From contig NC_092467.1 in assembly GCF_047495875.1 (NCBI RefSeq), positions 14,473,566-14,537,565 of the forward strand: a stretch of DNA of 64,000 bases. Direction: 5' to 3'. A program made the translations under genes and the position numbers. The notes under the pieces are model-generated. The model was not told the DNA's origin. It saw nothing but the letters and a program-made list of their open reading frames with translations, and made no database searches. Source of the DNA: Pithys albifrons albifrons. Lineage: Eukaryota; Chordata; Aves; Passeriformes; Thamnophilidae. The number at the start of each line of letters is the position of its first letter. Position 1 is the stretch's first letter. This document shows positions 1-64,000 of this stretch, in pieces.

Positions 1-267
1 AGTTACTATAAAATATGAATATAAAAGTAATAATTAAGAACAACACAATTTAAAATTTAGTTCAGTATCTTAATAAACTTTTGTTATTCTCACTTAACAA
101 AGCAGCAATTCACAGGTTGTACATATGCTGTTATTTGAAGAGCACAAAGTTGTAGATTTCCTCTCTAGGAAGCCACTGGCCTTATACACACACACTCGCT
201 GAAATTTACAGCAGCACAATTCCACTTCAAACCCATCTGTAGCTATAAGTAAATCACGTGACCACAC

Positions 268-2588
268 CTGTTGTTTCAAGTGTTTGAAAGCAGATTCCCC
301 ATTCTTTGGGTCATTTAAGGCTTCTTGTAAAGCCTGATGGGACAGTATTTGTTCCTTAAGACGAAGTTCCAAGCCTGCATGGAAATGCAAAACTTTTAGG
401 CACAGCCTTCCAGTTTCCAAGAGTTCCTGGTTTGTGACACACATTACCACAGTGACAGTTTGTTGCACTAACAAAACAGTCTGTTGGGAGCATAAATCCA
501 TCATCATATGTTTGTAGGAGAGCTGTATTGTTATCCGTAGTAATATTGAGTGGGAAACAAAAACTGAAGGGAACAAAAGATCAATGTTTTATCATTCTCT
601 CAATCTAGTTTATTTTTCAAAGTAAAATTCAGCTATTGGAGTTGGTCTGATAATTATGTCAGATGTGTTTAAATCCACATGTCTCATATTTACAGGTATA
701 TAACAACAAAAATAACAATGAAATATTTAATCAATTTAAAACATCCTATTTTTAATATTAAGTAAGCTCACCATTACTTGCTTTTTTCAACTTGATAATT
801 AAGTTCTGCAGCTCTTCAATGGATAGAGAAGATAAAGGAACCTTTTTAAGGAAAAAGAAAGCCACCTATAAATACAAGACCTTTTAATTTTTCTAGTTCT
901 TTACAGTCACGTGATACATTGCAACATGTTACAGAAGGACTGAACTTAAAAACAAGTAATTGTACTCACTTGCTTTTCTGGTGTATCTGCCACATCCTTT
1001 AAACCTGCATTAATACCTTGAACAAAGTAGACCTTTAAAACATAAAAAGAAAATAAATCTGATCCTGTTAATTACTAGGAAGCAAATAGCTACATTTCTT
1101 GACACTTTTTATCATATGTAGCAAGAGATATTCACTACAAAATAAGATTTTCCAAATAATTTTTCTTCCTGTAGTCTGATCCTGAATCCCTGGCACAAAT
1201 GAGTGTTCTGACGCATTTTACAAGACTGAACATGTTCCTAACAGTTAAGCAGTCAAGAGTGAGTCCAGAGACCACTTCAAGATTTCTCAGGTAATAGTGA
1301 AGGTGCAACACTAGTAAGGTAGAGGCAATAAAGAAACCATCTTCTCTTTTCTTGGAATAGCTTTTAAACACAAACCCTGTTCCTTCCCTCAGCACTGGCT
1401 CCAAGTGTCAGCCAAGAAGCAGGCAGTGGGCTGACAATGCAGAGCCTCCTGCCCGTCCTGCTCTGCAGGGACAGCGCTCACCCCGCCTCAAGCCAATGGC
1501 ATTGGGAGGGGCTGTTCACACCCCGGGTATGTTTTTGAGAAAAATGAGTACAGGATTTATTCTTTTTTGTGACTAAGAGAACTGAAAAGTTGTACCAAAC
1601 TACAGAGTAAAGTGACACAGAACATGAGGAGACGTGAAATCCATTTCAGGAAGAACATATTCAGCTTCCACACTGTCTCATCACACTGGTGCCTGCTGGA
1701 AGTGCTGTCCTCCAGCTCCCAAATGCTGTCAGCACAAAGAATTCCCTGCAGAGCTGTAATGTTTAAGATCTTAAATGGGAGAGGAAATTATGAATTCATA
1801 CTGCACTTACGGGCTTTGGCTTCTCTCTTGAATTACATTTTTTTAAATGCTTTTGTAGCTGGTCTTCATAAACGGTGCTAAAATCCAAATGGAAAGAGAA
1901 GTAAGGAATAGCATTTATCATGTGAATCCTGACAAAGAATAGGAAAAGCATTTACATATACTCACTGTTTTGGATCAAGAGGGCACGGAATCCTTTTTCT
2001 GTCATTTTGTTCCTAGTTAGAAAAGTTTTAGACAACACTTCAGCATGCATTCAGGTTCTTGTTTCAAAAAACCTGTTGAGGGGCATCAGTTTCATAAAAC
2101 CTGAATTCAGAGCTAGGTGGGTTTAACCGGAATGGAGAAACTGACAGAATTTAATAACTAACTCGATCCTAAAAGAATAACCCTCTAATGGAAGCGCAGC
2201 GTTGGGCTGACCCGGGTGCCCCCGCCCCACCCCGCGCTGCCAGAGCAGAGCAGGGCCCGCCGCACGCCGGGGCCCCCCGAGCCCGCCCGGAGCGGGGTCC
2301 GCACGCACCTCCTCCTGCCCGTGCTCTCCGCAGAACCGCCTCCCGGGCGCGGGCACCATCCTGCAGAAGCGCCCCTTCCTGCGCACGAAGTGCCCGCACC
2401 GTCGCGGCCCCAGTCCCTGCCCCTGCCCCTGCCCCTGCCCCTGCCCCTGCCCCTGTCCCAGCCCCTGCCCCTGCCCCTGTCCCTGTCCCAGCCCCTGCCC
2501 CTGCCCCTGTCCCAGCCCCTGCCCCTGCCCCTGTCCCTGCCCCTGCCCCTGCCCCTGCCCCTGCCCCTGTCCCTGTCCCTGTCCCTGC

Positions 2589-2630
<42 letters not shown>

Positions 2631-2719
2631 CCCTGCCCCTGCCCCTGCCCCTGCCCCTGTCCCTGTCCCTGTCCCAGCCCCTCTGACTCCAGCTCGTGCT
2701 CCGGCTGCGGCGCCGCCAT
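268..2719 (-). CDS. TRMT13: tRNA:m4X 2'-O-methyltransferase TRMT13, N-terminal part (partial; continues off the left edge)
   Basis: TRMT13 2'-O-methylates position 4 of certain tRNAs. Six coding exons are visible: 2309-2719, 1966-2012, 1811-1877, 970-1032, 772-841 and 268-374. They join in frame to 255 codons. Residues 1-13 precede a Gly-Gln tract of about 90 residues. A CCCH finger typical of the family follows at residues 108-133 (starts CGHFVRRKGRFC), then a CHHC finger with C147, H153, H163 and C167. The segment ALNDPKNGESAFKHLKQQ near residue 240 matches the vertebrate protein. The SAM-binding catalytic domain is missing and should lie left of position 1; positions 1-267 are intron. I chose the start at 2719, but an in-frame ATG at 2774-2776 would add 19 residues. 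The Gly-Gln tract is absent from the mammalian protein as I remember it. Identification is secure; the start choice is not. Confidence 0.93.
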
Positions 2720-3330
2720 CGCGGCCCCGGCACCCCCCGCGCCAGGCGCGGCCCCGCCCCGCGCGCGGCCGAACATGGCGGCGGAGCGGCTGTTCGGGCG
2801 CGCTGTGCCCGTGCGGGTGCAGGGCCGGGGCTGCGAGGAGCGGTGAGTCGGCCGGGGCTGCGCCGCGTTTGCTGGCGGGCAGGAGCGCTCTGCGGGGTCC
2901 GCGCTCTGGGACTGCCGTGGGCACCCTCCGGGACGGAGGGGAGGGACCGGGTGTAACGGGGCCGGGGGCAGCCGGTGGGGCCGAGCGGATGCTGTGGGTG
3001 TCTCGCCAAGGGAGCGGGGCTGGGGACAGGAGGCCGCGGTGCCCGGGGCTGAGGCGACCCCGGCTCCCGGGCCCCGCGGGACTGTTTGGCGTCTCCCTGG
3101 CGCTGGGGTTTGTTTGAGTCTCCCGGGTTCCGCGGGTCCGTTTCCATGTCCCCTCCTGCAACGTTGCCCGCGGTCGCTCCGCCCGCCCCCCGCGGCCCGG
3201 CAGAGCCGCCCGGACAGCGTTGCGGCCGCCCCGGCCCTGGGTCTGAGCCCCCGGTTCGAGCGGGTGCGTGGCCTGGGTGCCCGGGGAAGCCCAGACATTG
3301 CTCGTGGGACGGTCTGTTCGAAGTGCAGTG
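2180..3330. promoter_or_regulatory. Bidirectional CpG-island promoter of TRMT13 and SASS6
   Basis: This block is strongly GC- and CpG-rich compared with the AT-rich flanks. It contains both first exons. The two start codons are 55 bp apart and divergent (2719 minus, 2775 plus), and GC boxes are present while no TATA box is seen. Each 5' UTR must therefore lie in, or very near, the other gene's first exon. The transcription start sites themselves cannot be read from the sequence. Confidence 0.8.
2411..2687 (-). repeat. Coding hexanucleotide repeat encoding (Gly-Gln)n in TRMT13 exon 1
   Basis: The plus strand reads CCTGCC/CCTGTC over and over. On the coding (minus) strand this is GGGGCAGGGGCAG-type sequence encoding roughly 90 residues of alternating Gly and Gln, with occasional Gly-Leu. 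The coding strand has many closely spaced G-runs, so G-quadruplex formation is plausible. The tract lies about 90-365 bp upstream of the SASS6 start codon, inside the shared promoter region. Its length is probably polymorphic and prone to assembly error. Confidence 0.93.
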
Positions 3331-6300
3331 GATTTCGGCCCTGTAGGTGCTGTCTGGGTCAGACAGCAAGTGCCTGACTTGCCTCTGCGCACGGAAAGGC
3401 TGATGCCTGTGGTGGTGTGAGTGCTATAGCATCTTACTCGGCAAAGAAGTAAATGAAGACAAGCTAGCACTGTTTAAGTGATTATCAGAAGTTTCAGCAA
3501 TCGTTAATAAATTTCAACAGGCTTTTCCAAAGGCTGTAGTTTCTGGACAAAGTTTCAAAACTTCTGAGTTGCTATTTAAAATTTGGTGGATAACAAGCAA
3601 CAGATAAAAAAACCCAGCAGTGACTGAGGAGCTGCAATGATAACTGAAACTTGCATCTTAGTAGTAGTCATCAGTGGGAACTTTCTTAATGTTTCTGCCG
3701 AAATTTTTATTTTTGAAGTGTCATTGATTCCTGTAATGCAGCTGTGAACACATTATTTCAAGAATGTTTTCTTGATTTGTTATTTTTTTGTACACAGGAG
3801 ATTAAATGTTCAAGTGAATATTGAGCTACTGCCAACTTCTAATCCTGTTCATAAAAAGGTTAGTAGCCAAGTCATATCTGTGTTATTCATTAGGTATTAC
3901 CTGAATTACATTTTGTAAAAGGATAAATAGGCAAAGGAAAAACAAAATAGGATTTTAACATTTTCATTTGACTTTATTTTATTTGACCTTATTGGTGTTA
4001 CTGGCACCTGAGTAACTGAAACATGTCCCTGTGCTATGGTCACATTTGAGTTATGTTAGAAGGGCTGTCAGGTTACTACTTACTTTGTTACCTCTGCCAG
4101 GGAATATTATATTCTTGACACTGGTGTGAGCCTAACAAGGCTGGGAGCAGGAGGCTGGGCCTGATGTGCCAGGTGTTTTGCATAACCCCATCCTGGTAAT
4201 ACTGTATGCTTTCAGAGAAGGCAGTTTTTCCCAAACACTGTGCAGACCTCCAGTGAACAAATGAGTGTCAGTTTAAAAGCCAGGCAGCAATAGTGCTGCA
4301 GTTTTCCTATGGGCTTCCTTGACTTCAGCTGTATCCATTCTGTATTCGCTTTATGGGCTCTGTATTCAAGCGTATAACCTTTTGAGATGGTGGTTTCATA
4401 AACGTTTAGGAGTGGTATGCTCTGAAAAGCCTCCAGCTATGGGAATGATGTGTCTGTGACCATTACAATGGACTGCTAGTGTTGCACTCCATTTCATGAT
4501 GGGGCAAAAATAGCAAATAGTTTTCTTTCTGGAAAATGCTGAATACACATTGAAATTTGAAATCTTTGCTGCTCAAAGTTGAAGGTTTTTACTTGTTTTA
4601 TTTATGTGAAAAACAATTTTTCTTGTTTTCCCAGTGTAATATTTGAAGCTCTGTTTAATGTTTTACACATTCTGAATTAGTTGCCACAACTCTATGTTAC
4701 TTTTGGTTAAACAGTAAAAACATTCACTACTGTTTGCAATATTGGTTTAAAGTACTTATGGGTGGTTTATGGTATTTTAAATCATATTTAAATCTACATC
4801 TTTTCAGGACTTAGCTGTTCGATTGACTGATGATACTGATCCTTTTTTCCTTTATACCCTTGTCATATCTGAGGAAGATTTTCAAAGGTAAGGGAAATAA
4901 TATTTTCTCTGTGAAACATTTCTAAATGCAAAAAAGAACAAGGGAATATTTTTAGTGTAGAATGGTCTGTGTTAGAATTTAGATTTTTACGTTTTTCACT
5001 TGTGGAGTCTTGTCAGTATTTTGGTGCTATTGCTCTCTTTGACCAGTCAGTGAAACAGCCAAGTGCAGGAAAGTGTTAGCTCAGGGCTGTACAGGTGAAT
5101 GTTGGGATCCTGATGTAAAGTTCCCTGCATAGATAACAGTGTCACAGTTCATCTGGATGTATCTTCTGTTTATCATAACTTCTTAGGGACTGTTCTGTGT
5201 GTGGGAACAAGTTCAGGAGATAATTGCAAAGGAAAGGCTGTTTACATGGACATGGATTCACAGACCTTGCACACGAATTGTACTGTTAGGTTTCATTTAC
5301 TTGCTCAGAATATGATCATCAAATTTGGGCACCAGGCATGAACAGTTCGAATTTCTGCTTTCTTTGGGTTTGTTTGTGTGGTTCTGTTTTTGGATTTGGG
5401 GGTTTGTTTGTTTGTTTTTTTGGGGGACAAATGCTTTGGTGTGGTCAGTATGTAGTTCAAAAGACAAAAGTGAAACAGTGTTTGCAAAGCAGATGTGCAG
5501 AAGCGTTTTGTTAGACAGAGGCACAGCCTTGTACATCCACAGTTGGAGGTTTCTGTCTCTGAGTTTCCTGCGTCTGTGGCGCAGGGGCCTGGACAGACAG
5601 TCAAGTGGGCAGGGGGTCTTCCTCATTGTCCTTTGCCTCTCCCGTGTGCCCTGTCCAGTAACCTCTCTGCTCTGTGCTCTGAGGAAGGTGACTGCTCAAA
5701 GGGGCATTTATGTCATGCCAGAATAACTTATGTTTTTGTCTTAGTGCAGCCCACTTGCAAGAACTCTAGAAAACAAAATATTTTCTAGGGATTATATCCA
5801 CAATGTTGTCCCATGTCTTGTATTTGAAAATAATATATCACAAAATTTAATGACATGATCAGAATATGTTATTTCTACTAGTGTAAACAAAATACTTCAT
5901 AGGAAATAAATTTCACTTATTCACTATGTCGTTAATATTTTTTTAAAATCTTTTATATAGTTTGAAATCCCAGCAAGGTCTCTTGGTAGACTTCTCTGCT
6001 TTCCCACAAAAATTTATAGATCTGCTTCAGCAATGCATTCAGGAACAGAACAAAGATACCCCAAGGTAGGTCATAAACACATGCCACGTTATACTCTGGG
6101 TGTCCATGTTGAGTTCTTAAAATACTTATCAGTCCCTCAGACTGAGAAGAATTGGTAGAACAAGGAAAATTTGAGTCAGGGTATGTAACAGACTAAATCT
6201 AAGTCTCGGGAGGACTGAGCAGTGGAGTTGGTGCCTAGTAACAGTCTCTGCATCTGCACTGAGTCTGGCAAGCTTCACAAGCTGGCAGATGTGCAGGGGT

Positions 6301-9300
6301 GCAGCACTGGGGCTTTTTGGCTTCTATTTTGGCTTTGTATCTTTTAATACTTTAATGCTAGAGAGATTATCTGAATTTGGTGCAGCAAGGTGTAAATCGT
6401 CCTGTTTCATAGGAGAAGGCAAGGTTATTATAAGGCATTCTGAAAAGGATTTTTTTCTTTCCTTTCAATGTTCAGGCATTAAAATGTGAGGGGAGAGACC
6501 TGAGTTCCAGTCTTCCTTTTAGTGGCCTTTTGATACGTTATTTCTGTTCATGTGGGTACCAAGGTACCCAGCTCCACTCTAAGTAGTCAGGCCATTTCCT
6601 GAAGTATGTATAATGAATTTTACTCGTTTGTAGGATACCTAAAAGTCAGGACTCTGTTTTTCTTTTTGATTTGGTTACAAAGGCCCCAATTGGTTTTGGA
6701 CTCCTCAGTCTAAGATGGGCTGCTGAAAATTTTACAGATAAACAAACTGATTAGTTTAGTACATTCCTTATTACAGGTGCAAGCATTTGAGTTGATACTT
6801 GTTTGTAGTATTGCCTGCAACATAGGGACTGAATTGTATAATTCTTTCTCAAACAAAAGCTTGACAGCCTTTTATTGCACATAAACAAATATATTTTATC
6901 TGGAAATAGCTTGTAGGATCTACAGGTAGTTTCAGAAAAACTATGCTAAAGATTTGATTCTTTTGGTTTTTCCCTAGGTTTTTGCTGCAATTGGTGTCTT
7001 CAGCACCTGCTCTAGATCACACACCTGTCTCTTTAAATGTAGTGGAGACCAACCCTTTTAAACATCTTACCCATCTCTCTCTAAAATTCCTACCAGGAAC
7101 TGATGCAGAGATAAAGAAATTTTTAGCCAACAGTTTGAAATGCCTTAAGGTAAAAATGTTTCTCATAACTGCAACTAAACTTTGATGTTGTGTGTACTTA
7201 TTGTGTGCTCTGGTTTAGTTTTCCTGTTAGCCCATGTATGTCACTGCTTGCAGCTATTTGGGTGCGTGTTAATAGAAATGGAGTTGTTACTGTCACTGGC
7301 AATGAAAATGTGACCTGTGTGTTCAGCCAAGCATTGTCGCTGGAGCTGAAACCGGGGTATTTTCCACAGGCAGGGCATGTGTTGCTGTGCAGCTCTGTCT
7401 GCTGCTGCACAGCTGGTGCTGATGGACAGAGCAGCTGCAGGAGGAACTTGCTGTAACCTTGCAGTCTTTGTTCTGCAGTTGGATGTAGGAAAACATGGTC
7501 TGCATGTCATTGTAAAGCTTTATGGACTGCAAAGGGCTAGTAGATATAAATAACAAATCAAAATTGGAATGTTGATGCAGTTGGTGGCATGCTAGGTTTG
7601 ATTTCATGAGAAATTAATGTCTGACTGGTGTATGTTTCAGTCTCATACCCTGGGATTTGTAGCTCTCCTACTGTGCTGTCATGTTTGTAGCCACCTAATA
7701 AGCCATTTCAGTAGCACAAATTTACGGTATTTCATTTGATGTCTTGTTCATGTAACACCTTTGTGAGCAAGTCTTCATGATAAGATACTATTATAAAAAT
7801 TGGGTAAGAATTTAATTCAGAATTTTTACATTGTGGGCTAATGCCTTTTCTTTTACATTTATCAATTATATCTTAATATGATGCTTATTTAATAAGGTGG
7901 TATTTTTCACAAATACAATGGGTATATGGTTTCTTAGGCAATGCTAATTAAATGGAAGCTAAATGCTACTTGCATTTTGGGAGCTCAGGATTTGATGTGA
8001 TGTCAATTTGTGCATAGGAAGACAAACTGATGTTGGAGGAAAAGCTTAGAAAAACTGAAGAGGATCTTACCAGGCAGCTGAGCTACACTCAACAGGTAAC
8101 AGACTTTTCACTTTTGTAGGCTGTACTTTTTTGATCCATGGGAAATATACCTTTTTGTAGGCTGGGTGATTAGTCACTGCCTAGCCAAGATAATTGCCTT
8201 GAGAGTGAATTAAAAACAAGAGTCTGCTGTAGCTTTTCTAAAGAATGAGTAAAACCTGCAGCTGAAGAGTTAAATTTAGTTCTTGCAGTACTAAAGCAGA
8301 ATTTTGTACAGAGGTGTGTCTGTGTATACACACACAAATTTAATACTAAATATATGGTAGTTTGAAGAGAAATGATAAGTATACTTTACATAGTCCATGA
8401 ATGGCTGGAAATCCTTCTATTTGGAAAAATTCTGAAACCATGGTCAAAAAGTTGGAAGTTTCGGACTTCAAGTTCCTCAACTTCTCTTTGATTTTTGCAG
8501 TCAGAACAGTTATTACTTCACCTTTGTGTTACTAGAGGATGATTTGGGTCAAGTTCTACAATTATCAAGATGACTTTTTGACTATGATGAAACATTAAAA
8601 CTCCTATTGTGGAGCTTTTCTGGAGTGGAATATTTGTCTACAATTTCAGTTTGAGTTACTGGAATGTGTTTGCTGAATTGGAGTGCAGAATTACAAATCA
8701 AAAAGAGGAAAGATGCTGCTGAAGAATTTTTTTCTCCCTACCAGAATGCTCTGTGTTACAAGGGTAGGGAGCATCAGCAGGCAGGTTTTTCACTCTTAAA
8801 TTGTCGTTGGAAGAAAATTATTTTATCCACAGTCTCAGAAAGGTGCTCTTCAGCTTCTCAGTGCCTTACTGTTTCTACTTACAGAATGAACAGATACTTT
8901 GGCATCCGGTGCTGAAATTTAGACTTTCCTTATTAATTTCATGTCCTCTTAGTAAGTAACAGTAAAGAATCATTCAGTATTGACTGAAATTCTTAAACTT
9001 TTAAAACTCTATATACTTTGTCAAACAGAGTTTATCAGAGAAGAGCCGAGAACTAGACAAACTGAAAAATGAATGGACATCATACACCACAGCTCTAACC
9101 AGCAAACACTCACAGGAGCTGACAAATGAAAAGGAAAGAGCTCTCCAGGTATGATGGGGGAAAAGAATTAACAATATTCTTATATGTGAGTAGTCAGATT
9201 CATTGAATAACTACTTAATTTCTTTGCTTCCACAGGCACAAACTCAGTACCAACAACAGCATGAACAACAGAAAAAGGAATTGGAGAATTTGCATCAGAA

Positions 9301-12300
9301 AAGTGTTCAGCAGTTGCAGAACAGACTCTCAGAACTCGAGGTCATCAATAAAGACCTAACAGAGAGAAGATACAAAGGAGACTCCACAGTCAGAGAACTG
9401 AAAGCAAAACTTTCTGGAGCAGAAGATGTAAGGCTTCTTAATTTCTAAGAGCAAGCACGTTAGAGCATTAACACTGCCTGCCAGGGCATGTAATAGGAAA
9501 TGTAGCATATTAAGTTCGTTCATCTCCTCTTCATTCTATATTATGCTTATTATTTAGATATATCTGTTTAAATTACTATTACAGGTTTTCTTTAAAAAAA
9601 TTTAAATTCCTTCCCAACCTTCTAGGAATGTCAGAGAGCAAAGCAGGAGGTGCTGTCACTGCGTCGGGAAAACACAACTCTGGATGCTGAATGCCATGAA
9701 AAAGAGAAACTCATTAATCAGCTACAGACACGGGTTGCTGTTCTGGAACAAGAGATCAAAGACAAAGATCAGCTGGTTACTAGAACAAAAGAAGTACTAG
9801 ATGCAACACAAGAGCAGAAGGTTCTTCAAGCTTCAAAATAATTTTCTCTAAACTCTCTAGAAACCTTCTTAATTGCAGTTTCCATAGAGTAGCAGCTGAC
9901 CAGTTTTTATGAACACAGCAAGTCAGCTTTCAGATGTAGTTAAGGTTCTAAATTATGGCATCAAAAGTGTATTGGATTCAGATTTAGTATTGTGGTATTG
10001 GAGTATAGTTAGTGGTATTTGTTGTAATCAAAAAAAGGATTAATTGAGATTCACTAAAATGTGACTGAAAGGCACTGACTGATTTCTTGTAAGGATAGTT
10101 CTCAAAAGAATCATGGAGGTTCTACTTGAAATCATAAGTGATGTCTATCACAGCTTTATTATATTTTGTAATATTTTTAAAGGTGATACTGGAAGAGAAT
10201 ACAGAGGAAAAACAAAGGCATATTGAAAAACTAGAGACAACCATTAAGTCACTGTCATCTGAACTCCTCAAGGTTTGTTCAAACATGACACTTTCCTTGC
10301 AAAACATCTTCCTTATTTTTAGGTATTTATTTTGGTAATGTCTTGTGTTTTTTTAATAGGCTAATGAAATTATCAAGAAGTTACAAGGAGATTTGAAAAC
10401 TCTAATGAGTAAATTAAAATTGAAAAATACAGTAACAATTCAACAGGAAAAACTATTGGGAGAAAAAGAAGAAAGACTTCAAAAGGAGCAGAGGGAATTG
10501 CAGGAGATGGGACAGTCCCTTCGAATGAAAGAACAGGAGGTACTGTGTCCTCTAAGTGCTGCTGTATGTACTGTGTTGGGTTTTGTGGGTTTTAACTGAC
10601 TTGTAGTAGTAAGGTCTCAAATCTTTGTGTGGAATAGATGTACTCTTTTACTTAGTTTATTAGTAACATGTTTATTTAAACGTGTAATCAACTTTCAGTT
10701 TTTTAAATGTTAAACTGATTTGTAAGATCTATCCACTCATATGGAAGAAAACTAAAGTTGTATTAAGAGTGCAGAGCAGTGTAATGGATGAATCAGCATC
10801 CTTTAGAAGATACAATCACATGTAAGGTGATGAATAAAACAAGAATAGGAACAGAGTGAACCTTTTTCTTCCATTAAGTATATTCCCCTGTTTAGAGTCC
10901 TTGCATTATGTAATAATAGAAAAATAAAGGACAGAAAGGATTCTGGCTGTCATCTTGCCAAAACCCTAGCTAAAACTAGGGCTAACTTTAAAAGAATAGT
11001 CATACTGCTTTTGTAAAAAACTGAGTTCGGACTTCTTGTAATTTTAAAACAATACATGCTTTTTTGTTGTCGTTGTTTGTAGTTAGAAGTAGCTCCTGGT
11101 GGTGGTATAATTATTATGGGAATATTACAGGTTTGCAAGCTACAAGAACAGCTAGAAAGTACAATACAAAAACTGGAAGAAAGCAAGCAGTTACTGAAGA
11201 CCAATGAAAATGGTAGGTTTACACAGTTTCATTTCTCCCTCCGTAAAATGATATAGTGATCTTGCTGCTCCTGAAAATTACCAGATGCAGCTGTATTGGG
11301 GTTTTGTGAAGAGCTGCAGTTGTTGTCGGGTATGGATACCAAACTTCTGGCTGTTGGGGGCATGAGACAGCCTAGGGCTGCATGCAGAGAAACTGCCCTT
11401 GCAACTGGTGCTTGGGGCTGGGAGGTGGTTTGCTCAGGCTTGGGGGGATGGAGGAAGCTCCAGTAAATGGCTTTTTGTGGGACAAGGACTCCCAGTGATG
11501 CCTCAGATTGCAGAGATAAAAGAAGTCGTTGAGGTGTCACGATTTTTGCACGCGGGCTACTTGGCATTTCAAACTGCCTGTAAGAGGCAAGAAACTTGAG
11601 CATTTTTTTTCCTCTCTGCAGTAATCACCTGGTTGAACAGACAGCTGAATGAAGTTCAGATGGCAAAGAGGCTGGACACTTCTGCCAGCACACATGGGGG
11701 TGGTAGGGCTGCTGCTTCACCTCATGGCATGGTAAGATAGAGCTATAAATAATCGGGTTGGGATGTAGGTATTCTGAAATGAATGGCCTTAAGAGAGTTA
11801 AAAAAAATAGGTGCTTTCACCTTTGGGCCTTAAGGTTCTGGGTGGGTTTGAACAACATAATACCCTGTTGGGTGCTACTTGATGTCCTGGGCCTTGTAGG
11901 TGAGAATTTTATAAGCTCTCATTTACATAAAATATACAAACCAGTGCAGAGTTAGCTTGGAAAAAGCGATGTACAAGGTGAAAGGGAGGAAAAAAAAGGT
12001 GGCAATTTTATGTTGTGAGGTTAAATTACTAATTATCTTTGTACAGACTGAAAAACAAGTGTACTATTTGAATATTCTTACTAGTGATACTTTGAAACAT
12101 GAAAATAAGGGCTAAGAAAGATTACCTGCCGTCGTTGTTAAATACCACAGCACTCTCTGTTGTACAGATCTCTGCTGTCACCTAGTAATTGATGAGCTGC
12201 TTGTTGTTCACACAGAGGTCTCTTGATCTACAGTTGGGTACATTCAATATATTCATCAGTTGCAGGATGTGTAGCTTTTTACTGGCTAAGAGTGCTCAAC

Positions 12301-13657
12301 TCAATTTTAAGTTATGAGAATTTTGGTTTGTTCCCATCAGGACGACTCACATGTGTTAGCCTTGTAATGGTGGTTAGTTAATGTTGGCGTTTTCAATCTC
12401 TACAAACAATTACTTCAAGAATTGTGTTTCTCCTTTATGAATGTATTCTGTTTCTCTTACAGCCTGACAGACCATCCTTCCCCAGCTCAGGAATCCATCA
12501 TCCCATTTCTCCTCTGTATGCTTTCCAGAACGTCCTGGAATCGACACACAGCAAAAATGCCAATTCACAATGTCCAGTCCCAAAGGCAGGCACTTTGACG
12601 TTTTTGTTTAGTTAAGAATGTGACAACATAAAATACCAAAGCATAATGTTGTGACTATTTCTCAAAATATTTGCTGTATATACTTTAGGCTCCCTGTCCT
12701 GAATGTTATCCTGTTAGTCATAGCTCATGCTTGTCCTCATGGTGCTTATTCTTGCAGGCTTTGCTGCACAGCAGAGCTGTGTGAGGGGCAGAAACATTAA
12801 CCCCCAGGCAGTTGCTCTCTGGATGTGCTCACGGGTGGGGACTGTCAGATCTGGAGTAACTCTTTAACCTGCAGCTCTGTCTCTGCAGGTTCAGTTCAAC
12901 ACACAGCTTTCCAAATTGAATCGATGTTCAGATGCTCAGACAGTGACTGCAACCAGCCATCCAGCAAACAAAGAGAAGTAAGTGTCATCTGCATTTTCAG
13001 TACTTTTTGATTATTTATAAAGCCATTTGTCATCTTTGTGTGTTTGGAACTGAGCAAAATTATTCTAGTACAAGCTAGTCCTGGGATCTGCCTTTGTTAA
13101 TAACAGAAGAAGGAATGTGCTTTCAGGAGTGGGTCCAAAGGAACAAAAGTTCGGTGTTCCTCTCAGTGACAGATCTAAGCTATCAGGTGCTGGGTCACTC
13201 AAAAAATTAGTTCTAGGCTGTTCTTAACCTACCCTTTCACGGCTTAACTTTAAATGGTACAGTTCATAGGAACACAGTAGTTGCACTTCAGAGTTCTGAA
13301 CTAGTCTGTAGCCACAGCTGCTGTAAGGCACTGATTGCAAACTGCATTTGCTTTAAATTTTAATTAGAGTTTTTATTTCTAGTGGTGATCCTTTGGGGCT
13401 GGAATCCAAGTACTTCAAGAAAAAAGATGACAGCATTCCTTTACGAGGGCTTAGTCAGAACACGCTTAACTCGGGTATGTATGAAACAGTAGAACTAAAC
13501 CTTATGTGAAATGTACTGGAAGGGCAGTGACAGACACGGCTCTATGAAGTGTCCTTTGTGCTGTTCCACAGAGTACCTGAGACCGTACTTGCCGGCCAAA
13601 GCCCACCCAGCACCCAAAGCTGCAGGAACACCGGCCTCGGCTTATTTCCCTGGATAA
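2775..13657 (+). CDS. SASS6: Spindle assembly abnormal protein 6 homolog SAS-6 (centriole cartwheel)
   Basis: SAS-6 dimers form the nine-fold cartwheel of new centrioles. There are 17 coding exons: 2775-2842, 3798-3858, 4808-4887, 5961-6065, 6978-7149, 8018-8095, 9029-9148, 9236-9427, 9626-9820, 10183-10272, 10360-10539, 11131-11212, 11622-11731, 12463-12585, 12889-12977, 13383-13474 and 13572-13657. They sum to 641 codons including TAA (640 residues; human about 657). The N-terminal head domain (about 1-160) contains the PISA-type stretch [18 protein letters not shown] and the segment [14 protein letters not shown]132 there corresponds to the Phe needed for head-head contact. Exons 6-12 (about 163-474) encode a charged coiled coil. 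The C-terminal tail is Ser/Pro-rich and ends SAYFPG. The intron after exon 14 has a GC donor, and the donor after exon 9 (GTTCTT) is weak. The gene appears intact. Confidence 0.96.
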
Positions 13658-14760
13658 GAGACAGGGTTCTGACTGTGCGAGTCGTCTTTTACCCAGGTTG
13701 GGGGAGCCTTGAATGTCCTGTAATAAGTGTGTTAGTAGAGTATTGATGTGAACTGACATCATTTTATAAGCCAGTTTTCTTTGAGAAAGGTCTATTAACA
13801 GACTTGGGTGATGTTTCAGGGTACTGGAGCCTGTGGAGAAGGTAAAGCTTTAAGCAGTCTTAGTGGGACCAACATGGACAATTTTCTGTTAGTATATTGT
13901 TGACCCTGTAATCATCCTAAAACCCTACCAAAGTGATCTGACTTTTTTCCAGCAAGTGAAACATACATTCCCTGAGTGTGAACACTTATCTGTGAAGTTC
14001 TGGGTTTTGATTCCTTTCAGAGAAATGATGAGGCAAGTGGAAAGTGCTGCAGAACGGGCCTGTGCTGTCAGTTTGAGTGGTGGTCAAGCTCATAAATTAG
14101 CACAAGTGCCTTACATTTTAGTTTTAAAAACTTGCTTAATTTTCGAACCAGCTTAACAGAATTATAAATAATATTAAACATGCTAAATTGCTTCACTGAA
14201 GGTAGAAAACTTAAAAATTCTCACTTTGGTTCCCCTAACTTTTCTGTTAATCTCGCAGAATTACAGTCCACAGGGCACCAACATTATCAAGTGAAGTATC
14301 TGAATAGTTAACTATTGACAAGTAACACAACATCTAAAAGATATTTTATTTTTACAAATCATATGTTACAACTTGTAGGACTGTACAGAAATTTAAGATA
14401 GTCTGTTTGGCTTGTTCTGTTGTCTGGGTTCAAATGCCAAATCATGAAACAACCCCTTCTGTGCCATGTTTTAACACAATGAGCAGGCATGTACTTATAC
14501 ACTTAGAATGACTATTTACATACTTCTGTTAAATAACTAAGGTAAAAGATATGGAATATCTTCAAGTGCAGCCCTAGGATTGTACATTTAAGTGGTTTGT
14601 TTTGCCATTGAAATGTGTACATTTGTTTATAAATCAGCACTGTGTTAGTGTATAGTCACTGTTTTTGGCAGGTGTAAGTTTCAATAGAAATATTAAATGG
14701 TTTTTATGAAAAGCTGTGATTAGTAATGTTTTAAAAGTACCAAATATTTTTAAGTTACCA
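13658..14760 (+). other. Probable SASS6 3' UTR
   Basis: Sequence after the SASS6 stop contains no further coding signal. ATTAAA hexamers at 14173-14178 and 14692-14697 are candidate polyadenylation signals, the second followed by a T-rich stretch. The true 3' end is not determined. Confidence 0.4.
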
Positions 14761-15300
14761 AAATTCCCAAATGAGGTAAGTGCCAGAACCACACTTTTAT
14801 TCACCCTTTTTCTGCTATTTTCTTCCTAGTTTATTTCTTTCCCCATCCAACATACAATCACCCCTGACAGCCACCCTGTGCTTACAGTCTTGTATTTCTG
14901 TGTCAGTCAGTGTAAATGACTGAATGTGCTGCTTCTCTCAAGGTACAGATGAGCTGCTCCCAAAGGAAGCTGCTGAATACAGGGTGGCAGCAGCTTTCCC
15001 AATCTCCTGGGCCTCTTTACATGAAACACAAACAAAAGCAAAGCAGGCCGGGGTGTCTGACAGCCCTGCACACAGCAAAGGCTGCCTGGTGTAACTGACC
15101 CGGCCAAGGAGCCAACTGCAGCCAGCCCGTGCTGCTGGACAGCAGGGACAATTCCAAGGCTGCTTTCTCTCACACACATCACCCTGCTGGACCTGAACTC
15201 GGGATGACTTTGCCCACCTGCTGAAGTATAACATACATGCACTACAGCACTTCAATTAGGGTGTTAAGAGAGATTAACAATTATTTAAAAATTCATTAAA
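14761..15300. other. Intergenic gap between the convergent SASS6 and MFSD14A 3' ends
   Basis: I see no gene, RNA or recognisable repeat here. Short open frames on both strands lack start context, splice sites and family resemblance. Confidence 0.5.
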
Positions 15301-15309
15301 ATATTCAAC

Positions 15310-16400
15310 TTTATTAACAGTATATTTACATAATTTTTTTCCTGCTCTTGGTCAACCCATGGTGAATGTTCAAAGGTAAAAAAGCATTAAGCAATAACCA
15401 CAAGATGAAAACATTTTAAACCTATACAATACTTTATACACAAATTTATACAAAGGAACACTTAAATAATACACCTGGACACAAAAATATACACTTTTAG
15501 AGAAATTCACATCAGTAATTGTATAAAGCTCTCTGTACTAAGGGTCCTGAAAATTTAGGACTAAAACTTTAGCTCTGTAATGCAAAAGGGGTATTTTGTG
15601 ACAGTCCTCAAAAGGCCACTATATAGCACATGGACAGATTCAAGGCTATCAGCTTATAGTTCAGTCTGTGTATTCAAGTTTTGAGGTCCTTTATGATTTA
15701 TGCAAACATCAGAAATATAGTGGTATAATAAACGGTACATAGGAAAGTAGAGTTTTAGAGCCAGTATTAAAATTTGTAGGCTCAAAACACCCACTTATTA
15801 TTAATTAAACAAGTGTTTGACACTACTGTTTACTCAAAAATAGAAAGAGTAAATGCACTTACATAAAAAATAACTTTTACTGTTCAGCAAGCGTGCTCAT
15901 GTGATTTTTATCAGTACAAACTTAAAAAAAACCTGCCATGTGACTTCTAAAAGAAATTATACCAATTCACCTCCTTACTTGAGTACATTTACATTAAGGC
16001 TTTGAATCATCTGACCCAGGATTTTAAAATGAATGGGTCCACACAGATGCCAGTATGTCTCACTGAGACGTAGCATGACTAGAATTAAAGCTCACCACCG
16101 TAAGGAAACAGGACACATGCTCATGCCGGGTCTCTACTTGTTGTCTCTGATCTAGAATGTAAGGTTAAGTTTAGCAGTAACAGTATTTCATGGCAAGAGA
16201 CGAGTATGTAACACTGTGTTTATAAAAGTAAGTAAGTTTGTAGTTCAATGGCAACATCTTTGGAGAAAGTTCCTGTTTTAATTCCTACAGATCTCATGCA
16301 GAAAGATACTTCTTAAGATTACCTTAAGAAATTTTGATGCAATTGGAATGTGTACCCCAAACTGCTGATGAAGAATCCATAAGGTCTTCCTGGATTTTTG
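15310..16400 (-). other. Probable MFSD14A 3' UTR
   Basis: AT-rich sequence follows the MFSD14A stop on the minus strand. TTTATT at 15310-15315 on the plus strand reads AATAAA on the gene strand and is a reasonable polyadenylation signal, giving a 3' UTR of about 1.1 kb. Longer or shorter forms are possible. Confidence 0.45.
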
Positions 16401-19400
16401 TCATACATTTGTATCTTGCAGTAATGGTTCTTTAGCTTCACCAGGAGCTTGTGGGCTGTGGGGATGGCCATGGCTGCCACAGTGTTTCTTCCAGTTGCTG
16501 GATCGTACATTTAGGTTTGTATGTTCAGGAATAAACAAGGCAACAAGTAGTGCCAACAGCACAGAACATGCTCCAAATAAGAATGGGGGTCCAGGAATTA
16601 TGGAATTCTGAAAGCAACAACAGTAACACCAGAACATGTTAATGAGCCTTTAAACCCACATTAACCGGCTATAATTGCTAATCACCCCCATTTCTAGAGT
16701 GGGAAGAGCTGCTCCAGGATACACTAGTCAGTACAGTGGAATGTTTTATGAAAAATGTGAAACAAATGTTACATCCTAAGATTTCAGACAGGGAACACAC
16801 AGTTCTTACTAATGGCTGACAACTTCCTTTTCTAGTGCAAATTCTTCCTGCTGAGTTTCCTCAACAAATTAGTATCTATTAGGAACTAAAAAAAATAGAG
16901 AGCTTGGTTAAAGGACAATAAAACAAAAACATACACCACTGGTACCACTGGTACACCAGTCCATCCTTCGCTCAAGGTATCCTCACAAGGGCCACAGTAG
17001 TCTATGACTATGAGCCGTATCTATTTGAAAGTTAAACTAAACCAATACATCCAGTTAAAAACAGATCAACAACCCTCCCTCTCCAAGAGGGACCTAAGAA
17101 CCTCTTCCTCCATGCTTCCTTCACTCAGTTAATGTAATAAAATGTAATACAGCATCAAACTCAAGAACTGATGGGCACAAGATCCCTTCCTAACTTCTGT
17201 TATTTGGAAGCATTAAGTAAAAAACATACCTGTTGTAAATGGTATTGTGCAACCACACTACCTCCTGATGGTGATTCAGGCATGGGGAGTTCATTCAATT
17301 CAACGTGAAATATATAGAATATAAAACCATAAAGTGCTGGTCCTAAACCATTACATAGTCCTCGAATGCCTGTTATCATGCCTTGAACAACACCTGGGAA
17401 AAGTAAAAGACATTGTTTTAATCTACCTATATTTATACATATATAGTTAACTTTTTTTACTCAATCAGATTTTTTTCACCATCTAACTGATGCAAGCAGG
17501 AAAGCTCTAAATGGTGTTGCACTATGGGGAGCAATAAACAAAGAGCACGAAAAGCTTGTCATTATCATATATTCAAGTGGGTTTTCCATCTGCCTCTAGC
17601 ACAGCAGTACTTGCCCTGCTGAGCTCATTCAGAGGCCAGGAGATACACAATATCCCTGCTGTCGCTGTCTCACACAGCAGTGACAGCACTGCATACAACA
17701 GTGAGGAAAAGGAACAGTGCATTACATTCACCAAGCATTTTGCTACTGTTGGGACCTGTTGAAGGTTCTGCCTCTGTGCCAGAAGTACGTGATGTGCACA
17801 TACTGCAACTTTCAAGCACCTGGATTCACCCTTTGGTGCCCTGTGCTCAGGCATCTGGGCTGCCCTGCCAGCTGAGGCTGCCCTATGAGCCCTGTGACAA
17901 GACCCCAGTCTGTTTTCACAGTATCCTTCTATTAGAATTCCAAGAGCCAGGACAAAACCTACCCTGCTGGTCGGCGTCAGCAGTCCGTGAGACCAGGGCG
18001 CTGACAGCTGGGAAGGTGATGCTGGACATGGCTGCCACGGCGCCGGCTGCCCACATCATCCTGCAAAACAGCCCGGGGTCAGCGCTCTGCGTGGCTGGAG
18101 CGCCACCGGCAGCACGGGGGGAGTGCTGGATACACCTCACCCACACCTGGGTGTCTCCCTTGGAGAGAGGGTAAAGTGCAGACTAATGCAGTACCATTGA
18201 GAGACTAAAATGAAATGTACATACCATGGTTCTGATCCAAAGCCGTACCACGCAAGCTGGAGGATTTGAAATCCCAGGCCCAGTAGGATGGTATTTTTAT
18301 TTCCAATGGATCGCATAAGTAAACTCAAAACTATTGTCTAACAGAGAGGGGGGGAAAAGTAAAAAAAAAAGTAAAATCAGAACACCAACATTTTATTCTA
18401 AATGTTAAAAACACAGATAAGGTGAGGGGTTAATGAATTTAAAAAGCAACAAAAACGCTGAAAACCTTTTATTCTCAATGTCAAATACAGGCAAATCAAT
18501 TACTTTTAAAGTACAATTCTCCAGTAGCAGTTTGCCTCTACCAAAAAGATAGCAACTATTTAGCAAGTAAAATGACTGAACCATCACTCCTTTGATGCAC
18601 AAAGGATTTAGTTTTCCCAACACAATATGCATCAGATATTAATGAACCAAACCCTGTTTGTCAAGTGGTTCTTTTCATCTAAGATGAAGTAAGTGCTAAT
18701 AAATTAAGAGATTTATTAAAAGCAGCTAACAAAGGTGAGTCACATTTATGGAACGATTGTGTTCCCAAAGTTTTCCACAGTTCTTCATTCTTTTGAACTT
18801 ACAAAATCAGTTACACAGAGAGCACTAACTCACCTGTGCAATAATGGAAAGAATCCCAAGGACTGCTATAAATGCTGCAACACTTTCAGATGAAAATCCC
18901 ATTATCTATATTAAAAAAGGCAATTGGTTATTAACTGTACACCACGTATGATGTCACATACACAGTGAGGGAACACACAACGCAGAAGACCTGTATGATT
19001 CAGTTCCCCCTTACCCTTAGAAAATCTAAGTCATGGAGTTCATTTTGTTTGAATTAAATAAAGCAAATATACGGAAATAAAGGGGCGTAAATAGAAAACG
19101 AATAGTTTCCTCCAAAAATAAAACCAGTTTTAATATATTGAACCCTGTAGTCCCAAAACAATGCAAATAACTACAAGAAACTGTTTTACAACTCATTCAT
19201 CACTCTGCTTTCTTTTTGTATCTCTATAAAGAGAGGAAAACAGAACAGCAAAAGGTCTTAATTCAGCTGCTGGAAGCTTTTAAAGCTACTAGTTATCTAT
19301 ACATTCTGTACTAATTCAGCAATTCTGAAAACTTCCCTAAATCCTGTGAATTTACTTTCGTTCAAACCCATACCAAAATGTTACATTACCTGTCTGAGGT

Positions 19401-22400
19401 ATAGGAAGAAGCTGGAATATTGACCTGCCTCAGGGAGGTAGGAAAGAAAGACTGTTATGCAGATTAGCAGCACAATGGAGTCCTGGCCGACTTTCTTCAG
19501 TGACTACAGCAAGAAAAAAGTATAAAATATTACAAAATACTCAATCTTCATTTTGATAAAGCATCCCTAGCTGAAAAGCCTAACAATGAAGCTGTTATGT
19601 GGCACCACCAAAGCATTCCCTGCATGTTTAACAAGATTGTTGGCAAAAGTATTAGCAGTGAAGCAAGGTCAAGTTTGAAAAAATAAAGGCTTTGTTTTCA
19701 AGCTTGAAACATAGTAAAATTCAGCCTCTTCCCTGTCACCAAAGCTCAATATCTATGAGTAACAACATATTCCCTATTTAAGTAGCTTACTGCAAAGGGG
19801 TCAGCCTGCTCCCACGAAATGGGTGCTCCCCAGGATGCTGGCCTCATCTTCTCTGGCAGCGATTCTGGGACAGCAACAAGGATAAAACAAATGTCCAGCA
19901 AGGCTATTGCTGTAGCCAAGACCACAACCAGGCTGTCGCCATAGACTCGACCAAGGTAGGCACCGATAGCAGGGCTGGTGACTAAACTTGCTGCAAAAGT
20001 TGCTGAAACCTGCAACAAATCACAGCTGGTAAGATTTTCAGTGACACAAGTCAGCAGTGTTATTACCTACACTTCCTCTTTTTCAGAAGCCTAACCATTG
20101 GCATCAGGTAGTGATCAAAAGTAGCCTTTTTACTGTGTCTATGTGATGGCAGCTCTTAATTCCAGACAATCACAATTTTTCAAGAAAAACTTTCTTTTTT
20201 TTAATGATTGGACAGCAAGGTGAGGCTTACAGCACTCTTGCATGTACTGACATAATTAGGCTTAATTAATTCTAGAGTCTGCTGATATCTCTGAGAAGCA
20301 AGGAGCTGTATTTAGGTGCAGAATATTCTAGACATACAAGACCGGATGACAGGACCAATTAAACAGAAAAACCTGACTCAAAATTAAAATCAACTTGCCA
20401 CAGAAGAAACAAACATGTGGCTTAAGAAAAGCATTACACTGACTGAAGAGTTCAGTACTGCATACTGCAGGAAAAGAGCCAAAATAATACATACCAAACC
20501 ATAGGCCATGCTTCTTTCATGTTCTTGGGTTATGTCTGCTACATATGCAAAAACTACAGAAAACGTCACTGCAAAAACTCCAGACACGGAGATAACAGCA
20601 AAGTACCACCTAAAACATGATTAAAAAAGTTAGAATAGCCAAACAGAAACCAAAAGTCTATTCAATCCAAGTGCAGTCCAACAGTAAATCACCTTGTCCA
20701 ACTTATCCTGACAATTTATTAAGATAATCTTGGATAAAGCTGATGTGAATGTGTCTTGATAGAGGTATGTGACGACTCCTCAGTGCACAGAGTTCAAAAA
20801 GTATGATTTTGTAACATCTACAAAAAGCTGTTGTGATTAAGTACTACTGAGAAATGAAGGGTTCAACTAATAAATGCAACTGATCTATTACCCAAAGCAT
20901 ATTGGGAACTTCAGTATTTTGAGAATCTGGTCACGGAAAGGCCTCAACATTAGCCATATCTTTATGCTATGGGCATTAGCATTTGAAACCTTAATCTACA
21001 TTTAAGAAACAAGCTCTTCCGAAGAGGGATGAATGATGTGTGTGATCAGAGAGAAAACAGGAAAGGCTGATGATGCTCCCGGAACAGCTGGAGCTGCCCC
21101 GTGTCAGGGCAGGCAGCTCCTGCTGCCACACCCTCGGGCACAGCACAGGGCTCAGCCTCTGAATCAGGCCCTACCTGGGGGATGTTCAGCCAGTTCGGAG
21201 GTTACTGACTTGCCCACAGCATGAAAGCTGGTGGATTTTAGAACTTGAGAAACAAAAGTGTAAAAGTACAACAACATTTTATGTCACAAATGGTGACTTC
21301 ATGCACTTGTGTTAGGTGAGGTTTTAAGTTCGACTCAGCTGGTCAGTATTTGAGTACTGTGGCCACAACACAGAAGTGCAGTTTCCATGACAGCGTTCTC
21401 TCAGTGTTTGCACATGTGCTGGAGCAGCACACAGCGCTTACAGCACACGGACCAGAACCAGCAGCTAATAAAATCCTGACCAAGGCTTTTGGCTTCATAG
21501 CAGCTGTTTCAGTTTGACTCTGTTTCCCCGACTTTGCACAGAAGTAACACAAAGTCTCAACCTTCTGTGAAGCATGAACAACATTTATCAACAGCGCTAC
21601 GAACATACACATTAGATGCAGCCTTAACAAGAAACAGCAAATCTACTGTGAAAAAATTTACTAACCATGGGCTGATCTTCATTAGTGGTATTGGTGCACA
21701 GGTGAAAAATACTGTTAGCAGCAAGAAGGACTTTCGTCCCCACACATCGGACAGGGCGCCGATGAGTGGGGCACTGAGAAACGATAATAAGCCCTAAGTG
21801 AAGAAAACATTTGAAGTTAGAACTAAGTGGTTAGACTCGTGATAGCTGAGCACACCATAGTCTGAGAACAGCCTGGGCTCCATTTTGATTCAAGTCAATG
21901 GCTAATGCATCAAAGGCAACGTGACCAAGCATTACTGATTTTCTATCCTACATCTGGTTACGTAAAATCGAGATGTTACCCCAAAACTACACAAAATTCA
22001 AAATGCAGATGATCCAGTTCTAACAGCAGTTTTATGAATTGTGTTTTACAGTCCTATTGATTTAGAATTCACACAAACCTAAGTAATTGAAAATACTCTA
22101 CTGCAGCAACAAGCTCCAAGTGAAAAATTACCAGCCTTTAGCACCATATGCATGATCTGGGATTAGTCAACTACCTTTTTTTGCTCAACCCAAACAGCAG
22201 ACACAGACCAAGCAATACTTTACTAAAAGTGAATTGACACATATTTGTCTTTGTAGCAATGATTTGCTCCCCTATTTTATTTATACTCCGAAAGCCATAC
22301 CGAAAAACCTTTTGAATGTTTCTCTCAATTGGCATTCATTTCTATATTCCTCCCACCACTCACTTTAAATTGTACTTTTGATTAACTTCTGTCAGCTTAC

Positions 22401-25400
22401 CTTTACTCCTTGAATTAGACCATTCATTAGAAATGTATGTTTTGGGAAGGTTTCATGCAAAACCTGGAAAAGAAATATGAACACTGTCATTTACACAATA
22501 TTAACTACGAGTATTGCTCATGATACATCCAATTTTATGATGCACAGTACTTTTTTATTTTCACAGAATACAGAGGGGGGAAAGAAAAAGGCAAGTCACA
22601 AATAGCGTATTTCATTTTCAATGCGCATGGAAGGTACTTTGGGATTTCAGCGTCTGAAATCTAAACAGACTATAGAGAACCTGGAGAATTATCTCAGACC
22701 TGACTTTCCACATGTTACTGTGTCATCTGTTAAGGACTGGGGAGAGAGGGAGGAGAGACATCACTGTTTGAAGTGCCTCTGAGTTCAGTGAGCAGACCCC
22801 AGAGATGCAGGTCTGAGTCTGACCAGTGCCAGTCTGCAGGTGTCACTCACAGATTAAATCCAAATTAAAAGCAACCAACTACATGAGAAAATAATTTGGT
22901 GCAAACATGTTGGTATGACTGTCTCACTAATCACAGGGATCCTCCGACTGGAGAAACAGGGTCTGTGCTCTGAAGCTTCTGTTCAAAACACAGCCAGGTC
23001 AGCAAAGATTTCCCTATCTACACACACACTTGCATAATGTTACAAAACTTTAAGTACTTTTGTTTGCCCTTATATTTGTAATGTGCCAACTTTTTGTGGA
23101 ATCTTGACAGGGAATTTAACATCCTTTTTACTGTCTTACTGGTTTTGATGCCCCAAATCAAGCAGCAGTCAGAAAACACTTCCATGCAAGCTTCAGTGTT
23201 AGCAGACTTGCACGTGAACAGCTACACTACACCATTACACTGCTTTAATGAAAGAATTTGAAATTTTTAATACCATCTAAAATTACAGAACTTTTCACTT
23301 GCACAACAGAGCAGCTCAAAGATATACAATTTTCATTTAATTTAGAAAGGTCAGTGCCTTTCAAGTAATTGCTCCGTATCCCATACAGCAAGAAAAAGCT
23401 CCAAAGAATCACTTACCACCAGAGTGGGAGCTGTCAGAAGTCCCCAAGCAAAAAACTCCAAGAAAATCACAATAACAGCATGGTAGACACTAGGTGAGCC
23501 TATTCCTTGAGGCTAAAAGAAGAGAAAGGACAGGTGATTAAAACATCTAACCATCTATTGGTTGTGAGAAATGCATTTGAACACTATAAATGGAAGGATT
23601 AACAATTAAACAGGAGTCAAAATTTGGGCATACAGTTATGCCCTAAGGCGAAACTCCTTTTTTTAACCCTTTGGTGCTAACATCCTGATGTGTCTTAACC
23701 ATACTCTGCAGAATCCTTCACTGCCATCTCTAAATACTTTATCCTGCCAGACTGGGAAACAAGGATGCTACAGGGAAAACAGACTCTTCTTCAGAGAATT
23801 AGTTTCTTTTCTGAGAGAAGATTGCTTAAGTCTACACAATGCCATGTGGAATCAACTTTTCATGATTCCAAAACACAGCAGTGTTCACACTCAGCTACCC
23901 CAAAATGTAATTACCAAGTCTATCAAACAGTTCCACAGCACTTCTGTTACTAAAAGGCACCACTGCTACATACAAGACTTTGATAGCTGTCAGTCAGAAA
24001 AGAAACTGAAATAAAACACCCGAAGCAAATCTCAGGAGCAGCACTGATCACTCCCGAGCTCAGGCCTGTTGGCTACAGGGCGCTTCAAATGCAGGAGGAG
24101 ATACGGATAAAGGACATCATAAGGAACTTCAAATTCTTCGGTGGCTTGGTAGAATCAGAAGCAGCTTTTGAGAACAAAAAGAGCATGGGTGGGACAACCT
24201 GCTCGTCTTGTAGACTTGGTTAATGCTGTCAAACAACATGCCACAGTGCAACATTTGCAAATTAAGGATATGGTTCACTAATTATTTTCATACGAAGGAA
24301 CTATGAATAACTCAGCAGAAATCTCAAACATCCTTTAAAGTCTGAAGTGCTGCTTTAACATCTACTCCCCCAGCTTTGTACAGAAGCGAGTTACTAACAG
24401 AGTGGCACTGATGTGATTGGGCCTGGCATTTACACCAAGCACACACAGTCTGAGGATCTCAGCTGCTTCCCGAGAAGGCCCACGGGGATCTTATCAATGT
24501 GTATAAGTGGCTGATGGGAAGGAGCTGACCCTGTGTGGTGTAAGAGAGGAGGGTAGCTGGATTAGAAATGTTTGGAGGTGCCTTCCAGCATCAAATACCA
24601 TACAATTCTAAGCTGCAGTTTGGTAATACTGGAGTCTTTCTTTTATTGTGAGATTTATGCAAACCACACCCAGCTTTTCTTTCCAGATTCCAATATAGGA
24701 AAAGAAAAAACTTATGAACAAATGTGAGAAACAAATACAGTAAACCTCAGTGGCTACTCATCCCTTTTGCTAGAAAATTTTCAGTAAATACAGACATACC
24801 ATACAGATATTTCTGCTACTTTTTCAGCCTACAATCCTGAGGAGGTAAATTAACAGTCTTTATAGGTACAGAAAGTGGCTATAATTATCTTCCCTTCCCA
24901 CAATTCCTTTCCCTTTCCACCCACAATCCTTATTTTAGCTTTGGGTTAAAAATTTATCCAGCTCTGCACACACTGTAAGTATCAATGTTAGCTGTTTGAC
25001 TCGGTGTAAAAATCAGAAACTCAGGTTCATTCTTACAGCCCCTGGACTGCCCTCACGTTACTGGTATGACAGATGGTGAGGTGGGTGTCATGAGCCACCC
25101 CTGTCCCTCCAGGCACAGGGGTCAGGAGCAACTCCATTCAGAGCAAATGCCAGCTCAGTGGCCATCTGTGCCTGCACTGCCTCATCCAGCACTGGGCAGC
25201 TCCTCAAAGCCCACACACACACACCAGAACAGCAGAGCGAACCAGGGGCTGTTCTGTGCAGCTGAGCTGCCTCTGACTTTGGAGCTGCACAGGCAGGTGA
25301 GGCCGCCCCCTGCCATGTCAGCACAGCCGTAAGCAATGGGAGCAGATGTTTCCAACACACTGGCAGAAACAAACACAAGTGACATTTAGAGCACTCGGGT

Positions 25401-28232
25401 TAAACTTCCTTGCTTTCTTGTCGTTATAGCTCATTTATCACAGGTACTTGTATTTGTTCTTATCTATTAAAAAAAAAAGTAATTTAGTCACATCTAGATC
25501 ATCACCTCTACAGCCATTTTTAAAGGTGGCTGCAACTATAAATCAGCAAAAATACTCCTGAGGTGAAAGAGAAAAGGAAGGAGATTAATAAAGGGTTAAA
25601 AGGGCATTAAGATACATTATGTGCATCTGGTTCACAAGATTTCAGCACTAGTCTGATGCACTCTCCTACCCTAACACACACACACAGTGCAGGTGCTGGA
25701 CGTTCAGCCCTGTCCTGCTCTACAAACCCGACCTTTACAAACAGGCTAATGCAGTGCAGTCCAATGTAACGACCTAAGTGCAACCAAACCAGAAGGCCTT
25801 ACATGGGAAGAGAAAAGACATGGAGCCCTTTGAAAACAAGCTGGAACTGGGATGTTCCAATCAGAGTAACAGCAACCCTTCTCTGCAACCAGGTAGCCAG
25901 AGCAGAGCGTATCATCTGGCTAAACCTGTGGCACAGGATAGTGCTCTAAGAATATCCTTTTCTCTGGTTAGAGAGATCTCTTTAACCAAACACTTTGTAC
26001 TGGCCGGCCACGTCAGTGATAAAAAGTATACACGACAGGCAAGCCTAACAACACATCTGACAACAACAGAATAACTATCAAAGCAACAAAGACATCAAGA
26101 TCACAGCTGCTGGTGCTGCTCTGCTGGAAAGGAAAAGGCACCAAGTAATGTACACAAAGTCATTTCATGACTGCTTAAAAAATGCATCGTCTTACATAAG
26201 ATGAAGACTAGTTGGTCATAAAGGAAGGCAAAACTGAAATTAAAATTATTGAAAAAAGGAAGTGTTGAAACAGCAAAGTTGTAGATGCCCCATCCCTAGA
26301 AGTGTTTACAGCCAAGTTAGATGGGATTTTGAGCAACACACCATTACACATTTTTTCTGTGCTACAGCTACTAAAGCTGCAAAGAGAAAAACCCAAAAAT
26401 ACTACCATGCACTAACCCAACCTCCTGCACCACCCACTACCTTGTCAAGGGGCCCAGCACAAACTGTGGTGGGAGGAGGTTTTGCAGAAACAATGAGTGA
26501 GTTTCCTTTTTGCCTGGCTTTTTTTTTTAGCTTTCCACATCAGAACCAGTGACAATTACCATACATTTGACTGAAGTTCCCCATCAGAAACTTTTCGCCT
26601 GTGCCACTGCCTCATTAACCAGCTGTATATTCTTGCTGGCTCACACAGTTGTCTTTGATGTCAAATAGTTTCAAAATAAGCCAATCAGGCTGGAAACTGT
26701 ACAGGACCATGTTTGATTAGTTACTGGTTTGCCAGTGTGAGCCATTCAAGACACAGGGGCCATTTTCATGCACCTGTTTCCCACAATGTCACACGACATG
26801 CTGGGTAATGAAGCAGCTGAGGACACTGAGCACTGAAGACTAAATATTTCAGCAAACATTTAAAAAAAATCCACGCATAAAGTTTCTGCTGTTGTTATAA
26901 AGAATACACTGGAATACCAGACTTCTTAACATTAAAAATGTATTTAAAACAAATAAATACCAAAACACGTATTTGAAGGCAGAAAGTATCACAAGCTTAA
27001 ATTGGCTACCAAACAACAACCTACATCCTTTCAAAAGTTGAGAGGTAAAGAACACTTGGAGGCATATTGGATCTCAACCAACGAGTCCTCCAGAGAGAAA
27101 TTATGGAACACCCTGTCCCCTGAGTAAGAGCATTCACTCTGCTTCTGCTACTCATTTTAAAATACTTGCATTTAACATTTGCACAAAGTAATCTCACACA
27201 TTTCCGTCTTTACAAAGAACGGGAAAACATGTCCTGGAAAACATCAACAACCACCATCGGAATTAGTTTTGCTTTTTAACAATGAAGTAATCAATCGGAC
27301 GGCTGGCCACCGCCACTTCGATGAACCTGCGTAGGGACTCTGACACCTCCCTTTTCTCCATTACTGTTCCAAAAAGACAAACTGAACGGCTACCAGCAAT
27401 TTAGTCTGCCAAGATGTCCTTAATTTGAAATAACGACATTGTATTTAGGAGAGGATACATCGAAGCTACACAGGATTAGCCAGTGGACAAAATCCAGGGG
27501 CAATGATACATTGGAGGTAACAGCATTCGTCAAAAAAAAACAAACCCAAACGAACTCCGAGCTCCAGCAGCCAAAACATTTAACAACTTGTTAAAATTCG
27601 TGTATTCAAGAGGAAGCAAGACAGTGGGAAAACTGCAAATCCCTTCTTCCAGGCGCCCTTTGCGAAACTCCTCAGACGCTGCCCCGTGCCCCACTCTTGG
27701 GCCCGTTCCGGCCCAGGGGCACAGCGGGCCGTGCTCGGCCGGCACACCCGCCCCACGCCCCGGCCCTGCCCGGCCCCCGCTCCGACCCACGCCCGGTGCC
27801 AGGCGGGTTCGGACACGCTCCGGACCCTCGGGCGGCCCCAACGCCCCGCGGGCCCAGGCCGAGGCCGCCCGAGGCTCCTGCTCCCCGCACAGCGGAGCGG
27901 CCCTCAGGGGCGGCCCGGCCCGGCCCCTTGCTCGGTACTGCCCGGCCCGGCCCAACCCCCTGCCCGGTGCTGTCCGGCCGGTACCCGCGGGCACGGCCCG
28001 GCTGCCAAGCGGGGCCGTCGGAACTGCCGTCCCGAGGGCGCCGCGACCGACACAGGCCCGGGGACCCCCTGCCCCGGCTGCCCGGACCCTGCCCCCTGCC
28101 GGCCCCGCCGCCGCCAGCCGCCCCTCCGGTCGCGCCCAGCCTCACCGTCCCGCCGTCTTTAATGATGATCTTCTTGGCCAGCATGATGCTGCGGTTCACG
28201 GCGCGCTTCTTCTTCTTGCCCGCCTGGGTCAT
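16401..28232 (-). CDS. MFSD14A: Major facilitator superfamily domain-containing protein 14A (HIAT1-type transporter)
   Basis: This is an orphan 12-helix MFS transporter whose substrate is not settled. Twelve coding exons in transcript order: 28146-28232, 23417-23512, 22401-22463, 21666-21793, 20495-20609, 19791-20009, 19390-19503, 18834-18905, 18225-18337, 17963-18060, 17230-17393 and 16401-16607. They join in frame to 492 codons with the stop (491 residues; human 490). The N-terminus is Lys-rich (MTQAGKKKKRA). The MFS loop 2-3 signature is at residues 94-104 (GALSDVWGRKS). The last helix is followed by a tail ending LLQDTNV. All introns have canonical ends. The loop encoded by the 3' part of exon 11 (NELPMPESPSGGSVV) differs from the mammalian loop as I recall it, while nearly everything else looks conserved. 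The gene is intact and convergent with SASS6. Confidence 0.97.
24475..24610 (+). mobile_element. Degenerate CR1 LINE 3' fragment
   Basis: The stretch contains a diverged CR1-like block (GGGGATCTTATCAATGTGTA), then a tail resembling the CR1 3' end (GGAGGTGCCTTCCAGCATC, then ATACAATTCT). The sequence between them appears deleted. It lies in MFSD14A intron 1 and was identified by remembered consensus only. Confidence 0.55.
26275..26342 (+). mobile_element. Short CR1 LINE 3' fragment
   Basis: The sequence GTAGATGCCCCATCCCTAGA, followed by AAGTGTTTACAGCCAAGTT and GATGGGATTTTGAGCAACA, closely follows the CR1 3' untranslated consensus. It is truncated before the terminal repeats and sits in MFSD14A intron 1. 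Confidence 0.75.
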
Positions 28233-28420
28233 TTTACCATCGCCCCCCGGGGGCGGCACCCGCGGCCCCTCCCGGTCCCTCCGGGCCTCGGCTCCCTCCG
28301 TCCCGCCGCCGCTCACGCGCCCGCCGCCATCTTGCGCTGCCCCCGCCGCGCGCGCAGCCCGCCCCGCGCATCACGCGATCGCGCCATTGGCCGCGCGCCG
28401 CTCACGTGCGCGCCGGGAAG

Positions 28421-28723
28421 GGCGGGGCGGGGCCGGGGGAGGGCGGGGCCGGGGCCGGGGGAGGGCGGGGCGGGGCCGGGCGGGGCGGGGCCGGGGGAGG
28501 GCGGGGCCGGGGCCGGGGGAGGGCGGGGCCGGGGCCGGGGGAGGGCGGGGCCGGGGCCGGGGGAGGGCGGGGCCGGGGCCGGGGGAGGGCGGGGCCGGGG
28601 CCGGGGGAGGGCGGGGCCGGGGCCGGGGGAGGGCGGGGCCGGGGGAGGGCGGGGCCGGGGCCGGGGGAGGGCGGGGCCGGGGCCGGGCGGGGCGGGGCCG
28701 GGGGAGGGCGGGGCCGGGGCCGG
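28421..28723. repeat. GC-box minisatellite upstream of MFSD14A
   Basis: About 300 bp of tandem units close to GGGCGGGGCCGGGGCCGG plus a short GGGA spacer, roughly 22 bp long with shorter variants. Each unit contains a GGGCGGGG box of the kind bound by Sp1/KLF proteins. The plus strand is a near-continuous series of G-runs. The repeat keeps several reading frames open by chance; none is a gene. Confidence 0.93.
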
Positions 28724-28778
28724 CAGGGATTCCGCGGCCGTGGGGTGGCCCCGCAGGCCCCGCACGGCCCCCGCACAG

Positions 28779-28841
28779 CCCCACAGACCCCCGCACGGTC
28801 CCCACAGACCCCCGCACGGTCCCCACAGACCCCCGCACGGC
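28779..28841. repeat. Three-copy 21-bp tandem repeat
   Basis: Three adjacent, nearly identical 21-bp units (CCCCACAGACCCCCGCACGG plus T or C) at 28779-28799, 28800-28820 and 28821-28841. They lie just beyond the GC-box minisatellite, in the distal part of the MFSD14A CpG island. Confidence 0.9.
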
Positions 28842-28990
28842 CCCAGCACGGTCCCCGCCGCTCCGCACCCCGCGCCAGCACCGCCGCGGTCCCGCGGGAA
28901 CCGCAGTTTCTCGCAGGCCCCCACGAGCATCGCCCCTCGCACCGAACCCAAACAACCGCCTCGCTCCGCCATACTGAAGCTGCCGAGGGG

Positions 28991-31900
28991 CCCGGGAAAA
29001 GGAGCAACGGGAGGCACTTAAACTCCTGAAGAAAAGAAACAAAATTGTCCATTACATCTAAACACCTGAGTGTTTGACCCTGTACCGAGTAACTGCATAC
29101 TACCACCTGCCAGCTGTAGGGGACATTGCCATCCTTTGGGAAGCACAGGCACACGATGGTTTCAGTTAAGACTCCTCTGGAGTGCTTTCGGGCCAAACCT
29201 GAAGAACAGTGACTCCTGCACCCCAGTACACTGTACCAGCTATGCTGCTTTGTTTAGTTGATGAATAAATAATTTCTTTTACCTAATGGCCAAAAAAAGT
29301 CAGTTTAAATCATACTGTATGTGAACAATAAGATCAGAGAAAAATGGACAAAAGGAACTGATAGAAATAAAGTGCCCTGAAAACAGCTGGTGAAATGACC
29401 CAGTTTTATTATATGTATCTCTGGACAGGACAAACATGTTATCCATCATCTACAGTAATGTGCTTATGAACTCTGTCCAGGTTGTTGATATATTGTAAAT
29501 TACAGCTATTCATAGTTCCTTCCAGAAAGGATTACAGTGCTTTACAATCACACCCCATACTGTAACTTGATACTGATACTGATACCCAGGCCCTCCCTAC
29601 CACCTCCAATCCAGGACAAGGAGATCTGATGTTTCAGACCAGAAGAGCACAGAGAGAGTCACAAGAACACTGCCTGAATGTGATTCACAAGAAGTCATGA
29701 CACAAGTGGTCAAAAAGCAGCATGTCAAAATTAAATTCCTGGCAAAATCAGTAAGCTGTATGCTAAAAAACCCCATTAATGAACATCTTGGAATAGCCTT
29801 CTGGCATTTATAGAAAATCATGCTAAAATTATGTTCTGAAATAATAAATGTTAATTAAAATGTTGTTTTATTTCTGCTAAAATATGCATAAGGCAAGCCT
29901 CTCCTTTTACAATGCTCTCAAACATTTTTTTTTTATCATATTCCTAATAAAGCCAGTGTTTGATTTTAACCATTTATTACTACAGTGGCATTATCTACAC
30001 ATACAGAAGAAAAAGATACAGTATTTTACCCCAATATGGATTAAAAAAAAAAGACTCTGTTAGGTCATGTAAGATGCATTCCATGATTCAGCAGTGTTAC
30101 AACAAAAAAATAACTCATTTCCAAATGGCCTGGAAACACCATATATTAGAACTGCATTCAGTGTAATCACACACAAATATCAACATCAACATATAAAAAC
30201 CTAAGACTACCTTAAAAACTTTGCTACAGTGTTTGAATATATGATCTATATTTGGGCTTATATATTGACAATAAAGACAAAGTTTAAAAAAATCTAAAAA
30301 GGTGATACTCATGGTAGCAAATACAAATGTATGCTTAGCATAGAAACAATTCTTACTGAGCTATAAATTGCTAATGAAATGAATATGGCTAATTACAGTC
30401 AGAACGATCATGGAAGGTTAAAGGTAAGAGTTAATTTGTCATGTCTTGTCTTGGATGCAAACACACAGCAGACATTCAAGAAGAAGCACTGAATGGCACC
30501 TCAGGACAGATTCTTTTTTTTGTAGTTATAAATTAAGCTACTGAGACACAATTAGAAAAAGTTAAGAATCCAACTGAACAGAAATTTGGATGGCAACCTG
30601 AAGCAGAAGATACAATCTAATTAATTCCATGTATTTGTTGCATTTCCCCCTGCATTTTTTTTCAGTAAAAATGTCTTAATTCTACATATCTAAAAACATA
30701 TAGGCTTACCTGGAAAGAACAAAACTTCCTAGTCACTTCCTCTGGAAAATAATCAGCATTAAAAATGGAAGGAACAATTAAAACAAAGGCAAAGAAACAG
30801 TACTTGGACTTTGCCACAGTAATACACCACCTTAGGTAATACCAAATATATGGTATAATACCATGTTACAGATGAACATTACCTTCTAATACACAAAAAA
30901 ATCCTTACTGTCTTTTAATATCTCATTATTACAAAACATGTATCTCAGACAAGAAAATAATGAATAATCCTCCTTGACACAATATCCAGCAAGAACCATT
31001 GTCATCAGGAGGAAAACGAGCAACAGCTTCAAATCTGGAAAATGACGACTCCTTAAATACAACACAACATGCACAGCTGATCAGGAAATATATTAATATA
31101 TGAAAGTTACTGATAACAAAACCCAGAAGAAACGCAAAGTTTCATTTATCAATTAAAAAACAATTCAACAGAATCTATGACAGTATCCTGAATTACAGAC
31201 ATAAATTAGGAACACAAAATAATTACGTACTACTAAAAGTCTGTGACAGGACTGCAGAACAAATGAAATGCAAGTACAGGCTACCAAAATGAGATTATTT
31301 TTTTGAGGAAAAATAAGACAATAGTTACTAAAAAGTTGCAGTAAAAAAAAGGTGTTATCTTGTAGAAGCTGAATCTAGAACGTTAAATTACCCTTTATTA
31401 AAGCGAACAAAAAAGGAGGGTTTATTATAGTTTGTCTAAAACAAAGAAATTGATTAGAACAATTATCTGCATTCTTTGAGAAAAAGATTATTGGGCACTT
31501 GTGGACAGCGTAGAAATACAATGTTAAAAAAACCCTTACTTTGTTAGACTCAAGGTTTTTTGCCACTGAACTGATTTATTTTGCTTTGAAGATAGAAAGT
31601 TCTAAGTTTATTGTTATTTGATCATTCATCATGTATCCCAGAGACTTCCAGATAAAATTACCACATATCCAAGTATTCAATAAATACTCCCATTATGCAA
31701 GTCTTAAAAAAAAATCACATAATTCAAGTTATTGCAAATAAATACCTAGCTATAACTTTATAAATATTTAAATAACATTTTGCTAAGTATATGCTAGCCT
31801 TCTAAATATACAACTAAACTAACAAATCCATTATCTAAAAGTCAGAAAAGCAGTTCAGAAAGACAAGTTTATTTCTGGAAAGTTGGACTCCTACAGATTG

Positions 31901-34724
31901 CTTTTACAGCAAACTCAAAGCATACCATCCAGTACTTCCTAATGCTCTGTACTAGCTATGCCTCTTTGGTTAGTAAATGAGTTATAGACATGAAGCTGCT
32001 TTAAAAAAAATCCAAATACAAAAGTATGTTGGTGAGAAAATGTGCATATGTTCTCAGATTGCACAGGTTACAGAAATCAGTAAACCTTCCTCAAATCCTT
32101 TTAGTTCTTACTCTGTTAAAGGCTAAGGAAACACAGTAAAAATGCAAATCCATTTTTCCTTTACAGCAGCAAGTGTATGAACAGATCAATCCTTCTAGTG
32201 GAAAACTTACAAGGACTGTCAACTGCAAGCACAAAAACATCAGTGATCTACCAACAGCATTTACGTAGTAGAGCAGATACATTGTTTTCCAAAGCTGCAT
32301 GATATCCTACTCCAAAGCAAAGAGCACATATTCCTGTTCTTTCCATTAAAATGCTCCTTTCTGACAAATATTGAGAGGTGCACCTGAAATATTAAAACTG
32401 GGTTCCTCCACCAGCGTGGTGATTATTTGGCCTGTTTGGTCCCTTCCGGTACAACCAGCTTTAAACTGTTTTCAACCTGCTTCTTATGTTTTCTTGGAGA
32501 CAATCCAGAAGGAAGTTACCAATTATGTCACCTGAACACTTCCACTATTGTGATTCATGAAACTAAAAGTATTACTGTGTAGGCCAAACTCCAGTTCAGA
32601 TGTGACTTCCCACTTGGCCTTGGTTCCACACACACATCTCGCCTCCTGTGCACTGCAGAGAGGAAATGGCCACCTGGAATTTTTCAAAGATTTTTGCCAC
32701 ATTGAATGTTATAGGAACAACATTTAATATTAACACAGGATACCAATTTAGGGTACTACAAGATCGTTTTGACTGCCAAGTGGCAAACCTCCTGCAATTA
32801 CAACATGCTGGGGCAGATTCACAGTTCCCAAAGTCTAGCAAGCCCGTGGCATAACTCTGACATTTCTTTAATGTTTTGCTCTGATATGACAAACAAAAAA
32901 ACCCCTTACAACACATGTAATTGCCAACAGGAGAAAAACATTATTTTAAATTCACTAACGTAAGTGGAATTCATCCTTCCCCATTTAAAACACTTCATTA
33001 AGAAATCTAAGAGCCCTCCTCCAGACTCTTCTAGTGAATTGGATGAGGTACTTTTAGTAAACCCTTTAAAACACCTTTCCCTTTAACACATTTTCTTTAG
33101 CACAAGATGTAAGTGAGAATGAGCATGAGGTGGGGGAAAACAAGGGAAGTGAGATATTTTTACCACTTGTCATTCTACTGGTAAGGGATTCCTGATACGT
33201 TTCTGTATAACTGCATCCCGTTACAGGTGCAACGTGGGTAAGAGTCACTTCATTAATATCCATTGTGAATAGTCTCCTGAAAACCAGTGATTTTTAAGAC
33301 AGCTATTTTGTTTATTAGTACCAGACATTTTTTGGTGTTTCTGACCATATGCGAATACTTCAAACGAAGTGTTCGTAACAGTCTAATTGATGCATCGAGG
33401 TTTCTTTGTGAAGTTTTTTTTTTGTTTGCTTAAAACAGAACAACAACATGTTTTTTTATTTAGCTATTGCACAATTAATTACTTTTTAATTATGTTTCCT
33501 ATTAAAGTAATTCCACTACTAGTCTGAACAGCTCCACAGAAACCATTTTGGCCTATTGGATCAAGAACTTCTAGAACAAAATAACAATTTAAAAAACCCC
33601 ACCAAAACTCTAATTAAGCCATTACATAGAAATGTACAGAAAAAGCATTAGACAGTTCATAAGTAAACAACACTTGTTTAAAAAAACTCCTCTGTAATAA
33701 AGTACAGTACAATATGTAGATGCCATACCTTAATAGCTCCAGATGGAGCTGTTAAAGACAGTTTATTATGGGCTGTATTTTTAATTGTGGTTTAAAGAAA
33801 ATCTTCAGAGGCTATTTAAAGCATAAAAACTACATTTAAGTTTCTACCAAAAAGTTGATTTATAATCAATAAAAATAACAACAATGAACATTACATCTGA
33901 GCAAGCACCCATCATAACCCTACTTGTACTACCAGATTAGTGCAGTAACCTCCAGCTGGTGTTCCCAGAGTTATTCCATCTGTCGGAACACTACAGGCTG
34001 ATGAAGGCTGGAGTATCAACCAGGATTTCCAGCTTTCACTGCGAATTTCTCCCTTTGTGTACTTCGGTGAGAATGTTAACATTCTTATTATAGTTTTATA
34101 CAAGCAACAGAATTATAATATTATCATTTAATAACAGATTTTTGTTATTAAATCAGCTTCCTAAAAATATAAAAATATTTGATATTGTGAATGTGTCTTT
34201 CAACCATACTTCAATTTTCACAGTCTTAATAAGGAATACCTAATTAGAACCATCACTTTAGAACTATGATGTTCAGCTCATTACATGTAAATAGACAAAC
34301 AGTTAAAAACATTTACTAAGATTAAATATAATCAAATCGCAAAAACATACAATCTGACAACGATGTCATGTGCTCTTTCAAAGAGTGCATAGGACATTTT
34401 TCTGCAGCAGTCAATACAGTAAATTCTTTTGATGCAATCTCTGTCAAAGCTGTAAACATTCCTAATTGTAGTTTCTTGGAAACTTTTGGTTCAAGTTTTT
34501 ATTAGCAAATTGCACTGGGCATTCCCCTGACATTTCCCCTCCCCTCAGTTACAGATCAGCATCCCCTGTAAGCCTTCTGGCTGTTCATAACCACTCATCA
34601 GCATTTCTTCAACACAGTCAGGGCAGTAATCCTTCCCTTGCAGTGCACAATGGCACTTTCCACATGCAATTGCTAGCAAGGACCCCAGTGCAGGATCTTG
34701 AGAAGCAGGTTGATGAGAAGTCTG
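28991..34724. other. AT-rich interval: MFSD14A upstream region and SLC35A3 3' UTR / intergenic
   Basis: I find no coding exon, RNA gene or clear transposon here. The right-hand part, next to the SLC35A3 stop at 34725, must hold that gene's 3' UTR. Candidate polyadenylation signals on the minus strand (TTTATT on the plus strand) occur near 34498, near 33760 and near 29403, so the UTR length is unresolved. Confidence 0.55.
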
Positions 34725-42426
<7,702 letters not shown>

Positions 42427-45400
42427 TTCTTGACTTTTTTCTTTCTGAAAGAGAATTTAAAAAAACAACCCAAAGATAATATTACAGATATTGGGAAGCA
42501 GCACATTGCAAAAAGTTATCAAGGGAGCTCAGCCAAAGGAAAACATAAATTTGGTATTTAAAAAGCAAAAGCAGATTATCACTTTAATAATGTTTTTCCA
42601 ATACCTCAGTACAAATGGGGAGACATACCAGACTGTTAACCGACAGACAAATGAAATAAAATACTTCTTATCTGTAATAATAATAAAGTAAAAGAAGAAC
42701 TATTAGATGATAATTAGCTTTGCACTAACTGGTTTCACTCCCAAATTCCATGGATCCAGATCATAGATTTCTTTATGTAGGTGAAGGCTCAGGAGGTGAA
42801 AAAGGCCCACATTATGGTACAACCACATGCCCAGGCCCCCTGCAGGAATGAGCCATTCCCATTCTTCCAGCTCCAAGGTCTGGCAGGTTGCAGTCCCTGC
42901 CTGGCCAGATGGCGCAGTGACAGCACACACAGGGCGAGGGTTGGGCTGCGTTACAGGATAACAGAGAGGATGTCGCAGGCAGGAAAAGGGGAGCTGTGTG
43001 AAAGCAGGGCTGGAAAGGAAGAGCTGGAATAGAGGAGCAGGGGAGACGGCACCAAACCTGCCCTGCAGATTATCCTGCTAGAAAAACATCTGTTGAATAG
43101 AGATGATGATGTGACTGCACCTGCTTTCTCACACTGCACTGACTATCACAAATCTTATCTTAGTAAAGATGTTTCATCCTTGTGTCTACCATGAACTTCC
43201 ACCAAGTTTATGCAGTTTTCTTGACAAGTAGTCACCAATTAAAGCACTAACTTAGTGCAGGAGACTAATAGAGACAGTAATGGTAATTGTGCAAGCTCAA
43301 TATATTACAAGGAAATTTAAAAAAAGCTTGCTGCTACTTAGAATATCATCTAATCTCTGCTATTCCTCATATTATGAAGAATTTCCATATGCACAGAATT
43401 AATGCTTTCTATAAAAAAATAACTGCTACTGCCTTCACTGCCCACTTACTCAAAACCAGAACAGTTTTTTATAATGCCAAAGTAAAATGAAGTCAGTAAT
43501 TAGAAGTTAACAAATATGTTTTCAAGCAAAAAGAAAAACAGTAACAAGTCAAGACAATGAATGTGGTTCTCAGTTTTAGAAGCCTAGAGATGGCAAATTC
43601 ATTGGATGCACATGCCAGAGCTGTCCCTGTGCATGTCCTACACCTACAGACACACAACTTATGTATGACTCATTAACTATCTAGCTTTGCACACACTGAT
43701 GAAGGATGTGCCCATACCTCTAAATATCTGTAGCTGGAATTGAAGCTGTTTCTTGCTGTTTCTCTACCTCAAGATGCATTTCATCACTAGTTTTGCAGAC
43801 ATTTGGAGAGATCTACTTTTCAAATGTTTCTGACTTGCCTTTATCTTGTCTCTAAACATTTACAGATTTTCTCCACTCAAGTATTCAATATCAGATTATT
43901 ACCTACATGACACGGACACTTAAGAGACAGTGCAGTAACCTGCAAACAAGTCTGAATTGCCATCAGCCACAAGGATATGAATTACATTCTTGTATCCTAC
44001 ACAATAAAACTGTTTATTCAAGAATCATGTGGCTGTAAAAATAAGTGTAAAAGCCTACTGGCAAAGAAGGAAGAAAAATATGTCAGGATGCAAAAAGTGA
44101 GGAAGAAATATACAAGGGTCCTTTAAAGAATCTTAATAGAAGATACTTCTGTATGAACTATGGTCTCATTTAACTCGTTAAGAAACAAACACTAAAGATG
44201 CAACTGCACTGAACAATATAAATAAGACAGAAAGAGAAAGTATTAAGGAGAAGAAAGCTGCAGCAAACATTCAAGATTTGCTGATGCTTTCCACATAGTT
44301 CTCATGGAAGAATCCTTTACATGAGGATGTCATCTGTGGAATTAACCATTCCCAACAACAAAACAGAGATTATTTGTTAGTTGAAGAACAATTCTGAAGA
44401 ATAAATGTGCTACAGCTGAGAGATTAGGGAGGAGAAACAGAAGAACAGTTCCTAGAAAGGGATGAAGAGGGGACATAAAAGGTGAGAGATCATACTCTCT
44501 AGAGAAATAGCAACACAGAGAAGACAGAGGGAGAAAAAGGGAAAGAAAAAAAATCCACTGAGAGAAAACACAGAACTGAATTTTACTACAAGTCCTGGCT
44601 AAGATACTAGAGAAAACTGACATTTATGTGAGCCAACTTGAACAAACAATGTCTTTCACCTTTTCCATCTACCTCATTTTTTCAGTATGGAGACCTGGCA
44701 AACAGGGAACACAAAGAGCAATGTATTGTTAAGATGAACAACACTGAATGTCATGAAAGCACACTTACAGATAAATAAGTTTTTAAACTTTTTGGTTTTC
44801 AGTTTTCAAAATGCTTCTGAACAAAATACAGACAACGGGAACACACATCTCTCCTGACCTGGACCCAAATTTCTGCATTCTGTGAGCCTGTGAAGTGACA
44901 AAGGGTTTTACAAACATTCCAAATCATCAGATATAAATTCCTTAACCTTCAAAGCAGGTCACAACATTAAAAATAATGTTCACAATAATTTCTTGCTGAA
45001 ATACAACTATCTATCTATGAAGCAGCTTAAAATGTAATTTTAACAGGTAAATCACTAGTAGGCTGTTTATGAGCAAGTACCAAAGCAATCAGCATGAAAA
45101 CATACCAGCAAGCACAACAGTTTGATAAGCCCACAGGCAGAGCCATAAGGAATACATACCACAATATTATCTTGAACTACTGCCTTTTCTTCCTTAGTAA
45201 TCATGATAAAAAGGGAACTTTCCCCAGACAATGTGTCTCAAAAAGGTGCCAGTGGCAGGAAACATTTCCTTACCATAATTCACTAAAACACTTGCAGAGT
45301 TTCAAAAATTCACACAAAATGGATTCTAAGTGTCCAATGTGATAGCTGAAACAAGGATATTTGTTAAAAGTCAGTGGTCAACAAGACAGGCTTGCAGAGA

Positions 45401-48067
45401 ACACGGGTATGAAGCCTTCCACTTTACTTACAAGCTGGTTCTCAGAGCAGGAACTAGAGAGTCCTGAAACTTACGTACACCAACAATAAAACCACCCTCT
45501 GCTAGGCACACATAACATCTTATCAGCTTTCCTGCTCCCTTTTCCTTGCCTTTAAAAGACCTGCACACCAATTCACAGAACTCTGTGCTAACTGGGATCT
45601 GGAGCCAGAAAAAGAACCACAGATTGAACTTTGAACAGTTGAGCAGTCTTCAATTGCAGTTTCCCAGTAGCTTTAGATGTAGAGATTATTACGAGAGGTG
45701 CAATCACTCACCTGTAGCCATGAGCTCCTGCCACCCTCGCAGCAGTCCCTGAATACATGAACTATTGTCTTAGTAATGGCTCACACTTTGATTGTCTTCA
45801 GCCAATAATGAAATTAAAGTTCCCAATGCGTTTCTTAATAGAGTTACAGCCTAGATTTCTTACAGGGCTTTGTCTCAGTACTCTGCAGGGTGCATCTGTT
45901 TGAAAATTCAGATTTAGGTTTCCTAATTCAAATACTGAAAGTTGAGGGGTCACATTAACTCAGTGTCTTTTGAACTGTACCTTCCAGTGAGATGTGCTAA
46001 GGACCTGCAGCTCACTGCCTATAATGTTGCCTGACACATCTGTTACCTCAAGGACAAGGCTCATTACTCTTTTCTTCTATTAGTCTAGGTAAAAAACAAA
46101 GGTCAGCTGCTTCTGCACTGTTTGTTCAGTGTTCCATGCAGACACACCCCACAGCCACAGGAAGGCAGGTCTATACACGAGTCAATATCCAGTAAGCCAA
46201 GATAGGATTTACAGCCACACAAAATTCAACTTCAGAACACACAAGTGGATAAATTACATATAGATACTATGTGAAGAGCTGTCCTCCTTAAAAATAAAAA
46301 CAAAAAGGATCTTGGAAAGGTTTTATAGACTCCGAAAACAAAGCAAAACGACCTATACAGGAAGTAATACCTTCAGCTCAAAGTACCATACTATGCAAAG
46401 CCTGAAATGTATCCCATCAAAATAAGAAGGTTTTTTTTTTTAAAGTAGAAACAAGATTCTTAAGATTTTTTGTCTTTTTAAGCTTGGATGGTGTAAACTT
46501 CTGAGTTTCTCAACTGCTAAATATCTACCATTACAAAATCCTGTGTAAAATTAAGGATTAGTCTACGATTTGGCCCTATTCTTGAGTTTACAGGAGGACT
46601 CGAAATTTGACAATGACTTAGTTTGAGGTATCTAAAACACTAAAAAAGACTAGAAGGAAACTAATTTATTTCACACCATGCTGATATGAACATACTAAGA
46701 TAAAGTGAACACAGAATTGTTAAGACTGAACATCGAGTATCTGGAAGATTAGCATGTTTTAGACTAATTGAAATTTCAAGGTTGGGATGTTGTACATTTT
46801 CGTATACGATTTTATATATAAAAAGGGTGATAGTTCTTGCACAAATGATCCAAATTTCATTTATTTGATTGTGCATTTCTCCTGCACCAATCACACAGTT
46901 CTTTCAGGATCCCAAACTACCCAGTATTCTGCATTGTATTTAATCAATTCAGCCTAAATTACTGAGGAAGTTTATTCAGTCACTGCAGCTAGCTCACCTT
47001 TATCTATATTCATTAAATTTATTTTTCCTTAAATTTCTGAAACTTGAAGAGAAAATTAGAGAAAGCCTGAAAAAAACCTCAGCATCTAGAAAACCCCAAA
47101 CACCCACGAAGTAGATGACAGAAGAAAAAAAAAGGCAATTAACAATGAATTCCAGTCAGTTGCATAAGAAAAAAACTAGGTTAAATTCACCAAAAGATTT
47201 GTCATGAAAATAACCCCTACTGGCAACTATTTCTTTACTCCTTCCAACTCTGTCACAAGGAAAGCCACAGTTAAAAAAGGAAAATATATTAACTACTATT
47301 ACGCTTCCAATCTTCATAGCCACAGTATTATGTGAATTAAATTCCTTCCAGCCTTGCTGTGAAATGTTTTCACTGTTGACAGTCTTTTAGAATAAAAAGC
47401 CAAGTTACAGGAGTAGCACTTACCCCAATTTATGATTAATAAGTTTAACATTGCTTAACTCACTAGGTATTAGTACATTATTTAAAGAAGAAAGCCAAAC
47501 AGAAGCAGACAACCAGCCTCTTAAAACTGTCAAAGGCAAAGTGCAAGTTTTGTGTGCCAGGACACCAAATTCTACATATGAGATCTGCCAGAAAGAAACC
47601 ACTGACTGAGTCTGCCTTACGGAAGGAAAAGGAGAGTGGAAAGTAAAGCACACCGATTCATTCCAGTGCAGGTATGGACACACTTCCTGGACATTTGCTT
47701 TGAAGTCAGGACAACAGATTAAAGAAACAGGATTGTGTTCTCATATTTCTCCAATGAAGTACAAACTCAGCACTGATGCTACACCCAGAAAAATACCATA
47801 AGCTGTCAACAAAGGAAAAGAACAATGGGAAGGTGGAGTAAGAGCTCACTCCAGAACCTGAAGAACTTATTTTTATAAGACTTCTACACTTTTGCACATG
47901 CATTGCCCTATTCCCTGTGCTGGATAACACACAAGTAACATGTCACTCTCTGTAACACAACTACAGTCCTCAGAGTAAAGTTCTATTCCATAAATAACCT
48001 TTCTTTTGGAATCAATACAGCCTTCTTTTTACCAAAAGTAATATCTAATACTGAAAATATATAAATA

Positions 48068-48318
48068 AATGGATGGAAGGAACCTCATGAATTTTCACAA
48101 GGCCAAGTGCAAGGTCCTGAAGATGGGCTGGGGTAGTCCATGAACAGGTTGTCCAGGGAATTGTAGCAACTCCATCATTTTAAGTGTTCAAGGCCAGGTT
48201 GGATGGGGTTTAAAGCAACCTGGTCTAGTGGAAGGTGTCCCTGCCCATGGCAGGGGAGCTGGAATCAGATGACCTTTAATGTTCCTTCTAACCCAAACCA
48301 CGCTCCGATTCCATGACA
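48068..48318 (+). mobile_element. CR1 LINE 3' end
   Basis: Contains CAAGGCCAAGTGCAAGGTCC from the end of the CR1 coding region. This is followed, after a gap, by CAAGGCCAGGTTGGATGGGG and CAACCTGGTCTAGTGGAAGG, then GGTGTCCCTGCCCATGGCAG and a degenerate terminal repeat (CCGATTCCATGA). It is a clear CR1 in forward orientation, internally deleted and non-functional. Confidence 0.92.
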
Positions 48319-49122
48319 AATGTCTCAGATGGTACTGAGGGTGCAGAGCCTTTCCAAAGCTAATTAAGTGCTGCTCAACTGGGTTCTGAAGTAGATTTTA
48401 CATACATATGAATATTTTAACTGCCAAATTTGGTCTGCTATCATTCAACAATGCATTTCTCCCCTCACTCCCACATGATATGATCGATCATGCCTGTGTG
48501 ATCTTAATAAACCATGTTATAAATATTTCTAATAATATTAAACCTTTTATTTCTCACTTTAAAATGTCACTATTATGTTTTCCATTTTCCTCACACCGGA
48601 GACAGGTTTCTCCTTTGTTCCCTCTCATAAGCTATCTCAACAGCTATAATTGTCAGCTGTTCCTCCCCAAATACATGGCACTTTCCAACTAAATCACTGC
48701 AAATCCCTTTATTATTTTATAACTTACCTTGCTCTTTCTTTTGTTTTCTAGTTTGTTACCCATTCTTCTTGTTGGATACATTATAAAATGTATTAAGTGC
48801 ACAATGGAAAAAAAAAGAGCTATGCTTCTCTTAGAGCTTGTACACTTCTTCAGAAATACCATTAAAAGCAAATCCTCTAGCCAAGTTTTTTCCTTACTCT
48901 TCTAGTAGAAACCGAGTAGCAAAAATTTTTTTCACATTAAAGTCTCCTCAGGTAGTATTTCCAATTTTTCCATTTATATAAAAAAATTCTTAACTTGTGA
49001 AAACAAATCCAAACTGTAACTGCATTCAAATAATTTTCATGACAAGGATATCGACTACAACACAGTAGATGGTTGGTGGACCTTGCTCCTGCAACGTCAT
49101 CTCTCTCACCACAACCCTGTCT

Positions 49123-49699
49123 TGTTGTGGTTTTGGCTGGGGCAGAGTTCATTTTCCTCACAGTAGCTGGTGTGGGGCTGCGTTTGGGATTTGTGCTGAA
49201 AAGTGCTGGTAAAACAAGGGTGATTTCGCTATTGCTGAGCAGCACTTACACTTTTCTGCTTCCCACCCCACCACTGAGGAGGCTGGGAGTGCACCAGGAG
49301 CAGGGAGAGGATACAGCCGGGACAGCTGACCCTGACTGACCCACGGGATATCCCACACTGTACGGAGTCACTCAGCATATGAAGCTGTGGAAAGAAGAAG
49401 GAAGGAGGAGATGTTCGGAGTGATGGCATTTGTCTTCCCGAGTCACCGTTACGCATGGTGGAACCCAGCTTTCCTGGAGAGCTGTGGTTGGACACCTGCC
49501 TGCCCATGGGATGTGGTGAATGAATTATTTGGTTTGCTTTGCTTGCATGTGTGGCTTTTGCTTTACCTCCTAAATTGGCTTTGTCTCAACTCAAGAGTTT
49601 TCTTGCTTTCACCCTTTTGATTCTCTTCCCCATCCCACTGTGGGGAGTGAGCAAGTGGCTGTATGGTGCTCATTTTCCAGTTCGTGTTAGACCACAACA
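49123..49699 (+). mobile_element. Solo LTR of an avian endogenous retrovirus (ERVL-like)
   Basis: The 577-bp element starts TGTTGTGGT and ends ACCACAACA, a perfect 9-bp terminal inverted repeat of the TG...CA type. Internal blocks match an LTR family widespread in birds, for example TATTGCTGAGCAGCACTTAC and GGAGTGATGGCATTTGTCTT, and GAACCCAGC near 49465. There is no internal retroviral sequence on either side, so this is a solo LTR left by recombination. I could not find a matching target-site duplication. Family assignment is from memory. Confidence 0.82.
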
Positions 49700-52129
49700 C
49701 TTGGCCATTTTAAAATCATGCAGATGCTTTTTAAAACTGGCAAGTGCAATTAAACACAGAGCAGTTACACATTAAATGGCAACTGTTAAAGATCAACCAA
49801 TGATTTCTTCTAAACTTTGCTCCAAAACCTCAGCTTTTGTCAAAGATAGTGGAGGCTGTATCAGTGACTTGCTGGCCTATCACTCAACCAGGAAATTCCA
49901 CCATTGCCAAGTCTAACAAAGAGGATGCAATTACTTATTACCTATTGACTTAAGCCCAATTTCAGAGAATGCTATAAATTGCCTGGGAAGCAGGTAAGGT
50001 TTTCTTGCAGGTTGACAGAAAACCTAGCAGAAAGGGAACTTTGCTGAGTTTTTGATGATCTCACACAGTTTTTCTTTCTTTCTGTCTTTTTGTCTTTCTT
50101 GGGACCTCCCCCCCTCCCCTTCTAATCTATGTATCAGACAGGAAGAGTTGGGCATTGTGAATTGTAAATGTGAAATTTGTGCCTAAGAGCTCTTTAAGCA
50201 CACTCCCTTTATCCTTTACACCAAACCTAAGAATCTAAAGATAGGACTGTTTTTACTGATGAGAACTTGGTTTGATGAATATTATACAAAACACATATTG
50301 AGTATAAATATTCAGCCATCAGGAAATCAGGCCCTCATTGAGCTAAACGTTAACACCAGCATTTCTTCTAAGATGAAGCCTTCCACTCTGCACAGTAGTG
50401 CAATAGTTTTATATTGACATAACAGTCATTAAGCCAAACTTTGCCTGCCAGCACAGAAATTTGAAACAACCTGCCTGAACTGCCTCTCACTCATTCACAC
50501 AGTACATACACTGCGTTCATTGTATAGATCTCAGTATGGACAGACCACACAGTCATGGGCAGTCTCTGAGCAAGGAGACATTCAGTTCCAGTTCAAACGC
50601 CCATCCCTCCTCCAGCAGGAATGCAATGCCATGAACTAAAGGACTGCTGGAATGCAACTCCTGCAGGTGTATCAATCCAATGAAGGAGCTTGATATAAGG
50701 TGCTGGAAGACGGAACATTGGATTCAGCTGGAGTTCAGTTACAGCTGTCACTTGTGCTGTTTATGAACTACAAATCAAGTCTGGGAGCTCAAGGCAACAC
50801 AGGTACCCTCAGTCAAGGTGACTTACTTGGAGCAGAGTAACACAAATGAGATCCTACAGTGAAAATAAATCTGTAGACACTGTAGAAAGCTATTACAAAT
50901 AAAATCAGATCACTGAACAGTGTATTGAAGGGGTGTAAGACAAGGTTCAAAATCCCAGTGGCAAAATCCTGAATTCCTAACCATCTGACATTATTATGCT
51001 AGACTCTGAGAAGCACAAATCTCTTCTCCCCTTTAGTGACACCCTCCATTGATGTGATCCAGCTGTGCAGTCTCCTGAGTTCCACCAAAGGCACGGAGCC
51101 TGCGCAAGCCACAGGCATTTGGTATGAATTGGAATAACTGGGGAAGAATGAGCCCAGATACCAAGCAATTCAAGAATAATATGGGGGGAATAACTGTGTC
51201 TAGCATAGCTCTAAAGAAAGCAAATTGATACTTCCTACACCCAGTCTTTCCCATAACCAGTATTTTTGCTACACATACTATTTCTACAAAAGAGAACATC
51301 ACACATCCTGAATCAACAGATCCTCAACTCCCTGAACTGTGATTTTCAAGCACAAGTTCTCACAATGCCTAGCAATGCACAAGTGAATAATGAGTTTCAG
51401 TTCCTAAAGGAAGAGGTTATTGTAAATCACTTTGTCCACAACTCTCTCCTCCCTCAAACTAACCCTGCAGCCCCTAAGCTCAACTCAGTGCACACACAGA
51501 ATTCAGGTGAGTCAAGTGCACTGCCTGTGGAGAAAGGCAATCCCACAGATTTTGGGAGAACCAGTCCATCACCTAATGTTCATTCTAAGGCCCATTTTGT
51601 CATTCTGCACATGTTCTTTGAAAAGTAAAGGTTTTCTTAGATCTTTGTTGTCTTAGTCCTTCTCTGTGTGGGCCACTGTGACAAATAAACTTGCCACTGT
51701 GATCCTCACTCAGTTTTAGAAAGGTTTGCCATGTATGTTCTTTATGTCCCAAATAACACAGCCTTCCCTTGCTGAAAGATGTTTTAATCTTCTCCACTCA
51801 ACCATTCCTTTAGAATCTTTTCTCTGAAATCGAAGTCTTCCTCTCTCTGGTTTAAAGTAGTGTTTATAGGATTCAATAAAACGGAGCAACTTGGTGTACC
51901 TTCTGGCATTTATCTTTTACCTTCCAGTTTATTCCATAATATGCACTCCTTACCTCTGCATCCTGGGGGTTTCTGACTTAATCCACAAGCGCTGTACTGC
52001 TTAGAGCGTTTCTCATTTCAAAAACCTGGTATGAAATCGTGATACCACGCAAATACTTGGAAAGTGTGCGTTTCTGTTAACTTTACACGCAGCTCTACAT
52101 CACTGAGCACCTTCTCAGCAGAGCCCCAG

Positions 52130-52900
52130 GGAGCCCCAACCTCGGCAGCACTGACAGCCCTGACCAACTTCACACGCGGCCGCCTCCGCACAGCGACCTC
52201 ACCCTCCCTCTGCCCCGAACCGCTCCATGCCGGCACTTCCCTCAGAGTCCCTTCAGCCCCACCTTTCCCCTCCCCAGCCTGCTCCCAGAGTCCCGCTCCC
52301 GCTCCATCCACCGACCCCAAACGCCTACCCCTGCCCTGGCACGGGCCTCCCTCCGGCTCCTTCCCTCCCGCAAACGCTGCCGGGCTCCGCTCCCACCTGC
52401 GCGCCCGCCGGGCCCCGCTCGCCCCTCGCCGCCGGCCCAGCCCGGCGCGGCTGCCTCCGCTGCCGGGGCTTCCGGGAGCCGCGGTCCCGTCCCGCAAAGG
52501 CTCCGGCTGCAGCCGAGCCCCGCCCGCTCCGTTCCCAGGGCCGCGGCTGCAGCGCGCCCCGCCTGGGCCGCGGGGAAGAGACGGCGGGGCCGGGCCGGGC
52601 TCGGGCAGCGCCCGCGGGGGCGGCTGATCCTCCCGGCTGCGGCTCCTGCCACGGCCCGGCCTCTGGGCAAGAGCCCCTGTCACAGCCCGGCCCCTGCCCC
52701 AGCCGAGCCCCTGGGCAGGAGCCCCTGCCCCAGCCGGAGCCGCCGTCCCCGGTGCCGCTGACACCGCGAGGGGCACGGCCGGGCCGGCACGGGGGTGTGA
52801 GAGCCCCGGTGCGGCTCTCGGAAAGGCGAGGCTGGCCCGGACTGGGCAGGGACCTCGCAAAGAGACCCGCACCGCCTTTGGCGAGGAAGCAAATTGTCCA
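52130..52900 (-). promoter_or_regulatory. CpG island, probable SLC35A3 promoter and noncoding first exon
   Basis: A strongly CpG-rich island in AT-rich surroundings, about 10 kb upstream of the first SLC35A3 coding exon, as expected for a gene whose exon 1 is untranslated. A plausible donor on the minus strand is GCGCAG followed by GTGGGA (exon edge near 52397). The exon boundaries are not certain. Long open frames on both strands reflect the lack of stop codons in GC-rich DNA. Confidence 0.65.
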
Positions 52901-54099
52901 CCAAATGTCGAAGGTCATATTTAGGCAAAACTTTATGCTTAAATGACGGGTTGATTTCCCGATGTTTGGCAAAGGGTAGTGTCATCAAAAGGGGTGGAAA
53001 CCTGGCCCCGCCAAACGTGGTGGGAGAACTGGAATGGAAACCCATCCCGGCAATTGTAAACCGTGGGAGACGAGCACACTACTAATAAAGGTAATTTTAT
53101 TTGTTAACACCAAACAGAAAGTGGATCTGGCAGCTCCAAAAGAGTTTGCTGCAAGGTGTGGAACTGCTCCTGAACTCAAAAATGGGCCATGGTCTTTCAG
53201 TGACCACATGGACTGTACCTGCTTGCAGATGTCAGCATCATTCATCAAACGCTCAGATATATTAGGTATCGCAGGTTAAATACTTGGAAAAAGGAGTCAA
53301 GATGTTACCAGTTTTATGAATTTAATTTTCCATTCCATCCCAAGGTAAAAGGCCTTGTTTTTCAGCAGCTTTTAGACTACCAGCCTAATCTGGGGTATAT
53401 TTGCTTCATATGCCTCTCTGCAGAACTCTGGTATTTGGAACTGGTTTGAACAGAGTTCAGCATTTTTTTGCTCTGAGCTATTTCACTTTTTTAATGAATA
53501 AACTTCAGTTAACCCACAAAAATTTCAGTCCCATGGCATATTTGTTTTTGTGTCACAATTCTCCATATTGAACATGCATCTGATTACAATAGGCTAAAAC
53601 CAATACTCTGACACTGTTTTAGCATCTTCTGTTCTGTCCCAGAGAGAACTGCTTGTCAGATGTTTCCATCAGCCTTACTTTATGCGATAATGATCAGGCA
53701 CAGTGCTCAGTTTGGATGTACAATTTATTTGACCTTGTCCACTTTGGTTAATAACCAAATACTTTCTAAGTGTTCATATATCACACCAGTCATTTCAGGT
53801 AGGTGTTCATTGCATTCCCTATCGGAAATAAAAATAAATCATATAGGTAGGGTACAATATTTTCACTTAAAATGATGCCTAAAACACTGACAAAACTAAT
53901 TATATCTACTAATGACTAAAACCAGAGGTAAACTAATGAGAGGCATGACATATCAGCTAGACATGCAACATAAACAGCCAAGCAGCATCTGCCAATTTGA
54001 CTTAAGGTTGTTTTCTTTTTTTCCCCCTTATATTAAGTAATTAATCTAATAGTATGGAATATGATCTGTGTTTAGGTTGTCACGCAGCTCTTCAGAAGT
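52901..54099. other. Interval between the SLC35A3 promoter and the micro-exon gene
   Basis: No exon or repeat is recognised. On the minus strand it should contain the 3' UTR of the micro-exon gene. TTTATT at 53724-53729 (AATAAA on the gene strand), about 375 bp after that gene's stop codon, is a candidate polyadenylation signal. Confidence 0.5.
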
Positions 54100-54198
54100 T
54101 CATATAGACCATTTCGATGTAGCAGCAGACAGCACAAAGGCACTCAAAACACTGAATAACATCAGGAGTTGGGAAGTGGAGTGTTTCCCAGCAGAGCT
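54100..54198 (-). CDS. Terminal exon of the micro-exon gene: hydrophobic C-terminal tail
   Basis: A strong acceptor (CTCTCTTTTTTTTTATAG) leads into 33 codons including TGA, in the same phase as the micro-exons. The peptide begins SSAGKHSTSQ and continues LLMLFSVLSAFVLSAA before the end TSKWSI. Small residues, then a polar spacer, then about 16 hydrophobic residues near the C-terminus resemble a GPI-attachment signal. A short transmembrane anchor is the alternative. The final six polar or mixed residues are slightly unusual for a GPI signal. Confidence 0.72.
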   Translation of the reverse strand, partial: SSAGKHSTSQLLMLFSVLSAFVLSAATSKWSI

Positions 54199-57100
54199 CT
54201 ATAAAAAAAAAGAGAGAAATTTGATAAACCTGTTTCAAAATAATTGTATTTATCACTACAATAAAAGAACAGAAAGTTTCAGAGAAATCTTTTCCTATTA
54301 GCCCCTTCTATTACATAGACACTTCTGATGTTAAAAGGATCATGTGTCACATCCATAGTGCCTGTAAATTAACAGGTGTTCAGTTTTCAGGTGATAGGAT
54401 CAAATGCATAAAGCACCTGTGTGGCCCCACTTCACTTTTATTGATTCTATTCCCATTTATTATGTTGCACATGTGTTCTCATTTATTCAGATTCAGGAAA
54501 TTTGACAGATACCTCACAGTATAAACAACACTTTTAGTTTTCTATGATATGCATAGGGGGAAACCAGTAGAAACTTCAAAGAGAAAAAGTACTTACCACT
54601 TGACTGCCTCCAGAGGAAGGTGACTGCTGAAAACAAACAAACAAACAAATCTACAAGTGTTCCCACCCAGTGGTTTTGAACACAGTTTTTGCCAGTGATC
54701 AACAAGATCTTAATAGCTGAACCTACACCATGGTTTTAAGTTGTTCAAGAGGAAAATTGCTTTGCATTGATAAAGCAAATAGTTTTAGTGACATACTCTT
54801 GTTACATCTGAAAAATTCAGTGAAAATTCATGGAAGGGCAAAAGTTTTTATTTCTCTCAGTCTGTTATCATATTTGATACAGAGTTTTCCATCCCTATAT
54901 TTGAAATAAGATGTTAAAAAAATGATGAGTACTGATAAAAAGAGAAGTACAAAACCAGGTATCCTGCCAGTGAAAATCTCAAGAATCTACCTTATTAAAA
55001 AAAAAAGTGAAGGAATAACTGAGCACAACCTATAAAATCTACACAGAGAACAGGTATTTACAAAACAAAGAACAGAAAAATGTAACAGATTCTGAAATTG
55101 TTTTCACAGGCTAAGGCCCTATTTTCCACATGGCTTCTTTAAATATGCTCTAATACAAATGGAACCAATACAGAATGTTCTCTTCAGACCAAATCATCCC
55201 CAAATTGCTCTACCTACCACCCAGGTTCTTTATTTACTAAGCAAAGAAGACAAAAATGCTATGATGAAAGTATTCTTACCCCTTTTCCAGAATAAGTGCT
55301 TCCTGAGCCAGAGCCACCCTGTAAAATAATTATGAACCATTTAATTTTGTAGTATGAGATTCTCAGTGAACAGTGTTCAGAGAGCACACACCAGTCTTGA
55401 AAATTCCCTGGATATTGGTAGTTTCGATATTGACTTTGATTTGCCCATTTTCATTACACTTTCCCCCCTCTTTTAATTGGGTGGTCTCAAGTTAGTACAG
55501 CTATGTCCTCTTTATTCCATGAGCAGTTTCAGAGGAATATGTCAAAGCAATGTGTCATTGACTGAACTACAGAGTTCGAAACTGAAACAGTTACCCTGAT
55601 ATATAAATACATTATTGCTAATTTCCATTTGAATGATCCAAACATATTCCTATGTGTAAGTAACAGAGTAACTTTGCTATAGGAGGAATAAATGCTGCCT
55701 CATCTTGGGGGTTCAAGTTTGAACAAAATATTCCATTTTTTTGGGTAATTCTTCTCAGACATTTACCATTATAACACAATTTTAAATTTTACACTCATTA
55801 TTGTACCTATTTAAAAAACCATTATCCACATTTCTAACTTGGTTGTGGAATACTGAAAGAAGAATATCCTTACTGGCTTTCCTTGTTGTTTGCCTCCCGA
55901 GGAAGATGAACCCTGAAAAAAGATACCTGTTTTTGACTCTACGTCTATTTGCACTTAAATATTCTTACTCTCTGTAATAAAGGACCAGAGGAAAATGAAC
56001 ACTGTGTTGTGTCCAGTCATCCAAAAATCCCAGGGAAAACCTTATCTGAAATGCAAATATTTAACAACTTTTTGTTACAAGTATTCTTTCAAATGATTTA
56101 TTAGGGATTATCCTACAGAGTTCTCAAGAAGAAAGAAGTGTTTTGTAGTTGTGATGTGTTTAATATAAGGAATGGAAAAATGATAAGGTCTAGTAAAACT
56201 TTAATTCAGCTGGTGCCAGTCTGTGGTTACATTGGGGGAAAAAAGGACACCAACAACAAAAAATGCCAACATTAAAGTCCTTCACTCTACAGCTCTTACT
56301 TGAAGAAAGATCTAATAGTAAAGGTAACTGAGAAAAAAAGTGGATACAGAAAAATTAAATACTTGAAAGTCAATTCTCAGTTTTCTGAGAAAGTGACTCC
56401 TCATTTGAGTGGCGTTGCCAACAGGAAAAGTTACAAGCACTGAAGAAATGCCATCAAATGCAGCACACAAAATGTCTCATGTTTATGATTCATTAGAAAA
56501 TGTAACATTTATGCCCACTTTTTAATAACAGGTAGATCTTCTTTTCCATAAGGTAAAACATTTTGTGTGCTTATTTGTATCTCCTGCCATTGAGTGACAA
56601 GAGCAAGGTCCAAATTACATAGTAAAACCGGTAGTCTCAAATGGAGAAGTTGAACATATGAATAATTAAATGGCAGCTACTATTTCCATTGAAAATAAAA
56701 AGTATTTTCTTCAAAGCAAGTCAGAAATACTTCAGACAAATGCACATAAAATTAGTGAAAAGATGAAACCTGAGGACAAAGTGTATGATTATTATGAATT
56801 TAAACAGAAATAATTGTTTAGAAGTTCCTTAAACAAACAAAACCAAATTAGAAATAAACCCCTGTGATCTCATTCTGTGATTACTGGAAGTTCAGTTACA
56901 TAGTAAAATGCTGTGTCAAAACAATGGAACTGTGTGAAAATAAATACTGTGTTTGCACTTGTTGAGATTATCCCAGATAAGGAAATCATGTGACACTCTC
57001 TGCATATTAAAGTAATTCTGGGAAAACTGTCTGGTCCATAACTAGATACAGGTTTTTAACAGATGTATAAGAAAAAAGAAAGGTAAACTGGAATTTTTTG

Positions 57101-60100
57101 GACTTACTGGTTTACCATGTTGTCTGCCTCCAGAAGGATAAGAGCCCTGTAATGAAAACCTTCTGTGACTGTCTTGATGCAATTTGTTCAGCACTTGGGA
57201 CAAACTTATTTGGATGTTGTTGGAACAAAACCAGTAAATGTGGTACCTAAAACTTACACTCTGTACTGCACACTGAAGCAGTGGCAATTTGAACTAAAGC
57301 ACTGTTATGAAATACAGTCTGGTGATTATAGTGCATTTAAAGGAATGTTTTTCACAGAGCAGTAATTCATAGTAACCAAATCTTTTATTCACCTTGCTGA
57401 AATGACTTCAATTAGTATTACCTCAGCTATTTAGGATTGATAAAATGGCCAAATTAGTGTATCTTCCAGCATTAACTGATCTGATCCAGAAAGTACATTA
57501 GGAAAGAGTTAGGAGTGATGAGATGGAAAGAGAATATACTCACCTGCCCACCATACTGGCTGCTTCCTGAGGGAAAATTGTCCTATTAAAAAGAGTCAGG
57601 GGAAATTAACTAATTAACAGCAGTTACTTTGTTTTGTTTTGTTTTGTTTTTTTTCTGTGTGGAATGAAACATCACGGAAGGCCTTTTAACTGAAGATCTC
57701 AGTAACAATCTGGAAAGTATATTAATTTAAACAGATGAAGTGAAAGACTTTTGACAATGCCTCTAATTTCCTTAACAGCTGAAAGTAGTAAATTGGGCAA
57801 AGTCACAAAACACCTGCTAAGACTGTTCCTTTCCACAGATAAATGGATCTAAACTGTCTCACATATGGATTTCAAGAGAAAAAAAGTCCATTTGTGATTG
57901 TCTGCTACATCATATGTGTTCAGAGAGCATTGTGTGTATTATTGTAAAAGCATCCTTATTATTCCAAATAAGTAATTCGGGAAAAAATTGATTTGTAGCT
58001 GCTAAAAGTCCTCTCCATGCTACAAGAGATTTTCTTTGTAATAGAGTGATACTGAACTCCAGTGCTTGCCAGTGGAGTAAAAAGAAATTATTTTTTTTAG
58101 TCTAGCAGAGTGAAACATTGCAAACACAATAATACTAATGAAAAGCAAGGTCCATTCTTTTATACAGCCTTCCATTACATCTGTCAGCTATTTGCACTAG
58201 TAGGATTTCTGAATCAGTGACAAACTAGTAAGTCTAGAGAAGGCACTCAGTGAGCTGATTACAAATCAGAGAGACTTGAATTGGAGCTGAACATGAGAAA
58301 AATAGTATTATTGGGTGCAACACACCAGAATTTACATTTTCAAAGCAATATCTATCAGTCTATTTTGTGCCAAATTTTTCCAAACATATAATCTAAACAT
58401 GTAATTAAAAAAAAAAGATAATTTCAATATAATTGAAAAATAGCATAGAAAATATATTTTGAACTGGTGTAATAGCAATGTGAAACAAACATAAAAATAG
58501 TTTATTAAAATTATCCCTTTGGGATAAGAGGCATTCTGAGGTAAAACAACTAGAATTATGATCTATGGAATTTCTTTAAATTGAAGTTTGTTCATGCTAC
58601 TCCATTTCAGTTACTGAGAGATGGTCCCTGTTTTCAAATATTTATTAAGAGTAAAATGACTCTGAAAAACTGACTGTCAGTACACACTGCATCATACTTT
58701 TCATTTAATAAGTAGCAAGTAGAAAGGTGATCTTGGAAACAAAGAAAAGTTGCTTGCCTGTCCACCATACTGATTGCTTCCAGAATATGATGAACTCCAT
58801 AAAAAGAATGTGAAATTTTTATAGATAATTTTTTCAATAGCATCTGGCATCAAAAATTCCTGGACACTGATTAATTGGAAGAACTTTACACAGTTACCAA
58901 TGCAGTAGCAAATGATTAATTATCCATACATCATATTAGTGGTTTATGCAGTAAAATCAACCTTGTGAATGATTCTTCAGTAATTTTTCAAGGTAAGAAA
59001 GCTTCTATAACTACAAAGTAAAATCTTGGTTCTATTTCATGGAAAGATACAGCTGAAATGTCAAGAGTGATTCAGTCAGAGCCTCATGCACTCTCTGGAA
59101 TTATTGTCCCTATCTCTGTGACTAAACCGAGCTCAATATTTAATGGCTTCTGGGCAAATATGGCAACTGAGCCACGTTTATTCCTGAGGAATATTTCCTG
59201 GGAAACTAATCAGTGTAAATGTTAAAGACAAATTGCCTACCTGTCCACCCTGGTAGTTGGTTCCTCCGAAAGAGCCCTGGATTCAACAGAAATAGAAATG
59301 TTTACTCTGTATTAAATTCAATGTCACATAGAGGAAAAACAAGGGAAAGTATTGACCTATTGCAATGATCAAGTCCTTGACAGTGTTTACTACTATACTT
59401 TTGATTAAACAAGTAAAGGATTTAGTTTTGATTGATCCTGATTTATATGTCAAATAATATATGTTTATATACGTATATATAATGTGTATGTAAGTGATAA
59501 TTATTATATAATAATATAATTCCTGTTTATATAAATTCTAATGTATGGGTTGTTTTCAACACTTGGGATTCTTAGAAAAATGGAAATAGCTTTAACTTTT
59601 TAAATGCATTGCTGTGCTGGAAGCATCTGGGGCCATGATTTCAGATCTAAGTTTTACTAGTTCAGTCATACTGTTACTAACCGTCATCCAAAAAGATATT
59701 TGAGAAACAGATTCTTAGAAAAGTCCCAGGCCTCTCTCACAAACTGAGTAGTTGGTTTTGAATACAATACTACAATTGTACAGTTGTACACTTAATATTT
59801 TGGTCTTTAGCAGATTCAAAATTGCTCATTTTAGTATAATGTGAAAAAAGTTTTCATCATACATAGAATTTCACAGATAGAATTATTTCAAGATTTGTAG
59901 CTCCTTGGGAATTTTCCAGTATATGTACATACTATGAGAAATTATATAAAGACAAAGAATACTTACTGGACCTCCACCGGGGCACACACACCCACCCTGT
60001 ACAAAACACAACCAAACTTACTTTCCTGGATCTATGATAGCAACAGGCCCGTGAGTTCACAAATCAAACTTGCATTCTGCTAACTGTAAGCAAATGGACT

Positions 60101-63100
60101 ATAAAATCCTGCTCATAGACTCACTAAGCTTCAGCTAAAAAGTAGTTTCTTTCTCTCTCTACTGCCCTTTTCAGGATAGTTGTGCACTTACTGATCAGTT
60201 TTATAAATATAATTTTCTAATTTCTCATTTAAATATTACACTAAAAACCTACTCACTAAAATGAGGAGTAAAAAATTCTGAATAGTAATACAGATTTTAT
60301 TTTTTCCCCTGAGGAAACTAGACCATCTAGAATTTCCTCAGGGAAGTGGTCACAGGACCAAGCCTGTCTGAGTTCAAGAAGTGTTTGGAAACATGATGTG
60401 ACTCAGGGTGTCCTGCGCAGAGACAGGAGTTGGACTGATTAATTCTGATGGGTCCCTTCCAACTCCACATATTGTATGAGTCTATGAATACATACAGTAC
60501 TCTTTCATGCTACAGATGTTACAGAAAACACTAAAGATGACTTCCAGTGGAGGCTTATGAGGCAATTTCTACTCTGATAAAACTAATTAAGAGGTGGCCA
60601 AGGGTTCACTATTCAGTGTTTCACTTTCCACATCCAATCTGGATGAAATGTGTGAAGGGAAACAGTTCTTGTGCAGGAAAGCCACACAAAACAAGTTGTG
60701 AGTGCCTGGCACTAGCAGAACTGAACAGTGCCAAGAAAGAAAAGCTTACCTGTCCACCAGACTGCCTGACTCCTGAAGAAAAGCCCTGGAAGAAATGAGA
60801 AACTAATTATCTCTGTGGTATTAAGTAACATTCTCACTTTTTCTCTGCAGCCCTCAGTTTTTCAAATTGCTCCTGTTTAAACAAAGCAACAAAAAATTAT
60901 CTTCTTGAACCATGTCCTGTTAAAGAAGCATTTCCTTGCAGTCACACAGGGCCCTGTATTATTTGCTCCTACCATGATCTGACATACCATACTTTGCAAT
61001 CCTCACTCAGCCTGCCTTAAAGCTATTTTTTTTAGCATGTTCCTTTTTTGCAAAAAATACAGGTCTGTTTTCCTAATGTCCTGTGTGCCTGAACTGCAGA
61101 TACTGTGAAAGTAGAAGTTTTACCTGTCCACTGTACTGGCTGCTTCCTGAAGAAGCCTAAAGAAATGAGAAAGCATTTATATTTGTTGCACATTATTTAA
61201 CTTACAACCAGTCACAGCAAAACACACTTTTATTTGTCTTCCATGAATTTAAGTGTCACAGAAACCTGAGCACTTACTTTATAACCCTACTGGAATCCAC
61301 TGGCCTTTACAGTGGCTGCTATGCAAACAGAACAATGAAGTTTGAATCAGAGTCAGCTTCAAGCAGGTGTGAGCAGTGCTGCTGCCCTGCATTGTGTGCT
61401 CACAGCAGCCTTCTATGTTTTATTTATGTAAAGTTAGTGGGAGGACACGGCAGAAAGTCATATATTGATCTTTTCTGCCTAAACACTGTTTTGCCATAAG
61501 CTACTCATTTACAAAAAAATGTTCTGTTTTTCATAAAATAAAAGGAAGGTGAAAAATGGAAAAAACAACCCAGAAATAGAAAAACAATTCTCACCTGTCC
61601 TCCATAATGGCTGCCCCCTGCGAAAGAAGGACCCTGAAGCAAAAGTGCCAATTATTTCTCAAATCAAAAAGCCTCTTTAAGAGCTTTTTAAAGAAAGACT
61701 ATTTTCTTTCTCTGTTGCACAATGAATAATTACAGGAAGATAAACACTCAACCTATTGCTTTATGTGTTCTATGCAAATTAGGGAGGTCCTTAACATTTG
61801 TATCTTCCATAATATTGATCATGAGCTATTCAGATATATACGTAGTTTTGTGAGACTATACTTGGACTGAAAATCTCTTTCTCCTCTAATCCCCTGTCCA
61901 AAACATCTGACAATAAATGTTTTCAGAGGCTAAGGATGTTTGTTTGGATGCCACTCCGTACTAGAGGCTATACCACTAGGCAGTGCTAGGAATCCTATCC
62001 ATCATCTCTCATTTCACAAGGGCATGGAACACCTCTTAGCAACTCGTGGCCTTCTGTCCTGTTCCTCTTGTGAGACATACTGCTCTCCCACATCAACTCT
62101 GATACGGCATTTTGCCAAAGGAAGTGAGGCAGAGGAGTGCACTCTGCTTCCAGCCACTCCTTACTGCTAGAGCCAAGAAACCATGATAGCAGCTGGGCAG
62201 GTTGGAGGGTAGAACAAGGCCAGAACTAAATTTACTGTGTTACAACAGAAGCACCAGATCTACACAGTTTTTGTATTCTTTCAGATACATCTTTAGATAC
62301 CTGATCATCTATTATCAGATTGACAGAATTTACTCAAAATATTTTTTCAGTCAATATAAAAGTATGAAGTTTTGGAACTGTGTGTTAGAATAAGAACTAC
62401 ACAGAAAGAGATTCTCACCTGTCCTCCATACTGGCTGCCTCCTGAAGAAGGTGAACCCTGAACAAAAAAAGAATTAAGTTATCTGTATCTCTGTCATTCT
62501 ACTCGCCTGAACAATGCTCCATATGAAGGAGAAGTGCCCGATTTCTTTCACTGCAGAACTGTGAGTGGACTGAGCCAAATTGTGCAAAAATGGGTGACTC
62601 ATCTGCATTTACCACGATGCATCAGAAGCTGCATCTTAAAATTGCTTCTATGGCTTTCTATAACATATATTTATAACTACTCTATACCTAGCAACAAATT
62701 AATTAAAACATGGGGGAAAGAACCCCCAAACAAACCCCAATCTACTTAAAATGTTCTTTTACACAGAGCACTACCAAATCTCTTTCATAAAGTAGTAAAC
62801 ATTACAAGCAAAGAATTCTCACCTGTGCACCATATTGGCTGCCTGCTGAGGAAGGTGAACCCTGGAAATAAACAAAAGAGGAAAATGAAAGTTTTTACAC
62901 CTATTTCATAGACTTAGAGAATCATTTCATAAGGCTTTAAATTTTTTTGTAAGCTTCATGAGGTACTTATTTCTTTCAGAAGTACATAACCTTTACTCCT
63001 GCAAATTTCAGGAGTCAACTGAGTCAACCACGTATTTCATGTTCTAGTTTTTCTGAGTCTTAAATAATGATCTTCATCTGAACTTGTTTTGTTTAATCAC

Positions 63101-64000
63101 TGTGACACCAGAGCACTGCAGAGAAAGATTTACTGAGAAGATTTTAGATTAAATTAAAGCTAAGATAGACAGCCAGGTAGACAGTGAATAAACTACAACT
63201 CTGCATGTCAAAGCTACAAGAACGGGCACTATTAATGCTTACTTGTCCACCATATTGGCTGCCTCCATAAGAAGATGGCCCCTGGAAAAAGTATTGAAAA
63301 TTAGTTATTTCTGAATATCTAATTGGTGGAGCCAAGCAGCAAAGAGATCTATATTTTGTTATTTTACTGTTTGTGTGTAATTATCCCAGAATAAACTCTG
63401 TGTTTTTTTCTTCTTTGAATTTGCAATATTACTACAGAGGATTGACCAGTGTCAATTTTCTTGAAATATTAAGATCTTAATACAAGTCAAATACTTGTAA
63501 AAATATATATATCATATAAAATATTAAAAGTAAAAGCTTACATGTCCTCCATACTGGCTCGCTCCAGAGGAATATGAACCCTGTAAAGAATACCAAATGA
63601 GTGAATTACCTGCAGTAGGATTTCCTTAAAATAAAACATGACTCTCCCAGGACAACAGGAGCAAGAACATAAGGTAAGAGTGAAGACAGGTGAGCAGGAC
63701 TTTCATTATACTTTAATAATGAGAGTTCAAGCCTTACAAGGTAAGTTGGAGAAATGCCTGGGTTCCTAAGCAAGAGTGAAAGGCAAAAACATACTCTTGT
63801 TTGTGTGGCCAGTTGGGAAGGTTAAACTGGAATTATTTCCAGTTCTTTCTCTGCTCATTTTTGGGGAATGGCATTGCTTTATCTGGAAAGCTGAGCCCTG
63901 GGCCAAAGCTAGCAGTAAAATACTGGCCCAACAGGCCTCTGAAAACCAACTTAGCAAATTTACTGAAAACACATACAACAAGAAGTCTCTTTAAAGGGGG
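54100..64000 (-). CDS. Unrecognised gene of tandem phase-0 micro-exons encoding a Gly/Ser/Gln/Tyr-rich repeat protein (3' part; 5' end off the right edge)
   Basis: I do not recognise this gene. Fifteen short exons between 63580 and 54597, plus a terminal exon ending at 54100, form one minus-strand reading frame of about 215 residues so far. Micro-exon lengths are 39 (ten exons), 36 (two), 33 (one) and 30 nt (two). All are multiples of three and split between codons, so any exon can be skipped without changing frame. The consensus is G-S-x-S-S-G-G-S-Q-Y-G-G-Q. Fourteen exons have an AG acceptor and a GT donor; the exon at 58758 does not. Introns are about 260-1200 bp. Repeats nearer the 3' end lose Tyr and gain Lys (GKP, GKP, GKG). 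No micro-exon is seen from 63581 to 64000, so the start and any signal peptide lie to the right. The hydrophobic C-terminus suggests a membrane-attached or secreted protein; this is inference. The gene sits between SLC35A3 and, by synteny, AGL. Confidence 0.8.
54597..54626 (-). CDS. Micro-exon (30 nt), last before the terminal exon
   Basis: Encodes QSPSSGGSQV. The acceptor is GTTTTCAG after a T-rich tract and the donor is GTAAGT. It matches the first nine positions of the 39-nt consensus, with Gln replacing the first Gly, and lacks the YGGQ end. If the AG three bases further in were used, Q1 would be dropped. Confidence 0.8.
55280..55318 (-). CDS. Micro-exon (39 nt)
   Basis: Encodes GGSGSGSTYSGKG, with acceptor TTTTACAG and a GTAAG donor. 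It is a divergent copy with Lys at position 12. Confidence 0.8.
55874..55912 (-). CDS. Micro-exon (39 nt)
   Basis: Encodes GSSSSGGKQQGKP, with acceptor TTTTTTCAG and donor GTAAGG. The Tyr is replaced by Gln and the end is GKP. Confidence 0.82.
57108..57146 (-). CDS. Micro-exon (39 nt)
   Basis: Encodes GSYPSGGRQHGKP, with acceptor CATTACAG and donor GTAAGT. It is most like the 55874 copy, with which it shares the basic GKP end. Confidence 0.82.
57544..57582 (-). CDS. Micro-exon (39 nt)
   Basis: Encodes DNFPSGSSQYGGQ, with acceptor TTTAATAG and donor GTGAGT. It is the only copy starting with an acidic residue. Confidence 0.85.
58758..58796 (-). pseudogene. Decaying micro-exon (39 nt) with non-canonical splice sites
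   Basis: The 39 nt still read SSSYSGSNQYGGQ in full, but the acceptor is GG (TTTTTATGG) where the other copies have AG, and the donor is GCAAGC. Using the next AG, two bases into the exon, would shift the frame. Skipping it keeps the frame. It is best read as a recently lost exon, though a GC donor alone can be functional. Confidence 0.7.
59241..59276 (-). CDS. Micro-exon (36 nt)
   Basis: Encodes GSFGGTNYQGGQ, with acceptor AATCCAG and donor GTAGGC. It is one codon shorter than the consensus and keeps the Tyr and the GGQ end. Confidence 0.8.
59967..59996 (-). CDS. Micro-exon (30 nt) with two cysteines
   Basis: Encodes GGCVCPGGGP, with acceptor TTTTGTACAG and donor GTAAGT. It is the only cysteine-containing copy in the window and lacks Ser, Gln and Tyr. 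Good splice sites and correct phase support it, but its peptide does not follow the consensus. Confidence 0.62.
60338..60487 (+). mobile_element. CR1 LINE 3' end in an intron of the micro-exon gene
   Basis: CTCAGGGAAGTGGTCACAGG, then AGCCTGTCTGAGTTCAAGAA, GGGTCCCTTCCAACTCCACA and a terminal ATTGTATGAGTCTATGA follow the CR1 3' consensus. It is antisense to the micro-exon gene. Confidence 0.9.
60750..60785 (-). CDS. Micro-exon (36 nt)
   Basis: Encodes GFSSGVRQSGGQ, with acceptor CTTCCAG and donor GTAAGC. Tyr is replaced by Ser while the GGQ end is kept. Confidence 0.8.
61124..61156 (-). CDS. Micro-exon (33 nt)
   Basis: Encodes ASSGSSQYSGQ, with acceptor TTTCTTTAG and the weaker donor GTAAAA. 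It is two codons shorter at the N-terminal side than the consensus. Confidence 0.8.
61595..61633 (-). CDS. Micro-exon (39 nt)
   Basis: Encodes GPSFAGGSHYGGQ, with acceptor GCTTCAG and donor GTGAGA. The intron bases just after the donor (GTGAGAATTG) resemble those of the next two copies upstream, a trace of tandem duplication. Confidence 0.85.
62419..62457 (-). CDS. Micro-exon (39 nt), consensus copy
   Basis: Encodes GSPSSGGSQYGGQ exactly, with acceptor TTTTGTTCAG and donor GTGAGA. It is used here as the reference for the repeat. Confidence 0.88.
62823..62861 (-). CDS. Micro-exon (39 nt)
   Basis: Encodes GSPSSAGSQYGAQ, with acceptor ATTTCCAG and donor GTGAGA. The exon and the donor-side intron bases (GTGAGAATTCTTTG) are very close to those of the 62419 copy, suggesting a recent duplication. 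Confidence 0.87.
63243..63281 (-). CDS. Micro-exon (39 nt)
   Basis: Encodes GPSSYGGSQYGGQ, with acceptor CTTTTTCCAG and donor GTAAGC. It carries two Gly-flanked tyrosines. Confidence 0.87.
63542..63580 (-). CDS. Micro-exon (39 nt), most 5' copy in the window
   Basis: Encodes GSYSSGASQYGGH, with acceptor TCTTTACAG and donor GTAAGC. It must be preceded by at least one further exon beyond position 64000, because no start codon or signal peptide is joined to it here. Confidence 0.87.

Follow-up and report, generated by a model that had tools for sequence, protein, structure and literature searches.

Several known gene families invite comparison with the locus described here. The caseins and other vertebrate SCPP genes encode secreted, disordered proteins from serial small phase-0 exons, and elastin is assembled from many symmetric cassette exons, hydrophobic or Lys-containing, that have phase 1 (split-codon) borders, carry low-complexity repeats and are alternatively spliced. 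Hornerin and filaggrin, of the epidermal S100-fused type, hold their repeats inside one large exon, while the [G/S]Y[G/S]Q low-complexity domains of the FUS/EWS type belong to nuclear RNA-binding proteins. In the micro-exon genes (MEGs) of schistosomes, most of the coding sequence lies in very small symmetric exons. One report states that alternative splicing of MEGs yields a pool of similar proteins, that MEGs appear restricted to platyhelminths, and that VAL-6 is partly MEG-like in structure, this part being joined to a folded domain (PMC4350168).

Here we describe a gene of the antbird Pithys albifrons albifrons, the 3' part of which lies in the window, that is, the whole stretch of 64,000 nucleotides that was analysed. 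At a probability of about 85%, we read it as a sauropsid Reeler gene, most likely duplicated in tandem from FRRS1 long ago, that would encode a secreted protein, anchored in birds and turtles, with a disordered stalk adjustable by splicing.

The small-exon array and its reading frame

On the minus strand of the window, 14 intact blocks of 30-39 nt run from 63580 to 54597, all of them multiples of three, open in phase 0, and flanked by AG upstream and GT downstream (Table 1). A sequence-only reading of this DNA had proposed 15 in-phase exons, all but one of them flanked by AG and GT. Its fifteenth block, 58796-58758, is a dead exon here. Six of the seven bird protein models examined (two crows, jay, duck, ostrich and cuckoo) contain a matching unit, which is absent from the swan isoform, and the antbird model P0039 has a direct junction between the two flanking exons; the decayed exon is probably skipped in this species. 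A 35-nt AG/GT block near 60.85k was out of frame and was excluded from the model.

Table 1. Features of the Reeler-array gene within the window (window positions)
Feature	Position	Strand	Details
Small exon	63542..63580	-	39 nt, GSYSSGASQYGGH; AG/GT, phase 0; jay unit DSYSSGASQYGGH
Small exon	63243..63281	-	39 nt, GPSSYGGSQYGGQ; AG/GT, phase 0
Small exon	62823..62861	-	39 nt, GSPSSAGSQYGAQ; AG/GT, phase 0; identical unit in antbird model P0039
Small exon	62419..62457	-	39 nt, GSPSSGGSQYGGQ; AG/GT, phase 0; identical unit in crow
Small exon	61595..61633	-	39 nt, GPSFAGGSHYGGQ; AG/GT, phase 0
Small exon	61124..61156	-	33 nt, ASSGSSQYSGQ; AG/GT, phase 0; matching crow unit absent in 11/28 isoforms
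Small exon	60750..60785	-	36 nt, GFSSGVRQSGGQ; AG/GT, phase 0; identical unit in crow
Small exon, Cys subtype	59967..59996	-	30 nt, GGCVCPGGGP; AG/GT, phase 0; matching crow unit absent in 8/28 isoforms
Small exon	59241..59276	-	36 nt, GSFGGTNYQGGQ; AG/GT, phase 0; matching crow unit absent in 7/28 isoforms
Decayed exon (fifteenth block)	58758..58796	-	TG in acceptor position instead of AG; donor GC
Small exon	57544..57582	-	39 nt, DNFPSGSSQYGGQ; AG/GT, phase 0; identical unit in P0039
Small exon	57108..57146	-	39 nt, GSYPSGGRQHGKP; AG/GT, phase 0; identical unit in cuckoo
Small exon	55874..55912	-	39 nt, GSSSSGGKQQGKP; AG/GT, phase 0
Small exon	55280..55318	-	39 nt, GGSGSGSTYSGKG; AG/GT, phase 0
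Small exon	54597..54626	-	30 nt, QSPSSGGSQV; AG/GT, phase 0
Terminal coding exon	54100..54198	-	SSAGKHSTSQLLMLFSVLSAFVLSAATSKWSI, ending in TGA; C-terminus hydrophobic, either a GPI signal or a short transmembrane segment
Candidate polyadenylation signal, AATAAA	53724..53729	-	Direct reading; ~370 nt past terminal exon

The window thus holds 14 of the 67 small exons of the gene, together with the decayed one and the terminal exon, and neither the Reeler domain nor the relation to FRRS1 is visible from it. Beyond it the array goes on upstream, as far as four exons whose product is a signal peptide followed by an entire Reeler domain. The resulting model spans 47.6 kb with 72 coding exons, and its splice phases join these into a single open frame of 1,058 codons and a stop (1,058 aa). 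The 67 small exons (18-48 nt) are all multiples of three, in phase 0 and bordered by AG/GT; they account for 2,544 of 3,177 coding nt (stop counted) and add 6-16 residues each, of which 69% overall are Ser, Gly, Gln or Tyr (26% Ser, 24% Gly, 11% Gln, 7% Tyr), with 23 [GS]Y[GS] motifs. The run of small in-phase blocks that the sequence-only reading had noticed is confirmed, its interpretation as a gene with serial symmetric small exons is supported, and the gene extends beyond the window. The label 'micro-exon' is a loose one, in that most of the 67 exceed the usual micro-exon size: two are <=27 nt, nine <=30, 22 <=36 and all <=48, with most at 36-42 nt.

The orthologue-guided model had 70 proposed exons, three of which (15, 15 and 24 nt) were removed for their unconvincing counterparts. 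This model is partly circular, as exon choice used similarity to orthologues. A first model, built without orthologues, contained 58 exons; 57 of these keep their borders in the second model and one shifts by a codon.

The array was also set against chance expectation. At threshold 10, our exon finder returned 50 exons on the array strand as compared with none on five control strands (216.7 kb in total), and none in any of 20 first-order simulated sequences. With the upstream exons as its only training set it found 13 exons in the window, where the final model has 14, and training on the window exons alone gave 35 exons in the upstream part, with nothing on the opposite strand. The finder scores splice sites and residue composition and requires multiples of three, so probabilities for the latter were not taken from its exons. 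When candidates were picked by splice sites alone, using neither frame nor composition, the array strand yielded 88 small exons, of which 65 were multiples of three; the five control strands yielded 57, of which 26 were (Fisher P=0.0008; P=7e-8 against the control rate). A value of P=9e-15 against one third is overstated because the control rate (46%) exceeds one third.

The Reeler domain, the locus and the homologues

The spliced model matches the Reeler family (PF02014) at E=6.4e-31 and 108.1 bits, against a cut-off of 21, over positions 1-131 of 131; the full model scores 103.5 bits. At E<=0.01, Reeler was the only Pfam domain detected in the full model and in the six homologues scanned, with no DOMON, cytochrome b561 or S100/EF-hand domain in any of them. 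The single Reeler sequence found no match among solved structures, and a profile of 17 homologues matched the F-spondin Reeler structures 3coo, 2zot and 2zou.

The gene lies between AGL and SLC35A3. Matches to the AGL C-terminal domain fall at C10:14608184-14615887 on the minus strand, and on the far side of AGL in the same genome, at about 14651865 on the plus strand, there is an FRRS1-like gene. The FRRS1 label of this neighbour is based on its Reeler match, a weak DOMON match of 17.6 bits, short of the 32.7-bit cut-off, and gene order. The Reeler domains of the two genes share three intron positions, with phases 1, 0 and 2, and 50/142 identical residues (35%). These common positions and phases suggest that the Reeler-array gene is an old tandem duplicate of FRRS1.

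The sequence-only reading had recommended searching the joined window peptide against bird and reptile proteomes. On its own that peptide gave no match at E<=1 among 5.8 billion proteins, and the search succeeded once the upstream Reeler exons were included. Homologues then numbered 66 distinct proteins, which come from birds, a crocodile, turtles, lizards and a python apart from one frog Reeler protein that has no array; the tortoise Reeler is 65% identical over 81% of the query. Premature stops and random exon phase in relatives, which would have spoken against a gene, are not what these proteins present, as they read through the array in many sauropsids.

The homologues carry at least eight unrelated database names, such as hornerin-, loricrin-, filaggrin-2-, spidroin-2- or sericin-like. 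An epidermal S100-fused or cornified-envelope protein (hornerin, filaggrin, loricrin) would fit many of these names and the similarly Gly/Ser/Gln-rich composition, but it is extremely improbable given Reeler as the sole Pfam domain of the model and six homologues, a coding region split into 72 exons where that family has a single large repeat exon, and the position between AGL and SLC35A3. We have therefore rejected a hornerin or loricrin identity. Recognition as one Reeler gene opens its expression, isoforms and evolution to study. Among the matches listed in the open-access literature, no account was recognised as describing the Reeler-array gene. PMC2827412 has spondin-1, a different gene, as its subject, and a study on chicken wooden-breast muscle reports 36 'hornerin-like' transcript variants as lowered (PMC8273767), which may or may not represent the Reeler-array gene.

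Introns of up to 2.3 kb separate some exon groups, as might be seen if an upstream Reeler gene adjoined one or more separate array genes. Such a division is unlikely, since the database models of crow, jay, swan, duck, ostrich and cuckoo place Reeler, array and terminal exon in one protein. Reeler and array also occur together in single proteins of crows, jay, sparrow, swan, duck, ostrich, cuckoo, crocodile, turtles and squamates.

Exon turnover, the C-terminal tail and the proposed stalk

Both evolution and splicing appear to act on whole exons, much as had been anticipated from the window. Copies of exon blocks within the array are 98.2% and 96.2% identical, which shows that repeat number does change by duplication of exon blocks. 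All 28 Corvus kubaryi isoforms, which are database models, are ordered lists of whole exon units and differ by such units, 22 of which vary. In five bird models the stretch after the Reeler part spans about 730-880 residues (duck corrected for a longer N-terminus), as against about 280-390 in three models from turtles and four from squamates, the latter of which may be incomplete.

In the older block copies, exons diverge less than introns (4/101 versus 91/671 changes; Fisher P=0.005). The youngest pair points in the opposite direction (3/142 versus 4/888, P=0.06), and pooling four non-overlapping pairs gives 7/405 versus 105/2254 (P=0.0045); an overlapping comparison (exon 3/65, intron 62/467) was excluded from these tests. 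A gene in decay, or a non-coding array of splice-like blocks, in this species could account for the loss of the acceptor and the GC donor at 58796-58758. It is nonetheless very hard to credit when 67 other small exons have AG/GT borders and form a single open frame whose start and stop are intact (the exons having been chosen for being open), the Reeler part of an antbird protein matches 69% of the query at 98% identity, and old copies have fewer exon than intron changes.

The terminal exon is well conserved: of its 32 residues, 20 to 29 are identical in all but one of the 11 bird and turtle models compared, and the remaining model is offset by one residue. A GPI signal comprises a small omega residue, a spacer and a hydrophobic tail; here the C-terminus reads, in order, SSAGKHST, LLMLFSVLSAFVLSA (mean hydropathy 2.41 over 15) and TSKWSI. 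The C-terminus probably anchors the protein in birds and turtles, a GPI anchor seeming more likely than a transmembrane segment; the last residues (KWSI/KWFI) are conserved beyond what a cleaved GPI signal should need. A hydrophobic tail is present in 44 of the 66 homologues and missing from all 11 squamate models, the sole crocodile model, four fused models, three further models from birds and two from turtles, and the one frog protein. Thus, either anchoring is not general or the tail-less models are incomplete.

A possible though rather doubtful alternative is a secreted, soluble polymer of matrix or adhesive type, resembling silk, resilin or elastin and cross-linked through Tyr or Gln, with the hydrophobic piece removed or unimportant. 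It would agree with the residue composition of the array, with repeats such as GYRPQGGSSYGQ that resemble elastomer repeats, and with the tail-less squamate and crocodile models. Against it, conservation of the bird and turtle tail roughly equals that of the Reeler domain (20/32 residues in tortoise, versus 65% over 81% of the Reeler query), and with 11 Lys among its 848 residues the array offers very few sites for transglutaminase cross-linking within the chain.

The favoured reading is an anchored Reeler protein, which would consist of a signal peptide, one Reeler domain, the 67 symmetric phase-0 exons and the hydrophobic C-terminal exon. Judging from its composition, the protein may be secreted, with a disordered stalk of roughly 850 residues holding the Reeler head off the cell. 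This stalk would be adjustable because all introns after the Reeler part are in phase 0: by skipping exons the cell could make it longer, shorter or differently tuned, and evolution could do likewise by exon copying and loss. The Tyr and Gln residues would suit a cohesive or perhaps cross-linkable surface coat; the sequence-only reading had put forward an adhesive, matrix or mucosal protein, a role that is conjectural. The locus is, in addition, a natural experiment in how vertebrates splice 67 consecutive tiny exons and in how a low-complexity protein grows through exon copying.

Comparison with known systems

FRRS1 (ferric-chelate reductase 1, SDR2) combines Reeler, DOMON and cytochrome b561. 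The Reeler-array gene has a Reeler domain with matching introns and 35% identity over 142 residues, but lacks DOMON and b561 and has 67 small exons and a hydrophobic C-terminal exon instead. Caseins and other SCPP genes sit at another locus, differ in composition and have no Reeler domain; a search of open-access papers for this comparison found none. Elastin differs in that the borders here are in phase 0 and the exons rich in Ser, Gly, Gln and Tyr. FUS/EWS-type domains share the residue alphabet of the array, whereas the Reeler-array protein begins with a signal peptide and a Reeler domain. Unlike hornerin and filaggrin, its repeats are spread over 67 small exons, with no S100/EF-hand domain (Pfam, E<=0.01).

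It is tempting, if decidedly tentative, to see in this gene a vertebrate counterpart of the micro-exon genes, in which combinatorial skipping deliberately diversifies a Reeler stalk, giving each tissue or animal its own pool of coat proteins, and in which exon blocks are duplicated and homogenised independently in each bird lineage. As in MEGs, most of the coding sequence lies in very small symmetric exons. The likeness is one of exon architecture, with exons here mostly of 36-42 nt; MEGs appear to be platyhelminth families, whereas the Reeler-array gene is a bird gene whose homologues, the frog protein excepted, are sauropsid.

Structure of the small-exon gene

The sequence-only reading had listed 15 in-phase exons of 30-39 nt on the minus strand at 54100-63580, and these blocks are present as listed. 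Fourteen are indeed 30-39 nt multiples of three in phase 0, all open, with AG before and GT after; the fifteenth (58796-58758) is a decayed exon, and a unit corresponding to it was found in six of the seven bird protein models examined. In exon-versus-exon local alignments that included 200 nt of flank, similarity is centred on the exons and splice sites.

The source genome comprises 1.14 Gb in 53 contigs, with the window at C10:14473566-14537565. Extension beyond its right end, suggested as the way to exon 1, located the signal-peptide and Reeler exons: with the next 72 kb added (C10 position = extended coordinate + 14473565), the small Ser/Gly/Gln/Tyr exons run on to 95.8 kb, and upstream of them lie four ordinary-sized exons that code for a Reeler domain and, as called from hydropathy and visual inspection, for a signal peptide. 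Once spliced, they encode the Reeler domain in full (PF02014, 108 bits, E = 6.4e-31). A profile of 17 homologues hits the solved F-spondin Reeler domains 3coo, 2zot and 2zou (E 5e-6 to 9e-6); a search of solved structures with the single Reeler sequence did not match them. The first of these exons opens at an AG ahead of the ATG, which makes a 5' untranslated exon still further upstream probable; none was found in the upstream sequence examined.

A first, orthologue-free gene model held 58 small exons. Guiding the search by homologous proteins raised the number proposed to 70, from which three without convincing counterparts were removed. The final model has 72 coding exons spanning 47,552 bp, with 1,058 codons and a stop in unbroken frame; intron length ranges from 103 to 2,321 nt, with a median of 450. 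Its 67 small exons are 18-48 nt long, all divisible by three and flanked by AG and GT; they encode an array of 848 residues (26% Ser, 24% Gly, 11% Gln, 7% Tyr) with 14 Cys, several within CxC-type exons. Gly stands first in 43 of the 67 and Gln last in 48, starts and ends that the splice consensus (AG/GG, CAG/GT) would favour.

Open frame and length divisible by three are imposed by the exon finder and are thus not independent evidence; the control strands and simulations are. Using splice sites and composition, trained on the array and run at threshold 10, the finder returned 50 exons on the array strand against 0 on five control strands (216.7 kb in total) and none in any of 20 simulated sequences, and cross-training between window and upstream exons succeeded in both directions. 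When only splice sites were considered, the array strand yielded 88 candidate small exons, 65 of them multiples of three; on the five control strands the figure was 26 of 57 (Fisher P = 0.0008).

Features of the array gene and other elements of the window
Feature	Position	Strand	Details
Signal peptide/Reeler exon 1	101651-101456 (extended)	minus	ends phase 1
Signal peptide/Reeler exon 2	99284-99148 (extended)	minus	ends phase 0
Signal peptide/Reeler exon 3	98855-98764 (extended)	minus	ends phase 2
Signal peptide/Reeler exon 4	97692-97584 (extended)	minus	ends phase 0
Decayed exon	58796-58758	minus	TG where acceptor AG expected; donor GC
Terminal exon, 99 nt	downstream of small exons	minus	hydrophobic C-terminus, then TGA
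AATAAA	~370 nt beyond terminal exon	minus	read in sequence
Minisatellite	36527-36898		~34 bp units, higher-order period 101-bp
G-rich minisatellite	28415-28723		22-bp unit, 15 copies; GC-rich stretch by first exon of a gene presumed MFSD14A-like
GCCCCT hexanucleotide array	2407-2682		46 copies, within ORF with TRM13 zinc finger (2123-3358 minus); translates as long Gly-Gln repeat

Homologues, isoform models and neighbouring genes

Searching with the full model's Reeler part returned 47 rows and with a tortoise homologue 22, three of them in common, for 66 proteins in total. The birds include crows, jay, house sparrow, tree finch, swan, duck, ostrich, potoo, cuckoo, antbird and swallow; other sauropsids are saltwater crocodile, several turtles, lizards and python. 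Identity is highest in Willisornis vidua, the antbird (98%, with 69% of the query covered), which makes a suboscine passerine the probable source of the window. A frog protein model, P0066 (40% identity, 320 aa, without the array), may be FRRS1. No mammal is among the 66, a weak test in that the searches require shared 5-residue words and limited lengths. Source names range over hornerin-like, loricrin-like, filaggrin-2-like, spidroin-2-like, sericin 1-like, dentin sialophosphoprotein-like, cysteine proteinase 4-like, putative ferric-chelate reductase 1 homolog and uncharacterized.

Among these proteins are 28 Corvus kubaryi isoform models (the highest number being X50) and sequence clusters of 79 members (hooded crow representative) and 80 members (mallard representative). 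We split the C. kubaryi protein into 65 units, at borders taken over from the exons in the window genome and from related models; these were placed by eye, and identical or similar adjacent units leave some assignments ambiguous. All 28 isoforms, which are database models, are ordered lists of whole units, and 22 units are variable, kept in some isoforms and absent from others. Two more units, derived from other species' models, are absent from all 28.

SLC35A3 lies downstream of the array gene, inside the window (Nuc_sug_transp matches). Its first coding exon (~42444 and below, minus) opens in phase 0 (CAG/AAA GAA AAA AGT CAA GAA ATG), and exons of the array gene are joined to SLC35A3 in four models from databases: antbird P0039, swallow P0041, duck P0047 (source name 'UDP-N-acetylglucosamine transporter isoform X18') and loggerhead P0057. 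Such read-through splicing may be real or an annotation artefact common to the models.

Upstream are matches to the AGL C-terminal domain (PF06202; C10:14608184-14615887, minus) and, past AGL, a second Reeler gene, which is plus-strand. The exons of its Reeler domain break where those of the array gene do (phases 1, 0, 2), and identity between the two domains is 35% over 142 residues; a Reeler exon on C5, presumably F-spondin-like, spans in one piece the stretch that both genes cut in two. We take the gene past AGL to be FRRS1-like, a label that leans on gene order, because an exon downstream of it matches DOMON weakly (17.6 bits, below the cut-off of 32.7) and two other pieces scanned gave no match. 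An old tandem duplication would be the simplest account of the pair.

Exon turnover and proposed working

Multi-exon blocks have been duplicated together with their introns (1,037 bp at 98.2%; 876 bp at 96.2%; further pairs at 79-85%). In a genome-wide DNA search, the 1,037-bp block matched itself and at least two copies, those found lying in the same array. In two older, non-overlapping block pairs, exons are less diverged (4 of 101 sites differ) than introns (91 of 671; Fisher P = 0.005). The youngest pairs add nothing to this lower exon divergence: one differs at 0/162 exon and 10/695 intron sites (P = 0.22), the other, in the opposite direction, at 3/142 and 4/888 (P = 0.06). Across 85 pairs of similar exons of equal length, pN/pS is 0.52. 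A four-exon block has two copies here and two in one crow model; their protein copies are identical within each and differ at 7 of 54 residues between the species, which argues that they were made or homogenised separately.

The terminal exon's C-terminus keeps 20-29 of 32 residues in 10 of the 11 bird and turtle models compared (the eleventh, from a softshell turtle, has an offset of one residue), a conservation similar to that of the Reeler domain. Of the 66 homologous proteins, 44 have the hydrophobic tail; it is absent from the one crocodile model and from each of the 11 squamate models. For the predicted attachment we would prefer a GPI anchor, because the hydrophobic stretch is short (~16 residues) and small residues precede it, but the six residues that follow, including a Lys, count against this.

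Beyond the observed architecture, homology, exon turnover and whole-exon isoform models, we infer that the protein is secreted and carries its Reeler head on a disordered stalk, which in birds and turtles would be attached by the C-terminus. Because the array borders are all phase 0, the stalk would be free to vary in length and composition, by splicing within an individual and by exon copying across evolution.

Comparison with known systems

By domain content the array gene belongs among the Reeler proteins; it would not be FRRS1 in the full sense, since a Pfam scan of the model found neither DOMON nor b561. Caseins and elastin are general vertebrate parallels. Hornerin, loricrin, filaggrin and spidroin have its composition in common but none of the tested domains. 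In chicken pectoral muscle, one study gives 36 'hornerin-like' transcript variants as down 3.4- to 4.1-fold in 7-week wooden-breast muscle (PMC8273767). So many variants suggest that they may come from the array gene's chicken counterpart, which would then have a muscle or connective-tissue context. The organisation works like that of schistosome micro-exon genes, but the array gene does not belong to those families. It also resembles VAL-6, which joins a folded domain to a micro-exon-like array (PMC4350168), as the array gene joins a folded domain to its small exons.
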